DNA from: Olavius algarvensis spirochete endosymbiont
Lineage (GTDB): Bacteria > Spirochaetota > Spirochaetia > DSM-2461
DNA length: 64,000 bases
Reading direction: 5' to 3'
NCBI GenBank assembly: GCA_900608495.1
Contig: UWYT01000113.1
Span: forward strand, 1 to 64,000
Below the pieces are notes generated by a model. The model was given only the letters and a program-made list of their open reading frames with translations. It was not told the DNA's origin and searched no databases. Shown here piece after piece: positions 1 to 64,000 of the stretch (position 1 is its first letter; the number at the start of each line of letters is the position of its first letter). The position numbers were made by a program, and so were the translations under genes.

Positions 1-218
1 GGAGAAAATACCACCTTAATTCCCCGCTCTGGCCCAAGTTCGCAATCAATGGCGACAATGTGGATGGTTATGAATTGCCGCTAGGGGAAAATCAAACTAT
101 GAGTATGTCCGCCAGTAAGATCTTGTTCAGCACTGATGAACAAGCATACAGAGAGGTGTTATTGCAGTACCTGTCCGCGGAAGAAGAAGATCAAGTTGAG
201 GAAAAAATCGATGAATGA
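1..218 (+). CDS. C-terminal end of an unrecognised gene upstream of hsdR (partial)
   Basis: An open frame enters from the left edge and runs without a stop to a TGA at 216-218, giving about 71 residues. The tail is acidic (a run of Glu and Asp before ...EKIDE). It overlaps the hsdR start by 8 bases (ATGAATGA), so the two genes are almost certainly one operon and translationally coupled. From position it should be another member of the type I restriction-modification operon or an accessory gene in it. I do not recognise the family, and the segment is too short to assign a function. Confidence 0.5.
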
Positions 219-3200
219 AGAAGAACTCGAAAACCGCTGTCTGGACTGGTTCCGCAAAGGCGGCTGGGATGTGCTGTACGGACCTGACATTGCACCGGAC
301 CTGCCTGACGGCAAGGCAGGTGGCACAGACCTTCAGCGTGATGATTATGCCCAGGTGATGCTAAAGCACGATCTGGAAGTGGCGTTTACCCGTATCAACC
401 GGCACCTGCCGCATGAGTGCTTCGATCAGGTGGTCTCCAAGCTCTCGCAGACAGAAAGCCTGGATCTGGTTACCAACAACCGGGCCTTTCATCGCCTGCT
501 GCTAGAAGGCGTGCCAGTCGAATACAAGCAGGATGATGAGGTACACAACGACCATGCTTTCCTGGTCGATTTTGATCAGTCAACCAATAACCGCTTTGTC
601 GCCATCAATCAGTTCACCATCAGAGGCACCAAGCAACCGCGCCGCCCTGATGTGATCTGTTTTATCAACGGTTTGCCCTTTGCGGTGCTGGAGCTGAAAA
701 GCCCCAGTGACGAGAACGCCAACATCGAGGATGCCTTCAATCAATTGCAAACCTATAAGGATGAGATCAGCGACCTGTTTATCTTCAATGAGGCGTTGGT
801 GGTCAGTGATGGCTGTACCGCCCGTGTCGGTTCGCTCACCGCCAGCCTGGAGCGCTTCATGCCCTGGCGCACAATCGAGCGTGAGGACGACAAGCCGCTG
901 CTGGAGTGGCAACTGGAAACACTGGTGCGCGGCTTCTTTGACCCGAAACTGTTTCTGGATTACATCCGCTATTTTGTGCTGTTTGAAACCGACCTGTCTG
1001 CCGGACAGGCAGGCGGTGGGATTATCAAGAAAATCGCCGGTTATCATCAGTTCCATGCGGTGCGCGAGGCGGTAAAGGCAACTGTGATAGCGGCGCAAGA
1101 GATTGAAGGGGTTGCCGAAAAACGGGCGACCTATGGCGATGGGGTGGTGCCCGGCAGTAAAAAGGCCGGTGTGGTGTGGCATACCCAGGGCTCGGGCAAG
1201 AGCCTCTCCATGTGCTGCTATGCCGGGAAGCTGTTACAGCAACCGACGATGAACAACCCAACCTTGATCGTGGTGACGGATCGCAATGATCTGGACGGAC
1301 AGTTGTTTGCCACCTTCAGCAATGCCGTGGAGTTATTGAAACAGACGCCGGTACAGGCCAACGACCGGGACGAGCTGCGAGAACTACTGGCTGAGCGTGA
1401 ATCGGGCGGCATCATCTTTACAACGGTACAGAAGTTTGCCTTAGTTAAAGATGAAAATGGCGATGAGGAGAGCAGCCACCCGATACTCAATGACCGCCAC
1501 AATATCGTGGTGATCTCCGATGAGGCTCACCGCAGCCAGTATGGCCTGAAGGCGGTGCTGACTGCTGAAGGCCAATATAAGTTTGGCTATGCCAAGCACA
1601 TGCGCGATGCGCTGCCGTTTGCCTCTTTTATCGGTTTCACCGGCACCCCCATATCGCAGGAGGATAAAGATACCCGGGCGGTCTTCGGCGATTATGTCTC
1701 CATCTACGACATTCAGGATGCCGTGGACGATGGTGCGACCGTACCCATTTACTATGAGTCCCGCCTGGCCAAGCTGGAGCTGAACAACAAGGAGATCGAG
1801 GCGCTCTCCGATCAAGTCGATGAGGTGGTCGAGGATGAAGAAGACGTTGGGCAGCGAGAAAAAACCAAGGGTGAATGGAGCCGACTGGAAAAGCTTGTGG
1901 GTGCGACACCCCGTTTGCAGCAGGTGGCTGCCGATCTAATCGACCATTTTGAAGCACGTACCGCCACCATGGATGGCAAGGCGATGATAGTCGGTATGAG
2001 CCGGGACATCTGCGCCCAGCTCTACAATGAGATTGTCGCCTTGCGCCCCGACTGGCACGACCCCGACCCGGAAAAAGGTGCGATCAAAATCGTGATGACC
2101 GGGTCCGCTTCCGATAAGCCATTGCTGCAACCCCACATCTACAACAAAAAAACCAAGAAGCGACTGGAGAAGCGTTTTAAGGATAAAAACGACCCGCTAA
2201 AGCTGGTGATCGTACGTGATATGTGGCTGACCGGTTTTGATGCCCCCTGTTGCCATACCATGTATGTCGATAAGCCGATGAAGGGACACAACCTGATGCA
2301 GGCCATTGCCCGGGTGAATCGGGTATTCAAGGACAAGCAAGGCGGGTTGGTGGTTGACTACATCGGCATCGCCAATGAGCTGAAACAGGCGCTCAAGACC
2401 TACACCGACTCCAAGGGCAAAGGTGAACCGACCCTTCGTGCCGAAAAGGCGCTGGCGATTCTTTTGGAAAAGCTGGATGCCATTCGGGGGATGTTTGCCA
2501 AGACACCGCAATCGGATGGTCTGGATATTTCCGGATTCGAGACCGACGCACACAAGCTGCTGGTGCCTGCCGCCAACTATGTGCTGGGACTGGAAGATGG
2601 CAAGAAGCGTTTTCTCGATCTGGTACTGGCCACCAGCAAGGCCTATTCACTATGCAGCACGCTGGACGAGGCCAAAGGCCTGCGCAAGGAGATCGCCTTT
2701 TACTCTGCGGTGAAGGCGGCTATCAGCAAGTTCACCTCGGTTGATAAGAAGCGCACACAGGAAGAGAAGAATTCCGTGCTCAAGCAGATATTGGATAACG
2801 CCGTCATCGCCGAAGGCGTGGCGGATGTGTTCAGCCTGTGCGGTTTGGATAAACCCGATATCGGCCTGCTCTCCGATGAGTTTCTGAAAGATGTCCGGCA
2901 GATGCCGCACCAGAACCTGGCCGTTGAGCTGCTGGAAAAACTGCTCAAGGACGACATCAAGGCCAAGACCCGCAACAACGTGGTTCAGGAGAAGAAGTAC
3001 GCTGAGCGGCTGCAGGAGACCCTGCGCAAGTATAACAACCGAGCCATTGAGACGGCACAGGTTATCGAGGAGCTTATCCAGATGGCCAAGGAGTTTCAGG
3101 CGGAGATGGCGCGTAAGGCCGAGTTGGGACTCAACCCCGATGAGATTGCCTTTTATGATGCCCTGGCCAATAATGAAAGCGCGGTTCGTGAGCTTGGCGA

Positions 3201-3414
3201 TGAGACCCTGAAGAAAATCGCTACTGAGATTACCTGCAAGCTACGCAAATCAACCACTGTCGACTGGCAAGTACGCGATAGCGTTCGGGCCAAGCTGAAG
3301 ATTCTGGTGCGGGGTACATTGTGGCGTTACGAATACCCGCCCGACAAAACGACAGAAGCCGTTGAGCTTGTGCTCAAGCAGGCTGAGACACTCTCGAATT
3401 CCTGGAGTAAATAA
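211..3414 (+). CDS. hsdR: Type I restriction enzyme R subunit (HsdR)
   Basis: This is the motor and nuclease subunit of a type I restriction-modification complex; it translocates unmethylated DNA and cuts it. The 1067-aa product has an N-terminal PD-(D/E)XK-type nuclease (Asp147, then ELK with Glu161 and Lys163). Superfamily 2 helicase motifs follow: Walker A TQGSGKS near 330, DEAH near 437 and FTGTP near 476. Length is normal for the family. I chose ATG 211 over an upstream in-frame ATG at 136 because it overlaps the upstream stop and begins with a typical MNEEELE terminus. The gene is GC-rich compared with the origin region. Two short in-frame inserts (near residues 31-37 and 264-270) coincide with GC-rich hairpins at 300-320 and 993-1009. 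HsdM and HsdS are not in the window and probably lie to the left. Confidence 0.93.
300..323. repeat. REP-like GC-rich palindrome inserted in frame in hsdR (copy 1)
   Basis: CCTGCC (300-305) can pair with GGCAGG (315-320). It sits in frame in hsdR and encodes LPDGKAGG, at a place where family members normally run straight on from GPDIAPD. It closely resembles the element at 993-1016. Confidence 0.5.
993..1016. repeat. REP-like GC-rich palindrome inserted in frame in hsdR (copy 2)
   Basis: CCTGTC (993-998), a 5-base loop and GACAGG (1004-1009) form a hairpin, followed by CAGGCGG. It encodes LSAGQAGG just before the conserved [12 protein letters not shown] segment of HsdR. By eye it matches copy 1 at most positions. 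Confidence 0.5.
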
Positions 3415-3431
3415 CCTTATTGATTAACTGA

Positions 3432-4176
3432 ATCAACCGTGATGGTTGTCGTATAAAAAAGCGGACAATTACGATTAATGAATCAAAACAGAGCAGCCTG
3501 GAACAGTTCCTGATAGATCAGGCCGCGGAAAAGAATATTGCTCTCGATAGCGATAAGACGAAGATTGTTGATTCTGAAATCAATCAGGTAGTTAACAAGT
3601 CAAAAAAGTTTACCGACTGGCATAAAAAGAGCAGTACACAGGCTGAATTGAAAGTCCGACTCCGCCCTGTGCTTGCAAAGCATGGTCTCCCGGTTCTTGA
3701 TTCAGTGTTTGATGAAATCTCAAGGCGTGCTGGCAGTTCATCCACACCGAAGTCTTACTGGTTTGTTGGCGCATCCTACGGCAAAGGTAGCGAGGATCAG
3801 ACCGAGCGTTTCATAACCGAAGGCGTCTGGCAAAACGGCTACCAGGACAAATACCTTGATGTCGTTCGCTCCATGCAGCCTGGCGACAAGATTGCCATCA
3901 AATCGTCCTATACCCTAAAAGCGTAACCTGCCTTTCGACAGCAAGGGTCAGACCGTCTCCATGATGGATATCAAAGCGATTGGCGTGGTGACGAAAAACC
4001 ATGGTGATGGCCGGTTTGTCGACGTGGATTGGGAGCCGCGTTTAGATCCAGTGAAAGAATGGTATTTCTACACGAACCGAAGCACGGTATGGCGTGTGCT
4101 GCCCGGGGAATGGATGACTGATGCCCTTATCGACTTTACCTTCAGCGCTGGAAAGCCCCGGCTACAAGGGGCCAGA
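3432..4176 (+). pseudogene. Frameshifted, truncated remnant: HsdR-like tail joined to McrB-like N-terminal domain
   Basis: A frame without a start codon runs from about 3432 to a TAA at 3924-3926. Its first part (TDWHKKSSTQAELKVRLRP near 3618-3675) resembles the C-terminal tail of a second HsdR-type protein. The part after about 3755 (YWFVGASYGKG, then QPGDKIAIKSSYT) resembles the N-terminal domain of McrB-type AAA restriction proteins. The reading continues in another frame from about 3918 (KRNLPFDSKGQTVS, then VKEWYFYTNRSTVWRV) to about 4176, where it is cut off next to a tRNA terminator. A lesion at the CCCTAAAAGCG stretch (3912-3922) is therefore likely. No AAA domain remains, so it cannot work as McrB. 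The family names come from recalled motifs and are moderately sure; that the gene is broken is clearer. Confidence 0.6.
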
Positions 4177-4184
4177 TACGAAAA

Positions 4185-4211
4185 AGCCGGTTTCAGAGAA
4201 CCGGTTTTTTT
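4185..4211. terminator. Bidirectional rho-independent terminator beside tRNA-Ser(GCT)
   Basis: CCGGTT (4187-4192), loop TCAGAG, AACCGG (4199-4204) are flanked by AAAAAG on the left and a T-run (4205-4211) on the right. On the minus strand it lies just after the tRNA 3' end at 4218 and has its own T-run, so it probably ends the tRNA transcript. It could also stop read-through from the restriction genes. Confidence 0.75.
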
Positions 4212-4215
4212 GTTT

Positions 4216-5002
<787 letters not shown>

Positions 5003-5072
5003 AGTCCCGGCGACATATTCCCCAGGCGGACGCAATGTCCTTGCCAAGCAGTCCCGTTCGCAACAGGCGGGA

Positions 5073-6740
5073 TCAGTCATGCAGCGCCCTCCAGTTCTCG
5101 ATAACCCGACGAATATCAGTTCTGTTAAATTCCATAGTCATCAGCGCCGATGCCTTGTATCGGGTCAGGCTGTTATCATATTTCGGTGGAAGCCAGCGCA
5201 GTTGCTTCTCGGTGGCCGGTTGATACAGCCAGTCCCTTTGTTTGTGGGCAGTGCTTTCTGTCTCAAACCGGTTGATCCAGTCATCTGCAGCGGCAAAACA
5301 CACATTGCGTTCTCCAGCAGTCAAAAGTTTAACCAGATGCGAGGGTTTTTTGCGCCCGCCAACCGCATACCATTCACCGTCGAGATAAAAGACACCGCCC
5401 CACGCCTCGAAGCCGGTTGCAATGAAGTAACGGTCATTGTCGTACAGATCGCACCAGGAAAAATTGGAGCGCTTGAGAATATCGATTTCCGTCATGCGAA
5501 AATCAGCTGTCTGAGTGGCAGCAGCCTCGGGCTGTCCTTCCCAGACATAGCCACATAGCGGACATTCCTTGCTGGCAAGCGGGACATCAGCACCGCATTC
5601 AGGGCAATCTTTGTAAGGCGCATCACCCTCTACAAACCGGTCGTCCAGCTGAACTTCCTGCTCAAGAAAACCATGCATCAATATCGAAGTGCCAAAATCC
5701 AGAACAATGCAGTTTTTCTTGATGACGCCGGAAAACTCAGCCGGATCAACAGTCCGCAAACCCCTGCCAATCATCTGAATCATGGTTGATTTGTAAGAGC
5801 TGGGGCGCAACAGTACGATGCAGGAAGTTGGCGGGTGGTCCCAGCCTTCCGTCAGTACCGCGACATTGACAACAACCTGCAGATTGTTTTTGCCGTAAGC
5901 CTTCAAAGTGTCGGAGCGCTCTGTTTCGCTCATATCGCCCCAAATCATGCCTGTGGTAATCCCGGCGCTTTGATAGCTCGTCATCACATCGCGGGCATGA
6001 TTAACCGTGGAACAGAACACAACGGTTTGGCGATCTCCGGCTTTTTCCTTCCAGTGCTGAACAACGGCATCATTGATGGGGCGTGTGTTCATGATGTTAG
6101 CGACCGCACCCATATCATAATCAAGGGCAGTCTTGCGGACTCTCCTCAGCTCTTCCTGAACGCCCACATCCATCACAAAAGTGCGCGGTGGAACAAGATG
6201 GCCCGAGGCAATCAGTTCCTTAACCATGATTTGGTCTGAAACATTGGAAAAGATGTTGCGAAGACCCTTCTTGTCACCGCGATGGGGCGTGGCCGTCATG
6301 CCCAGAAGCTTCATGTCCGGATTGATGCGCCGGGCGTGTTCAATCACCCGCATATAGCTGTCAGCCCGGGCGTGATGAGCTTCATCGATAACCAGTGCAT
6401 CCAAAGGGGGCAACGAGATTAAGTTGTTTTCGCGGGAGAGAGTTTGCACCATCGCAAACGCCACCTGGCCATCCCAATTTTTCTCATTGGCGTTAAAAAT
6501 GCTGGTAGATAGCGAGGGGCTTACGAGCTTGAATTTACCTTCGTTTTGAAAGGTTAGTTCATCGCGGTGAGCAAGAACGCAGGCCCGTTCAATATCGCGC
6601 TTGAACATCCGATCCAGCACAGCCGAGAGCATGATCGTTTTGCCCGCACCGGCCGGAGCGACAGCAAGCGTATTGCCGTGAGTGTAGAGCGCATCAACAG
6701 TTTTGGAGACGAGCTCCTTTTGTCTTGGTCTGAGTAACAT
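5073..6740 (-). CDS. DEAD/DEAH-box superfamily 2 helicase with zinc ribbon (phage/plasmid type)
   Basis: The 555-aa product is an ATP-dependent nucleic-acid helicase of the COG1061 (SSL2-like) type. Motifs in order are Walker A APAGAGKT near residue 30, DEAHHAR near 117, motif III MTATPHRGD near 150, and the second RecA lobe with TEGWDHPP and QMIGRGLR near 310-335. A four-Cys zinc ribbon (CPECG...CPLCG) follows near 385-410. A C-terminal domain of about 140 residues follows that I cannot name. A good ribosome site (AAGGAGG) lies 4-5 bases before the ATG. Similar proteins are common on phages and plasmids. Together with the GC-rich base use and the flanking duplicated tRNA copies, this suggests it arrived as part of a mobile segment. 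Its substrate is unknown. Confidence 0.85.
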   Translation of the reverse strand: MLLRPRQKELVSKTVDALYTHGNTLAVAPAGAGKTIMLSAVLDRMFKRDIERACVLAHRDELTFQNEGKFKLVSPSLSTSIFNANEKNWDGQVAFAMVQTLSRENNLISLPPLDALVIDEAHHARADSYMRVIEHARRINPDMKLLGMTATPHRGDKKGLRNIFSNVSDQIMVKELIASGHLVPPRTFVMDVGVQEELRRVRKTALDYDMGAVANIMNTRPINDAVVQHWKEKAGDRQTVVFCSTVNHARDVMTSYQSAGITTGMIWGDMSETERSDTLKAYGKNNLQVVVNVAVLTEGWDHPPTSCIVLLRPSSYKSTMIQMIGRGLRTVDPAEFSGVIKKNCIVLDFGTSILMHGFLEQEVQLDDRFVEGDAPYKDCPECGADVPLASKECPLCGYVWEGQPEAAATQTADFRMTEIDILKRSNFSWCDLYDNDRYFIATGFEAWGGVFYLDGEWYAVGGRKKPSHLVKLLTAGERNVCFAAADDWINRFETESTAHKQRDWLYQPATEKQLRWLPPKYDNSLTRYKASALMTMEFNRTDIRRVIENWRALHD

Positions 6741-6817
6741 GCCGCCTCCTTATAATTGCGCCCATGACGGCAGGTTGCTGGCAGAACTCGCAGGCGCACT
6801 TTGGTTGCCACCCCTCT

Positions 6818-7090
6818 TTAGAGGGGCTGCGAGCAGACGTCGATACTGCACCCATTAATGAGGCATATCTTATCCGGTGTGATAACCAGTTTGATGCTTT
6901 TCTTATCGTCACCGCTTTGGTTTTTATCGACATCGATACGGGAGGCAAACTCAAATACCATCCAGATCGCCAGGGCCATACATGCGGCGGGTATTCTGGG
7001 CAGCGGAGAGAGTTGTTCCTGTTGGATACGCCACGTGCAAAGTTCAAAATTCCCTTGATTGAAGCGCCACCACTGTTCTTCCGGACTCAA
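6818..7090 (-). CDS. Small hypothetical protein upstream of the helicase
   Basis: A 90-aa frame on the helicase strand; its stop lies about 78 bases before the helicase start. The beginning (SPEEQWWRFNQG) and the end (ITPDKICLINGCSIDV) look protein-like. The frame stays open upstream of the annotated start (reading ...QELEFDWAIL), so the true start may be missing or the gene may be partly decayed. I do not recognise it. It could be an accessory gene of the same mobile segment or chance. Confidence 0.3.
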   Translation of the reverse strand: MSPEEQWWRFNQGNFELCTWRIQQEQLSPLPRIPAACMALAIWMVFEFASRIDVDKNQSGDDKKSIKLVITPDKICLINGCSIDVCSQPL

Positions 7091-7214
7091 AATAGCCCAA
7101 TCAAACTCCAGCTCTTGCGCGCAGGCATATTTTCCTTACCAAACAACAAATTCGCAGTTTGAATAGACCGATCCCGTGGCGTTGTTCCGTGCAGTCCAGC
7201 CTTGAGAGGCATCG

Positions 7215-7300
7215 TCATGCGGTCATACGAATCCTGATTGCCATTCCTTTCGGGGTAGCGTCAAAAACGCTTTCAATCATCTGCACTTGAGAGATTCGAA
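7215..7300 (-). pseudogene. Short C-terminal tail of an unrecognised decayed gene
   Basis: A frame reading MIESVFDATPKGMAIRIR and ending at TGA (7215-7217) abuts the broken 3' end of the tRNA-Ser copy. It looks like the end of a real protein, but nothing upstream supports a whole gene. It may mark the junction where the mobile segment joined. Confidence 0.25.
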
Positions 7301-7371
7301 CCCTCGGTGTGCAGTCAACCCACAGAACGCCTTGGCAGGGAGCCCGATTCAACCACTCTCGCACCTTTTCC
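7285..7371 (-). pseudogene. tRNA-Ser pseudogene (second copy)
   Basis: This is a degenerate copy of tRNA-Ser(GCT). The D-arm (GCGAGAGTGGTTGAATCGGG) and T-loop (GGTTCGAATC) are kept. The 5' acceptor reads GGAAAAG, the anticodon loop has changed from CTGCTAA to CTGCCAA with a mismatched stem, and the 3' acceptor strand is replaced by unrelated bases. It cannot fold into a complete cloverleaf. Confidence 0.8.
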
Positions 7372-8324
7372 AAATTATCGAAACGGGCGACTAATCAACA
7401 TCGTTGTGTAATCCTCCCTAGATTGTCCTTTACATCGCTTCGCGTTGCAACACCCCGCATAGAAGATGCAAACCTCGGCGTCACCTGTTGCACCTCACCT
7501 CATCTTGAAGCCAAAAAAGCCCGCCTTTAACTCGAAGTCGATACATCCCTATCACAAGCCATGCCCCGAGGAGCGAACACCTCCCAGGCAGGCCGGCTTT
7601 GATACTCGCGTATAGCCGCATATGAATCTGTAAAAATATCATGGTAAACACCATTTCGGCGGCATCCAGCCAACTGCTTATGTACCTTATTCTTGATTCA
7701 GCAGTCGGCAGGTGATTCAAGATTCACAGCCTCAAATTTATGACTGACCTCCGGACAACTGCCGAGGAAAGAAGGTGTCTCCCTGCTGCTTTACTTGTAA
7801 TTCCAAATCGAAATTGATACCGTGTAAGGAGTACGAAAAAGCTGAGGTGATTGACGCATGGGATTTAGTCTGTTGGGGGTGACTGTTGGTTTTTTAAAGC
7901 AAAATCCGGAACAAAAATTTACTGCTCGTGAGATTGCAGCCTGGATATTCGAAACCTACCCTGATGAGTGCCGACAAAAACAAAATCGTTCCAAAGCAAA
8001 AGTAACTCCGCTTGATACTGACGCGGCCCTGCTTCAGCAGATTGCTGCTGAAATAGGTTCACGGCGCCCCCGGTTGCAAGCAATGAATCCGAAAATCAAA
8101 ACTACCGAAGCCCGGCCTCGGAAGTTCTACTATACCGATTCAAGTGACAGCGACGAAATTGAGCGTACAGAGAGCAGCGCGACGGCATCCGCGGCTGATC
8201 CGAATGCCGCAATCATAAAAGAACACGATCTTTACTCCATCCTGAGCGAGTTTTTGTGGTCTGAACTTGCAATCTATAGCAGGAGGATTGACGAGAAACG
8301 CTCCCGTAAGTCTCGCAGTGCCGG
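7291..8324. repeat. Duplicated tRNA-Ser/hrgA unit, copy B
   Basis: Matches 4229-5002. In this copy hrgA is intact and the tRNA is broken, the reverse of copy A. The stretch 7372-7857 between pseudo-tRNA and hrgA has no convincing gene of its own. GAGGTG about 10 bases before ATG 7858 is the likely hrgA ribosome site. Confidence 0.85.
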
Positions 8325-8811
8325 CGGTAATAAGTGGCTCTATCCAGATTTGGTTGGTATGGAGGATTTAAGCCAGGATTGGCACCGTGAAATCAAGGAT
8401 TGTGTGCAGCAGTATGCAGATAAGAAAAACAAACTATGGTCCTTTGAAGTCAAAATCCTGATTAATAGCTCCAACGTAAGAGAAGCCTTTTTCCAGACAG
8501 TCAGTAATTCATCATGGGCCAATTTTGGATATCTGGTGGCCAATGAAATCGAAGGCGCTGACACGTCAAAAGAACTTCGCATGCTGGCCGGTTTACACGG
8601 TATTGGTTTTATCAAGCTCGATTCTGAGAATTCCTCAGAGAGCCAAATTATGATTCCTGCGAAAGAAAGAACTGAAATTGACTGGAATGCCGCCAATCGC
8701 CTGGCCGAAGAGAATAAGGATTTCCTGGATTATATAAAAACAGTCCGCCAGTTTTATCAGACTGGCGAAGTGCATGAAACAGATTGGGATGCCAAGGCTC
8801 AAGAAGATTAA
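7858..8811 (+). CDS. hrgA: HrgA/COG2958-family protein, winged helix plus PD-(D/E)XK-like domain
   Basis: The 317-aa product belongs to the family often found beside restriction-modification genes (HrgA in Helicobacter and Campylobacter; COG2958). Residues 1-95 look like a winged-helix domain (TAREIAAWIFETYP, then a basic stretch ending RPRKFYY). A low-complexity acidic and Ser-rich linker follows near 100-120. The C-terminal domain has YPDLVG near 160 and SFEVK near 198, the layout of a PD-(D/E)XK nuclease site. A DNA-binding protein with nuclease potential is therefore plausible, but activity is inferred. It sits with hsdR, an McrB remnant and a helicase in a defence-like cluster. Base use is richer in G and C than in the dnaA region. 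A ruined duplicate lies at 4594. Confidence 0.7.
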   Translation: MGFSLLGVTVGFLKQNPEQKFTAREIAAWIFETYPDECRQKQNRSKAKVTPLDTDAALLQQIAAEIGSRRPRLQAMNPKIKTTEARPRKFYYTDSSDSDEIERTESSATASAADPNAAIIKEHDLYSILSEFLWSELAIYSRRIDEKRSRKSRSAGGNKWLYPDLVGMEDLSQDWHREIKDCVQQYADKKNKLWSFEVKILINSSNVREAFFQTVSNSSWANFGYLVANEIEGADTSKELRMLAGLHGIGFIKLDSENSSESQIMIPAKERTEIDWNAANRLAEENKDFLDYIKTVRQFYQTGEVHETDWDAKAQED

Positions 8812-9213
8812 TCCTGCCTTTTTAGTTTTTCCGGCCGTATTCAAAGCAGCCCTATCCGCGAACTTTGTGGCATCCCATGGCAAAATCGTTTGTTGGTTCC
8901 CTCTAACGCTTTGAATCAAGCCGGGAGATATCTTTTCTCGTTTTCCGACTTAACATCGATATAAAAATTGAAGAAGCTGTGAATGGTTTGCTCCAGTCGG
9001 AGCAGGCATCACTAGCTTTTTTCTGGTTTTATGGTGTTTACCCGTTCCCCCTTGCCAGTAAGAACCCGTTGTGAATCCGATTCTCAATCTGCCTGGCGTA
9101 CAGTTTCAACATCCTTTGCGGATGTTCGATCTATACCTTAATGATGAGATGCCCGCAACATCAATAAGGCAGGTGGCCTTGCGGAATTGTTCCACCCACA
9201 GCAATTACTGAAG
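8812..9213. other. Intergenic stretch without a recognisable gene
   Basis: About 400 bases between hrgA and tRNA-Ser(TGA). I see no credible coding frame, repeat or terminator. The change from GC-rich accessory DNA to the origin-region style happens here, so it is the likely right border of the foreign segment. Confidence 0.5.
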
Positions 9214-9298
9214 CGGAGGGAGTGGGATTCGAACCCACGGCAGGTTGCCCTGCACTGGTTTTCAAGACCAGCCCCATAAACCACTCGGTCATCCCTCC
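9214..9298 (-). tRNA. tRNA-Ser(TGA)
   Basis: On the minus strand the acceptor GGAGGGA (9292-9298) pairs with TCCCTCC. The anticodon stem/loop CTGGT-CTTGAAA-ACCAG gives anticodon TGA. A long class II variable arm and a GGTTCGAATCC T-arm are present. The 3' end reads G then CTT, so CCA is not encoded and must be added. Confidence 0.95.
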
Positions 9299-9396
9299 AA
9301 TAGAAGCATATCCTATCCAGAATCTGAACCAAGTCAATTGCACATCTAATCCCGCTGGAATCGCACGATATGAAAAGATTGTGCACTTAGGCAAGG

Positions 9397-10293
9397 TTAG
9401 TCCCGCCTTTTAACAATCAATGCATAGATTCTTTCCAAATCTTCACGATCAAACCAAGAAATTTCAACCTTCCCCCGGTATAGAGACCCTTTTAGAAGAA
9501 CTTTTGTTCCAAGTGCTTCCACAAACTTCTGTTCAATGTCTCTAAGTTCCGGATTGTTTCCCTCATTCTTCAGGGGCTCTTTGGCTTTAGCCTTCTTAGT
9601 TCCCCTATACCCGCGATTCATATCATCCGCCATCGCTTCGGCGTTTCTTACCGACAACGATTTTTCAATTATCCTGTTAAACAGAAGCTCTTGATCTGCT
9701 GGATTCATCACTGTCAACAAGGCCCTGGCATGCCCTGCACTGATATCTCTCACATCGATGGCTTCTTTCATCTTATCCGGCAGCTTCAATAAACGAAGGC
9801 TGTTGGCTACCGTGGATCTTTTTTTCCCCACCCTGTCCGCCATATCCTGCTGAGACAAACCAAGAACATCTATGAGTTGACGATATGCCCTTGCCTCTTC
9901 CAAAGGAGTGAGATTGTCCCGCTGTATATTTTCCACCAGGGTGATTTCCAATTTTTGCTCAGATGCAAATTCCCTGATAATGGCGGGGATTTTCTCCAGG
10001 CGGGCAAGCTTACTGGCCTTCAAGCGTCTCTCGCCAGCAATCAGCGTGTAAGTTCCATCCTCTCTCTCTTCCGCAAGTATCGGCTGGAGGACACCCTGCT
10101 GTCGAATTGACTCGGCTAGTTCCGCAAGAGTTTCTTCATCAAAGTACTCACGAGGCTGTTCGGGATTTGGTTTAATCTTATCGATATGGACAAGTCTAAC
10201 CTGTCCATCATTTTTTTCGCCGGATATTGTTAAATCCAGTCCTTCCCCCAGTAGCGCATCGAGTCCGGAGCCCAGGGCTTTTTTCTTAAACAC
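9397..10293 (-). CDS. parB: Chromosome partitioning protein ParB
   Basis: A 298-aa CTP-dependent DNA clamp that loads at parS and spreads to organise the origin. The N-terminal peptide MFKKKALGSGLDALLG is the usual ParA-contact segment. The CTP-binding/ParB box GERRLKAS lies near residue 90, the ENIQRDNLTPLEEA stretch near 118, and a helix-turn-helix (LSQQDMADRVGKKRSTVAN) near 150. The C-terminal dimerisation part ends IYALIVKRRD. It overlaps parA by 8 bases in the same operon. A matching parS lies at 12544-12559, about 2.3 kb away. All expected domains are present. Confidence 0.95.
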   Translation of the reverse strand: MFKKKALGSGLDALLGEGLDLTISGEKNDGQVRLVHIDKIKPNPEQPREYFDEETLAELAESIRQQGVLQPILAEEREDGTYTLIAGERRLKASKLARLEKIPAIIREFASEQKLEITLVENIQRDNLTPLEEARAYRQLIDVLGLSQQDMADRVGKKRSTVANSLRLLKLPDKMKEAIDVRDISAGHARALLTVMNPADQELLFNRIIEKSLSVRNAEAMADDMNRGYRGTKKAKAKEPLKNEGNNPELRDIEQKFVEALGTKVLLKGSLYRGKVEISWFDREDLERIYALIVKRRD

Positions 10294-11053
10294 GCCTCAA
10301 CACCTCTTCGGTAAGAGCAGCATAACTGCGGGCGCCAATGCAAAGCGGGTCGTAGATATTGATAGGAATTCCATGGCTGGGAGCTTCCGCAAGACGTATA
10401 TTCCTCGGAATAACCGTTTTAAACAAAAGCGTTGGATTCTTTTTAAAGGCCTCTTTCATCTGTTGAATGACTTCCTGGGCAATTCGCGTACGAGAATCGT
10501 ACATAGTAAAAATAATTCCCCCCACCAATAATCTGGTATTCAGACTAACCTGCACCCTCTTGATTGTCTGGGAAAGCATACTCATGAACCCTTCAAGCGC
10601 AAAAAACTCACACTGCAATGGAACTATAACCACCTGGGCGGCCACAAACCCGTTAAGGGTGAGTATCCCCAGGGAAGGTGGGCAATCAATCAGGATATAG
10701 TCAAAAGCGGATATCTGCGAATTAATTGCTCTTTTAAGGAAACAGTTTCGATCTTCCACATTCGCTAATTCCACCATCGCACCAGTTAAACTGAGGTCTG
10801 ATGGCAGTATGTACATATTCTCCTGAGGTGTTTTCACGATCGCTTCGGCCGCCGGAACCTTGCCAATCAGTACATCATAGATACCCGAAGTCTTCTCATA
10901 GACGCCAAGACCGCTACTTAAATTCCCCTGCGGATCAAGATCTACAAGTAATACACGCTTACCCTTCGCGGCCATGTAGGCCCCAATATTGATTGTCGAG
11001 GTTGTTTTACCTACCCCTCCTTTTTGGTTCGCAAAAACCACAGTACGACCCAT
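10286..11053 (-). CDS. parA: Chromosome partitioning ATPase ParA (Soj)
   Basis: A 255-aa deviant-Walker ATPase that works with ParB to separate replicated origins. The Walker A' motif KGGVGKTTS is at residues 11-19 with the signature Lys. DLDPQGN follows near 40 and the Walker B-like DYILIDCPPS near 120. It is the first gene of the parA-parB operon and overlaps parB by 8 bases. The upstream 11054-11371 region is shared with the divergent adenosine deaminase gene and holds a palindrome at 11113-11126 that could be an operator. Confidence 0.96.
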   Translation of the reverse strand: MGRTVVFANQKGGVGKTTSTINIGAYMAAKGKRVLLVDLDPQGNLSSGLGVYEKTSGIYDVLIGKVPAAEAIVKTPQENMYILPSDLSLTGAMVELANVEDRNCFLKRAINSQISAFDYILIDCPPSLGILTLNGFVAAQVVIVPLQCEFFALEGFMSMLSQTIKRVQVSLNTRLLVGGIIFTMYDSRTRIAQEVIQQMKEAFKKNPTLLFKTVIPRNIRLAEAPSHGIPINIYDPLCIGARSYAALTEEVLRRV

Positions 11054-11112
11054 TAGGCAATCATAGCACCAGAGGCTTGCTTAACCAACCCTGGATACTG
11101 ATCTGCCAACAG

Positions 11113-11126
11113 ACAGGAATTCCTGT
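11113..11126. promoter_or_regulatory. Perfect 14-bp palindrome upstream of parA
   Basis: ACAGGAATTCCTGT is a perfect palindrome 60 bases before the parA start. It could be a regulator site, but only the symmetry supports this. Confidence 0.3.
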
Positions 11127-11333
11127 TTGAAAACTCTATCCCGGCGAAGCGCGGTAAAGCTGATTGCCATCAGGGAAAATGCTTACCCATTCCCCAGGTG
11201 ACTATTCTCACAATACTTGTATGCTATAGAAGACCCTGACCTCCTCTCATTGGGTAACGGTTTTCCGAAGATCATCCGATAATGGTAAAGATCGTCGATA
11301 TCCGATGCCAATTCGTGTTTGGTATCCTTAGAT

Positions 11334-11339
11334 TATAAT
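11334..11339 (+). promoter_or_regulatory. -10 box of the adenosine deaminase promoter
   Basis: A perfect TATAAT preceded by a weak -35 near 11311. The predicted start of transcription is near 11346, 41 bases before ATG 11387. Confidence 0.5.
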
Positions 11340-11386
11340 TCTGATAGCGAGGATTCCTTTCGTCCCCGCGGGTGCAGGTATTTTAC

Positions 11387-12472
11387 ATGAAGCGCGCAGA
11401 GTATGCTGAAGCTGGCGGGAAACAACCCGACAGAAGTATTCTTACAAAATTGCCCAAAATAGAGGTTCACCGCCATCTTGAGGGAACCTACCCGATAGAT
11501 TCTCTCTTCAGGCTGGCCTTGAAAAATGAACTTGACGTCCCCAAAAATATTGAGGATTTCAAGAAAGCCTTCCAATTCCCGAAAGATCATGCACCTGATT
11601 TCCTTCTATTCCTTAGCAAGTTCAAGAAATTCTGGTATAAGACATTGGGCGATATCGAGAGTATAACTTACGATTCTGTCAAATCATTTGCTAAAGAAAA
11701 ATTGCACTATATGGAGTTGCGTTTCAATCCACTGCACTTCACTGAGCAAACTAAACTCGATTACAAGGCAGTCACCAAAACCATCATTTCCGCCGCCGAT
11801 GCCGCGGCAGCAGAAATCAACCTGAAGATTAGATATCTTCTTACCTTCAACCGTGGGATGCAAACTGCGGAAGAAATGCTGGAAATCTACAGGAAATTTC
11901 ATGAAATCGATCTTTCCGGAGTAGTGGGAATTGATTTGGCCGGTGATGAATTGACTTATCCACCCGAACAGTTCTCCTCTTTTTTCGATGTGGTAAAAAA
12001 AGAAGGCAGATACGGCATAGATATACATGCGGGGGAAGTTTCCGATTCTCAAAACATGTGGATATCGATTGAAAAATTACATGCCGATCGTATTGGTCAT
12101 GGGGTCGCCGCACACAAAGACATCGAAATTCAGAAAGTTTTAAGAGATAGAAACATCTTCCTTGCTCAATGCATTACCAGCAATCGGCAAACTGGTGCGT
12201 GGCAAGATGAAGCTACTCATCCAATGAAATCACTCACCGAAGCCGGTGTCCCTGTAACAATTGCATCCGACGATCCCACAATACAGGATTCCGATTTAGT
12301 GGACGACTATGAAAAAACCGCAATCAATTTCGGCTGGACAGTCGACTATCTTATCGAATTAAATCTCAAATCTGTCCAGGCCTGCTTTCTTTCAAAACAA
12401 GAGAAACTCGAGTTAACTGAAAAATATAAGCAGGCTGTCAAAGCTTTTCGCCAGAGAATCGATCCATTGTGA
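11387..12472 (+). CDS. add: Adenosine deaminase
   Basis: This metal-dependent enzyme converts adenosine to inosine in purine salvage. The metal ligands appear in HRHLEG (His28, His30), DIHAGE near 215 (catalytic Glu), RIGHG near 238 and ASDDP near 295. The 361-aa length is normal. Some motif residues differ slightly from the usual (CITSN where CPTSN is common), so a relative acting on another adenine compound is possible. I chose ATG 11387 with AGGT seven bases upstream over an in-frame GTG at 11372. It stands alone between parA and gyrA, convergent with gyrA. Confidence 0.85.
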   Translation: MKRAEYAEAGGKQPDRSILTKLPKIEVHRHLEGTYPIDSLFRLALKNELDVPKNIEDFKKAFQFPKDHAPDFLLFLSKFKKFWYKTLGDIESITYDSVKSFAKEKLHYMELRFNPLHFTEQTKLDYKAVTKTIISAADAAAAEINLKIRYLLTFNRGMQTAEEMLEIYRKFHEIDLSGVVGIDLAGDELTYPPEQFSSFFDVVKKEGRYGIDIHAGEVSDSQNMWISIEKLHADRIGHGVAAHKDIEIQKVLRDRNIFLAQCITSNRQTGAWQDEATHPMKSLTEAGVPVTIASDDPTIQDSDLVDDYEKTAINFGWTVDYLIELNLKSVQACFLSKQEKLELTEKYKQAVKAFRQRIDPL

Positions 12473-12543
12473 AGCATTCACACATTGTTATCTAATGTCT
12501 GTTGGTACTGTAACGAAAGAATTCTGGCATCAACGCCCCTCAA

Positions 12544-12559
12544 TGTTTCACGTGAAACG
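12544..12559. promoter_or_regulatory. parS centromere site
   Basis: TGTTTCACGTGAAACG matches the bacterial parS consensus TGTTTCACGTGAAACA at 15 of 16 positions. It sits in the 144-base gap between the convergent add and gyrA genes, close to parAB and about 6 kb from oriC, as expected of a functional site. Confidence 0.93.
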
Positions 12560-12616
12560 TGACTTCAGTCTCATTTTAGACGTTTCTCTATATCAACTAT
12601 TTATCCCCATCAGGAT

Positions 12617-15085
12617 TCATTCTTTTTCCTCTGTCAGATATCCGCTGACATCCCTGTTTTCGCTATCTCCGTTTGGCTGACGTACTATCCCTATAACCGA
12701 ATCATCATCAGACATGTCGAGAATTCTGACTCCAAAAGCCGTCCTGCCCATTATCGATACCTTCCCTGCCGCAAATCGAAGCGCCTTGCCTAGTGCGCTG
12801 ATACCTATGCAGCTATCATCCTCATGAATTGACAGTGCGGAGACAAGTAATCCTGTTTTCGCATTCGTTGCATAAGCTCTCTGCCCCCCGGTGCCACGAC
12901 TATGTGGAGAAAAGTCGTCATATCGGGTTCGTTTGCCATATCCCTTTTCGGAAACCAGTAACATTGTCTCATCCAATTTGACAGGACATACCGCCATCAA
13001 CTCATCTCCAATCGCCATTCGAATTCCACGCGGACCTCTGGAGTTCCTGCCCATCATCCTGACAGCGGTTCCGGACAAACGAAGTCCTTTCCCGTAACGA
13101 GTTGCAATGAAAACATCTTCCCCGGCATTAACCAAAGTTGCCGCAACCAAACTATCACCTTCATCTAGATGGATCGCAACAATCCCCCGCGTTTTCGCAT
13201 TCCTGAAATCGTAGGTAGCAATCCTCTTAACAAAACCCAGCTTCGTGGCCATGAAGATAGAACTCTCACTGTTAAAATCCTCCAGCGGGACCATCGCTGT
13301 AATATCTTCGTTCTTCTCGAACTCAAGTATTGTCTGCAAATGCCTTCCTCTGCTGGTTCGTGAACCCTCCGGTATCTCGAAAACCTTAATCCAATACGCC
13401 TTCCCGGCACTGGTAACAAAAAGGATATGGGTATGCGTCGAAGCTAAAAAAGCATGTTTGATAAAATCATTTTCTTTCAAATCACTAGTTTTCGCACCCT
13501 TCCCGCCTCGCCCCTGCTCCCTATAAAGGCTTGCCGATATCCTTTTGATAAAACCCCGATGGGATATCACAACAACCACATCTTCTTCATCTATCATATC
13601 CTCAATATTTACTTGAATAACTTCTTCCGGACTTATCCTTGTTACTCTATTGCTGCCATGCTTGCTCGAAAGCTCCGTCGTCTCTTCCTTTATCATTGTG
13701 AGAATTTTTTCTTCGTGGCTTAATAAATCATCCAAAAAAGCTATTTTTTTTCGTATCTCACCCAATTCATCAAGAATCTTCTGCACTTCCAAACTGGTTA
13801 ATCTCTGAAGCTTCATGTCCAATATTGCCTGGGATTGCATTGTGGATATTTCAAATCTATCCATCAGCTTTGTCTGCGCGATGGCAACAGTTTTCGATTC
13901 CTTGATTATCTCAACTACTTCATCAATATTTGCAAGAGCTAGTTTTAGGCCTACTAATACGCTCTCTCGTTCTTTTGCTTTCTTTAATTCAAATTCACAG
14001 CTTCTGCGCACAACCAGCTGCCGGTGTTTAATGAATTCAGCAATCATACCTTTCAGATTCAGCAATTTCGGTTTGCCGTCTACAAGCGCAAGATTGTTGA
14101 TATTGAAATTGACCTGCAAGGAGGTATGCGTGAAGAGAGAGTTCAGTACAACCTGAGGATTAGTACCTTTTTTAAGTTCAATGACAATTCGCATTCCTCC
14201 CCTATCTGATTCATCACGGAGATCGGCAATGCCGTCAATTTTTTTATTTCTAACCAAATCAGCAATTCTAACAATCAAATTTGCCTTATTAACCTGGTAC
14301 GGAATTTCAGTGACAATTAAAGTCTGCTTATCACTCCCTTCCACATGATGACGTGCCCGGAGTACCACCTTGCCTCTTCCTGTATGAGCAGCAAGTCGAT
14401 ATCCCTTTGTACCATGGATTACGCCGGCGGTTGGAAAATCCGGGCCCAGGATGTATTCTAAAAGCTCATCGGCGGTGATTTCCGGATTATCGATTTGTGC
14501 GCATATCGCTGCGGAAACTTCTCTAAAATTATGCGGGGGCATATTTGTGGCCATCCCCACCGCTATTCCGCTTGATCCGTTCAGAAGGAGATTTGGTATG
14601 GCTGCCGGTAATACCGTGGGCTCTTTTATGGAATCGTCGTAATTGGGTTCAAAGTCTACTGTTTCCTTCTTTATGTCCTTGAGCATCGCGTCGGCGGTAT
14701 TCGCCAAACGAGCTTCGGTATATCTCATAGCCGCCGGTGGATCGCCGTCAATCGAACCGAAGTTTCCCTGCCCCTGAACCAGGGGAAAACGAAGAGAAAA
14801 ATTTTGCGCTAATCTAACTAGTGCATCGTATATGGATTGATCGCCATGAGGATGAAATTTTCCTAAAACATCCCCGACAATACGGCCACACTTCTTATAT
14901 GGTTTGTCATGGCGAAGGCCAATCTCGCTCATGGAATAGAGAATTCGTCGATGTACCGGCTTCAATCCGTCCCTCACATCCGGTAAGGCACGGCTCACTA
15001 TTACCGACATCGCATAATTTAGATAGGATTCCCTTACTTCCTCCTCAATTGCAATTGGTATAGTCTTGCCAAGACGTTCGTTCAT
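12617..15085 (-). CDS. gyrA: DNA gyrase subunit A
   Basis: The 822-aa breakage-reunion subunit of DNA gyrase, forming A2B2 with GyrB to add negative supercoils. The catalytic Tyr is Tyr122 in [10 protein letters not shown]. The numbering matches E. coli exactly through the quinolone-resistance region, which here reads [10 protein letters not shown]: position 83 is Gln and position 87 is Asp. The C-terminal beta-pinwheel has a GyrA-box-like GRGGKGA near 530 and ends in an acidic tail. It lies 37 bases after gyrB, so gyrB-gyrA form one operon divergent from dnaA. Gln83 is unusual, because Ser, Thr or Ala is the norm. Confidence 0.97.
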
Positions 15086-15122
15086 CGATAGATCCTTCAG
15101 ATTAGATGCACGCGTAGTTCAA

Positions 15123-17033
<1,911 letters not shown>

Positions 17034-17110
17034 TTACTGAAAGAAGCAGCCAACACAATGTATCATTTTTTTGGCTGGCGGTCTAGTTAATATCTAATCT
17101 TATTCCTTTT

Positions 17111-17138
17111 TACTCTTGTTGCTTTCGCAACAAGAGTA
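17111..17138. promoter_or_regulatory. Perfect 12-bp stem-loop between divergent gyrB and dnaA
   Basis: TACTCTTGTTGC (17111-17122), loop TTTC, GCAACAAGAGTA (17127-17138). It is preceded by TTTTT on the plus strand. Because both flanking genes are transcribed away from it, it is not a simple end-of-gene terminator. It may be a leader hairpin, an attenuator or an operator. Confidence 0.6.
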
Positions 17139-17224
17139 CTATCATCAAATTTTGTTGTTTTTTGAATATTGCCGCGGAGCCTGCGTATGTTTTCTTATTT
17201 GCACATTTAGCTTTGAAAAATTGT

Positions 17225-18583
17225 ATGAACGGAAACGAGTATAGTATTTTCTGGACTGAAACCATCCGTCAGCTAAGGGAAGATGGAAACATTTCGGAAC
17301 AGGAACATGATATGTGGTTTAAAAAAATGTACTTCATCAAGGGAGAAAGCAATACTCTAACTCTAAGTGTCCCCTCCAACTTCTTTCGCGATCAAATCAA
17401 ACAAAGGTATCTACTCTTATTGCAATCCCGTGTAAGCAACATAACAGGATCTCACATAATCATTAATTTCGAAGTTCGGAAAAACACAAAAACCTCTGAT
17501 AATCCAGAAAAAATCACAACTGAAAACCTCAATCAATCACATGAAAGAAAGCCCCATCATCAACTTCGACAAGATTACGATTTCAACAACTTCGTAATAG
17601 GAGGCAATAATTTTTTCGCAGCCAGCGCAGCACAGGCAATTGGGCTCAATCCAGGCGGGGCATACAATCCCTTTTTGATATACGGTGGCGTTGGTTTAGG
17701 CAAAACTCATCTAATGCAGTCTATCGGCAACTCCATTCACTATTCGCTAAAAGATAAAAAAGTCGAATACATCACTGCTGAAACCTTCATTAACGAATTT
17801 ATTCATTCGATAAAAAGCGAAACACAAAGCAAGTTCAAAAACAGATATCGAAAAGTGGACGTTTTACTCATAGACGATATTCACGATCTCCAAAACAAGA
17901 AGGAAACTCAAGAAGAACTGTTTCACACATTCAATGCCTTATACGATGCAAAAAAACAACTAGTATTTACCTGCGATAGACCCCCCTCCGAACTACGCAA
18001 TTTTGCAGACAGATTGAAGAGCCGTTTTGAACGCGGCCTCAACGTAGACATTCAACCCCCCAATTTTGAGACTCGCCACGCCATTCTAAGAAAAAAACTT
18101 GAAACATTTTCCACAAATATTCCAGATGAAATTCTGGAACTCATCGCAAAAAATGTTACAACTAACATAAGAGATTTAGAGGCATCACTTACGAAGATGA
18201 TTGCATATGCGGAACTTGTTGGAAAAAAAATTACGACAGAAATCGCTCAGCAACAACTGAAAGGTACCTTCACAAGCGCTATACCCTCGAATATAACTAT
18301 TGATAGAGTACAACGAACAATCTCTGAATATTTCAATATCACCTTCGCAGATCTTAAGGGGAAAAAACGCACCAAGAGAGTAACTTTCCCCCGACAAATT
18401 GCCATGTACATAATTAGAGAAATTACAGACTATTCAACCACCGAAATAGGCCTCGAATTTGGTGGACGAGACCACACAACAGTTATGCATGCCTGCCAAA
18501 GGATAGAAGATCTGATGAAGGGAAACCCCACCCTGGAACCAATTGTTAATGAAATAAAAAGAACAATAAAAGAAGATAGCTAA
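17225..18583 (+). CDS. dnaA: Chromosomal replication initiator DnaA
   Basis: A 452-aa AAA+ initiator that binds DnaA boxes and opens oriC. Domain I covers roughly residues 1-85, then a Gln/Asn/Lys-rich linker. Walker A GGVGLGKTH lies near 154-162 and Walker B LLIDDIHDL near 215. The domain IV DNA-binding signature GGRDHTTVMHAC lies near 415. ATG 17225 is preferred to an upstream TTG at 17162 because the product then starts like other DnaAs. No clear ribosome site is seen. The bases are AT-rich compared with the accessory region. oriC follows directly downstream. Confidence 0.97.
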   Translation: MNGNEYSIFWTETIRQLREDGNISEQEHDMWFKKMYFIKGESNTLTLSVPSNFFRDQIKQRYLLLLQSRVSNITGSHIIINFEVRKNTKTSDNPEKITTENLNQSHERKPHHQLRQDYDFNNFVIGGNNFFAASAAQAIGLNPGGAYNPFLIYGGVGLGKTHLMQSIGNSIHYSLKDKKVEYITAETFINEFIHSIKSETQSKFKNRYRKVDVLLIDDIHDLQNKKETQEELFHTFNALYDAKKQLVFTCDRPPSELRNFADRLKSRFERGLNVDIQPPNFETRHAILRKKLETFSTNIPDEILELIAKNVTTNIRDLEASLTKMIAYAELVGKKITTEIAQQQLKGTFTSAIPSNITIDRVQRTISEYFNITFADLKGKKRTKRVTFPRQIAMYIIREITDYSTTEIGLEFGGRDHTTVMHACQRIEDLMKGNPTLEPIVNEIKRTIKEDS

Positions 18584-18960
18584 ATCTCGCCGATAAGCTT
18601 CAAACTCCTGGTCGCCAACGGAGAAAGGCAAATCTTGAGTAAAAAAGGTAAGCAAAAAAACGATGGGGAACTGTGGATAAATGGCCTTTGCCTGTGGAAT
18701 GAATGTTTATTAAACCCTCCGATTATAAGAATGTTGATAAAAAGCCCAATATCAATTTATTTACCAACAATAAAACCACAAAACAAAATGTTGTTTTGAA
18801 AAGAGAAATTCAGTTTATCCACTTTTCCACAAGCCCTACTACTACTGCTACTATATAGAATTTAATAAATAGGATTTATAGACATTGTGAATAAACAGTA
18901 AGGAAGCCCACTTGAATCCGATATTTGTTACCCTTATTATCAAGTGTTTGGAGGATGATA
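18584..18960. other. oriC: Replication origin (oriC) between dnaA and dnaN
   Basis: An AT-rich 377-base gap with the parts of a basal unwinding system. There is a perfect DnaA box TGTGGATAA at 18672-18680 and a weak box TGTGGAATG at 18693. Two abutting boxes, TTATCCACT (18815-18823) and TTTTCCACA (18823-18831), are followed by the GC-rich AGCC. Six DnaA-trios come next, CTACTACTACTGCTACTA (18836-18853), then AT-rich TATAGAATTTAATAAATAGG where melting should start. The order box-box-GC-trios-AT matches the B. subtilis element. The dnaN ribosome site GGAGG (18950-18954) closes the region. Confidence 0.92.
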
Positions 18961-20061
18961 ATGATATTCACTTGCGATAAGAATGCTGTTTTGAAAGAAA
19001 TCGTAGTAGCAAACGAAATAATTTCCTCACACAATGTCCTTTCTATTCTTTCCAGTGTTTTGCTAGATGCCCATGATGACACTCTAACAATTAAAGCAAC
19101 TGACCTTAGAGTGAGTTTTGAAACACAGATACCAATTTCTTTGGAATCTCCAGGAAAAGCTACTCTCTTCTGTGGGAAATTCCTTGCAATACTAAGAAAC
19201 TTCCCAGATGGGGATGTTTTTTTCATAGAGGAGGAAGGCAAAATAACAATAGAGAATAGAGGGAATATCAAATTCCAAATGCATAGTATATCTGCGGATA
19301 ATTTTCCGGAGATACCCAATTCGGAAGAAGCTCAGTTTTTCTCTTTGTCTCAAAAAAAATTCGTTTACATGATACGACAGACTATCTTCGCTATAAGCGG
19401 AGATGAAACCCGTTATTTTATGAACGGAGTTTATATGGAGTTGAAAGGGGACAGGATTGTAATGGTTGCAACGGATGGTAGACGCTTGAGTCACGTTTAT
19501 GCTGTCCAGGAGGGAGAAACACCTGATTTTCCGGGGATAATCATACCACCAAAAGTTTTAAATTTATTTGTTAAGCTGGCCTCCGGAGAAGGTGATATCA
19601 ATTTGGCTGTGGCAGATAAAATACTTTTCGCCCATTTTGATAAACAGAAGCTTACAAGCGCCCTGGTAGATGGGCAGTTTCCAAATTATTCCCGTGTAAT
19701 ACCTGAAGATCAGAATTCCAGATTCACAATCAATAGAATGGAATTAAGTGACGCTCTTCGTCGTGTATCATTGCTCTCGGATCAGAAAACTAAGAGAATT
19801 CTACTATCGCTTTCGCGAGGTGGCATTGTATTGAAATCTGATGAAAGCGGAATTGGTGAGGCCGAGGAGAAAATAGACTGCCACTATGACGGGCCTAGAA
19901 TAGAGTTCGCTCTGAATCATTCATATCTTTCCGATCCGCTCAAAGTTATTGAGCAGGAAAGCATCCTCGTAAAATTCACCGATTCGCACAAAGCCATTAC
20001 AATTGTTTCCCTTGAGGAATCAACATTTTTTCACATAGTTATGCCGATGCAAATGGAATGA
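18961..20061 (+). CDS. dnaN: DNA polymerase III beta subunit (sliding clamp)
   Basis: The 366-aa ring-forming processivity clamp for the replicative polymerase. The three-domain clamp pattern is visible, including ATDGRRLSHV near 175-185, DGQFPNYSRVIP near 240 and a C-terminal VMPMQME close to the usual MPMR/MPVR ending. ATG 18961 sits 6 bases after GGAGG. An ATG at 18955 is too close to that site to be used. It is the first gene of the dnaN-recF-dciA run; recF starts 3 bases after its stop. Confidence 0.96.
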   Translation: MIFTCDKNAVLKEIVVANEIISSHNVLSILSSVLLDAHDDTLTIKATDLRVSFETQIPISLESPGKATLFCGKFLAILRNFPDGDVFFIEEEGKITIENRGNIKFQMHSISADNFPEIPNSEEAQFFSLSQKKFVYMIRQTIFAISGDETRYFMNGVYMELKGDRIVMVATDGRRLSHVYAVQEGETPDFPGIIIPPKVLNLFVKLASGEGDINLAVADKILFAHFDKQKLTSALVDGQFPNYSRVIPEDQNSRFTINRMELSDALRRVSLLSDQKTKRILLSLSRGGIVLKSDESGIGEAEEKIDCHYDGPRIEFALNHSYLSDPLKVIEQESILVKFTDSHKAITIVSLEESTFFHIVMPMQME

Positions 20062-20064
20062 TTT

Positions 20065-21147
20065 TTGGGGTTTCGATCGGTTCATTTCAGTGGTTTCAGA
20101 AATCTTGCTGATGGGGAGATTAATCTCAATGCCCCCCAAATACACCTTATTGGGAAAAACGGGCAGGGAAAAACCAACTTTCTGGAAGCGCTCTATCTCC
20201 TAAGCTATGGATCTTCGTTTCGAACTCGACACCTTAGCGAACTAGTAAGATGGGATTCGAAAACTATGAAAGTATATGGGCAGATACAAACACCGAGTGA
20301 GCCCTGTGGAACCCTATCTGTTACATGGAACGATGGGAAGAAAACTATCCAGCTGCATGGAAAAAATGTTAATGATAGAAAAGAACTGTTGGATAGGATA
20401 CCGACCATTGTTTTTATTCATGATGATTTTCTTTTTGTGAGTGGCTCCCCGGAACGTCGGAGATGGTTTGTCGACCAAACTTTGAGTATGCAGGATTCCT
20501 TGTATATTGATCAATTAAGGAGGTTTAAGAAAGCTCTTAAGGAGAGGAATTATTTGATAAGAAACAGGGAAAAGAATTTGGTTGAGTATTTTAGCGAACA
20601 GCTGGCTCATGCAGGCTTGGCTGTCTCAAAGAGGAGAGGTGATTTAATACGAGAGTTTGGGAATTTTTTTGATTCATTATATAGGGAGATTTCCGGAGTG
20701 GAGGAAACTGTCAGATTGGAATATTTTCCCTCTTGGAGAAATGCGAAGAAGATTGATGAGGTGATGATAATTCTTAGTGAAAACTTGGAAAAAGACATGG
20801 AAGCAGGTATAACCGGGAGTGGTCCTCACCGAGATCAGTACAAATTTATGACTACTGGCCGTGATTTTGCGAAGAGCGCCTCTACTGGTCAGCGAAGACT
20901 CCTCTCTCTGGTGCTCAGAATTACGCAAGCCCGTCTATACTCTGAGCTTACAGGGCGGAAACCTTTGTTACTGCTTGATGATGTTCTTCTTGAACTGGAT
21001 ACAGAGAAACGCAGAAAGTTTCTCGATCGACTACCGGAGGCGGAACAAATCTTTTATACCTTTCTCCCAGGCGAGGCAACAAGCAGGAGAAAGTGGGGCT
21101 CCATAATCTATGAAATGAAAGAAGGAGTTTTTAATGATAGAAAATGA
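20065..21147 (+). CDS. recF: DNA replication/repair protein RecF
   Basis: A 360-aa SMC-like ATPase that with RecO and RecR helps load RecA at gaps. Walker A GKNGQGKTN is at residues 32-40, the ABC signature STGQRRLLSL near 274 and the Walker B LLLDDVLLELD near 305. The start is TTG at 20065, only three bases after the dnaN stop, so it probably depends on translational coupling. A start further in would remove the conserved N-terminal strand. The end overlaps dciA by 14 bases. Confidence 0.95.
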   Translation: MGFRSVHFSGFRNLADGEINLNAPQIHLIGKNGQGKTNFLEALYLLSYGSSFRTRHLSELVRWDSKTMKVYGQIQTPSEPCGTLSVTWNDGKKTIQLHGKNVNDRKELLDRIPTIVFIHDDFLFVSGSPERRRWFVDQTLSMQDSLYIDQLRRFKKALKERNYLIRNREKNLVEYFSEQLAHAGLAVSKRRGDLIREFGNFFDSLYREISGVEETVRLEYFPSWRNAKKIDEVMIILSENLEKDMEAGITGSGPHRDQYKFMTTGRDFAKSASTGQRRLLSLVLRITQARLYSELTGRKPLLLLDDVLLELDTEKRRKFLDRLPEAEQIFYTFLPGEATSRRKWGSIIYEMKEGVFNDRK

Positions 21148-21454
21148 GAATTTCATTCATGCCGGAGAACTGATAAGAAGATTGATTGAAGAGCTTGTCT
21201 CCAATGAGAAGCGTGAATACTCCAGAATGTCTGTTGGGTGGGATGAAATAGCTGGCACAGAGGTTGCTATGCATGTTTTCCCTCGGGATATTGAGAACAA
21301 TGTTCTGCTTCTAGAAACAGATCACCCGGGATGGTCCCAGAGGATATTGATGATGCAGGGGAGTCTGCTCAAAAAAATTAAAAACAAGTATCCGCAATTG
21401 AAAATAAAGAAAATAAAGGTTTTTATTGGGGATGGGCGGAGAAGCAGCACTTGA
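21134..21454 (+). CDS. dciA: DciA-like protein (DUF721)
   Basis: A 106-aa member of the DUF721 family, whose studied members (DciA) load or assist the replicative helicase DnaB in bacteria without DnaC. The core W-x-x-I-AG motif appears as VGWDEIAGTEVA near 35-46, followed by a segment typical of the family (LLLETDHPGWSQRILMM). It overlaps recF by 14 bases and sits in the normal place after recF. The helicase-loading role is inferred from the family. Confidence 0.85.
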   Translation: MIENENFIHAGELIRRLIEELVSNEKREYSRMSVGWDEIAGTEVAMHVFPRDIENNVLLLETDHPGWSQRILMMQGSLLKKIKNKYPQLKIKKIKVFIGDGRRSST

Positions 21455-21479
21455 CTGGATTCAAGCGCAACCGTATAGT
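21451..21479 (+). promoter_or_regulatory. Sigma-70-type promoter of the rpmH operon
   Basis: TTGACT (21451-21456), a 17-base spacer and TATAGT (21474-21479) match the consensus at five of six bases in each box. Transcription should start near 21486, 20 bases before rpmH. Confidence 0.75.
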
Positions 21480-21505
21480 AACCAAAATTTTATCAGAGCA
21501 TCAAA

Positions 21506-21661
21506 ATGAAAAGAACTTATCAACCGAGTAAAACCAAGAGAAATCGAAAATTTGGATTTCGAGCACGTATGAAAAGTGCAAGTGGACGAGCCGTACTTTC
21601 ACGTCGCCGCTTAAAGGGTAGGAAGAAACTTTCGGTAGCCGATGAGAAAAAGCCTTACTAG
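21506..21661 (+). CDS. rpmH: 50S ribosomal protein L34
   Basis: A 51-aa, highly basic product beginning [20 protein letters not shown], the hallmark of bL34. The usual core [17 protein letters not shown] appears as [19 protein letters not shown]. It overlaps rnpA by 20 bases, as is common for this pair. It has its own promoter at 21451-21479. Confidence 0.97.
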
Positions 21662-21986
21662 GGAAGAAAGGTTAAGAGGTGGGTCGGATATATATCATGT
21701 TTTAAAAAATCCAGAGAGAATGTTTCGTTGCAGGGAAGCCAGACTCCTTGCATGCCATAACAACTTGGAAATAAACAGGTTTGCCGCAATCCCAATCAAA
21801 AAGATGGGTTCGGCAGTTAAACGTAATTATACAAAGAGAATACTGAAGGAAATATATAGGGAATTGAAGTGTGAAATGAATGTTGGATACGACATCATCG
21901 TTATATCATACAGCGGGGGATATAACTACACTGAGCGAAAAAAACATTTTATAGAGTTAATCCGCAAAGCGGATATCGCTAAATGA
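21642..21986 (+). CDS. rnpA: Ribonuclease P protein component
   Basis: The 114-aa protein subunit of RNase P, which helps the catalytic RNA trim tRNA 5' leaders. It begins with the usual [12 protein letters not shown]. The RNA-binding helix is seen as [15 protein letters not shown] near 56-70, where most members have AVxRNRxKR. Length is normal. It overlaps rpmH by 20 bases and yidD by 4 (ATGA), so the operon is tightly coupled. Confidence 0.93.
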
Positions 21987-22210
21987 GAAAACCCGGGTTG
22001 CTTAGCTTGCCGCTTATTTGGATTGTCAAGCTTTATCAAATTGCCGTATCACCGCTACTGTTATCAAATTGTCGATACTACCCGACATGTTCTAGCTATC
22101 TAATCGAGGCACTGAAAAAACATGGCCTGTTTAGAGGGCTTCTGCTGGCGTTTCGCCGGATTATCCGATGCCATCCGGGTATGCCTGGAGGATTTGATCC
22201 AGTACCTTAA
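21983..22210 (+). CDS. yidD: Membrane protein insertion efficiency factor YidD
   Basis: A 75-aa peripheral membrane protein that assists YidC. The family motif is clear: KLYQIAVSPLL near 16-26, then CRYYPTCSSYLIEALKKHG near 30-48, and the ending CHPGMPGGFDPVP. It overlaps rnpA by four bases and precedes yidC by 17, keeping the common rnpA-yidD-yidC order. Confidence 0.95.
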   Translation: MRKPGLLSLPLIWIVKLYQIAVSPLLLSNCRYYPTCSSYLIEALKKHGLFRGLLLAFRRIIRCHPGMPGGFDPVP

Positions 22211-22227
22211 GGATTTTTTCGGAGGAA

Positions 22228-24015
22228 ATGATGGAAAGAAATACAATTTTGGCCATTGTCCTATCGTCCATTCTTATTATAGGAGGACTATCATATATGA
22301 ACAGGGACAAGTCCGAAAAAACAGTTGAACCAACCTCAGGTTCGGAAGTCATCGAAACAGAGACTCTTATCCAGGAAGAGCAGCTGGACGAAGAATCTCT
22401 CGAGGCATCCAATTCAGAAGTGTCGGTTATCGAGCAAGAATATTCCATTGAAACAATCGTCGAAGAAACTGATTTATTCAGAATTGTTTTTTCCACGGCA
22501 GGTGGCGTTGCGCTTGATATTGAACTCATAAAGGAAAGAGATAAGGGACAACCCGTTTCGATGGTTCTGGATGGGGACAGTGAAGTTGGAACTTTCAATG
22601 TTTCATTTGGAAACCATGACTCAAAATTCATTGACAGCCCCTTTCTCCACAAACGCATACAGAAGGGGAAAGAAATAAACCACCAGTTTACTCAAGACTT
22701 TGTCAAAAATGAGCAGCAATTTAAATTGACGAAAACCTATCGTTTAATTCCAGGGGAGTACATTATTGAACTCATAATTGCACTGGAAACCTTGGATGGG
22801 AAAGCGGTACCACTGTTAGATGGAGATAGAAGTGCGTATACACTCACTTATGGTCCTCAAATAGGACCCACCTTCGAGAGAATTGACGGGAACTATGAAA
22901 TTCGGAATAACGTTGCATGGGGGCCGGACCCCAAAAGCGGTAAGTTTAAAAGGAGAATCTACAGGGATGGTAATAAACTGTTTGGCAATAAGGATAAGAG
23001 CAGGCTGATTCAGATTAGTGATACCGTTAAATGGGTGGGAGTTGTAGGAAAATATTTTGCGGTGATTGTTGATCCCGGATCTGGAACTTCCACCATTACT
23101 TGGAATAATAACCCGGTGGAAGGGCAACCCGAGGCGTCACTCCTTCAAATTTCCAAGCCCGCGAGAAGACAAAGTGTCATCGAAGACACGTACCGGTTTT
23201 ACATAGGGCCCCTGGATAAGAAAAATTTGAATCGCTATAACTCAGCGGAGGACAATGCATTCAAAATTTCCGGAATGGCATTGCAGAATGCGCCTAAAAA
23301 TAGAGTGCTTCTGTCTTGGCTGGAAACAATACTCAAATGGATGCTGGAATTGTTTCATGCTATCATACCCAATTACGGCGTAGCGATTATACTCTTAACG
23401 ATACTGATTAAGATGTTACTTCTCCCCTTAACCCATAAAAGCTATAAGTCCACTAGTAAACTACAAGCTCTCCAACCCAAATTGGCCATATTAAAAGAAA
23501 AGTATAAAGATAATCCTCAGAAACTGAATGCTAAAACTGCCGAAATGTATAAGCAAGAGGGGGTAAACCCCATGGGTGGGTGTTTGCCAATGGTATTACA
23601 AATCCCGATTTTCATAGCCCTTTATGGATTACTGAATAATTATTTTCCACTAAGGGGAGCCAGTTTTATTCCAGGATGGATTGATGATCTTTCGGCTCCC
23701 GAAGCCATTGTCCAATTTCAGAAGGGTGTTACATTTTTCAGAGCGTACTATGATGCAATCAGACTTCTGCCCATTCTTTATCTGGTTGGACAGTTGTTGA
23801 CTACCAAGGTTACTCAAGGAGGCTCTATTGGCGGGCAATCGGGCTCTCAGCAGAAAGTATTAACCATCGGCATGCCGATTTTCCTTTTTTTTGTACTGTA
23901 CAACATGCCGTCGGGGTTGCTGCTTTATTGGACAATGATGAATTTTATAACAATGGGGCAACAGCTGATTACAAATTATGTTAAAAAAAGGAAAACAGCG
24001 GGGGACAAAATATAA
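22228..24015 (+). CDS. yidC: Membrane protein insertase YidC
   Basis: A 595-aa inner-membrane insertase for membrane proteins. A first membrane helix lies at residues 7-23, followed by an acidic linker and a large periplasmic domain (about 70-350), as in Gram-negative YidC. The C-terminal insertase core has helices near 375-395, 445-470 (MGGCLPMVLQIPIFIALYG), 515-530 and 550-580. It ends in a basic tail. GGAGG at 22221-22225 precedes tandem ATGs at 22228 and 22231, and either may be used. Its last base is the first base of the khpB start. Confidence 0.96.
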   Translation: MMERNTILAIVLSSILIIGGLSYMNRDKSEKTVEPTSGSEVIETETLIQEEQLDEESLEASNSEVSVIEQEYSIETIVEETDLFRIVFSTAGGVALDIELIKERDKGQPVSMVLDGDSEVGTFNVSFGNHDSKFIDSPFLHKRIQKGKEINHQFTQDFVKNEQQFKLTKTYRLIPGEYIIELIIALETLDGKAVPLLDGDRSAYTLTYGPQIGPTFERIDGNYEIRNNVAWGPDPKSGKFKRRIYRDGNKLFGNKDKSRLIQISDTVKWVGVVGKYFAVIVDPGSGTSTITWNNNPVEGQPEASLLQISKPARRQSVIEDTYRFYIGPLDKKNLNRYNSAEDNAFKISGMALQNAPKNRVLLSWLETILKWMLELFHAIIPNYGVAIILLTILIKMLLLPLTHKSYKSTSKLQALQPKLAILKEKYKDNPQKLNAKTAEMYKQEGVNPMGGCLPMVLQIPIFIALYGLLNNYFPLRGASFIPGWIDDLSAPEAIVQFQKGVTFFRAYYDAIRLLPILYLVGQLLTTKVTQGGSIGGQSGSQQKVLTIGMPIFLFFVLYNMPSGLLLYWTMMNFITMGQQLITNYVKKRKTAGDKI

Positions 24016-24776
24016 TGGCGATGGAATTCGAAGGTCGCACGGAACAAGAAGCTGTTGCAAAGGCAGCCGCTGAGCTTGGGAGCGAAAGCTTTGACGTGGA
24101 AGTTTTGGAAAAGGCAGGTGGATTTTTTGGGAAAGGGAAAGTTCGGATAAGTGTGCGAAAACTCTCAACGATTCCGGATCCAATGGGATATGGGAATAGT
24201 TCCTCCAGGTTCGGCAAAGACAAGGCAGGGGCAGCTTATGAAAACAAAAAACCAGGGCAGGGTGAGAAGGCCGGTAAGAACAAGGTTTTACCGACGGAAA
24301 AACAACTTGAGGACATTGCCGATTTTGTTGAAGGTATAATAAAGCACATGGGATATGCTGGGAAAATGAAATTGGGACAACAGGATGCCGGGAAATTGGT
24401 TTTTGAAATCAACTCGCCGCAGTCGGGTATCCTAATCGGCAAAAGAGGTAAGAATCTCGATTCTCTCCAGTTGCTTGCGAATGCTTATTTAGGAAAAATT
24501 GTTGGAGAAGATAATCCATGGCGTATCATTCTGGATGTTGAAGGGTATAGGGAGCGCAGGGAAAAATCATTAATTCGCATGGCTCATCGTGTTGCAGATG
24601 AGACCGCAAAAAATGGAACAAGTAAGTTGCTTGAACCTCTAAATCCCTTTGAAAGGAGGCTTATCCATACAGCGATTAACAATAGAGAGGATGTAATTAC
24701 TCGGAGTGAGGGAACCGGACTCTATAAGAGAGTTCGTATAGTAGCTAAAAATGCCAAGCGCAAGTCACCCTCTTAA
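24015..24776 (+). CDS. khpB: RNA-binding protein KhpB (Jag/EloR)
   Basis: A 253-aa protein with a Jag N-terminal domain (FEGRTEQEAVAKAAAELG at 5-22, then the GGFFGKGKVRI turn). A lysine-rich linker follows, then a type II KH domain (ILIGKRGKNLDSLQ near 138-151) and an R3H domain (NPFERRLIHTAI near 212-223). In other bacteria it binds RNA and affects cell elongation and division. It shares one base with the yidC stop (TAATG). It is convergent with thrC, 18 bases away. Confidence 0.92.
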   Translation: MAMEFEGRTEQEAVAKAAAELGSESFDVEVLEKAGGFFGKGKVRISVRKLSTIPDPMGYGNSSSRFGKDKAGAAYENKKPGQGEKAGKNKVLPTEKQLEDIADFVEGIIKHMGYAGKMKLGQQDAGKLVFEINSPQSGILIGKRGKNLDSLQLLANAYLGKIVGEDNPWRIILDVEGYRERREKSLIRMAHRVADETAKNGTSKLLEPLNPFERRLIHTAINNREDVITRSEGTGLYKRVRIVAKNAKRKSPS

Positions 24777-24794
24777 AGAGGAAATGTTATGAAG

Positions 24795-26093
24795 TTAGTT
24801 GAAATTTTGTATAAGCCATTCTGCTAAATCCTCGTCACAAGCATTAATACAGTGAGCAATTTTTTTTCTCTGCATTATATCAGCGGATGATTTCGGGAGA
24901 TTCGGAACAATCCCAGTAGCCCTTTTGACGGTGTCAAGAAATTTTGCGGGATGAGCAGTTGACAATACTAAAACCTGTGAGTTTGGGTATTGTTCTTTGA
25001 ATAACTCGGCGGCCTTCCATCCGACAGCGGTATGTGGGCAGCAAAGATATCCGTGATTTTGATATACTTTGGATATTGTTTTCAGTACCGTCTCGTCATC
25101 GATAGACCAGGCTTTGATATGTTGTCGAAAAATGTCGATATTTCCGGAAAAGAGTTTTTCCAAACGTTCATAATTACTTGGTGAACCCACATCCATAGCG
25201 TTTGAATAGGTGGGTACTGATGGTTTTGGTCGATATTTTCCGGTTAGCAGGAATTCCGGGACAACGTCGTTGGCATTCGTGGCAGCGACGAACCCCCCAG
25301 TTGGCAAGCCCCAGGCCTCCGCATATAAACCCGCAGTCAAATTGCCGAAATTGCCGCTTGGTACCACAAAAGTTGGATCACCCTTGTCCCTCATTTGAAT
25401 CCATGCCCAAATATAATAAAAGGATTGTGGGAATAAACGTCCAATATTGATGGAATTAGCCGAAGTGAGAGGAAGCTTTTTAAGCTTGGGGTTGTTAAAA
25501 GCCGCCTTAGCCAATCTTTGACAATCGTCGAACTCACCGCGTACTTCGAGAGCAAATACATTTCCGCCAGTTGTTGTAAGTTGCTTCTCCTGGAAAGGGC
25601 TTATTCGTCCTGATGGATAGAGAATAACAACATCAATGTTGGCCTTTTTATGAAAGGCATGAGCAACCGCACCACCGGTATCCCCGCTCGTTGCCGTTAG
25701 GATGATAGCGCGACGCTCCTGTTTCCCAAGTAGAAGGTTCATTGCGGAAGCCAAAAAGGAAGCACCGAAATCTTTGAATGCCAAGCTCGGGCCATGAAAA
25801 AGCTCTAATATGGAAATATCATCACTAAGTTTTTTGAGTACGGGACGGAAGTTAAAAGCGTCTTGGACAATTTTCCCTGCGATTACAGGATCGATTTCGG
25901 GACTAAGCAGAGCCGATGTGAAATTCGATGCTAGTTCGTTAAATGGAATTTCACCCGGCAAATTCCAGAAGAAATCGCTCAGATTCGGCATATATTCCGG
26001 GTAATAGAGCGCTCCGTCTGGTGCTAGACCCGTAAGTATTGCCTCAGTGAAACTGACAGGTTTTTCGGGCGAAAGTGTGCTTACAAATCTCAT
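24795..26093 (-). CDS. thrC: Threonine synthase
   Basis: A 432-aa PLP enzyme that makes threonine from O-phosphohomoserine. The PLP lysine is Lys107 in SLAFKDFGA. The phosphate-binding TATSGDTGGA lies near 135, and VPSGNFGNLTAG near 243 is the other cofactor motif. It begins with the family-typical MRFVSTLSPEKPVSFTEAIL. It overlaps the upstream lysC by four bases (ATGA), so the pair forms a small aspartate-pathway operon. No leader peptide or riboswitch was seen. Confidence 0.95.
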   Translation of the reverse strand: MRFVSTLSPEKPVSFTEAILTGLAPDGALYYPEYMPNLSDFFWNLPGEIPFNELASNFTSALLSPEIDPVIAGKIVQDAFNFRPVLKKLSDDISILELFHGPSLAFKDFGASFLASAMNLLLGKQERRAIILTATSGDTGGAVAHAFHKKANIDVVILYPSGRISPFQEKQLTTTGGNVFALEVRGEFDDCQRLAKAAFNNPKLKKLPLTSANSINIGRLFPQSFYYIWAWIQMRDKGDPTFVVPSGNFGNLTAGLYAEAWGLPTGGFVAATNANDVVPEFLLTGKYRPKPSVPTYSNAMDVGSPSNYERLEKLFSGNIDIFRQHIKAWSIDDETVLKTISKVYQNHGYLCCPHTAVGWKAAELFKEQYPNSQVLVLSTAHPAKFLDTVKRATGIVPNLPKSSADIMQRKKIAHCINACDEDLAEWLIQNFN

Positions 26094-27478
26094 TCCAGAA
26101 AAGCCTTGTGAATGGCGAGTATTGCGTCGATTTCATCTTTGTTAGAGATAACAATGGAAATGTTTAGCTCCGTTGATCCCTGGGCAATAGCCAGTATATT
26201 GACATCTGCCTTGCCAAGCGAGTTGAAAAGCTTGCCGCAAATACCAATTTGCCCGCGCATATTGTCACCAATAATGGCTATTATTTCCAGTGCATCGGTT
26301 ATTTTTACACTGCGGATAATACGAGAGGAGATAGCATCACTCAAATCTTTTTTCAAATTTTTTAGAGCTTTGTGAGCATCCTCATATCGGAGTATCAGGC
26401 ATACACTGTGCTCTGACGAAGCTTGAGAAATCATAATAATATTTGCACCTGAGTTGGATATTGAAGAAAAAATTTGATTAATGATGCCGGGCATACCTAT
26501 CATATCGCCACCTTCAATGGTAATCATGGAAACATTGTCGATTGAGGCTATTCCCGTAATCGGTTGATTTTTGCGGGAGACATTTTTTGCTATTCGCGTG
26601 CCGGGAGCGGATGGGTTGAGAGTGTTTTTTATGTAAACTGGTATTTTCTTTTCAATTACCGGTAACAAAGTATATGGATGAATTACTTCAGCCCCAAAGA
26701 AGGACATCTCCATGGCCTCCTGGAAACTGATTTCTTCTATTACCCAGGCCGTTGAGACAATTCGTGGATCGGCGGTGAAAACACCGTCTACATCAGTCCA
26801 TATTTCCACAGAAGAGGCATTTAATGCAGCTCCAAGCAGACTTGCGGTATAATCGCTGCCGTTTCTTCCAAGAGTGGTAGCAATTCCATTAGCCGTGGAA
26901 GATATAAACCCGGTAACAACACGTATTATATTGTTTTTCTTCAATCGCTTGCGTACAAGCTGGGCCGTAGTTTCAAAATCCACGGTAGCCCGCCCATATC
27001 TATTGTCGGTTCTGATAATGGTTCGTGCATCCACCATCTCAGCTCTGGCATGATCAGATGAAATATAAGCGGCGATAATCAGACAACTCAACCGCTCACC
27101 AAAGCCCGAAATCAGATCGTTGGTGCGAGGTGAGCATTCTTTAATCAAAAAAACACCTCGAAGCACATCTTCGAGTTCTTTAAATAGCGGATTCAACGAG
27201 CCACATATTTCAGAATGAATCGTTTTTTGGGAGAACAGAGTATCGGCGGCTTCATAGTGTATTCTCATCATATCCTTAAGAATACTCTTGTACGATGAAT
27301 CCCCTTTTCCTGCAGTGCTTGCAGCACGTATGAGCGCATCCGTAACACCTTTCATAGCCGATACGACTACAACTGGCTTATCCTCTTCCAGTTTGGATTT
27401 TGATATAACAATATTAGCAACATTTCTAATTCTATCAGCGTTGGCGACAGAACTCCCACCGAACTTCATTATTTGCAT
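26090..27478 (-). CDS. lysC: Aspartate kinase
   Basis: A 462-aa enzyme for the first step toward lysine, threonine and methionine. The N-terminal MKFGGSSVANADRI and the GRNGSDYTA substrate motif near 230 are clear. Two C-terminal ACT domains (TIEGGDMIGMPGI near 325 and IIGDNMRGQIGICGK near 405) suggest feedback control by amino acids. I set the start at ATG 27478. An upstream in-frame ATG (27532) adds a poorly conserved stretch. A TATACT box ends 4 bases before this ATG and no ribosome site is seen, so the mRNA may be leaderless. It is divergent from murA. Confidence 0.92.
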   Translation of the reverse strand: MQIMKFGGSSVANADRIRNVANIVISKSKLEEDKPVVVVSAMKGVTDALIRAASTAGKGDSSYKSILKDMMRIHYEAADTLFSQKTIHSEICGSLNPLFKELEDVLRGVFLIKECSPRTNDLISGFGERLSCLIIAAYISSDHARAEMVDARTIIRTDNRYGRATVDFETTAQLVRKRLKKNNIIRVVTGFISSTANGIATTLGRNGSDYTASLLGAALNASSVEIWTDVDGVFTADPRIVSTAWVIEEISFQEAMEMSFFGAEVIHPYTLLPVIEKKIPVYIKNTLNPSAPGTRIAKNVSRKNQPITGIASIDNVSMITIEGGDMIGMPGIINQIFSSISNSGANIIMISQASSEHSVCLILRYEDAHKALKNLKKDLSDAISSRIIRSVKITDALEIIAIIGDNMRGQIGICGKLFNSLGKADVNILAIAQGSTELNISIVISNKDEIDAILAIHKAFLE

Positions 27479-27482
27479 GGGA

Positions 27483-27488
27483 AGTATA
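27483..27488 (-). promoter_or_regulatory. -10 box immediately before lysC (leaderless candidate)
   Basis: TATACT on the minus strand, 4 bases from the lysC ATG; an overlapping TATTAT lies at 27486-27491. No clear -35 box is seen. Confidence 0.4.
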
Positions 27489-27539
27489 ATAACGAAATAA
27501 TCGAGATATTTGCTATATGCTATATTTCCCATTTTGCTA

Positions 27540-27567
27540 TTGACCGGAAAACTTTCTCGAATATAGC
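27540..27567 (+). promoter_or_regulatory. murA promoter
   Basis: TTGACC (27540-27545), a 16-base spacer and TATAGC (27562-27567). The box ends nine bases before the murA ATG, and no ribosome site fits in between. Confidence 0.5.
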
Positions 27568-27576
27568 CTACAAGCC

Positions 27577-28863
27577 ATGCCTCAATATGTAATTAAGGGT
27601 GGTTTTCCCGTATACGGTCGCCTTAGAGCAAGCGGCAACAAAAATGCTGCTTTGCCTTGTCTCGCCGCAACGTTACTGACAGATGGAATTGTTACATTAA
27701 CCAATATACCGGACATTGAGGATGTTCAAGTGATGTTGGAAATTCTTAGATTGCTCGGTGCCAAAGTTGAGAAGAAAGATAAGAATGCATGGGAAGTATG
27801 CTGTGCGGAGGTAAAAAACAGAAAAATACCGAAAAAGGTAGCGATAAAAGTGCGGGCCGCAATACTATTTGCGGGGCCTATGTTAAGTCGCCTGGGAAAA
27901 GTGACTATGCCACCGCCCGGGGGAGATGTTATCGGGCGACGCAGATTAGATACACACTTTCTTGCATTGAAAGATCTTGGAGCTTCTGTAGAGATAAATA
28001 GTGAATATGTGATTAGCGCAAACAAACTGGTAGGCTGCAATTTGTTTCTTGATGAGGCCTCGGTTACGGCCACCGAAAACGTTCTTATGGCCGCGGTAAA
28101 AGCCCGCGGGGAGACAATTATAAGGAATGCGGCAAGTGAACCTCATGTTCAAGATTTATGTCACCTCTTGAATGGTATGGGGGGAAAAATAGAAGGTATT
28201 GGATCGAATGTTCTGCGCATACAGGGTGTATCTTCTCTTGGCGGATGTGAATTTCGAATTGGCGCTGACTTCATGGAGGTTGGTTCTTTCATCGGCCTGG
28301 CAGCCGCAACGGGGGGGAGTCTGATCATTGACGATGCCGACCCGGAACACATGAAGATGTGCAGGATTGCCTTTGGAAAGCTGGGGATTAACTGGGATGT
28401 TGTTGGTAATAGTATTCATATTCCTGCCGAACAGGATATGAAAGTTGTTCGGGATATGGGAGGAATGATTCCCCAGATTGATGATGCGCCCTGGCCAGGA
28501 TTTCCACCAGATCTTTCGAGTATAGTGACTGTGGTTGCCACCCAGGTTGATGGAACGGTTTTGATACACGAGAAAATGTTCGAGTCGCGAATGTTTTTTG
28601 TGGATAAACTAATTGCCATGGGGGCTGGAATTATCCTATGCGATCCGCACAGGGCCGTTGTTACGGGACCCAGTCAACTTCGGGCTGCTGAACTTACGTC
28701 GCCAGATGTCCGAGCGGGAATGGCTATGCTTATCGCTGCGCTGGCTGCAGATGGGACAAGCATCATCAGGAATGTATACCAAATAGAAAGAGGATACGAA
28801 AATCTCTGCGAACGTCTAAGTGCAATAGGAGCGCACATAACCCGCGTGAACGATGGTGAATAG
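27577..28863 (+). CDS. murA: UDP-N-acetylglucosamine 1-carboxyvinyltransferase (MurA), Cys-to-Asp type
   Basis: A 428-aa enzyme for the first committed step of peptidoglycan synthesis, joining enolpyruvate to UDP-GlcNAc. The substrate-binding GNKNAALP is at residues 20-27. The active-site loop reads [13 protein letters not shown]: Asp117 replaces the usual Cys of PGGCxIG. This change is known from Borrelia, Chlamydia and Mycobacterium and gives fosfomycin insensitivity. Later [15 protein letters not shown] and [15 protein letters not shown] are normal. Its stop abuts the convergent STAS gene with no gap. Confidence 0.96.
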
Positions 28864-29448
28864 TTATCCCAAAAAGACTTGAGCTGAGTTATCGATTGCC
28901 AGGACTGTCTTACACTCGCTGCAACGGAAGCGACCGGCCCTGACGGCTTTCAATTTTTTTGAGCAAATGGGACAGCGAAATATCTTCGGAAATACGTTGC
29001 CCACTTCCAAGACGCTCTTAGAGCCAAAAAATGAGACAGCATCATCCAGATTATCCTTGATGTTGAAAAACTGACTGAAACCCAGAAGCTGAAAAACTTC
29101 GTAGACTTTCGGTTGAATCTCCAGAAGCACCAATTCTCCATCTCGTGGTTTCACAGTCTTCAGGAAGTGAGTGAAGGATCCTATCCCTGTACTTGATACA
29201 TATGTGAGGTTGCCACAATGGAAAATAAGCTTCTTATAACCCGAATCAATGGCCTTCATTACACGTTTCTGAAATAGATTTGAATTGTAAGTATCAATGT
29301 ATCCAGCCATATAGAGGACAAGACAACCCTTGACAGAATCTATTCTTTGCAAGCGAATCTTCAAGCTATCGTCAGTTTCTATATCAAACCCGCTTACTAT
29401 TTCATCATTATTAGGCATATGCATCCCGCATCTCACGGAGTTTTCCAT
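28864..29448 (-). CDS. STAS-domain protein with C-terminal zinc ribbon
   Basis: A 194-aa protein with an anti-sigma-factor-antagonist type STAS domain at about residues 28-135. The phosphorylatable-Ser region reads LTYVSSTGIGSF near 100. A Cys4 zinc ribbon follows near 158-182 (CPICSKK...CSECKT). STAS proteins of this type act in partner-switching control through Ser phosphorylation. No kinase or phosphatase gene is near, so the partner is unknown. Several in-frame Met codons lie at the N-terminus (positions 1, 9 and 11), so the exact start is unsure. Confidence 0.8.
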   Translation of the reverse strand: MENSVRCGMHMPNNDEIVSGFDIETDDSLKIRLQRIDSVKGCLVLYMAGYIDTYNSNLFQKRVMKAIDSGYKKLIFHCGNLTYVSSTGIGSFTHFLKTVKPRDGELVLLEIQPKVYEVFQLLGFSQFFNIKDNLDDAVSFFGSKSVLEVGNVFPKIFRCPICSKKLKAVRAGRFRCSECKTVLAIDNSAQVFLG

Positions 29449-29542
29449 GTATTGTATGAGATATCAGTTTTTTTGTCAAACTCAGTTTTCCCACGCGTGT
29501 TTTCTCACAGCAAAAAACTAACCTGACTATCTTTTCTGCGAG

Positions 29543-29571
29543 TTGAGTTCGAAAAGATAAAGGTGTATTAT
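29543..29571 (+). promoter_or_regulatory. Promoter of the secreted protein at 29589
   Basis: TTGAGT (29543-29548), a 17-base spacer and TATTAT (29566-29571). Transcription should start near 29578, about 11 bases before the ATG. Confidence 0.6.
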
Positions 29572-29588
29572 TGTATCGGGGATTTCCT

Positions 29589-30026
29589 ATGAAAACGTTA
29601 ATAATAAACATTCTCGCAATAGTTCCAGTGCTGGGCTGGGGGCAGACTTTCGAAAAAACTGTTGATTTCAATATCGATTTATCTTCCCTTTCCAGTGCCG
29701 AAGTTGTTCGCGAAGTTGTAAACGATGGCCGTGTGATAATAATTGAGGGTCTGTTGCGTGATATAACAGTAGAAGAAACTAATGAGGAAACCATTTTATG
29801 GATAACACTAATCGGAGGAGAGTGGATTGGGACTTCCGAAGTTCGTGCATATACCTGTCGCGTTCAAGTTAGAGGGGATCAGGAGGCTTTTACAGGAATT
29901 GCACAGGAAAGCCCCGGACACATTGTGCCTGGTAACCGAATGCTAGTTGCTGCAAGGGTGATGGGAATAAATACCGAAGATCAGGTTGCAGAATTGGAAA
30001 TGGTGGACTACAGAGTTTTTGAATAA
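29589..30026 (+). CDS. Hypothetical secreted protein
   Basis: A 145-aa product with a clear signal peptide (MKTLIINILAIVPVLGWGQ, cleavage probably after the Gly or Gln). The rest is acidic and rich in beta-strand-forming residues, with repeated short hydrophobic strands such as RVIIIEGLLRDI and TILWITLIGGEW. That pattern suggests a small beta-sandwich or OB-like fold in the periplasm. I do not recognise the family. I chose ATG 29589 over an upstream TTG because it begins the signal peptide and suits the promoter. Confidence 0.7.
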   Translation: MKTLIINILAIVPVLGWGQTFEKTVDFNIDLSSLSSAEVVREVVNDGRVIIIEGLLRDITVEETNEETILWITLIGGEWIGTSEVRAYTCRVQVRGDQEAFTGIAQESPGHIVPGNRMLVAARVMGINTEDQVAELEMVDYRVFE

Positions 30027-30132
30027 AGTAATATGGCGTCCAGGTATCGCACTTATCGGGGAGGTAGTTTGATAGTTGGTTTTTTAGCAGGGCTGGAAGT
30101 AGCGCAAAAAAAAGCAAGTCCGATATGTGAAG

Positions 30133-30621
30133 TTAGTTCAAGCGTAGGTATTCATATGCGGCTTGCCAGCTTATTCCCATGAAACGAGCAAGTTTTGCGC
30201 CCATTTTGATGCTTGAAAAGCGCATAATCAAAGTGATTCCAAGCAGAGTGTTGATGATGCCCGGCACAATGAAGAATACTGAAGCGATAAGAGCACAGAA
30301 ATAACGCGAAAACGCTTCTTCATCGAATAGACCTTGAGCCGCCGAATTCATTACTGCTTCAATCCGTGATTGCACCAAAGCATAAGACAAAAGGACACCT
30401 GCGCCGGTAATCAACGATAAAACAGCCATGGTAGTCCATAAGCCCAGAAGTAAGGAGAGCATCAGGATGCATAGGATATCAATAAGAAAAACAAAGCCAA
30501 GAATTGAGCATATTGCAAGTATTTGCCCTGTAAAACGTGAGTTTGCTGAAGCAAAAAACAAATGAAAATTGAACACTAAGCCAGCCCACTGGTGCAATAA
30601 CAAATCATTATTTCTTGACAA
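30133..30621 (-). CDS. FxsA-family cytoplasmic membrane protein
   Basis: A 162-aa membrane protein with about three or four hydrophobic helices (near 30-55, 60-85 and 110-135). The order of helices, the middle part LLSYALVQSRIEAVM and the later FFIVPGIINTLLGITLIM fit the FxsA family, whose E. coli member affects phage exclusion when overproduced. The first 25 residues are poorly conserved, so the true start may be later. It overlaps the upstream glycosyltransferase by 14 bases. Confidence 0.65.
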   Translation of the reverse strand: MSRNNDLLLHQWAGLVFNFHLFFASANSRFTGQILAICSILGFVFLIDILCILMLSLLLGLWTTMAVLSLITGAGVLLSYALVQSRIEAVMNSAAQGLFDEEAFSRYFCALIASVFFIVPGIINTLLGITLIMRFSSIKMGAKLARFMGISWQAAYEYLRLN

Positions 30622-31369
30622 ACTTATTGATTAGCACCAATAAAAAAAACAGCATACACAGAAGAAATCTCAATATGATGCGCCATGGTTGAACCAGAGT
30701 TCCGAAAAATGACTTCACAAAACGTGCCCCAAGGCTATAATTGGGCTTGGAGTGTCTACCCGAAAAAACACCAAAGCAAGAACTCTCCCAAATACTCAAG
30801 CCCGGTGAAAAATAACCTCTCCGTCGTGCCAGCCACAGGTGCTTCCCCTTGAGATTGCTCCCAGCCAGCAGCAATGTGGGTGAGGATTTCTTTATCGCCT
30901 CAAGAATGTCATTTTCAATGCTCGAGGGGAAACGGGCAGCATGTCGCCCGACAATTCTAAGCCCCGGGAACGTCGTCTTCAGGGCAAACTCTGCCTTCAG
31001 GACACCTTCCATGGTGGAACCCAGCAGATACACCGATTTATTCTTTTTTTCAAGTATCCAAAGGAGCTTGATAATAAAAGGATATGGACGACGAAGAGGA
31101 GGACGAGTCAATTTCAGAAAACCGGCTGCCCAGGTTATTAATGATGAAACAGGGATTACGTAAGCGGCCTGTGCAATCGCCTGTCTATGATAACGCATAA
31201 ACTTTGCCCGCATCAAATCGTAAAAGCTCAGCAAAATAATCTGTCGATGATCTTCTAGCGCATACAGACTCTCGATAGCATCAGACAATGATGCTTCGTC
31301 GATTACATCTACCGGAATACCCAGGATTCGAATCCTAATCACACCGGCTGCCATTTGCTTTCTCCCCAT
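30608..31369 (-). CDS. WecG/TagA/CpsF-family glycosyltransferase
   Basis: A 253-aa member of the family that transfers N-acetylmannosamine-type sugars onto lipid-linked carriers for cell-surface polymers. The start ILGIPVDVIDEASL and the core LLGSTMEGVLKAE, then FPGLRIVGRHAARF and LLLAGSNLKGKHLW, are typical. A C-terminal hydrophobic helix (LCMLFFLLVLINKFVKK) anchors it in the membrane. I set ATG 31369, with GAGG seven bases upstream, rather than a longer frame to 31459. It overlaps the FxsA gene and should be in one operon with it. The substrate is unknown. Confidence 0.82.
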   Translation of the reverse strand: MGRKQMAAGVIRIRILGIPVDVIDEASLSDAIESLYALEDHRQIILLSFYDLMRAKFMRYHRQAIAQAAYVIPVSSLITWAAGFLKLTRPPLRRPYPFIIKLLWILEKKNKSVYLLGSTMEGVLKAEFALKTTFPGLRIVGRHAARFPSSIENDILEAIKKSSPTLLLAGSNLKGKHLWLARRRGYFSPGLSIWESSCFGVFSGRHSKPNYSLGARFVKSFFGTLVQPWRIILRFLLCMLFFLLVLINKFVKK

Positions 31370-31582
31370 TGTCAACCTCGACTTGTTTCCACGCGTAATA
31401 TGATAATTGGCAAACACCATAATTTCCCGGCACGTCCAGAGTTTGAAAGATTGCCTCAAGACTAACCATTATAGTCAGTTTTCCTTCCAGGATGGCAAAT
31501 CTTCTTGCTCGTTTGTTCCGAATCTCTGTTCATGGAGAAGATGGCTGCGCCATGCTTATGAAAAATCACGCAAGCCTGCAGT

Positions 31583-32986
31583 CTATTGATTGTTGTTCAG
31601 GGAATCTATCGCTCGAATTAGAACTGAATCAAACTCCAAATCAACCACCGGTGGGACATTCAACCGTCTCTCGCCTTCTCTTTTAATCATTAGCCTCAAA
31701 ATTCTTTCACCAGGATCCAGGCCTTCAGAACGCATATCGCTGATAAAGGTATTAATCTGCCTCACACTTGGAGATGGATGTTCATCGATAAATGAAGCAA
31801 TTCGATTCTCCTGCAATATTTTGGCGTAAGCCTCGAGTTGTGTCTCACTAAGTTCTGGTTCAGTAACGACAATATCTGGGATTATACCCATTTTATCGAT
31901 GTTGATACCGTTGGGTGTATAATACCTGCCAGTGGTGAATTTAATCGCAAAGTCGTCTAAAGGGACGATTTGCTGAATAGATCCCTTACCAAAAGACTTC
32001 TCACCGATAATGATGGCTCGGTCCCTATCTTTCAGTGCACCCGTCAGAATTTCCGAGGCCGATGCCGATCCTCTATCTATCAAAACCACCATCTCAGTGT
32101 TTGATGGAACAACCTTGTCCTCGTTAGCTCTGTGGGTTTTATTCAAATGGGTCTGCCGGTATCTTGTACTCACAATTACACCACCTGAGAAGAACAAATC
32201 GGCAACGTCCACTACAGAAGCAAGCAATCCGCCGGGATTGCTTCGCACATCGATGATAAGCTTATCAACACCCTCCGAAGTGAATTCAGTAAGTTTTTCC
32301 TTAACTCGAGATTCTGTAAAAGGTGTGAATTCGATAATTCTCAAATAACCGATATTCTCATCGATTAAGGTAGTCTTCACGGTAGGTATTTCTATTTCGG
32401 CTCTTGTCAAGGTGACATCGAAGGTAAAACTGTCATCTCGAAACAATGTTACAACCACTTTGCTGCCCGGTTCACCACGGAGGCGTTTGGAAACATCTTG
32501 AGTTGTAAAACCCTCGGCTGATTCTCCTTCGATAGCAAAAATATAGTCACCGGCATTTATTCCAGCCCTCCATCCAGGAGTATCTTCGATGGGGGCCACC
32601 ACCTTCACATAAGGACGACGCCCGTTTGGGTTTTCTTCATCGAAGCGATCTTTACTTATATAGAGGCCAACACCACCATATTTCCCCTTAGTTGTATCAT
32701 CAATCTGTACCAAAGTCTCTGCGTCAAGATACAGAGAATAAGGATCGTTGAGTTCGGAAAGCATTCCCTGCATAGCCCCGTTGAACAGAATGTCGGGATC
32801 CACTTCATCAACATAGTTGTTTTGGATTATATGAAGGGCTGCTTCCAGGTTTCTGATGTAGTCTTTATCTCTTCGGCGCCCATCTGTTTGCGCGGATGCC
32901 ACTGGAGATAGCAGCAAGGCTGCTGTAATCAATAGAGAAACTGTGATAACTGATATCCACAAAGTGCGCTCTAGTTTTCTTTTCAT
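31583..32986 (-). CDS. Carboxy-terminal processing protease, S41 family
   Basis: A 467-aa periplasmic serine protease with a signal/anchor helix (residues 8-30). A peptidase-associated segment with NDPYSLYL near 82 comes next. A PDZ domain lies near 95-185 (GWRAGINAGDYI), followed by the S41 catalytic core. The Ser of GSASASE near 315 and the Lys of SFGKGSI near 342 form the Ser-Lys dyad. GGAAGGAAA before ATG is the ribosome site. Such proteases trim envelope proteins and cell-wall enzymes. The gene stands apart from the glycosyltransferase by about 210 bases with no visible feature. Confidence 0.93.
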   Translation of the reverse strand: MKRKLERTLWISVITVSLLITAALLLSPVASAQTDGRRRDKDYIRNLEAALHIIQNNYVDEVDPDILFNGAMQGMLSELNDPYSLYLDAETLVQIDDTTKGKYGGVGLYISKDRFDEENPNGRRPYVKVVAPIEDTPGWRAGINAGDYIFAIEGESAEGFTTQDVSKRLRGEPGSKVVVTLFRDDSFTFDVTLTRAEIEIPTVKTTLIDENIGYLRIIEFTPFTESRVKEKLTEFTSEGVDKLIIDVRSNPGGLLASVVDVADLFFSGGVIVSTRYRQTHLNKTHRANEDKVVPSNTEMVVLIDRGSASASEILTGALKDRDRAIIIGEKSFGKGSIQQIVPLDDFAIKFTTGRYYTPNGINIDKMGIIPDIVVTEPELSETQLEAYAKILQENRIASFIDEHPSPSVRQINTFISDMRSEGLDPGERILRLMIKREGERRLNVPPVVDLEFDSVLIRAIDSLNNNQ

Positions 32987-33228
32987 GGTATTTCCTTCCC
33001 ATAGTTGTCAAATTTTCAGCCGCCTCCAGCACATGCCGGAACAGGAGAAAACTCAACATCATAACAATCATACTATAGCAAGGGCCTTTGAAAAAACAGC
33101 TTTATGATCGAAAACCGTTGCACGGTAAGAGAAAATCCCTGTTATTGGGAAGCGACAAGAGCAACCTTTTCGTTTTTTATGAAAAATTTGATACCATTTG
33201 GGCTTGCTTGGATCTAAAATGAACCAGG

Positions 33229-33816
33229 ATGAATTTGAAAAGGCATGTAATCCCACAACAAGCCTTTGCGAAAGAGCTTATAAGAAAGGGCATTCATTTA
33301 ACGATTGTGATTGTACCCACTCTGGCTAAATGGAATTTTCATTTAACCGTTGCAATAGTTTCATTGGGGATAATTATTTACACTGTAAATGAGAGCGCCC
33401 GAATTCGTGGTGTAAGCGATGGGATTATTTCGTTGGTGACTGAGATAGCATCCAGACCAACAGAATGCGGGTTTGTCTGGGGACCCGTAACACTGGGTAT
33501 GGGAACTCTAGCTGCACTTCTCTACTATCCGGAGCCTGCCGCGACTATTGGGATATATGCTCTGGCCTTTGGCGATGGGATTGCCAGCTTTGCAATGCCT
33601 TTCAAAAAGCATATCAATACTGGGCAAAAGATATTATTGGAGTCTTTTTTTTGCTTCATGGGCGTTTTTGTGAGCACGTATATCGTGTTGGAAAATCTGC
33701 GTCTTGCACTTATCTCGGCTACCGTGGCGACTGGTTTGGAAATAATACCGGTGCAAGATGTGGACAATCTCATCATACCGCTTGGTACAGGCCTAGCGCT
33801 CATCCTGGTGATGTAG
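33229..33816 (+). CDS. Polyprenol/dolichol kinase-like (CTP-transferase family) membrane protein
   Basis: A 195-aa integral membrane protein with about five helices. ELIRKGIHL at residues 16-24 and ALAFGDGIASFAMPFKKHI near 108-126 match the signature of the SEC59/phytol-kinase/cytidylyltransferase superfamily, which uses CTP to phosphorylate lipid alcohols. The lipid substrate cannot be told from sequence. Undecaprenol or an ether-lipid alcohol is possible. The start ATG follows CCAGG with short spacing. Confidence 0.75.
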   Translation: MNLKRHVIPQQAFAKELIRKGIHLTIVIVPTLAKWNFHLTVAIVSLGIIIYTVNESARIRGVSDGIISLVTEIASRPTECGFVWGPVTLGMGTLAALLYYPEPAATIGIYALAFGDGIASFAMPFKKHINTGQKILLESFFCFMGVFVSTYIVLENLRLALISATVATGLEIIPVQDVDNLIIPLGTGLALILVM

Positions 33817-33868
33817 AAAATTCTGAGCTAGCTGTACGCAACGGTTATGCCGGGATTAGCGATGGGAA

Positions 33869-34696
33869 CTATAGCCATTGGTAAATTTTTTGCACCGTCC
33901 AGGCGGAGAAGAACACACCTGCGACTAAGAGAACAGCACCCGGAATCAGTAGAGGTTTTGAAAGGAAGAAAGTCAAATCCATACCAGCTACAACAAGTAA
34001 AAGGGCCCCCGAAAGCAAATAGTAATAAGGATTACCTTGCATTATTGCCGTTCCAAGTAGTCCCAGGACTATCAGAAGTTCCATTGAAACTATGACTAGA
34101 GCGAGAGCAGTTTCTATTCCCGAACGAATTAGGAGATTGCCTAGGGGTTGGGTAATGTCAAATGGCATTGTTGCGGCGATGAAGATTGCGATTAGGAATT
34201 CCATACCCAAAACCAGCCCAGAATGTCGCAGAGATATGTCCCCAAAGAAAACACTTATGTTGAGGAGTGATAAAATGCCGAAAAAACGGGCAAACCATGC
34301 GAGTCTTGTTGCAGTTAAACTCCATGAAAGCTCCAGGGAACCAACTGATACCAGCGATAGAAGTATGCGTGGGGCTTGAAAAGGCAAGGTTAGTATGAAG
34401 AAGCGCATAAAAAACATTTCCGGAGAAGGGCTGTGTCCGAAGCGACGACGCAGCACTAATTCGCAAAATAGGGAAAAAATGGATAAAAACGCGATGCCAT
34501 GTAAAGCCCAGGGAAGACTTGATGGCGTCGCGACTCGCCATATCGACCACCATAGAGCCGTTAGCTTGGGAATTTCATAGTCCCAGAATAACTGGCTTCT
34601 ATACCAGGCTATAAGTGCTAAGCCGGCGGCTAAGGTTACAATGAGTGAAGGAATAAGAAGTATATTAAACAAATTTCGCCGCAAGTTCAGTGTCAT
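33869..34696 (-). CDS. Hypothetical multi-pass membrane protein
   Basis: A 275-aa protein with about eight hydrophobic segments (near 10-32, 58-82, 95-115, 125-150, 160-180, 195-220, 222-250 and 255-272). It has few charged residues and no enzyme motif that I recognise. It is convergent with the kinase-like gene and divergent from the DUF2259 gene. Probably a lineage-restricted membrane protein. Confidence 0.7.
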   Translation of the reverse strand: MTLNLRRNLFNILLIPSLIVTLAAGLALIAWYRSQLFWDYEIPKLTALWWSIWRVATPSSLPWALHGIAFLSIFSLFCELVLRRRFGHSPSPEMFFMRFFILTLPFQAPRILLSLVSVGSLELSWSLTATRLAWFARFFGILSLLNISVFFGDISLRHSGLVLGMEFLIAIFIAATMPFDITQPLGNLLIRSGIETALALVIVSMELLIVLGLLGTAIMQGNPYYYLLSGALLLVVAGMDLTFFLSKPLLIPGAVLLVAGVFFSAWTVQKIYQWL

Positions 34697-34818
34697 CGGA
34701 AGTTAAGATGACATAAACAGCAACGCTTAAGCTATGGGATTGTGAGGCAAAAAGTACTGAAGGCAAAAAAATTTATAACGACGCTGAATTGTGACGATTA
34801 AAAAGGCGAGGTTCCATA

Positions 34819-35514
34819 ATGAAAGCAGTGTTTGCAATTCTGCTGTTCACATTGAGTATTCCGTTTGTTATGGCTGGCGAACTGGCGATCTTGGAGAATT
34901 TGGGCTTCAGCGAGGATGCGAGGTACTTCATGTTCGGGCAGCACATGTTGCAAAATGACACAGGTCAGGCCTACGCCGAAATAGGTGTTGTTGAAGTCCC
35001 GAAGAACGAATTCGTGCCGGAGGGATGGAAGAAAGGCAGCTGGAAAGTAAACCCGAATCAGAATTCCAGGGGTGCTCTTTATGAGCTGCTCGGTGCTTCG
35101 CGTGGTTTGAAAGAACGCTATGGAGTATACCATCTAAGACAGGGGCGGCTGCTATATACGAGAAATAATGACGATGAAACTTTGAGAGGGGAAAAGGACG
35201 AGATGGCCGGAACGCCTGCTCTTCGTTTCAGAGATTTTGAACGAGGTCTTGAATTTGTTGTAACACTGCATATGGGAAATGGAGAGACCTCCCGGGGGGC
35301 ATCGTTTTATATCGAATTGACAACCACTGATTCGAATGGAGCGATTGCAGAATACAGGGTGGGTCAGAAGGGTTATATGCGTCCCGGTGTAGTTTCATAT
35401 CGAATAGATAGAATTTGGTGTTCCTCCGATGGGCGTTCGCTGGTTCTAGCCGTAGCAAAGGAGGATGAAGATTCTTCGATTAGCTACATGGTGGAAACGC
35501 TCCTGCTCAGATAG
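34819..35514 (+). CDS. DUF2259-family secreted protein
   Basis: A 231-aa product with a signal peptide (MKAVFAILLFTLSIPFVMAG). The mature part starts with the family pattern GFSEDARYFMFGQ near 30-42 and AYAEIGVVEV near 53. This resembles the DUF2259 (COG5497) predicted secreted proteins found in spirochaetes. GAGG eight bases before the ATG is the ribosome site. The function is unknown. The next gene, proS, starts 32 bases downstream and may be co-transcribed. Confidence 0.75.
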   Translation: MKAVFAILLFTLSIPFVMAGELAILENLGFSEDARYFMFGQHMLQNDTGQAYAEIGVVEVPKNEFVPEGWKKGSWKVNPNQNSRGALYELLGASRGLKERYGVYHLRQGRLLYTRNNDDETLRGEKDEMAGTPALRFRDFERGLEFVVTLHMGNGETSRGASFYIELTTTDSNGAIAEYRVGQKGYMRPGVVSYRIDRIWCSSDGRSLVLAVAKEDEDSSISYMVETLLLR

Positions 35515-35546
35515 GCACATTTTTGGCAACTTCTCGGAGAGAATCA

Positions 35547-37277
35547 ATGCGATTAGCTAGGGTGTTTTCCCGTACTTCCAAGGAAATTCCTAAGGATGCT
35601 CAGATTTCCAGCCACAGACTCATGTTTCGCGCTGGGATGATTCAGCAGCTTTCCAGTGGGATTTATAGTTATCTTCCCTTGGCATTGCGCAGTATCAGGA
35701 AGATTGAGAAAATTATCAGGGAAGAACTCGATGCCCGTGGGTATGAAGAAATTCTGATGCCGGCAGTTATCCCCGCAAATCTTTGGCAAGAAACTGATCG
35801 CTGGAACCTATATGGCGATCTTTTACTTCGTTTCAAGGACAGGAAGGGTAATGATTACTGTATGGGACCAACCCACGAGGAGGTGATTACTGATGTAGTA
35901 AGGCGCAATTTGCGTTCGTGGAAGCAACTGCCCATATGTCTATATCAGATACAGGGGAAATTTCGAGACGAATTTCGCCCCCGCTTTGGTTTGATGCGTG
36001 GCCGGGAATTTATAATGAAAGACGCTTATAGCTTCGATGCTGATGAGAAAAGCGCGAAGGTGTCGTATCAACGCATGTATGAGGCTTATACCGCAATTTT
36101 TTCCCGATGCGGGGTTAGAATCCGAGTGGTGGATGCGAACACAGGAGAGATCGGTGGTGATTTGAGCCATGAATTTCAGGTTTTGGCGAGCTCGGGAGAA
36201 GATATCCTCCTAATCTGTGATTATTGTGAATATGCCGCAAATATCGAGAAGGCGGAGACACACAAACCATCTGTGGTTGTGGAGGATTTCAAGCCCCTGG
36301 AAGCAGTTGCGACACCGGGGCAGAAATCTATTGAAGAAGTCTCTTCCTTTCTTGGAGTTCCCCCGAAGTGTTTTTTGAAGTGCCTGATTTATGAAACTGA
36401 TAATAGACTGATTGCGGTGCTTATTCCCGGGGATCGCAAAGTAAACGAAATCAAATTGCGAACTGCTGTAGAAGCAAGGGAATTGCGATTAGCCTCTAAT
36501 TCGATAGTGGAGGAAAGTGTGGGCACTCAGCCTGGGTATGTTGGGCCGTTGGGGCTTCCCGATGGAATTCAGCTCTTGGCGGATTATTCGGTTCAGGCGG
36601 GGAGCAACTGGGTTTGTGGAGCAAATAGTGATGACAAGCATAATTTGAATGTCAACTTTGGACGCGATTTTGAGGTGGATAACTTAGCCGATGTAACCTT
36701 TGCCGTCGCGGGTGATTTGTGCCCCAAATGCCGCAAGGGTAAATTGGAGGAAGCCCGTGGAGTTGAGGTTGGCCAAGTTTTTTACTTAGGGGATAAGTAT
36801 TCGAAACTCATGAAATGTACATTTCTTGATAAGAATGGCGATTTACAGCCTGCTCTAATGGGCTGCTATGGCATTGGAGTTGGCAGAACTTTAGCTGCCA
36901 CTGTCGAACAGAGTCATGATGAATTCGGAATAATCTGGCCGGTTTCGCTAGCTCCATGGGAGGTAGTGATTCTTCCCTTGCAACTAAGCAATAGCTTCTT
37001 GCTGGAAACAGCCGAAAGTATGTACAAGGAGCTTGGAGAGGCGGGTATCGAGGTTGTACTCGATGATCGCAATGAACGAGCGGGATTCAAGTTTAAGGAT
37101 GCGGATTTAATAGGCTACCCAATTCAGGTGATTCTTGGACCGCATTCAGTATCTGCGGGCATGGCTGAAATAAAATTTCGAGCTAGCGGGGAAAGGGTGG
37201 AAATGGTTTTTAATGAGGTGGTGGATAGTGTCAGCGCGTGGATACTGGATAGACGTCATGGTGATTTTGTGCGGTGA
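35547..37277 (+). CDS. proS: Prolyl-tRNA synthetase
   Basis: A 576-aa class II synthetase of the bacterial ProRS type that charges tRNA-Pro. Motif 1 lies near 40-70, motif 2 (FRDEFRPRFGLMRGREF near 140-156) and motif 3 (GCYGIGVGRTLAA near 440-452). The inserted editing (INS) domain covers about 225-385, and a C-terminal anticodon-binding domain follows (ILPLQLSNS onwards). ATG 35547 has GGAGAG six bases upstream, which decides it over an upstream TTG at 35523. Length is normal. Confidence 0.96.
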   Translation: MRLARVFSRTSKEIPKDAQISSHRLMFRAGMIQQLSSGIYSYLPLALRSIRKIEKIIREELDARGYEEILMPAVIPANLWQETDRWNLYGDLLLRFKDRKGNDYCMGPTHEEVITDVVRRNLRSWKQLPICLYQIQGKFRDEFRPRFGLMRGREFIMKDAYSFDADEKSAKVSYQRMYEAYTAIFSRCGVRIRVVDANTGEIGGDLSHEFQVLASSGEDILLICDYCEYAANIEKAETHKPSVVVEDFKPLEAVATPGQKSIEEVSSFLGVPPKCFLKCLIYETDNRLIAVLIPGDRKVNEIKLRTAVEARELRLASNSIVEESVGTQPGYVGPLGLPDGIQLLADYSVQAGSNWVCGANSDDKHNLNVNFGRDFEVDNLADVTFAVAGDLCPKCRKGKLEEARGVEVGQVFYLGDKYSKLMKCTFLDKNGDLQPALMGCYGIGVGRTLAATVEQSHDEFGIIWPVSLAPWEVVILPLQLSNSFLLETAESMYKELGEAGIEVVLDDRNERAGFKFKDADLIGYPIQVILGPHSVSAGMAEIKFRASGERVEMVFNEVVDSVSAWILDRRHGDFVR

Positions 37278-37281
37278 CGTT

Positions 37282-37310
37282 TTGATGGAAACCAGGATAG
37301 CAGCTATATT
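37282..37310 (+). promoter_or_regulatory. Near-leaderless promoter of the 37317 gene
   Basis: TTGATG (37282-37287), a 17-base spacer and TATATT (37305-37310), ending six bases before the ATG. No ribosome site lies between. Confidence 0.65.
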
Positions 37311-37316
37311 GTCACA

Positions 37317-37970
37317 ATGAACAAAAAACTATCGATAGTTTTGATTATAATGCTGCTTGCAAGCGCGGCGCATGGATTTGAAGTGAAGTCCATTGATGCC
37401 GGTATGGCTTTTGCCTGGCGGTTTAACGCAAAGCTTGATTCCTCACCCGGAGGGAAACAGCCCTCTATTGTGCTGCTCAGCCCAGGCGTAGCTGTGAACA
37501 TCGATTTTGATGAAGCACCTGACGGTGTATATTTTCGCCCCGGCGCATGGTTAACCTGGGTTCCGGAAGAAATTCACAAGGGTGTTGCCCGTTCGAGCAG
37601 CCAGGAACGAGCGGGACATATGAAGATATTTGGCTTCATTAGTGAATTACATTTTGGTTATGTTTTTAAGATTAAGAAATTTGATATCGGCTTTCAGGGA
37701 GGGCCCTCTGTTCACATAAGAATCCCAGCAGGGAGAGCGAAGAATAGCACTGCCAAATCAAGTGAATTCTGGAGAGCCTACTATGGAAAAGCTCAGTTCA
37801 TCCACCTGGGAATCAATTCCTGGATGGCGGTTCCCTTAGAGGATATGGACTTTGTCTTTGGCATCAATTGTATGCTTCCCATTTCCAATCTGTGGTCTGG
37901 GGCACAGCTTGCTCATGGGATGCAAATCGCACTTACTGGCGCACTTAGATTTCAGCTGAAAGGAATTTAG
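37317..37970 (+). CDS. Hypothetical exported beta-rich (outer-envelope-like) protein
   Basis: A 217-aa product with a signal peptide (residues 1-20, MNKKLSIVLIIMLLASAAHG). The mature part has alternating hydrophobic residues, many aromatic residues and Gly (for example MKIFGFISELHFGYVFKI and LRFQLKGI at the end), like a small outer-membrane beta-barrel. I do not recognise the family. A -10 box lies six bases before the ATG, so its mRNA may lack a leader. Confidence 0.7.
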   Translation: MNKKLSIVLIIMLLASAAHGFEVKSIDAGMAFAWRFNAKLDSSPGGKQPSIVLLSPGVAVNIDFDEAPDGVYFRPGAWLTWVPEEIHKGVARSSSQERAGHMKIFGFISELHFGYVFKIKKFDIGFQGGPSVHIRIPAGRAKNSTAKSSEFWRAYYGKAQFIHLGINSWMAVPLEDMDFVFGINCMLPISNLWSGAQLAHGMQIALTGALRFQLKGI

Positions 37971-38032
37971 TTGAGGTTCGGAATTGATTTAGAGCCTTAG
38001 CTTATCTTGAGGAGAGTTCGACCCCTACCCGA

Positions 38033-39271
38033 CTAGAAATTTACTCCAATTATGGAATTGGGGTTCAGCATGTCTTTTTCGCAGCGACGGTTAATCAGAA
38101 CAAGCATAATGGCTCCAATGGCCGAATCCAGAACAGAGCCCAACATGGCTAGCAAGGGGAAAATTGGGGCCAGTATCAGCCAGCCTTCGTCAAGTCCTCG
38201 ACCGTAGAGCGAGCAGAGCAGGGTGAGTGCCGCCACAATTCCCCAATTGGGATTTGCCGGGAGCGCGAACGAAATTAGAAAAGAAAACAGGGCAACCCAT
38301 GCGACTTGGAAGTGTGTGATTCCCAAGCTTGAGTAAGATCGAATCACTGTCAACATACATATTGCGGAAAGCATCGCGGTGCCGGCGCGGGCGAACATCA
38401 GATACAGAGGCGCGATGAACGCGGCGTTGTGTCGAGGGATATGGAGATTATTCTTGAGGTGCAATGTGAGATTGCCGTAGTTGAACATCGGAGAACCTGA
38501 AACAAAACAGCTAAGCAAGGCCCCTGCCAAACCCGCCATCACCTTCCATGAGTAGCCTCGTCCCAGTATCGCTCGCATGACAAGGGGGCATATTACGCCG
38601 ACTAAGAGAATACAAATTGCGAAAATAGTGGCAAGTAGCGGCAGAAAACTTGTGAAATCCATGATTTGTTTGGATTTTATAAGCGTGGCAGCCACGAAAA
38701 GAGCCAGCATTACCGGCATCAGTATCATCAGATGCCTATTGATTTTATAGAGCAAACGGGCGATCGAGTCAAAAAGATTGAATGTGGGCTCCGCGATCAT
38801 CCTGTCGTAGTACATGTACCAACCCAGAATGAATGCTGGAACAACCAGGGGTAGAAGAGACGAGGGATTGCCGACAAATATCCGAAAACTGTTCTGGTTA
38901 AATATCTCGTGCAAAATTTCCTTCAGATTATAGGTGATGATATCTGGAGCTGTGCCCTGGATAATCGATAGTCGGCCGAAATCGAACACCCACGCAATAA
39001 ACGTCCCCAAAAGGGTTAGCAAGAGCGATGTGATAATTGCGTAGTAAATCGAATAACGGAAAACTTGACCAAACTTCCTTATGCGTCTGAGTTTTGTTAC
39101 AGCAACTGGAAGTGAGAAAAAGATGAGCGGGAACACAATGTAGCGGCCGATGTGCAGGCACATATCCACAATGGATTGCAAAGCATCCACTAATGAATCA
39201 CTTGGTTTTAAAAGGAGACCGGCACCGATACCGAATGAGATTCCCAAAAGGTATTGATAAGGAGTTTTCAT
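38033..39271 (-). CDS. Dicarboxylate:cation symporter (DAACS family)
   Basis: A 412-aa membrane transporter with the glutamate/C4-dicarboxylate carrier layout. An N-terminal helix carries IGAGLLLKPSDSL, IGRYIVFPLIFFSLPVAVTKLR follows near 42-63, and paired hairpin loops occupy the C-terminal half (CFVSGSPMFNYGNLTLHLK near 255, FARAGTAMLSAICML near 292). The canonical NMDG signature of the family is not evident, so the substrate and coupling ion are uncertain. AAGGAAT before the ATG is the ribosome site. It lies 11 bases after the SDR-like gene in the same direction and is probably co-transcribed. Confidence 0.8.
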   Translation of the reverse strand: MKTPYQYLLGISFGIGAGLLLKPSDSLVDALQSIVDMCLHIGRYIVFPLIFFSLPVAVTKLRRIRKFGQVFRYSIYYAIITSLLLTLLGTFIAWVFDFGRLSIIQGTAPDIITYNLKEILHEIFNQNSFRIFVGNPSSLLPLVVPAFILGWYMYYDRMIAEPTFNLFDSIARLLYKINRHLMILMPVMLALFVAATLIKSKQIMDFTSFLPLLATIFAICILLVGVICPLVMRAILGRGYSWKVMAGLAGALLSCFVSGSPMFNYGNLTLHLKNNLHIPRHNAAFIAPLYLMFARAGTAMLSAICMLTVIRSYSSLGITHFQVAWVALFSFLISFALPANPNWGIVAALTLLCSLYGRGLDEGWLILAPIFPLLAMLGSVLDSAIGAIMLVLINRRCEKDMLNPNSIIGVNF

Positions 39272-39282
39272 GCTTTATTCCT

Positions 39283-39945
39283 TCAATCAGGAGTATCTAG
39301 TATGGACGAACCGCCGAAGAATCGGCGGTTATCGGCATATTTGTACCAGCGTCCTTTCAGTTTCATTGGCTTGCTGCTTCCGAGTTCAATGATTTTAGTG
39401 GCGAAATCGTCAGCGTTTGTGGATTTGCTTATGAAGGCACAGGCCCATAAATCGAGTTTGACTTCTCGTATCAACGAGGTGGAAAAACCTGTAAATGCGC
39501 CGTGAGCCAGCGAATCGAGCGGGCCCGGCAATGTGCCACTTTGATGAGGAAGAACCATCCCAAGGAATCCGCCGGAACCTTCCAATAGCGGCAAAAGTTC
39601 CCGCACCAAGGCAATGCTTCCCTTTATGGATTGCTCTAATACTGTCTCGATATCATTGCTTCCAACTTCAGAGAAATTCCGAAAAAGAGGAGGGGCCTGG
39701 TGCAGAATCCAGCCGGAATCGATTCGTCCGTATCGACGCAGAGCCTCTCGAACAACTGCCTTGGTGGAGAACCAAGATGAACGATTCCAGGTTAACACGC
39801 ACAGATTATCTCTACTGGTTTCGTTTGCCTTCGTTGCTGTTCCCGCAACTGGCGCGATGACTTGCGAGCCTCTTGCAAGCAATTTTTCTATTAATTTTCG
39901 ACCGGTTAGTGTTTCGCTGCCGGAGACTAGCGCCACTTCGTTCAT
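39283..39945 (-). CDS. SDR-fold protein lacking catalytic residues
   Basis: A 220-aa protein that aligns by eye with short-chain dehydrogenases: a first strand (VALVSGSETLTGRKL), central DIETVLEQSIKGSIALVREL near 112, and AFTGFSTSLIREV near 160-172. The TGxxxGIG nucleotide loop is changed to SGSETLTG. Where active members have YxxxK, this protein has DSLAH. An oxidoreductase reaction is therefore unlikely. It may be structural or regulatory. It precedes the symporter and has a near-leaderless promoter. Confidence 0.6.
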   Translation of the reverse strand: MNEVALVSGSETLTGRKLIEKLLARGSQVIAPVAGTATKANETSRDNLCVLTWNRSSWFSTKAVVREALRRYGRIDSGWILHQAPPLFRNFSEVGSNDIETVLEQSIKGSIALVRELLPLLEGSGGFLGMVLPHQSGTLPGPLDSLAHGAFTGFSTSLIREVKLDLWACAFISKSTNADDFATKIIELGSSKPMKLKGRWYKYADNRRFFGGSSILDTPD

Positions 39946-39951
39946 GAGCGT

Positions 39952-39980
39952 AGTCTACTTTCCGCTAGACGAACGGTCAA
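39952..39980 (-). promoter_or_regulatory. Near-leaderless promoter of the SDR-like gene
   Basis: On the minus strand TTGACC (39975-39980), a 17-base spacer and TAGACT (39952-39957), ending six bases before the ATG. No ribosome site is present. Confidence 0.65.
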
Positions 39981-40097
39981 TCTCAGAGAGGCGGAACGGA
40001 ATCTGCGTGCGGGATTTCTCCTCAATTAACAGCGGAAACCGAAATGGAATCTGTTGATTTGTAGCGTTACTATAGTGAGATTGGGGGAACTTTCGTT

Positions 40098-43000
40098 TTA
40101 GCGGCAAGCGTCAAGAAGGGAGGCCACTCGATAACCGGCGCGTCTGTGGGCCTTGCGCCATTTGCGGAGTATTCGGCGTAGCGGACGCGAACCTATGCTG
40201 GAATCAACCCTCGCACTTAGAAGTATTGATCGGACGGAAAGCTCCCATCCTTCCTTGTTATACCAAAGCGTGTTGTTCCAGAAATTTATCCCGCAGCTTT
40301 CACGAACGATTGGATTAGAGATAAGTTCCGATAGGGCCTCAAGAGGGTGAGTGTTTTTGAAACTACCGAAAGCGAGGGCCGTTCTTAGGGCTTGAATAAG
40401 GGAGGAGTTATCCTGGGCAAATGGTAACTGGCTAAGAAAATTTTCCAACCCCCATTCGCACCAGATTCCCTGCTCCGATTCAGAGAAGGAGTTCAAAAGA
40501 TATTGCAGAGAGACAAGCAGGCTCCAAAGGCCAAGATAGGTAGCCTCATCGTAGGAAACGGAGGTGAAACGGCGAAGTCTGCGCGACGGGGCGTTAAAGA
40601 AGCGTAGCGACTTGGCAGAACGTTTAAGGCGGTTATTCGCGAGCTGGACACAATTACTAATCTCGCGTCTCCTTGAATTGGTGTTTTGTCGGTATATTTT
40701 GGCGAGATTTGCTAGCAATGCTTCCGTGTCGTCGTCCAGAGATGGAGTCCTTGTTTTGCGTAAGGCACTGGCGAGGGCGGTGATTCTATCCTGAGATAGT
40801 AATTCCCGGAGTATGGTGTGAATAGGTTGAAGGCGAATTTCTTCCAAAGCTGCATCTGGATTTATGATGCCGCCACTTCCCAGTTTGGCTGCCAGGTTAT
40901 TCCAAAGATTGCCATGCCTTTCCTGCTCCACTCGGAAATCCATGAAAACTTGCCGACCGAAGCCGTCCAGCATTATATGTAATCCCTCAGCCTTTATATC
41001 CTTCACCGATCGTAGATACCAGAGATTCGAAAAATGCTCATGCATCAATAACCAGAAGTCGTCCGAAAGTTCGCTCACGCCCAGGCTATTTGCGAGTTGA
41101 AAGCTCTGCAGTTTGTCTTCAAGGTTTATCTGAACCGAATAATTGATTTGTCCGCTAGCCCTTGAATAGGAATTATTAACTAAAACCAGAACACGCTGCT
41201 GTCCATTGGAATTGGTGAAGGCAAATAGATTTTCATTGTTTTCACTGTCATTGTGCAAGTTGTATAGGCGAAAGGAAGAAGCACCGGAGAATAGCGACCT
41301 TCTTGCCAGCAAGGGGAAAATTTCCCGTTCATGTCGGGATATTAAATGGACATTGGGTGCTTCTTCGTTGTAAGCGCGTACATATTCCATTCCATACTTT
41401 TCCGTGAAACCTTCAATTTGACCGTGTCCGAACATGGGGAGCCCGGGCAGGGTGGCAAGGAGAGTGCACACGGCAAAATATCTGTCATCGTCGCCGAATT
41501 GCCCGATGGCAGTCTCCTCATCGGGGTTGTTCATGAAATTCACGAAACGCTGGAGAATTCGAGGGTCGAACATGAGAGTTTCTTTTATTATGTCCCGGTA
41601 TTCTTTATTTTTTTGGTCGCGCAGCATGTTCATGAACGCGGAATTATATACGCGGTGCATTCCAAGTGTGCGCACGAAGTAACCTTCCATCATCCAAAAG
41701 GCTTCAGCGAGAAGCAGAGTGCCTGGCGCTTCAATGGCGACTCTATCAACCACTTCTCTCCAGAATTCACAGGGCATTGCGGCCATGAATTCGTTATCGG
41801 AGAGAGCATGCTCTGAGCGGGACGGGATGGCCCCGCCCGAACCGGGAGCCGGATACCAGAGGCGACGAATATGCTTCCGAGCTAAAACCATGGCCGCATC
41901 GAATCGAATTATCGGGAAATTTCGAGCGACATGCAGTATGTCTTGAATAACCGCTTCACGCGCTTCGGGATTCAGGAAATCGATTTGAGCGGTATCGTTC
42001 CATGGCATTGTTGTGCCGTCGTTGCCATGATAAATATAGCAAACTTGGCCATTGTTATTATCTGTTCTTTTAAATACCACTGCGGCATCGCGTTTATCCC
42101 AGTAATGATCTTCCAGGCGTATGTCCATCGCGGGGTTGTCAGACAGGTTGTCGGAATTGAAACTGTAATCGGGGTAAGGACACTCGTTTACACTTATTAA
42201 TCGGTTTGGAAAATTTTTCACCCAGTCTGAGTTTATCCCGACATGGTTGGGAACCATATCGCTTGATAGTCGAATACCGCGCATTTCCACTCTATTCTTG
42301 AGATTTTCCAGAGCGGGCCAGCCGCCCAGCTCTTCGGCGATATTGTATCCATTTAGGGAATAAGCTGAAGCCGCGGCCTCGGGGTTGCCCATTCTCTTCT
42401 TGATTTCTTGGCTTGCGCTGCTACGCTGCCACAGTCCGATAAGCCATAGTGCGTTGAAATTCCTTGAGGCAAGGATATCCAGTTCTTCGTCGGGAATCTC
42501 GTTTAGGGTTTGCATTGGGCGCTCATACTTTTTTGACAGTTGGTTGAGCCAAACAAGGATATTCTTAGCGAGGAGAACTACGTGTGGCATCCAATCGTCG
42601 TCGTTGCTGAATCGTGCCACCCCGTTTAATTCGGTATATACCGGGCGCTCGTTAGAGTCTGGGCCTCCGAAGCGAAGGCGTTTTTCTTCTTCCATCATGT
42701 CGAGTGTGCCGATTAGAGCGGGCATCCACCCGGGGGAAAGAGTTTCGAGCAGCGTTCCCCAGTGCGTCAAGATATAATTTATCTGGTCTTTTACCGAATA
42801 TGGCGCGCACTTTACCGGTTTTTTCAAGGTGGCCAGGGGAGGTAGAAATTCTGGTTTCTGCGGTAGGGCGTCTGAGTCGACCTCTTCCAGGATATTCCAT
42901 AAGGCCGTGAGTGTTTCATCCCCGGTCGACTCAGGCGCGATGAAGAGTTTTCCAAATGGAATGAAGGCCGGGTTGTTTGCCGACATCGAGATTAGCGTCC

Positions 43001-43421
43001 AACATCGCAGGAGTCTTTCGTTTAGAACATCGAGAGCGAGCTTGTCTGACGAAGGAGCAATGTCGATTTGCGTATTCAAGAAGCTCCGCTCAATTTTCCT
43101 AATCGCCTTGTCCCATACCGCGGGCGCAGTTTTTACCGCTACTGCGGCCAGGGTTGTTTTTTCATAGGGCATAGGCCCCTTGGCGTAATACTCCAGGAGG
43201 AGGCGCCAGGCGCTCAGTATATAAGCTGCCCCGAAAAAATCGGAAGCTGCAGGCATCAAGCTGTCATCAATGTTCGCATAGAGAGTTGCCAGCTCACGCG
43301 CTTGCCTTCGCGATTCAATTTGAAGATACCCAAGGGAATCATAACGGGTAATCGGTAAACCCAACCTTTCCTTTGCGTGACGACTAATTGGCATTGAAGG
43401 GATCATTGGTTTTTTGTTCAT
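40098..43421 (-). CDS. Large GH13 alpha-amylase-family protein
   Basis: A 1107-aa protein without a signal peptide, so probably cytoplasmic. Residues about 200-760 form a GH13 barrel. Region I is SSDMVPNHVG near 398. Region II is IIRFDAAMVLARK near 515, with the nucleophile Asp. Region III is LLLAEAFWM near 587, with the acid/base Glu. Region IV is FMNNPDEETA near 655, with Asp, though the His usually before it is Pro. The barrel is followed by QFGDDDRYF and MFGHGQIEGFTEKYG. Flanking N- and C-terminal regions are mostly helical and unassigned. It probably acts on alpha-glucans or maltodextrin-type sugars. GAGG before the ATG is the ribosome site. Confidence 0.85.
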   Translation of the reverse strand: MNKKPMIPSMPISRHAKERLGLPITRYDSLGYLQIESRRQARELATLYANIDDSLMPAASDFFGAAYILSAWRLLLEYYAKGPMPYEKTTLAAVAVKTAPAVWDKAIRKIERSFLNTQIDIAPSSDKLALDVLNERLLRCWTLISMSANNPAFIPFGKLFIAPESTGDETLTALWNILEEVDSDALPQKPEFLPPLATLKKPVKCAPYSVKDQINYILTHWGTLLETLSPGWMPALIGTLDMMEEEKRLRFGGPDSNERPVYTELNGVARFSNDDDWMPHVVLLAKNILVWLNQLSKKYERPMQTLNEIPDEELDILASRNFNALWLIGLWQRSSASQEIKKRMGNPEAAASAYSLNGYNIAEELGGWPALENLKNRVEMRGIRLSSDMVPNHVGINSDWVKNFPNRLISVNECPYPDYSFNSDNLSDNPAMDIRLEDHYWDKRDAAVVFKRTDNNNGQVCYIYHGNDGTTMPWNDTAQIDFLNPEAREAVIQDILHVARNFPIIRFDAAMVLARKHIRRLWYPAPGSGGAIPSRSEHALSDNEFMAAMPCEFWREVVDRVAIEAPGTLLLAEAFWMMEGYFVRTLGMHRVYNSAFMNMLRDQKNKEYRDIIKETLMFDPRILQRFVNFMNNPDEETAIGQFGDDDRYFAVCTLLATLPGLPMFGHGQIEGFTEKYGMEYVRAYNEEAPNVHLISRHEREIFPLLARRSLFSGASSFRLYNLHNDSENNENLFAFTNSNGQQRVLVLVNNSYSRASGQINYSVQINLEDKLQSFQLANSLGVSELSDDFWLLMHEHFSNLWYLRSVKDIKAEGLHIMLDGFGRQVFMDFRVEQERHGNLWNNLAAKLGSGGIINPDAALEEIRLQPIHTILRELLSQDRITALASALRKTRTPSLDDDTEALLANLAKIYRQNTNSRRREISNCVQLANNRLKRSAKSLRFFNAPSRRLRRFTSVSYDEATYLGLWSLLVSLQYLLNSFSESEQGIWCEWGLENFLSQLPFAQDNSSLIQALRTALAFGSFKNTHPLEALSELISNPIVRESCGINFWNNTLWYNKEGWELSVRSILLSARVDSSIGSRPLRRILRKWRKAHRRAGYRVASLLDACR

Positions 43422-43551
43422 CTTGAATCCTCAGTTTCGTATAGTCAGCTCTTTCGCGAGTATAGAGTATTTTGACGGTTTTCGATATTGGAAATATACG
43501 ATGGGGGACCCCATGAGTTTTTTTCAAACAATGGTTTCACATGAATATCAC

Positions 43552-44085
43552 TCATTTCTCGATATTTTTTCCCATTTGTTTATTTCGAGCTCCAATTTCC
43601 GCGGCTTGTTCGCGGTTTTCAGTCTCTATCCTAAGCTCAATTCCAGGTTCTGCGAAGCAAAGAACAATTGCGATTCCACCACGCTTACTCACGAATGGAG
43701 CCAGTATTCGAAATCACATCATCCAATTTCAATGACCGTGCGGGGGCCAGTGTCAAGACAACAGGAGCATACAGAGTAATCCGCTTGCCAGTGATCGATG
43801 AAATCCCTTCCCATAAGTTAGTGCGATGTATTCAATCGATTGGGATGGTAGCGATATGAACCGGCAAAGTGCGATGGTTGAATACGGAAAGTCTCATGAA
43901 AACACTCCCCTTTCCAGAAGAGGCAAGTAAGAATTGAGATTCAAGGGTTCGATAAGAACACATCGTGCAGATAAAGGCGGGCAAATCAGCGTCGCCATTT
44001 CGTTCTTTGTCCACCCAATAGTTTAGATTTCCGCTTTGGTGAGCATAGCAATTAACGCATGCTCCTGAGGTTTTCGGTTGGAAGG
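43552..44085 (-). pseudogene. Broken gene with an in-frame TGA and a frameshift
   Basis: Directly after lysA on the same strand an open frame begins with two Cys pairs (CVNCYAH and ICTMC). It continues to an in-frame TGA at 43832-43834 and reads on in the same frame (WEGISSITGKRITLYAPVV) to a TAA at 43685-43687. A neighbouring frame then gives a protein-like tail (KRGGIAIVLCFAEPGIEL) ending at 43552. Two lesions therefore split what looks like one protein of roughly 175 residues. TGA is a normal stop elsewhere in the window, so recoding is unlikely. I do not recognise the family. Confidence 0.5.
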
Positions 44086-44087
44086 TC

Positions 44088-45353
44088 TCACAACCCCGGG
44101 AAGGTCAGGGTAGCAAAATAGTCTTTCAGATTCTCTTTTCGCCGAATTTCTCTTACTTTGCCGTCCTGGCCGAGCAGCAGCTCAGCCGGGCGGAGCTTGC
44201 CATTATAGTTAAAACCCATCGCTCTTCCATGGGCTCCGGCATCATGAATCACCAAAATATCTCCCCTTTCAATTTTCGGAAGGGATCTGTCAATCGCGAA
44301 TTTATCATTGTTCTCACAAAGGCTTCCAACCACATCATAGTTTTTATGTACTTCCGTTTTACCCAATACTGTGATGTGATGATAAGCTCCGTACATGCCT
44401 GGACGCATCAAGTCTGCCATGCAGGCATCAATCCCGATATACTCCTTGTAAATATGTTTTTCATGAATTGCGCGAGTTACTAGACATCCATAGGGGCCGG
44501 TTACAACGCGACCGCATTCAAATAGGATAATTGGTGGTTTAAGCACGCTATTTACAATATACTCGGTGTAAAGCTTCTTAATGCCGTTCGAAATTGCTTC
44601 TAGATTAACCGTCTTGTCGCCGGGTCGATAAGGAATTCCAATTCCACCGCCAAAATTGATGAAGTCGATAGCAACTCCAGATTTCTCTGAGACTTCATAG
44701 AGCAGATTGAACAGCATATCCGCTGTTTCCAAGAAATAATCCACATCGAGTTCGTTGGAGGCCACCATTGTATGAATCCCGAAGCGCTTCACACCCCATT
44801 CAAGCGCCATACGATAGGCCTCAATCATTTGTTCCCTTGTAAGCCCGTATTTTGCCTCTTCGGGCTTTCCTATAAAAGCGTTTCCTTTCTTCGCCGGCCC
44901 CGGGTTGTACCGAAAAGAAAGTGTATCCGGCATCCCAATTCTCTTCAAATCTCGCAGATGCGTAATATCATCCAGATTAATCACACCGCCCAACTCTATC
45001 GCCTTCTCAAATTCTGCAATAGGTGTGTTGTTCGATGAGAAAAACAGTCTATCACCTACAATTCCCACTGCTTCCGAAAGTACCAACTCGGCCATAGACG
45101 AACAGTCGGCCCCCATTCCCTCCGCTCCCAGAATCTCCAAGATATAAGGATTGGGGCATGCCTTCACCGCAAAGTGATTTCTAAAACCGCGAGGAGCCCA
45201 GTCAAAAGCCTTTGCAAAGCGCCTGGCCATCGTTCGAATTGCCTTTTCATCGTAAATATAAAAAGGTGTGGGAATTTCCAGAGTCACATCTCTTAAGAGT
45301 TTTTCATCGAATGGAAGCACTTTCTCACCAGTCTTCTCGAGGTTCAAAGACAT
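44088..45353 (-). CDS. lysA: Diaminopimelate decarboxylase
   Basis: A 421-aa fold-type III PLP enzyme that makes lysine from meso-diaminopimelate. The PLP Lys is Lys64 in HFAVKACPNP. HTMVASNELD near 200 and the phosphate-binding GGGIGIPY near 245 are present. The family-typical ECGRVVTGPYG near 285 and DACMADLMRPGMYGAYH near 315 complete the site. AGGGAA about ten bases before the ATG is the ribosome site. Related decarboxylases act on arginine or ornithine, but the overall pattern fits LysA. The product could also be used in the cell wall pathway if DAP is the peptidoglycan diamino acid. Confidence 0.9.
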   Translation of the reverse strand: MSLNLEKTGEKVLPFDEKLLRDVTLEIPTPFYIYDEKAIRTMARRFAKAFDWAPRGFRNHFAVKACPNPYILEILGAEGMGADCSSMAELVLSEAVGIVGDRLFFSSNNTPIAEFEKAIELGGVINLDDITHLRDLKRIGMPDTLSFRYNPGPAKKGNAFIGKPEEAKYGLTREQMIEAYRMALEWGVKRFGIHTMVASNELDVDYFLETADMLFNLLYEVSEKSGVAIDFINFGGGIGIPYRPGDKTVNLEAISNGIKKLYTEYIVNSVLKPPIILFECGRVVTGPYGCLVTRAIHEKHIYKEYIGIDACMADLMRPGMYGAYHHITVLGKTEVHKNYDVVGSLCENNDKFAIDRSLPKIERGDILVIHDAGAHGRAMGFNYNGKLRPAELLLGQDGKVREIRRKENLKDYFATLTFPGL

Positions 45354-45588
45354 AGCGACGAATTCCCTGCAGTCCGGTATCCAGTCATATTCCCAATAAT
45401 AAGCTGTTATACAAGCAAAAGGCTAGTTGGATGAAAACAAAATGGCCATGTCGCCCCCTTTGTGAGATACGGAAGCTGATCGACCGTGTTATCCAATCCG
45501 GATTTCGAATTTTCACTTCATCTCCGCCCCTTAAGCTTCGTTGCGGCTTATACTGCTGTCTTAGAATCGACTAACTAAATGAGGAAAT

Positions 45589-45674
45589 CAGGGATGTTAT
45601 TACCTCAACAAACAAAGGGCACTCGTTTTTCATCCCTGGCAAAACTTCCGTCTATCATAACTACACACTATAAT
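45589..45674 (+). promoter_or_regulatory. hisA promoter with upstream inverted repeat
   Basis: CAGGGATG (45589-45596) and CATCCCTG (45631-45638) form an 8-bp inverted repeat. A perfect TATAAT lies at 45669-45674 and the hisA ATG follows after only seven bases. The -35 is weak. The repeat may be an operator. The rest of the 328-base gap after lysA holds nothing that I recognise. Confidence 0.5.
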
Positions 45675-45681
45675 ACATACC

Positions 45682-46410
45682 ATGTTAGCCATTCCGGCAA
45701 TCGACCTGTTAGGTGGTCGATGCGTGCGTCTCAAACAAGGTAGATACGACAGCGTGAAAGTTTATAGAGAGAAGCCCGATGAAATAGCCGCGCAATACGC
45801 GGCGGCCGGCGCCAGGCGTTTACACATAGTCGATTTAGATGCAGCCCGAGGCAGTGGCGACAATCAAACAGCGATAAGGAAGATTAGAAAAGCCTTTCCA
45901 GGAATCATCAATCTTGGTGGCGGAATCCGCAGTCTTGAAATCGCTCGGCGGGTATTGAAAATAGGAATAGACCTGCTCGTCGTCGGCACTGCTTTGGTAA
46001 AAACCCCGAAGCTGGTCTCGAAATGGGCAGATATTCTGGGTTCTGTACTCATTGCTGGACTTGATGCCGAAAGAGGCATTATAAAGATTTCCGGTTGGCG
46101 GGAAGACTCTGCCATTCGCGCTGCCAAGCTGGCCGCTCGTATCAAAGGCCTCGGGCTAATGGAAATAATCTACACCGACATATCCAGAGATGGCATGCTA
46201 GGAGGGCCGAACATTCAAGAAAGCATCACGATTGCCGAAAACTCCGGCCTGCCTCTGATTATATCTGGCGGGATAGGTGATTTGACTCATCTACAAGCCA
46301 TAGTCGACACGGCCCCCGCCGGTATTTCCGGAGTAATACTGGGTAAGGCCCTTTTCGAAGGCAGATTCCTCCTCGAAGACGCAATCAAGCTTATGGGGAA
46401 CCAAGAATGA
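45682..46410 (+). CDS. hisA: HisA (ProFAR isomerase)
   Basis: A 242-aa (beta/alpha)8 isomerase for the fourth step of histidine synthesis. The catalytic Asp8 is in MLAIPAIDLLGGRCVRL, and LHIVDLDAARGS near 47 is typical. INLGGGIRS near 75 binds phosphate, and the second catalytic Asp is in YTDISRDGMLGGPN near 164-177. It overlaps hisIE by four bases (ATGA). Only these two histidine genes lie here, so the rest of the pathway must be elsewhere. The mRNA is probably leaderless. Confidence 0.94.
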   Translation: MLAIPAIDLLGGRCVRLKQGRYDSVKVYREKPDEIAAQYAAAGARRLHIVDLDAARGSGDNQTAIRKIRKAFPGIINLGGGIRSLEIARRVLKIGIDLLVVGTALVKTPKLVSKWADILGSVLIAGLDAERGIIKISGWREDSAIRAAKLAARIKGLGLMEIIYTDISRDGMLGGPNIQESITIAENSGLPLIISGGIGDLTHLQAIVDTAPAGISGVILGKALFEGRFLLEDAIKLMGNQE

Positions 46411-47054
46411 ACATACTTGAACAAGATCCCGCCTGGCCACTGCTAGTCCGCATCGAAGGACAGAAGCAGGCAGCGGCGCTCATGAACAGTAAGGCTTATC
46501 AGAAAAGCATTGAAACCAACTATCCCTGGATACTCCATCCCGAAACAAAAAGAATACTCCCCTGGCCCGGAGAGCCAGGAATAATCACACTGCGCCGCTC
46601 CTGCGGATTTTATGAACTCAGCCTGCCGGAAGATGCAGATATCCGGCCATATGGCAACAGCAAACCTCAAGACATCAGTTTCAACGGAGTGGAGTCCGGC
46701 AATCCAGTTTCCCTTGCCTCCGATATAAAAAAAACACCGAACCCAGAACGGAAGGGTTCCCTGATTACCCGCGGAGTCAGGCAAAGCAATTCCCTAAGCT
46801 GGCTTACCGAACTCATCGCTGAACGTCGTAGAAACATGCCAGAAGGATCTTACACCACGCATCTTTTTTCCAAGGGTCCAGAGAAAATCCGCAAAAAAAT
46901 CGGCGAGGAAGTCGTCGAAGTACTGCTTGCCCGTGATTCTGCACAAATGGTGAGCGAGATTTCCGATTTGGTATATCATCTATGCGTTTTACTTGAAGCT
47001 TCCGGCCTTAGCTGGCATCAGGTAGAGAAAGAACTCGAAAGGAGGCATAAATAG
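46407..47054 (+). CDS. hisE: Phosphoribosyl-ATP pyrophosphatase fused to a degenerate HisI domain
   Basis: A 215-aa protein. Residues about 128-215 are a good HisE domain (LTELIAERRRNMPEGSYTTH, then KIGEEVVEVLLA and ISDLVYHLCVLL), the MazG-like metal-binding helical fold that hydrolyses PR-ATP. The N-terminal half has the order of a HisI domain (ALMNSKAYQKSIET, then ILPWPGEPG in the place of LWxKGETSG). It lacks the metal-binding Asp cluster and the Cys residues of active HisI. The second half-reaction (PR-AMP cyclohydrolase) is therefore probably missing here. It overlaps hisA. Confidence 0.8.
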   Translation: MNILEQDPAWPLLVRIEGQKQAAALMNSKAYQKSIETNYPWILHPETKRILPWPGEPGIITLRRSCGFYELSLPEDADIRPYGNSKPQDISFNGVESGNPVSLASDIKKTPNPERKGSLITRGVRQSNSLSWLTELIAERRRNMPEGSYTTHLFSKGPEKIRKKIGEEVVEVLLARDSAQMVSEISDLVYHLCVLLEASGLSWHQVEKELERRHK

Positions 47055-47060
47055 GAAAAA

Positions 47061-47504
47061 CTATCTAGGCAAGCTTCCAACAAAAGCCTCCGCATCTCCA
47101 TTCGTCTCGAAATTCATCCATTCCAGCTCCCCCGACTCATCCCGCCATGCAAGCTCAACAAACGGCGGCTTCTGAAAAAATTTCAGCAGACCACCTTTTT
47201 TCGACCGCATCCGGAAAATCTCAATTCTCTCGATTGGAATCTCGATAATCTCATCCCTGGTTCGGCTCTTTCCTCGTTGCCCTGTCGAAAAAAGCTTCAT
47301 CAGCCAGTTATCCGATTTAAAGGTTTGAAAATATAGAGCCTTTGAAGTCGTGTAGAAAAGCCCCCACAGAGGAAAAGAATTGCTTTTCCTAATCACCTGC
47401 CCCAGCGTCTTCCCAAGTATTGGCAGTCCCAATTCCTCTTCCCGCGTCTTCCAGAATTCATCCGCTCCAACATTGTCATTTTTATTGAAAAACATACCGG
47501 CCAA
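47061..47504 (-). CDS. Hypothetical PH/GRAM-like protein
   Basis: A 147-aa soluble protein. The order of strands (LWGLFYTTSKALYFQTF near 46-62, EIIEIPIERIEIFRM near 84-98, PPFVELAWRDESGELEWMNFET near 112-132) ends in a helix (DAEAFVGSLP). This is the usual layout of a PH or GRAM-type domain that displays a protein-like surface from lipids or membranes. GGAG seven bases before a TTG at 47504 supports that start; an ATG at 47495 is the alternative. No known family was recognised. It is convergent with hisIE. Confidence 0.6.
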   Translation of the reverse strand: MAGMFFNKNDNVGADEFWKTREEELGLPILGKTLGQVIRKSNSFPLWGLFYTTSKALYFQTFKSDNWLMKLFSTGQRGKSRTRDEIIEIPIERIEIFRMRSKKGGLLKFFQKPPFVELAWRDESGELEWMNFETNGDAEAFVGSLPR

Positions 47505-47677
47505 GCAGAACTCCTATATGATGAGGACAGTATATTGCCTCTGGAGTCCCAACTGCAATGCAATTCCCGTCAGTGTGCGCCCCCTGAGTCTCAATTAATT
47601 TCTCGAAGGAGAAGGCAAGCTGGGCAGGGTTTTCTGCTATTTACTCCAACATCCATACCTGAGTAGAATAGTTTTGT

Positions 47678-48055
47678 ATGAACACAGTTTCTTTGTGGGT
47701 AGCTGAACTCGGTATCTGGCCCCTGATTGTTGTATTGGTTCCCAACTTGATGTTTCGCCGTTTTGGCCAGTCTACGGCTGAAAAACGCAAGGCATCGTTG
47801 TACCAGGCAATAGCGGTTTTCCTAATTACAACACTGGCGGCATCTGTAGTAAAGAGCGAACTCACAGACATTTATTTCTACGTGGGCCTTGTTGTCATCC
47901 TGCTTGTGCTAATAATACTTCGTGGAAAAATTTTCCCCTACCGTCTGAACTGTGTTAGCTGTGAGGGAAGTCTGGATATTAAAACCATCTATTTCATGGA
48001 TAACAATCTATGTGTCGACTGCCGCGCTAAAAAGGATAGTGACGCAGGAGAATGA
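47678..48055 (+). CDS. Small membrane protein with C-terminal zinc-ribbon-like motif
   Basis: A 125-aa protein with three hydrophobic segments (near 5-25, 42-58 and 66-84). A cytoplasmic-type tail has two Cys pairs (CVSC near 93 and CVDC near 114) that may bind a metal. A TAGAAT box (47664-47669) lies eight bases before the ATG, and no ribosome site is seen. I do not recognise the family. Confidence 0.6.
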   Translation: MNTVSLWVAELGIWPLIVVLVPNLMFRRFGQSTAEKRKASLYQAIAVFLITTLAASVVKSELTDIYFYVGLVVILLVLIILRGKIFPYRLNCVSCEGSLDIKTIYFMDNNLCVDCRAKKDSDAGE

Positions 48056-48110
48056 GAAGATTTAGTTGTAACGATGAAATTCCCTTGGGCTCGGCACCTT
48101 CGCCAGGAAT

Positions 48111-49433
48111 CTAAGGGTTATGGGGGTGGCTACTTCGAGCCACTTCCTTGCAAGCTAGGAATAGATTTTCGAAAAGTTTTGGTATTTGAGCCTCGGGAAG
48201 GGAAGAGTAGGCTATTCTCACCAGATGGCCGAGAGCTATGACGCCAGTGTCGTAATTAGCTAGCAATTTCTGGCGAACGGCCTCCGCATCTCCACATGAG
48301 AGTTCCACACACATGAAATAGCCGGAGTTGAACGGAAGAGGACTGAACTGTTCTTGATATTCGGGATGCTTGGCGAGTTCTGTAACAACGGCGGTGTAAC
48401 GACTTTTTAAAATATTGTATATTCGAGCCTTCTCAACCTTATATGATGGTTGATTGTAAGCAGTGAGCAATAGACTCTGGGATAAGTGAGAGTCATTTGA
48501 TATGCTTCCGCGCACCCTGCCAGCCGCCTTGTCTTCCAATACTGCCAGTGCCTTTGAGTTCAAGCCCTTTCCTGCGAAAGTGATGAAACCGACTCGAAAT
48601 CCCCATACGTAGTCTTCCTTGGTGGCTCCATCAACCTTGCACGCCACAACGTTTTCATGAATGGATGCGAGTCGGGCAAATAAGGATTCGCCATCTATGC
48701 CGGATTGGTAGACAAGGCCAAAATATGCGTCATCGGCTATTATTAGAATATTTTTTCCTGCTTTCGCGGCGCTTCTCACTATATCGACAATCGCATCACT
48801 CTCTTCGAAAGCTGGGGTGTAGCCAGTGGGATTGTTCGGGAAATTCAGGAGGAGAATTTTTTTTTCACCCTCCAGCATCATAGCATCTTGAAGGCCAGAC
48901 AGATTGAATCTGGCGCCTGGCCCCTTACCCTCGAAGGTTTCAAAGGTTTTGAGTTTGGCTCCGTAGGCTTCTGAGAATATCAAGCGATAATTCCCCCAAT
49001 AATGATGGGGGAGCAGTATTTCGTCACCCTCATTTACGAAAAGATAGCCTGCTACTGAAAGGCCGTGGGTAATGGCATTGGTTACCACAGGGTGTGAGAT
49101 AGATGTGTTGCCGAGGCTGGGATTCTTCTTCCGGAGAGACTTCGCCCAATGGTCGCGCAGGGCTGTTTTGCCAAAGCTCGACGCATAGCTAAATGCTTCG
49201 GCCGGATGGATTTTTAGCAAATCGCTTATTGAGGACAGACACAGAGGATCGCCGTTATCGTCTTTTCCCTCACCGATTGAGGCGTTAATGGCTTTGTTTT
49301 TTGCATCTAAACCCTGCCCGACAATGCCCTGGTGTGGGAAAAATATGTTTCGGCCTTTCTCAGAGAGAAGCTTTAGAGCGATTGGGCCCTCAACTTCAAG
49401 TTGGGCATTTAAACCGACAGCTTGCGGATTCAT
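48111..49433 (-). CDS. PLP-dependent aminotransferase, class I/II
   Basis: A 440-aa fold-type I aminotransferase. The cofactor site shows FPNNPTGYT near 198, IIADDAYFGLVYQ near 228-240 and the PLP Lys in DGATKEDYVWGFRVG near 268. The end of the domain carries FNSGYFMCVEL near 370. These features fit an aspartate/alanine-type aminotransferase, but the substrate cannot be told from sequence. It is divergent from plsC. GAGG before the ATG is the ribosome site. Confidence 0.85.
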   Translation of the reverse strand: MNPQAVGLNAQLEVEGPIALKLLSEKGRNIFFPHQGIVGQGLDAKNKAINASIGEGKDDNGDPLCLSSISDLLKIHPAEAFSYASSFGKTALRDHWAKSLRKKNPSLGNTSISHPVVTNAITHGLSVAGYLFVNEGDEILLPHHYWGNYRLIFSEAYGAKLKTFETFEGKGPGARFNLSGLQDAMMLEGEKKILLLNFPNNPTGYTPAFEESDAIVDIVRSAAKAGKNILIIADDAYFGLVYQSGIDGESLFARLASIHENVVACKVDGATKEDYVWGFRVGFITFAGKGLNSKALAVLEDKAAGRVRGSISNDSHLSQSLLLTAYNQPSYKVEKARIYNILKSRYTAVVTELAKHPEYQEQFSPLPFNSGYFMCVELSCGDAEAVRQKLLANYDTGVIALGHLVRIAYSSLPEAQIPKLFENLFLACKEVARSSHPHNP

Positions 49434-49572
49434 GATATCTACCTCAAAGTAAGTATACAGAAAGGTTGAGGTTTTGGGGAGATGAGGTGTGTTTTGTTTG
49501 ACGAAATCTCAGGGTTTGGGGGAGAGTTTTCTCGACAGCATACTATGAGGTGAATTAAAATAGCTGGCAGCT

Positions 49573-50799
49573 ATGAGAACTATAAAAGCATATATTCAGG
49601 TAATCGTGATTTTCCTGACAAACTATTGTGTCAGGCTCCCTGTGATTATTCTGATGTTTTCCAGGATGAAAGTACGCTACAGGAATTCCAGGATAGTTCA
49701 TTCCACACGGGGGCCGTTTTTGTTTCTGCCGAATCATACGAATCAATGGGACCCTTTTCTTGTAAGCATTGTGCCGTGGAAACCAGTACGCTGGGTGGCT
49801 TCCGATGGGCTTTTCCGGGACACCTCGAAGCTGCTGCTCTTTGCTATCGGAGTGATTCCAAAGATAAAGGGACAGTCGGATATGACTACGATTGAGGAAC
49901 TTCGAAGAGCAATTGCCCTGGGATTTCCGGTGGGGATTTTTCCGGAGGGTGAGCAAAATTGGGATGGGACAACGTCGGAATTGATTCCGGCGACAGCCAA
50001 ATTAGTGCGCTTACTGAAAATTCCGGTGATTGTGCCAATTTGCAAAGGCGCGTATTTTTCCAAGCCGCGATGGGCCTGGAAAATGAGGCGAACACGAGTA
50101 GAGATTCATTATAAACGAGTTATCGATGCCGACGAAATTGGAGGAATGAAGTTGGTTGAGATTGAACGGCGCATAAAAGAGATATTCAGGCATGATGAAT
50201 ACGAGTGGCAAAAAAGTACAATGACTCCTATTCTAAGCGAATTGCGGGCTGAACACCTGGAACTTGTGCATTTTCTTTGTCCTAGTTGCGAAAGAATTGG
50301 ATACTTACACTCCAGGGGAAATATTCTGAGCTGCGCCTGCGGTTATCATGTGTCAGTGGATAAATTCGGCTTCTTCTCCTACCCCGAGGATGGGCCAAGT
50401 TTTGAAACACCGCGTGAGTGGGTGATTTGGCAAAACCGGGTTCTGTTTGAAAGGATTAAAGATGCCCTGGACGGAAATGAGTCAGACCCGGTTTTGCTTA
50501 GCGATGCTGGATTTGACCTGATGAAATCCGAACGAGCGAAGTCCATGGTGTATGTATTATCAGGGGAGGCAAGATTATTCAGTAATCGTATTGAAGTTGG
50601 CGATCCGGGAGGAGAGCTTGTCAGTTTTCCGCTGCGGGAGATTTCGGCTGTGAACACGTTCAAGCAGCAGAAGTTTGAGTTCCGTTACAACAAGGCGCAG
50701 TATCGTTTGCAGCCACCGAACCGCAGTGTATCAGGGTATAAGTGGGAGAAGGCCTGTAAGGGGCTTCGGGAACTCCTGGTTGAGCGTGGTGAGTGGTAA
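49573..50799 (+). CDS. PlsC-type 1-acylglycerol-3-phosphate acyltransferase with zinc ribbon and extra C-terminal domain
   Basis: A 408-aa protein. The N-terminal part (to about 215) is an acyltransferase of membrane phospholipid synthesis, with the catalytic NHTNQWD (the HX4D motif) near 54 and the substrate motif FPEGEQNWDG near 125. A zinc ribbon follows near 236-257 (CPSC...CAC), and then a domain of about 140 residues. That domain ends with strands like VSFPLREISAVNTFKQQKFEF, resembling a PH-like fold. Ordinary PlsC stops at about 240 residues, so the extra part is unusual and may regulate or localise the enzyme. Confidence 0.8.
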   Translation: MRTIKAYIQVIVIFLTNYCVRLPVIILMFSRMKVRYRNSRIVHSTRGPFLFLPNHTNQWDPFLVSIVPWKPVRWVASDGLFRDTSKLLLFAIGVIPKIKGQSDMTTIEELRRAIALGFPVGIFPEGEQNWDGTTSELIPATAKLVRLLKIPVIVPICKGAYFSKPRWAWKMRRTRVEIHYKRVIDADEIGGMKLVEIERRIKEIFRHDEYEWQKSTMTPILSELRAEHLELVHFLCPSCERIGYLHSRGNILSCACGYHVSVDKFGFFSYPEDGPSFETPREWVIWQNRVLFERIKDALDGNESDPVLLSDAGFDLMKSERAKSMVYVLSGEARLFSNRIEVGDPGGELVSFPLREISAVNTFKQQKFEFRYNKAQYRLQPPNRSVSGYKWEKACKGLRELLVERGEW

Positions 50800-50950
50800 C
50801 TCGATTCGAAGAGACTCGGATCTGTTCCAGCTTTGAACCATAGCGGCTTCCTTGCAGCCAGCACCTTCCTTAACCATCTGAGATTGCCCCAAGCGGCATA
50901 TTCTTAAACAAGCAAAAAACGCTGAAATCTTTTTAGTCAAGCATTTATCA

Positions 50951-50975
50951 TTTTTCGCATATTTTGTGCGAAAAA
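50951..50975. promoter_or_regulatory. Perfect 9-bp inverted repeat upstream of the NusG-II gene
   Basis: TTTTTCGCA (50951-50959), seven-base loop, TGCGAAAAA (50967-50975), 39 bases before the GTG start. It could be a weak terminator for plsC or a regulator site. The remaining part of the 215-base gap holds nothing else that I recognise. Confidence 0.5.
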
Positions 50976-51014
50976 CAATACTTTGATTGGATGCATATCA
51001 TAGAATAACAACTT

Positions 51015-51398
51015 GTGATCAGATTGAAAAAACTTGATTGGCTCGTCTTCCTGATTTCAATTATGGTTTTCACTGGATCGGTTTTTTGGTCTGCGGTGAG
51101 TGGGGAGGGAGAATTGAGGGTTGAAATTGAAGCCCTTGATGAGCATTTCGTTTTACCTCTTGCGGAGGATGGCGGCCTTACTCTGGATGGACCGGTAGGC
51201 AAAACCCGCGTTGAGGTGAAAAGTGGGGCTGTCTTTATCAGTGATTCGGATTGTCGAGACAAATTATGTATTGCAATGGGAGAGATTTCCAGCACCTCTG
51301 CCTGGGTGGCCTGCTTGCCAAACAGAGTTTTTGTTCGGCTTGTTGCTGTGACTTCCGAAGATGCTCAGTCGCCGGGGGTGGATTCTGTCGCGTTCTAG
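51015..51398 (+). CDS. NusG domain II-containing membrane-anchored protein (EetA-like)
   Basis: A 127-aa protein with an N-terminal membrane helix (residues 9-28) and an exported NusG domain II-type beta domain. The typical DSDCRDKLCIAMGEIS near 75-90 and AWVACLPNRVFVRL near 93-106 are clear; the Cys-rich signature is usual for the family. It starts with GTG at 51015. It overlaps the Gx transporter gene. Listeria-type EetA/EetB pairs (extracellular electron transfer) have, as I recall, the same two domain types, so an electron- or flavin-related role is an inference. Confidence 0.75.
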   Translation: MIRLKKLDWLVFLISIMVFTGSVFWSAVSGEGELRVEIEALDEHFVLPLAEDGGLTLDGPVGKTRVEVKSGAVFISDSDCRDKLCIAMGEISSTSAWVACLPNRVFVRLVAVTSEDAQSPGVDSVAF

Positions 51399-51927
51399 CA
51401 AAGATGAACGAATGGAGATTTGCGCTTTTTTCGGTGCACTTTGTTTGTTTTTGTCGGCAGTGGAGTATTTAATTCCCAAGCCATTGCCCTTTTTTCGACT
51501 TGGTTTGGCAAATCTCCCAATCATCTTGGCTTTGCGTTTTCTCAAACCCGTGGATTTGATTCTGGTAATCCTTTTGAAAATTCTCGGACAGGCATTGCTG
51601 AACGGCACGTTGGCTTCCTATGTGTTTCTGTTTTCCGCTGCAGGCACGTTGATTTCGGCTGCAACTATGTTCGGCGTTTATCGCCTTGGCGGTCGTCATG
51701 TGAGCCTGATCGGTGTGTCGCTTGTGGGTGCGTTAGCCAGCTCATCCATCCAGGTGGTATTGGCTATCGCTTTCATTTTCGGTGAGAAGGCACGGATTAT
51801 CGCCCCGCTTTCAATCGGATCGGGTGTTGCGGCGGGCCTGTTTATTGGCATATTTGCCGAACGTTTTGTCCTGAAGTCCACTTGGTTGCGCCAAATCGAA
51901 TGCCGTTATACCGCGAAATTGGATTAG
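51361..51927 (+). CDS. Gx transporter/heptaprenyl diphosphate synthase component I family (EetB-like)
   Basis: A 188-aa membrane protein with five or six helices, most like the S-component-type Gx transporter family once named heptaprenyl diphosphate synthase component I. FFRLGLANLPIILALRF near 43-59 and NGTLASYVFLFSAAGTLIS near 80-98 are family hallmarks. The start may be ATG 51361, overlapping the upstream gene by 38 bases, or ATG 51412, which is 13 bases past that stop. The pair is translationally linked. The transported compound is unknown. Confidence 0.8.
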   Translation: MLSRRGWILSRSSKDERMEICAFFGALCLFLSAVEYLIPKPLPFFRLGLANLPIILALRFLKPVDLILVILLKILGQALLNGTLASYVFLFSAAGTLISAATMFGVYRLGGRHVSLIGVSLVGALASSSIQVVLAIAFIFGEKARIIAPLSIGSGVAAGLFIGIFAERFVLKSTWLRQIECRYTAKLD

Positions 51928-51962
51928 GATATCTAGGTGAAAACAAGGAGGCGGAATTGACT

Positions 51963-52610
51963 ATGCCGGAGCCAACTCACACAGGGCCACCAAATCGGCG
52001 AAAGTCGGTCGATAAGATAGGAAAATATGTGGGCCCTGTCGCTAGATTCGCAGCCGGTATGGCGATGCTGCCGCCTTTTCTGTTGATTAAGCAGGTTTTG
52101 TTAAAAGCTATCCTTACAATCTCATTCGCGATTTTAGCACTGCTTTCGGGGAAAAGACTTCGTTGGGGATACTTCCTGATTTTGCTTGTTTCGGTTTGTT
52201 GTTTCCAACTGTTTTTCCCCTGGGGGAAGGTGATTTTTGAATTAGGACCAATTGTTGTTACAATCGGCGCTCTTGAGAGTGGGTTGATTAGGGGATTGAC
52301 ACTTGCGGGGATGGTTTTTCTGTCTGTGGCTGCGGTGCGGCCGGAATTGAAATTGCCGGGGGCCCTGGGTGGACTTCTGGGTCGCACATTTTATTACTTC
52401 GATTCGCTTTTTGAGGGACGGAGACGTTTGACGAGGAAAAATTTCTTTGCGAGTCTTGATAAGCTGCTTAAGGAACGATTCGATCTAGACAAGAAACATG
52501 CAATAATAGCAAAACGAGAAGGGGACAGGATGAGGGGGTGGTTTATGGCTCTGCCGGCAGCCTTGATTTCCTGGGCCTTTTTTATCTGGGCACAGGTGCT
52601 AGACGGCTAG
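51963..52610 (+). CDS. CbiQ-like (ECF transporter T component-like) membrane protein
   Basis: A 215-aa protein with about four or five membrane helices (near 20-65, 70-90, 95-115 and 190-212). It contains a T-component-like stretch in the middle (GPIVVTIGALESGLIRGLTLAGMVFL near 95-120), followed by a basic soluble segment. AAGGAGG at 51945-51951 is well placed for a TTG at 51957, or less well for ATG 51963. It follows the Gx-transporter gene and may be its energy-coupling partner. No ATPase genes are adjacent, so the assignment is tentative. Confidence 0.55.
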   Translation: MPEPTHTGPPNRRKSVDKIGKYVGPVARFAAGMAMLPPFLLIKQVLLKAILTISFAILALLSGKRLRWGYFLILLVSVCCFQLFFPWGKVIFELGPIVVTIGALESGLIRGLTLAGMVFLSVAAVRPELKLPGALGGLLGRTFYYFDSLFEGRRRLTRKNFFASLDKLLKERFDLDKKHAIIAKREGDRMRGWFMALPAALISWAFFIWAQVLDG

Positions 52611-52639
52611 GCTCCAAGTGAATGACAAGCTCAAAAACA

Positions 52640-53233
52640 CTAGTCTAAGTATTTTTCCTCGTCTACATATCGCTTGGCGATTGCGAGATCCTCAGAATCA
52701 ATTCTATGGGCATATCTATCGAGAAAATCTTTGTCGAATTTGGCGCCGCACCATAGCAAAGTCCAGGCAGAGCCATCTTTGTGAGAGCCGAGTGCTTTGA
52801 ACCTGTCGTAGACCTTGATGTAGGCGTCCATAATCAGAGCACGCTCCGTTTGAGTGTAGGTGTTTCCTGTGCCGAGTCGATTGTATATGTCTACAATTTC
52901 GTCGGGAAAGATGAGATCGGGGTCTTCGGAACGCAAGTCGTTATGTACATAAAGATCTGGCCATAGAAAATAACTGTCCCAATAGATGCTGGTTATCATG
53001 GAAAATGATTGACCCATTAGAACGACATGCTTATCGATTACATATCTACGATTTTGAGATTCCTGGCTGGGTGATGAAGATTCGGAAGCTACAGGGATGG
53101 TGAAGTTTGTGTAGACAAGAGTCGAGGATTGTTCCTGCGAAAAAGAAACCAGCAAAAATAGGATTGCAAGCAAAAGCATCAGCGTACCCAGTGTGATTGC
53201 TAGATTGCGGAAAATGATTTGTGAGGAGTTCAC
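52640..53233 (-). CDS. Secreted protein with LysM-like domain
   Basis: A 197-aa product with an N-terminal membrane helix (residues 11-31), then a Ser/Gln-rich linker. A region that reads like a LysM or related peptidoglycan-binding fold follows near 64-125 (YVIDKHVVLMGQSFSMITSI, then LWPDLYVHN and FPDEIVDI). The C-terminal third is helical with several Asp and Lys residues. A cell-wall-associated role is likely but inferred. It is convergent with the CbiQ-like gene. Confidence 0.6.
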   Translation of the reverse strand: MNSSQIIFRNLAITLGTLMLLLAILFLLVSFSQEQSSTLVYTNFTIPVASESSSPSQESQNRRYVIDKHVVLMGQSFSMITSIYWDSYFLWPDLYVHNDLRSEDPDLIFPDEIVDIYNRLGTGNTYTQTERALIMDAYIKVYDRFKALGSHKDGSAWTLLWCGAKFDKDFLDRYAHRIDSEDLAIAKRYVDEEKYLD

Positions 53234-53364
53234 GGTTTCATTATCGGCTTGGTAATCACGAAGATGAAGTGACTAAAAATGGTGCTGTTACCAAAGATTG
53301 TCGGAATTGCTTTGAGGACGAGGGATAATAGGCAATTTTGCGTGAGTTGCTTGAATTCTATCGA

Positions 53365-54174
53365 TTATTCATCCGGAAGCGAAGCTGATTTGAGCCAATT
53401 CAGTACGGCATCAGCGATTAGGCTTTTATCGGCACCCTGGGGGAGATCGTGCCCGCAGTTGCTTACTGTCAGCGAGCTATCAAGGCCGGCTGGAAGTTTC
53501 TTTTTGAGAAGTTTCAACACAGTGATAGGGACTGACTTATCACCTTCGGAGACCACAGCCATTACAGGCGTCTGAATCTTTTTGAGATTGCGTCGAATTT
53601 CGCTCCGAAGTTTATACAACTGAGCCCCGCTGCGGAAGTCTCGACGAACCCAGTAGCGACGACCCAGTTCCAGAACTTGTGGGCTGAGTTCGGGATTGGG
53701 TTCCCATCCGGTTCTTATCTCGGGAAGGATGGAGGAGAATAGGGAGAGTATGGACATCAATCCCCAGGTTTTTTGCTTGATTTTGAGTGCTGGCGCAAGC
53801 AACACCAATTTTTCCGGTGTCACGTGCATAGCCAATTTCAAGGCTAAGAGGCCGCCCATTGAATATCCAAGTATGGAAACCCGTTCGTAACGGGAACGCA
53901 AGTCCAACCAAGCGTCGTAACTCCGTCTCATCCAATCGTGACGAGAAGTGGTAGATAGGTCGCTCAAATCTGTCCCTGCTCCAGGGAGTCTGGGAACCGC
54001 TACGGCGAAACCGGCGACGCCCAGATGCTCCGCTATAAATCTGAGTTCTCCGGGAGCCCCAGTATAGCCATGCAGAGCCAATACAGCCTTCGAACTTCTG
54101 TGTGAGGGGTGAATTTCATAGGGCAGCCCTATGGGTATAGTGGCGATTGAGTTTGATTTTTTAGTGAATTTCAT
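53365..54174 (-). CDS. Alpha/beta-hydrolase (esterase/lipase-like)
   Basis: A 269-aa cytoplasmic hydrolase. HGYTGAPGELRFIAEHL near 34-50 marks the oxyanion region, LGYSMGGLLAL near 100-110 holds the nucleophile Ser, SEGDKSVP near 212 the Asp and NCGHDLPQ near 240 the His. The layout fits carboxylesterases or monoacylglycerol lipases (family V-like). No neighbour fixes the substrate. Between it and the LysM-like gene are about 130 bases with no visible feature. Confidence 0.85.
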   Translation of the reverse strand: MKFTKKSNSIATIPIGLPYEIHPSHRSSKAVLALHGYTGAPGELRFIAEHLGVAGFAVAVPRLPGAGTDLSDLSTTSRHDWMRRSYDAWLDLRSRYERVSILGYSMGGLLALKLAMHVTPEKLVLLAPALKIKQKTWGLMSILSLFSSILPEIRTGWEPNPELSPQVLELGRRYWVRRDFRSGAQLYKLRSEIRRNLKKIQTPVMAVVSEGDKSVPITVLKLLKKKLPAGLDSSLTVSNCGHDLPQGADKSLIADAVLNWLKSASLPDE

Positions 54175-54259
54175 ATCTCACATGCTCCATAGATGCGATA
54201 TCGGCAGATACTTCAACCAGGCAAGTAAGCGAGGTTGACTTACTTGGTTGCATAAGTCT

Positions 54260-55198
54260 CTACCTATGTCTCACCAATGTAAGATACCACTCATCAACGA
54301 CTCCTGCATCCTTTATCTCCTGCAGGAAGCGTTTGGCATCGAGTGGATATCCAGCACAGGGTCGAATTCCGGGGAGTCTTTTCCTCCACCACGCATTAAA
54401 CAATAGCATTGCCACTTCCCTGATATACTTGGATATCATCGAGGCAAGAGCGGTTTCCAGTTTAGTTGAATCTGCTCGAACTAAAAATTCAATCGATGCG
54501 TTTCCAATCCGGTAGCGGGAACACTTTGATTCTTCCAGGATAGTTTCGATTTTTCTATTTGGAAAAATATTTCTCAACCAGGTTCCATAATAGCGCCTAC
54601 CCCCTTGCCTGTCGACTGATACGCGAGTATCTGCTTTGTTATCCTCCAGGATGCTTATAAGCAGAGGGGCGATTATGCTTTGTATGGCAGGGCTCTTGCC
54701 TTCATGGCGCTCCAGCTCGCGATTAAATTCCCTGGCGCTTATAAAGCGAAGTTTCGGACACTTCATTGTAATTGAGCAATTTTTCATTGCCACGCTGATT
54801 GCAGGGACAAATTCATGGTAGGTAGATTGACTTATTGGGATTGATAAATCAGAAGAACCAGCAAACCAGGGTGTTTCGGTGAGTGCTCGGAGATCGGAAT
54901 TTGGGCAAAGAAATTGAAGAAGGTGGAAAAAGGAAAGAGGGGGAGAAATACCAGCTACGCCAAGAAGAGCTAAAACTCCTGTTTCAAGATTTTTGATTCC
55001 GCCTGACTGAAAAAAGACAGTTTTGCTATCAGCTATTTGCAGGCGGCCGGAACCGTCCTTTGTTTTGCAAATAACCTCGGTAAGTATTTCATAGAGTTCT
55101 GTCATTCGAGGGCCGGAATATTCAAAATGAGTTAGGCAGCTGCAGAAAGGACCAAGCTTGGCACCAAGGGCAGCTTCATCCAAACCCGCGTAAATCAT
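54260..55198 (-). CDS. Divergent RNase HII-superfamily protein
   Basis: A 312-aa protein that I assign by its motif order to the RNase H-like family of RNase HII. The first motif YAGLDEAALGAKLGP (Asp7, Glu8) matches GIDEAGRGPLAGP, ADSK near 56-59 matches the DSKKL motif, VSVDRQ (Asp196) matches the third acidic position and ADSTKLETALASMISKYIR (Asp243) matches the fourth. GYPLDAKRFL near 283 matches the end. All four catalytic acids are in place, but the protein is about 100 residues longer than RNase HII and otherwise very different. It overlaps the GH36-like gene by four bases. It may act on an unusual nucleic acid. Confidence 0.65.
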   Translation of the reverse strand: MIYAGLDEAALGAKLGPFCSCLTHFEYSGPRMTELYEILTEVICKTKDGSGRLQIADSKTVFFQSGGIKNLETGVLALLGVAGISPPLSFFHLLQFLCPNSDLRALTETPWFAGSSDLSIPISQSTYHEFVPAISVAMKNCSITMKCPKLRFISAREFNRELERHEGKSPAIQSIIAPLLISILEDNKADTRVSVDRQGGRRYYGTWLRNIFPNRKIETILEESKCSRYRIGNASIEFLVRADSTKLETALASMISKYIREVAMLLFNAWWRKRLPGIRPCAGYPLDAKRFLQEIKDAGVVDEWYLTLVRHR

Positions 55199-56967
55199 CC
55201 TCGAAATAACCGATGGCCTCTTGGCGGAAGGGAAACATAAATCTCTGGTGAATTGAAAACCACGCAGTTTCCCGCCGATAGCGGAGCGGACACTCCGAGT
55301 TGAGATCGAAGACGATTGAGATCCAAGTGAATTTGAGCTTCTCTGTCTGAGAAATTGAACAGAGATATCCAGCCTTGATTGTTCCGGACAACCAGCAAAT
55401 CGTCGATATCGCCGTCAGTCTTCGGCATCAAACTGATCCGTCCTTTCCGGCATTCGGCAAACAGGGATAAAAATTTCTTAATGGAGTTTTCTGTTTCCGT
55501 ATCTATTTCCCTGGGATCTCCCGAAAAGCACACAAGTCCGCAGGAAAGAGTTATGGCATTAATCAATGTACTTGACGCCGCATCATGCTGCGCATTGAAT
55601 AGCCCGACAGGAAGTAATCCCGCTGTATTTATCCAGGAAGATTCATTCCAGGCTGAGCGATGAAGCAGCGCCGACGCAATAGTCATTTTTGCATGCTGAT
55701 TTTTTATGAACATCTGTCTATGGTTTCCTTCAATCGAACGCATCATCACCTGTGCATCCCAAACTCCATAGGTGGTGAGCAATGGAAGATCGGCGGCAGC
55801 TAAAAGCCCTCGATTTCCTACGGCTTTGCGTATTGCAATGGCGGCGCCATTAAGGAGTTCCCCGGCACTATAGTTTTTCTTGTGCCGAATTCCAGGTGCA
55901 AGACCGTCGCCAAGTCGCTCGAGATAAAAAGCGCGAAATCCCCAGTGTTCCCGCATTAACGAAAACATCTTTCTGATATGGTTGAGCACTTGAGGATTGC
56001 TGAGATCCAGGACGTAGCAATTATCACGGGCAGATTCATATCTCTTCACGGTGATTGGCATCCCCTTATCGTCGCGAACGAACCAAGCTCGCTTTTCTGC
56101 GGCAAGCGAAGATTTCTTTGATGCAAGGAACGGAGCAAGGCGCAAACCCGGAGCAATACTCTGTTCCATAATTTTGCGAACATACATATTCATATGACCC
56201 AAGTTTTTTGGAGTGAGCCAATCGCCTATTTGCGATGCGTATTGTGGCCCGAGAGCGAACCAGTTAACCCCAATCTTTTTTTTGCGGATAGCGTTTAGCA
56301 TTCCCAATAAATCTTTTTGTGTTTTCAGTTCCCCTGATTCGCACCAGCCAATTCTCTCGCTTTGAGGAAAGACTCTTGTTGTTGGCGCCTTCCATTCATG
56401 CCTCCATGTTGAAACCAATCTTTCCAACGATCCGCGGCTGATTACCACGAAGGGGAGATGCAGCATTTCTCGTATTCCCAAGTGGTGGTTAATCTCCCAG
56501 GAAATTGTCAGAGTGTGATTTAGAGGTCTGCATTCGAATACAATTGGGTAATTTGCCGGATAAAGTTGTTTGAGGAGCAACCCATCGACGCCTGTGGTCT
56601 CGGATATCCAGATGGCCCAGGCACCTTTGCGACGAATGCTTCCCGATAGTGTTCCAGGTATCGATTTAGACTTACGGGGATTAAACTCGCCTGAATAAGA
56701 TTCAGCCCAAACCACCAAATCTCTAACAAGACGCGGAGATTTGAAACGAAATATCAAGCTTACATTGCGTATGAACAATTCTGATTTTGCTTCAAGAATC
56801 GCCTCAATGTGTGTATTTGTCCGGAAACTTCTTAGGAAAACAGATTTGAAATCAAATGAATACTCTCTGGGGCCTCTCCCGAGTCGCCCCTTGGCTTTCG
56901 CGTTCCGAACAGGTTTTATTCCGTAACTGAGTATCGCCGAAGTACCAGATGGTAGGATTTTGATCAT
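55195..56967 (-). CDS. GH36-like (alpha-galactosidase/melibiase fold) protein, possibly inactive
   Basis: A 590-aa protein. APGLRLAPFLASKKSSLA near 298-315, WFVRDDKGMPI near 320-330 and YVLDLSNPQVLNHIRKMF near 345-362 are the typical middle part of GH36/GH-D enzymes. The next strand, where active enzymes have K-x-D with the nucleophile Asp, reads RAFYLERLG, so the nucleophile appears to be Glu or missing. Catalysis is therefore doubtful. ATG 56967 has AGGAG five bases upstream and is preferred to a longer start at 57036. Its last four bases overlap the RNase HII-like gene, so the two are co-expressed. Confidence 0.7.
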   Translation of the reverse strand: MIKILPSGTSAILSYGIKPVRNAKAKGRLGRGPREYSFDFKSVFLRSFRTNTHIEAILEAKSELFIRNVSLIFRFKSPRLVRDLVVWAESYSGEFNPRKSKSIPGTLSGSIRRKGAWAIWISETTGVDGLLLKQLYPANYPIVFECRPLNHTLTISWEINHHLGIREMLHLPFVVISRGSLERLVSTWRHEWKAPTTRVFPQSERIGWCESGELKTQKDLLGMLNAIRKKKIGVNWFALGPQYASQIGDWLTPKNLGHMNMYVRKIMEQSIAPGLRLAPFLASKKSSLAAEKRAWFVRDDKGMPITVKRYESARDNCYVLDLSNPQVLNHIRKMFSLMREHWGFRAFYLERLGDGLAPGIRHKKNYSAGELLNGAAIAIRKAVGNRGLLAAADLPLLTTYGVWDAQVMMRSIEGNHRQMFIKNQHAKMTIASALLHRSAWNESSWINTAGLLPVGLFNAQHDAASSTLINAITLSCGLVCFSGDPREIDTETENSIKKFLSLFAECRKGRISLMPKTDGDIDDLLVVRNNQGWISLFNFSDREAQIHLDLNRLRSQLGVSAPLSAGNCVVFNSPEIYVSLPPRGHRLFRG

Positions 56968-57088
56968 CGCGTCTCCTGGAGTTGAATACGAGCATACCCT
57001 GATGCTCAAATCGTCACTAGTGAAAATACAAGCCAAGAATTAATTGCTGATTAATGCATTCTGTTACCGATAAGCTAGATACAATGTA

Positions 57089-58099
57089 ATGAATATATAC
57101 GTTAATCGTCTTGTGTGCCTTGCGATGGTGTTCGTTGCGTTTGCCGCCACGGGGCAGGAGTGGGAAGAGGATGCCAATCGTGCGAGCAGCTATGCAGAAG
57201 CAGGCGATTACAACGCTGCATGGGTGTTTTACAAACGAGCGCTGGCTAAGAATTGCGATGATGGTTTAATCATATACAGGGCGGCCGAGGCCCTTAGCCG
57301 TCAAACATTGGGTGAGGATGTTGACTATGCAAAGGCTCTATATGCAGTGGCAAGCTACTATCTTGTCAAGGAAGATCCTGAGAGTCCGATTTTAGCCATC
57401 GCTAATTCGAACGTTGACGAAGACATCAAGCGGCGAAAAATAGCGCGAATTTACGCAAGATTAGGGGCCAGGTTGCCAAAAACCTATGGGTTGACTAGCA
57501 CGAAATTCGACGTGGTGCAAATTTTTGTTGTTTCCAGTTTCGAGGAAGCAATACAGTTCTATATCACCTTAGTATCTAAAGGACTGAGAGCAACCTTGGC
57601 TTGGGCGCGATCCAGAATGCCTGAGTTGTTACTCTCTATTTTTGTTGCGAGCTTGCTTACGGGGGTTATACTCCCGGTCCTGGTGGCTCTGACGGTTGCG
57701 CGGGAGGGACGCAAGAGTTATGTAAGCGCGTATGCTTTTTTGATACATTGGGGATTCCTGGGCCTACATAGATTCTATCTTAAGCGCTATGCAAGTGGTT
57801 TGCTATGGCTTTTCACCTGCGGCTTACTTGGATTTGGAATCCTTGCCGATCTTTTTCTAACAGGCGTCCTTGTTCGCTGTTGGAACGAGGATAACCAATT
57901 CAAGCGATTTATACGCCGTTATAGGAGAAGCACCGTGATGAGTGGTGCTTCGCAGTACCGGAGACCGGCTACCAAAATGCCTGGATCTCAGAGTTCTCCC
58001 AATTCGAGGATGAGACCGGAAAGAACCCCGGGCACCAGGGACTTTGCCACCGATGATTTTTCTGATATGAGCTTCAAAAACGATTCCACTCTGAACTAA
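57089..58099 (+). CDS. Exported TPR-like protein with TM2 domain
   Basis: A 336-aa protein. A signal peptide (residues 1-22) leads to a helical repeat region near 25-115 (AGDYNAAWVFYKRALAKN looks like a TPR helix pair), a membrane helix near 180-200, then a TM2 domain near 212-265 (LIHWGFLGLHRFYLKRYASGL). A basic, Ser/Pro-rich cytoplasmic tail ends the protein. TM2 domains occur in membrane proteins of varied and often unknown roles. I do not recognise the whole architecture. The start lacks a clear ribosome site. Confidence 0.7.
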   Translation: MNIYVNRLVCLAMVFVAFAATGQEWEEDANRASSYAEAGDYNAAWVFYKRALAKNCDDGLIIYRAAEALSRQTLGEDVDYAKALYAVASYYLVKEDPESPILAIANSNVDEDIKRRKIARIYARLGARLPKTYGLTSTKFDVVQIFVVSSFEEAIQFYITLVSKGLRATLAWARSRMPELLLSIFVASLLTGVILPVLVALTVAREGRKSYVSAYAFLIHWGFLGLHRFYLKRYASGLLWLFTCGLLGFGILADLFLTGVLVRCWNEDNQFKRFIRRYRRSTVMSGASQYRRPATKMPGSQSSPNSRMRPERTPGTRDFATDDFSDMSFKNDSTLN

Positions 58100-58116
58100 G
58101 TTTGAACATCAGGGTT

Positions 58117-58941
58117 TCAGATTACTTTCATGGTACCCTTATAGCGATCGATATCGAAGGTCATAATCATGGCTCCCTGCTTCTTATCCAGGTTTCCAGT
58201 GATCGCCTCTATTCCTCGAATTATTTCATCCTCTCGATTGGCCGGAATTGTCGCAAGAAGCGTATTACTGTGATTTTTTTGCTTATTCATGAAACCAATG
58301 AAAGTTGCAAATAGTGGGATGTTTGAAACATACTGTCCCATACCCGAAGACTCGAGGATAGTCGCACCCTTGATACCGGCTTCGAGAAAGTATTCCAGGA
58401 TATGGTAGATTAATTCATCCATGTAGAGAATCAGAATAAGAAGCCTCATCTTCTGCTTGCTTGTTGGTGTTTCCTGTTTTTCACCGGAGTGCCGGAGAAA
58501 TGATTCCTGCATTGTCTCTGCTGTTCTCGCGGCCAGTAGTTCTTTTTTGAGTGAAGTATTGCTGAGAGAACGGGAAATGGCTGCAAGAATCTGGACATGT
58601 TCCGAGGGCCGATTTTCCGGGCCGAGGATAACGAAAAAAAGACGAACCTTCTTCCTGTCTAAACTGCTAAATTCCACCCCTTTGGGAGCATGGGCTATGA
58701 AAATGATGAAACTGTCCAAATCTTTGATTCGTGCATGTGGAATTGCGATTTCATTGCCGAATCCTGTAGAGCCTTGTGCCTCCCGCTCAATCAAGGCCCT
58801 AGCGATGTTTTCTTCTTTGGCTGCGCCAGTTTTCTCGCTGCGGACTGCCAGGGCAGCCAAGGCCTCCAGCGTTCCATTCTTATCACGGGTATTGAGCTTC
58901 ACGGAACAGGATTCGGGATCAAAAATATCGGTTAAGTTCAC
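58117..58941 (-). CDS. PTS EIIA (EIIA-Ntr/fructose type) protein with C-terminal PII-like domain
   Basis: A 274-aa protein. Residues 1-150 form an EIIA domain with the phosphorylated His69 in EIAIPHAR, as in nitrogen-PTS proteins. The rest (about 160-274) begins MRLLILILYMDELIYHILE and ends with a strand pattern like a PII/CutA-type alpha-beta domain. No sugar permease is adjacent; instead it overlaps the cation/proton antiporter by four bases. EIIA-Ntr proteins elsewhere control potassium transport, so regulation of the antiporter is the obvious inference. Confidence 0.78.
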   Translation of the reverse strand: MNLTDIFDPESCSVKLNTRDKNGTLEALAALAVRSEKTGAAKEENIARALIEREAQGSTGFGNEIAIPHARIKDLDSFIIFIAHAPKGVEFSSLDRKKVRLFFVILGPENRPSEHVQILAAISRSLSNTSLKKELLAARTAETMQESFLRHSGEKQETPTSKQKMRLLILILYMDELIYHILEYFLEAGIKGATILESSGMGQYVSNIPLFATFIGFMNKQKNHSNTLLATIPANREDEIIRGIEAITGNLDKKQGAMIMTFDIDRYKGTMKVI

Positions 58942-60257
58942 GATTTCAATCCCTCCCCGGAATTTTCTTCCATATCCAACGCCTTTACAATAGCCATCTT
59001 GGATAGCGGCGGGCCGCTTAATTCGTTAAAAAACACCGATAGAAGAATGATGTTAACCATTATAGTAATGATACTCCTTTGTTCCGAATCGAGCAGCGCA
59101 ACTATAGGAGAGGTTTGAATCATCAGCACCAGCCCTATGGCGACACCGGCCTGAGGCAGCATACAGATTCCAAGATATCTTCTCACGTTTGCCTGTGATT
59201 TTGCCAGGACGGCGCCGCTCCAAACCCCTGAAATCTTGCCGAATGCCCTGGCTGCGATAAAAACCATGCCATAGATTAGGATATCTTTCTGGGCAAAGAT
59301 GCTCGGATTCAATTTCGTGCCCGCGATGGCGAAAAAGAGTGCATAGATCGGCGGTGTCAATGGCTCGAGATTGCGGAATATCCTGTGATTTCTTGGTGAC
59401 AAATTGATTATGGTCATTCCAGCGGCTATATTGGACAGTATCGGGGAAAGATGAAAAACCAACGAAATGGCCGTAAGTAGAAAAACCCATCCCAAGACGA
59501 TAATTGTCAGTTCACCGCTGTGGTTTTTTCTGTGCGTCAAGGCGTGGATAACCCAACCGGCCGTAGCGCCGATTATAATTGAAAGGAAAACCTCCTTGAA
59601 TGCACCAAAAATCACGGCCGCGCCACCAGCTCCGACGTTGTGACCGCCCAGCGCAGAAGCGCCCACGCCCGCCCCGCCGATACCTCCAGCCAGCATTCCC
59701 GATACAATGGAAAAAATTACTCCGAAAATAATTACAGCTCCAGCGTCATCTAAGGCTACGATTCCGTAGAGCCTGTCTACGAAGGGGCCATGCGCACGCA
59801 GTGACTGCACAACTGCGACGGTTGCCGCCGGTGCCGTGGCTGTAGCGATCGCTCCAAGCATGAGTGCATAGGGCAAGGGTAGTTGTAGAAGCCATAGGGA
59901 GAAAGTTACCACCACCAGCGTTAGGAAAATTTGGGAAGCCGTCAGAATTACCACCTCACTACCCATACGTCTCAATTTTGTTACTAGAAATTCACCGCCA
60001 ATAGTCAACGCGATTAATCCCAGTGCGACATCCGTAACAATCTGTAACGATTTACTTGCTTCGGGATGAATAATTCCCAGGGCAGAATCGCCTAGAATGA
60101 AACCGGCAATTATATATCCAGTTATTTCAGGCAGCCGAAAGGCCGCAGACAATTTGCCCAGAAAATAACCAAGTATAAGCAAAATGCTGGTGGAAAGAAG
60201 CACATGATTTGGCATAGCAGCTCTAAGCTCGTTTAGCCGATCAGCAATCATTTCCAT
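58938..60257 (-). CDS. Cation/proton antiporter (CPA2, KefB-like)
   Basis: A 439-aa membrane protein with about 12 helices of the Na+(K+)/H+ exchanger domain. LPEITGYIIAGFILGDSALGI near 42-62 and GAIATATAPAATVAVVQSLRAHG near 135-157 are family motifs. YGIVALDDAGAVIIFGVIF near 163-181 carries the ion-site Asp pair. There is no C-terminal RCK/TrkA domain, so regulation may come from the EIIA protein encoded next to it. TACAAT (60264-60269) lies six bases before the ATG. Confidence 0.88.
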   Translation of the reverse strand: MEMIADRLNELRAAMPNHVLLSTSILLILGYFLGKLSAAFRLPEITGYIIAGFILGDSALGIIHPEASKSLQIVTDVALGLIALTIGGEFLVTKLRRMGSEVVILTASQIFLTLVVVTFSLWLLQLPLPYALMLGAIATATAPAATVAVVQSLRAHGPFVDRLYGIVALDDAGAVIIFGVIFSIVSGMLAGGIGGAGVGASALGGHNVGAGGAAVIFGAFKEVFLSIIIGATAGWVIHALTHRKNHSGELTIIVLGWVFLLTAISLVFHLSPILSNIAAGMTIINLSPRNHRIFRNLEPLTPPIYALFFAIAGTKLNPSIFAQKDILIYGMVFIAARAFGKISGVWSGAVLAKSQANVRRYLGICMLPQAGVAIGLVLMIQTSPIVALLDSEQRSIITIMVNIILLSVFFNELSGPPLSKMAIVKALDMEENSGEGLKS

Positions 60258-60263
60258 AAGACG

Positions 60264-60269
60264 ATTGTA
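60264..60269 (-). promoter_or_regulatory. -10 box of the antiporter/EIIA operon (near-leaderless)
   Basis: TACAAT on the minus strand, six bases before the antiporter ATG. The -35 is weak and no ribosome site is present. Confidence 0.4.
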
Positions 60270-60290
60270 ACAAGAGAATATGTCGTAAGT

Positions 60291-61199
60291 CTATTTCGTA
60301 TTATTTTCATGGAGCTCGGAATCACGTTTATATGGAACTCGTGCGGAAGGTACAATCTCGGATGCGGGACCCGTGTGTTTGTCTTGATCGTCGAAAAAAA
60401 TATGTGCATTGAAAGCCTTCAGAATTTCTTTCTTCGGTAGCCCTCCCAAGAAGTAGGCTTCGTCTACAGTCACCCCCCAGCTCCGCAGCGTCAAAACCAC
60501 CCGTTCATGTGTGAGTCTATCGCGGGCCGTGATTAGTGCAATACGAATGATGCCACCGTCTGCACGGCTTTTTATTCTCGAAAGCGTTTTCAAAACACGT
60601 CCGAAAGGCCCCTCCGGCAAGGGCTGTTTGGCAAAAATTTTCTCATGTTCGATAAATGCATCCAAACCCTGCTGTTTGTAAATAATCTCTGCCTCGTCGC
60701 TGAATAGGACAGCATCGCCATCGAAGGCTATTCTAATCTCGTCAGCCTCAGGATTGAAATTCTCAGGAGGGGAATAGAGCTGGGCAGCCGCAATCGAATT
60801 ATCCACGGCATCTTGCACATCCTGAGAATTCTTGGACAGAAGAAGATCGACGTTATACGCGGTCAGGAAAGCTCCCAACGGCTGACCACCTGAAAAAGCC
60901 GCGCGGGTAATTCCAAGGTTGTAATAATCGATGGAGTTCATGACACGCATACCAGTTTGCGGATTATTCTGGCTCATAATCACAATTTCAATCAGATGTT
61001 CGTCGAGTTTGTCATTCAGTTTCAAAAAAGCTTCCACTAAGGGGAAAGCGGGCCCTGGTTCCAGGATGCTCGACTCGTTATCTTTTTGAAAATCCGCATA
61101 GACTTCAAGTCCCTCATTTTCGAAAATACGATTTTCACGTTCGAGATCGAACAAGGCACGAGAAGAAATCGCGATTACCAACGCATTATCCGAGTTCAC
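60291..61199 (-). CDS. 5'-nucleotidase (cytosolic NT5C1-type)
   Basis: A 302-aa enzyme of the PF06189 5'-nucleotidase family, which releases nucleosides from AMP/IMP-type nucleotides. LVIAISSRALFDLE at the start, EIVIMSQNNPQTGMRVMNS near 71-89 and RAAFSGGQPLGAFL near 99-112 are typical. IAFDGDAVLFSDE near 157-169 carries HAD-like Asp residues. IALITARD and HIFFDDQDKH near 275 complete the site. It begins with GTG. It fits purine salvage with the adenosine deaminase, though the two genes are far apart. Confidence 0.85.
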   Translation of the reverse strand: MNSDNALVIAISSRALFDLERENRIFENEGLEVYADFQKDNESSILEPGPAFPLVEAFLKLNDKLDEHLIEIVIMSQNNPQTGMRVMNSIDYYNLGITRAAFSGGQPLGAFLTAYNVDLLLSKNSQDVQDAVDNSIAAAQLYSPPENFNPEADEIRIAFDGDAVLFSDEAEIIYKQQGLDAFIEHEKIFAKQPLPEGPFGRVLKTLSRIKSRADGGIIRIALITARDRLTHERVVLTLRSWGVTVDEAYFLGGLPKKEILKAFNAHIFFDDQDKHTGPASEIVPSARVPYKRDSELHENNTK

Positions 61200-61601
61200 T
61201 TTATACTTCTTAGTTCATGAATCGGCGTCAACTCAAGCCCCCAAATCACCAACGGGCGGTATTCACCTGAATGTAGCACGAAACGATTGTGTTTTACAGT
61301 TCAATAATCCATCATTTTATAATCAGTCAGATTCCCCTTGCATGTTTCGATTCAGCTTCTGCCCAAATAATTACCGTGGTGCCAACAAGTCTGCCCGGTG
61401 ATAACCATACTCTTGATTGATCGAAAAAGCTTCGATGAGAGTATCTGATAGCTATGGGGCGCATCATACCCATGAGATATCCAGGAGTTTGTCCCCTGAA
61501 AAAACTCGTCCATTCTTTCAAATGGCTAGGTTTGGTGTTGTTCGGTTAGAAGATGAGGCATCTGGGACAGGGGTCAGCAATGCAGGCTGATACGCTCCAG
61601 C
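61200..61601. other. Intergenic stretch without recognised gene
   Basis: About 400 bases between divergent genes. I found no convincing coding frame and no RNA fold that I recognise. The far right end leads into the promoter of the ABC transporter. Confidence 0.4.
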
Positions 61602-61628
61602 TTGACTAATTCTATTTCAGCTTATAGT
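61602..61628 (+). promoter_or_regulatory. Promoter of the ABC transporter operon
   Basis: TTGACT (61602-61607) and TATAGT (61623-61628) with a short 15-base spacer; the ATG follows eight bases later without a ribosome site. Confidence 0.5.
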
Positions 61629-61636
61629 TTGCCCGA

Positions 61637-62521
61637 ATGGCTAGCATTCTCCTGGTTGAAGATTTGACAAAAAGGTATAAAAACGTTCTTGCGGTCGACA
61701 ATATCTCATTTGAAATCGAGGAAGGCCTTTGTTTTGGCCTTCTCGGACCCAATGGAGCCGGGAAAACCACCACCGTTGAAATGATGGAAGGGATACTGAA
61801 ACCAAGCTCTGGTAGAACATTCTTTCAAGGGAAGCCGATTGGCTCACACTTTTACGAACGGGTGGGAATTCAGTTTCAAAGTACGGCGCTGCAAGATTTC
61901 ATTACAGTTGAGGAAACTCTGAAACTGTTCTCTGCTCTCTATGAGATAAAACGCGATATGGCAGAAATAGTGGAAATTTGCAATTTACAGGACATTCTTA
62001 AGCGGGACAATCGCAAGTTATCGGGCGGGCAGCGGCAGCGCCTGCTACTGGGATTAGCCCTGGTGAACGACCCTGTCGTGGTTTTCCTGGACGAACCAAC
62101 CACGGGACTCGATCCACAGGCTAGACGAAATTTCTGGGCATTGGTGGAGAAAATAAAGGGCGAGGGCAAAACCATTCTTCTAACTACCCACTACATGGAG
62201 GAAGCGGAAATACTCTGTGAGGAGGTGGCAATAATGGATCAGGGACGGATCATTGCCCGAGATGCTCCAAAAAAACTCTTAAGTGAGAATTTTGACGGTA
62301 TTTTTGTAAGACTCCCCTGGAGCGAAAATCTTGAACTGCCTGAGAGTCTTGGTGAAAATGTGAGCCGGGGAAAAGATTATATCGAAATTCATTCAAGGGA
62401 TGTGGACGACACTCTGCATCATCTGATTCACAACGGAATGCATCTGGATGGCTTGTCTATTCATTCGCCGAATTTAGAAGATCTTTTTCTGAAGCTAACA
62501 GGTTCGTCGCTTAGATCGTAA
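61637..62521 (+). CDS. ABC transporter ATP-binding protein
   Basis: A 294-aa ATPase of the ABC-2/DrrA-like exporter class. Walker A GPNGAGKTTT is at residues 37-46, the Q-loop FQSTALQDF near 80-88, the signature LSGGQRQRL near 132-140, Walker B VVFLDEPTTGLD near 152-163 and the switch His in LLTTHYMEEAE near 183-193. A C-terminal extension of about 75 residues is typical of the group. It is 25 bases upstream of the permease gene, so both form one exporter. The substrate may be a lipid, drug or polysaccharide precursor. Confidence 0.93.
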   Translation: MASILLVEDLTKRYKNVLAVDNISFEIEEGLCFGLLGPNGAGKTTTVEMMEGILKPSSGRTFFQGKPIGSHFYERVGIQFQSTALQDFITVEETLKLFSALYEIKRDMAEIVEICNLQDILKRDNRKLSGGQRQRLLLGLALVNDPVVVFLDEPTTGLDPQARRNFWALVEKIKGEGKTILLTTHYMEEAEILCEEVAIMDQGRIIARDAPKKLLSENFDGIFVRLPWSENLELPESLGENVSRGKDYIEIHSRDVDDTLHHLIHNGMHLDGLSIHSPNLEDLFLKLTGSSLRS

Positions 62522-62546
62522 GTTAGCAGTCTGATAGGAGATAAAC

Positions 62547-63542
62547 ATGCAAAGATTTCTGGCTCTTGTGCACGCGCGGAACATGGAATTTGTACGGGAC
62601 AGGGGTAATCTGCTTTGGAATCTTCTTTTCCCTATATTTCTGGTTTTTGGTTTTTCATTCGCATTTTCCGGTGGTGAGAATGAGCTGTTCAGGGTGGGAA
62701 TCTATGGCGACCAGGGCTCCAGGCTCAGTTTTCTTGAAGAGCCCTATGTTAAGACTGTCAATTACGAAAAATTGAGCCTTGCGCTGAACAAGGTTAGTCA
62801 TCACCAGATAGATATGGTGATAAATTTTGAGACAAATGAGTATTTCATCAATGAGAGTTCCACAAATGGTTCAGTTGCCGAAAGAATTTTTTTAGCAAGT
62901 GAAGAGAGCACCGATTTCGAACATCGGTTTCTTAGTGGGAAACCCATACGCTATGTTGACTGGTTTGTGCCGGGTGCAATAGGCGCGAACATGATGTTCT
63001 CGTGTATCTTTGGCGCGGGTTGGATAATTGTCCGATATAGAAGAAACGGGGTGCTGAAAAGGCTGAAAGCCACGCCGGTGCATGCCTTTGAATTCGTTGC
63101 GGCACAGCTGGCATCTCGGCTGTCTCTAGTCCTATTTGTCTCCGCCATCGTGTATGCAGGAACCAATTTGTTCCTCAAATTTGTGATGGAAGGCTCTTAT
63201 CTAAACCTACTTCTTATCACTATCCTCGCTATCGTCTGTATGATTTCCTTAGGTTTGGTATTCGCTTCGCGAATAAAAAGTGAGGAATTGGCTGGAGGAT
63301 TGATGAACATTGTGATTTGGCCGATGATGGCGTTTTCAGGTGTTTTCTTTTCTCTCGAAGGTGCGCCGGTTGCCTTGCAAAAAGCCTCCCGCATATTTCC
63401 GCTAACCCACTACATTGAAGCTGGCAGAGCGATAATGCTGGACGGAGCCAGACTCGCCGATATTAGTACAAACCTAATCGCACTAGTTGGGATGAGTGCC
63501 CTATTTCTTCTAATGTCCTCGCTGTTTTTCAGATGGGAATAG
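62547..63542 (+). CDS. ABC-2 type transporter permease
   Basis: A 331-aa membrane protein. One helix near 25-42 is followed by an exported domain (about 43-130), then five helices in the C-terminal half. They include IGANMMFSCIFGAGWIIVRYR near 146-166, the typical ABC-2 core RNGVLKRLKATPVHAFEFVAAQL near 168-190 and the ending FPLTHYIEAGRAIMLDGA near 288-305. TAGGAG before ATG is the ribosome site. It forms an exporter with the adjacent ATPase. Confidence 0.9.
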   Translation: MQRFLALVHARNMEFVRDRGNLLWNLLFPIFLVFGFSFAFSGGENELFRVGIYGDQGSRLSFLEEPYVKTVNYEKLSLALNKVSHHQIDMVINFETNEYFINESSTNGSVAERIFLASEESTDFEHRFLSGKPIRYVDWFVPGAIGANMMFSCIFGAGWIIVRYRRNGVLKRLKATPVHAFEFVAAQLASRLSLVLFVSAIVYAGTNLFLKFVMEGSYLNLLLITILAIVCMISLGLVFASRIKSEELAGGLMNIVIWPMMAFSGVFFSLEGAPVALQKASRIFPLTHYIEAGRAIMLDGARLADISTNLIALVGMSALFLLMSSLFFRWE

Positions 63543-63711
63543 GCGTCCAAGTGGACCACTGCTCAGGCTGTTCGGGCAAACTTAAGTGAAAATCGCCGTC
63601 GGCAAAGAATTCTTTTAGAACGCTTATCTGATGATCGCTTGCAATTCCGCACCGCCAGCCTACTTCGATCGTTCGACGCTGGATAACTTCACATAAGTAT
63701 TAAGCGAAAAA

Positions 63712-63735
63712 AAGCCGGGGTTTTAAGCCCGGCTT
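63712..63735 (-). terminator. Rho-independent terminator (minus strand)
   Basis: AAGCCGGG (63712-63719) pairs with CCCGGCTT (63728-63735). On the minus strand the stem is followed by a run of seven T's, so it should end a transcript coming from the right. On the plus strand the downstream sequence is not T-rich. Confidence 0.75.
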
Positions 63736-64000
63736 AATCTCTAAAAAGAGCAATGCGATTCCTAACTATTTGCAGGTTGAGAATGTATCGCGCTTGAAGC
63801 GGGTTCCGTCCTCAAATTGGCCCCCACGGTTAGACAATCGCAAAGTGTTTAACTTCTGGAATCGTCGGTTTCAACTCCAAGTTGAAGTGGGAATACATAG
63901 GATTGGACCGAGGAACAATGCCTCGGTCCAAAGGAACAACAACGAAAGACAACCGACTAAAAGCACACTGTTGGTGCTGATCGTCACTTGTTAAGAATAG
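63736..64000. other. Right-edge stretch with a strong hairpin and uncertain coding
   Basis: The minus-strand terminator implies a minus-strand unit here. A minus-strand frame is open from the edge to a TAA at 63830-63832, and another ends near 63768, but neither is convincing. A perfect 11-bp hairpin lies at 63903-63931 (TTGGACCGAGG, loop AACAATG, CCTCGGTCCAA). Confidence 0.35.

Follow-up and report, generated by a model that had tools for sequence, protein, structure and literature searches.

Does the short gap between dnaA and dnaN in an uncultured spirochaete hold the place where its chromosome is opened for replication, and can the strand and position of that opening be predicted from the letters alone? 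We addressed this in a stretch of 64,000 nucleotides (the window), which is contig C196 of a source assembly that totals 2.12 Mb, is split into 340 contigs and is 88.7% complete. We conclude, with a probability of about 0.94, that the region is the predicted origin core of the chromosome and works as a basal unwinding system (BUS). The gap contains the whole module on the plus strand, as read directly from the sequence. By NCBIfam naming, recF, rnpA and yidC lie 3' of dnaN, and gyrB and gyrA precede dnaA on the opposite strand. The two genes and the core elements between them are as follows (the class, here and below, is that of the source genome, read as Spirochaetia):

17162-18583, plus strand: dnaA, the initiator gene, an open reading frame from TTG (NCBIfam TIGR00362, 517.4 bits, cut-off 343.9)
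18815-18823, plus strand: proximal DnaA box TTATCCACT, counterpart of B. subtilis box 6, one mismatch to TTATCCACA (60-genera profile)
18823-18831, plus strand: proximal DnaA box TTTTCCACA, counterpart of B. subtilis box 7, one mismatch to TTATCCACA (60-genera profile)
18832-18835, plus strand: spacer AGCC (direct reading; per-position counts of the class)
18836-18853, plus strand: six DnaA-trios, CTA CTA CTA CTG CTA CTA (direct reading; profile)
18854-18885, no strand assigned: AT-rich tract (nearest-neighbour scan)
18961-20061, plus strand: dnaN, start ATG at 18961 or in-frame ATG at 18955 (NCBIfam TIGR00663, 322.7 bits, cut-off 137.65)

A first-pass annotation had described two abutting DnaA boxes at 18815-18831. 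The coordinates hold, but the boxes do not abut: base 18823 is common to both 9-mers, which gives a 1-base overlap and a pitch of 8 bp. The spacer AGCC and the six trios read as that annotation had them. Trio 4 is CTG and the other five are CTA; the predicted bound strand is the complement, 3'-GAT-5'. The AT-rich tract follows from 18854, in the order known from B. subtilis and likewise as proposed, and the weakest of the 63,951 50-mers in the window by nearest-neighbour stability (18852-18901) starts at the end of the trios. Across 100 flanks of the class, the mean AT fraction at +20 to +29 from trio 1 is 0.93. In a BUS one expects a DnaA box (at most two mismatches to TTATCCACA) whose distance to the trios is 0-16 bp, an unbroken run of three or more trios with adenine in the centre on the bound strand, and an intrinsically unstable AT-rich tract past them; the window has two such boxes (one mismatch each, spacers 4 and 12), six trios and a least stable 50-mer that begins at 18852.

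A BUS should also lie at a chromosome origin. Global GC skew was assessed in the relatives G011 and G010, the source assembly being split into 340 contigs. G011 belongs to the same family and is assembled as one contig. Its sign change lies between the intervals sampled at 3.09 and 3.13 Mb, with the module at approximately 3.12 Mb; the samples in the 1.5-3.09 Mb arc are negative apart from the one at 2.7 Mb, and those in the arc that runs from 3.13 Mb around the chromosome to 1.3 Mb are positive apart from the one at 0.9 Mb. The sign change in G010 falls between 1.89 and 1.92 Mb, with dnaA at 1.914 Mb. Here skew is below zero in the samples at 1.65, 1.80 and 1.89 Mb and above zero in those from 1.92 Mb on apart from 2.65 Mb, with some noise: the first sample to the right of dnaA is just 0.003, and on the left those at 0.85, 1.05 and 1.45 Mb are positive. 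The skew switch that had been suggested as a check is thus found at the module in both sampled relatives, with noise. Within the 64-kb window negative skew gives way to positive at 18-20 kb, a place at which gene orientation switches as well, and its lowest cumulative value is at 17-20 kb; other sign changes occur near 5 kb and from 30 kb on.

Distal DnaA boxes on one side and a possible convergent box on the other flank the core:

18672-18680, minus strand: distal leftward DnaA box, a perfect TTATCCACA, 164 bp before trio 1 (leftward boxes are common in this zone across the class)
18732-18740, minus strand: distal leftward DnaA box TTATCAACA, one mismatch, 104 bp before trio 1 (sequence reading)
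18886-18894, minus strand: possible convergent DnaA box TTATTCACA, one mismatch, past the AT-rich tract at +50 from trio 1 (sequence reading)

Among 100 class flanks (L008 is omitted from the tallies and L032 missing from the distal-box counts), 122 of the 125 boxes with at most one mismatch at -230 to -85 from trio 1 point leftward, and 81 flanks have one or more leftward boxes in the range from -230 to -30. The commonest distal position is -95. The 52 distinct box positions beyond -108, from 33 genera, fit a period of 11.0 bp with R 0.75, the highest value among 1000 sets in which each genus was given a random offset being 0.50; taken at this period, they sit roughly half a turn off the cluster at -95. 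When all distal boxes are pooled, R is 0.09 at 11 bp (p 0.30) and the best of the periods tried is 10.25 bp (R 0.59); 9, 12 and 13 bp are among the periods that exceed the null as well, owing to the large number of boxes at -95. The periodicity of the far boxes could stem from looping, from tandem boxes 10-11 bp apart or from shared descent. The looping criterion of B. subtilis incC is a distance of at least 44 bp from box 6 and helical phase; the window's distal boxes stand at -104 and -164, and the boxes of the class fit a period of 11 bp when the far ones are taken alone but 10.25 bp when all are pooled.

On the other side of the core, all six flanks of the window's own genus carry an inverted box at +50 to +52 with 0-2 mismatches (at most one mismatch in 3/6). 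In genus g4 an inverted box is found at +59 in 4/5 flanks examined, in three of them with at most one mismatch. Sites with two mismatches also occur at +60 to +62 in 3/4 flanks of g2 and at +50 in 1/3 flanks of g5, so the weaker cases of a convergent box prove little. DnaA at the putative convergent box would possibly face the melting region from the opposite side; control of dnaN is the alternative. A weak box-like site, TTATAGACA, with two mismatches, lies at 18876-18884, past the trios and ahead of the possible convergent box.

DnaA boxes can regulate genes, and the block directly precedes dnaN, with a possible oppositely oriented box downstream of it. It might therefore be mainly a DnaA-responsive regulator of dnaN transcription, with replication starting elsewhere. 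However, the trios end just ~30 bp before dnaN in several families, we are aware of no promoter that is controlled through a trio register, and the skew of 2/2 sampled relatives changes sign at dnaA-dnaN. We therefore regard a mainly regulatory block as improbable, while noting that an origin role and a role in dnaN regulation could coexist.

Conservation of an origin core was assessed in relatives of increasing distance. The best 10 of the 80 dnaA matches kept from named genomes, ranked by E-value (L033-L042), are labelled Spirochaetia, Spirochaetaceae, Treponema or Sphaerochaetaceae, although records very near the source genome may be missing from the matches listed; together with the BUS-type anatomy in the dnaA-dnaN gap, this agrees with the original proposal of a likely spirochaete oriC. 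The first-pass annotation had named a lack of conservation of the trios in close relatives as grounds for rejection. The module, trios included, is kept in all six same-genus genomes with a dnaA match (3/9 same-genus genomes gave no such match). In a first batch of 30 dnaA loci, out of 53 genomes with a match, the trio run is present in 30/30 flanks, weakest in L018 and L024; L008 ends short of dnaN. A second batch comprised 100 flanks hand-chosen for variety, and thus non-random, among the matches listed (a dnaA match was obtained in 174/198 genomes). With a profile blind to the middle base of each of trios 2-6, 72 of these reach a score of at least 10, the maximum among 99 mononucleotide-shuffled flanks being 8.4. 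The accepted flanks number 101 (29 + 72) and span 61 genera and 35 families, all with the same register and the same box distance, with exchange of CTA and TTA.

The other 28 of the 100 second-batch flanks score below the threshold of 10 on the masked profile, which fixes the register, so that flanks in another register would land among them. Four lie at contig ends and are short (L148, L169, L172 and L228), and several carry weaker modules (e.g., L177, L217 and L234). No module is recognizable by the profile in up to 871 bases after dnaA in L174, L181, L221, L226, L235, L240 and L242, where the origin may have moved or changed, or the gene order may differ. Recurrent flips of dnaA among relatives were considered and rejected, as all supposed cases were minus-strand matches stored on the contig strand. 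In L004, L005 and L007, of the same genus as the window, the proximal boxes are TTATCCCC/TTTTCCCC or similar in place of TTATCCAC; L004 retains a TTATCCACA box elsewhere within the same gap. In L234 and L238 (family f20, genomes of ~1 Mb), trio-like runs follow stretches that are far from the usual DnaA box, and these lineages may use an altered one.

Outside the class, 45 of 47 chosen Bacillota loci have a rightward box with at most one mismatch at -21, as in the window, and a second box at -13 that is mostly weaker. The idea that the 8-bp box pitch is specific to spirochaetes was rejected on this count; as pitch and spacing are the same in Bacillota, the architecture is not a spirochaete trait. 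The melting start point had been called unusually clear, a description that does not stand, since many relatives and Bacillota look alike. By this comparison of sequences it is well supported that the module represents a further member of the known BUS family, ordinary in kind and widespread among relatives.

The initiator protein keeps some of the trio-contacting residues of B. subtilis DnaA and differs at others. The window DnaA matches the B. subtilis DnaA of entry 8btg with E 4.5e-118 (phmmer), and 172/343 residues of domains III-IV are identical. Identical counterparts are found for B. subtilis Glu183, Asn187, Ile190, Ile193, Lys222, Glu228 and Arg264; the single-stranded DNA-binding isoleucine (Ile190) is Ile214 and the arginine finger (Arg264) is Arg288 in the window DnaA. 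Three counterparts of trio-contacting residues differ, namely Asn196 (Glu), Arg202 (Lys) and Glu223 (Lys). The lysine in the place of Arg202, Lys226, is invariant in 15 aligned DnaA proteins; in B. subtilis, the change of Arg202 to alanine is reported to cause a severe growth defect (PMC10721633).

The single mismatch in each proximal box and the CTG at trio 4 could be taken as signs that this species has a BUS in decay and initiates replication by another route. This is highly unlikely: the module scores very high on a profile made from other genera, dnaA has an open reading frame with 80% identity to its G003 counterpart, and CTG retains both captured bases, 3'-GA-5', as these are described for B. 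subtilis (PMC10721633). The profile covers 44 positions, with one sequence per genus from 60 genera and the window's genus excluded. It scores 47.7 at the module and 1.0 at the next-best site in the 64-kb window; the highest score reached in 100 dinucleotide shuffles of the whole stretch is 16.1. In the 2.12-Mb assembly the trio 18-mer occurs once exactly and once with two mismatches, the latter on contig C157, and a control pattern has no match. The CTA run is a short near-perfect repeat within an AT-rich gap, but that it should be a trinucleotide microsatellite or chance match without a replication role is scarcely credible given the constant register and box distance in the 101 flanks despite CTA/TTA exchange, the single exact 18-mer match and a profile score far above the shuffles.

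For the predicted origin core we infer a course of events from work on B. subtilis, where strand separation by DnaA is described as requiring boxes 6/7 and the trios, DnaA as being loaded in cis from the boxes onto the trios, seven DnaA subunits as being engaged by six trios, and the action of distal boxes as showing helical phasing (PMC6669920, PMC10721633). The two overlapping rightward boxes would be bound by DnaA as double-stranded DNA. An oligomer of ATP-DnaA would then extend from the boxes on the bottom strand, from 18836 toward dnaN, capturing two bases of each 3'-GAT-5' trio. The duplex would open via the trios into the AT-rich tract, where helicases would be loaded. The leftward distal boxes at -104 and -164 may increase the local DnaA concentration by looping, as proposed for incC. 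This amounts to a prediction of unwinding, exact as to strand and base, for an uncultured lineage.

The comparison of many genera amounts to a natural mutagenesis of the trios and marks trio 4 as a position of interest. A non-T centre on the top strand is found at trios 1-6 in 2, 3, 12, 20, 6 and 5 of 91 distinct combinations of genus and array in Spirochaetia, and in 2, 2, 6, 15, 3 and 3 of 35 Spirochaetia families, trios 2-6 alone being comparable here as the centre of trio 1 is scored by the profile. The array counts ignore kinship, and the family counts are the better guide. In addition, 29 first-batch rows were picked by a T-centred trio run and not by the masked profile, which biases against deviants; the Bacillota scan likewise favours T centres. 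The corresponding Bacillota numbers are 1, 1, 0, 11, 4 and 18 in 60 distinct arrays, 0, 0, 0, 11, 3 and 12 in the 54 arrays without six restored rows, and 0, 0, 0, 5, 2 and 4 in 20 distinct arrays picked out through their boxes and first trio only. Among trios 2-5, trio 4 thus has the weakest centre in both groups, and in Spirochaetia its centre is the least conserved of trios 2-6; in Bacillota it is the weakest of trios 1-5, with trio 6, the array end, weaker still.

The Bacillota rows were assembled as follows. From L045-L112, 53 of the 68 rows were first used. Nine of the 15 omitted are not labelled Bacillota (L092 and L102 are labelled spirochaetes), and the other six, Bacillota rows that are one trio out of register (L077, L078, L091, L101, L103 and L110), were restored in the 60-array count. 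The exact box pattern matched 32 of 200 genomes at 33 places. Dropped from these were five places without trios (G546, G501, G468, G467 and one of two G436 sites) and those identical to a kept string (G496, G615, G608, G587 and G625); further rows from genomes that already gave Bacillota scan loci were not added.

The deviations at trios 1 and 2 in Bacillota both come from one locus, L103, which deviates at trios 1, 2, 5 and 6. After dnaA, this Bacillota MAG has a trio-like array that opens with CGA CGA, which places cytosine mid-trio on the bound strand in the first two trios. Trios 1-3 are reported to be essential in B. subtilis (PMC10721633), and the Bacillota variation largely agrees with this. 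A more far-reaching possibility is that the array is read unevenly in both Spirochaetota and Bacillota, the box-adjacent trios and trio 5 being read and trio 4 largely skipped. We put this forward as a doubtful suggestion, with its odds lowered because of L103 and the hand-made choice of rows. If true, the DnaA oligomer would withstand the failure of one subunit, always at the same place, to capture its base, a feature that the published search rule, which stops at the first non-adenine centre, would miss.

The deviant trio centres were also examined for a preference for cytosine, after the amine rule of PMC10721633. At the genus level, the deviant top-strand centres of Spirochaetia are C in 16 cases, A in 14 and G in 9, so that G, which pairs with a bound-strand cytosine, is not preferred. 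Bacillota have G in 18/35 cells, with A in 11 and C in 6, which is suggestive only; in the pattern-only subset (A 5, G 4, C 2), G accounts for 4/11 and there is no lean to bound-strand cytosine.

Compared with known systems, the window most resembles the BUS of B. subtilis incC, as described in PMC6669920 and PMC10721633: in both, the origin sits next to dnaA and ahead of dnaN and has two boxes in the same orientation, six trios, an unstable AT-rich tract and distal boxes upstream. Unlike the B. subtilis system, the class has distal boxes that are nearly all leftward (122/125), and the window's genus has a possible convergent box past the melting region. Unlike Bacillota, in which trio 3 is deviant in 0/60 arrays, Spirochaetia deviate there in 12/91. 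A survey of bacterial origins predicted a BUS in 1755 of 2070 (PMC8287927), and the window agrees with its box, spacer and trio rules as these are worded; that wording is silent on overlap of two boxes, and those of the window share one base. The same rule calls for an unbroken run of trios with adenine in every middle position, so that arrays interrupted at trio 4 would end early. Helicobacter pylori oriC, as described in PMC8235120, also combines a DnaA box and a single-stranded DnaA-trio in one origin; that origin has two parts, and the comparison with the window covers one of them.

The locus supports the BUS as a shared opening module in the spirochaete phylum. Among the papers searched, we found none that joins the DnaA-trio with spirochaetes, Borrelia or Treponema, but the supplementary tables of PMC8287927 may well include spirochaetes. 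Elsewhere in the window, GC content is ~0.50-0.55 at 1-8000 and 0.37-0.49 in the remainder, and Rfam identifies two tRNA genes:

4221-4308, minus strand: tRNA gene (Rfam)
9214-9298, minus strand: tRNA gene (Rfam)
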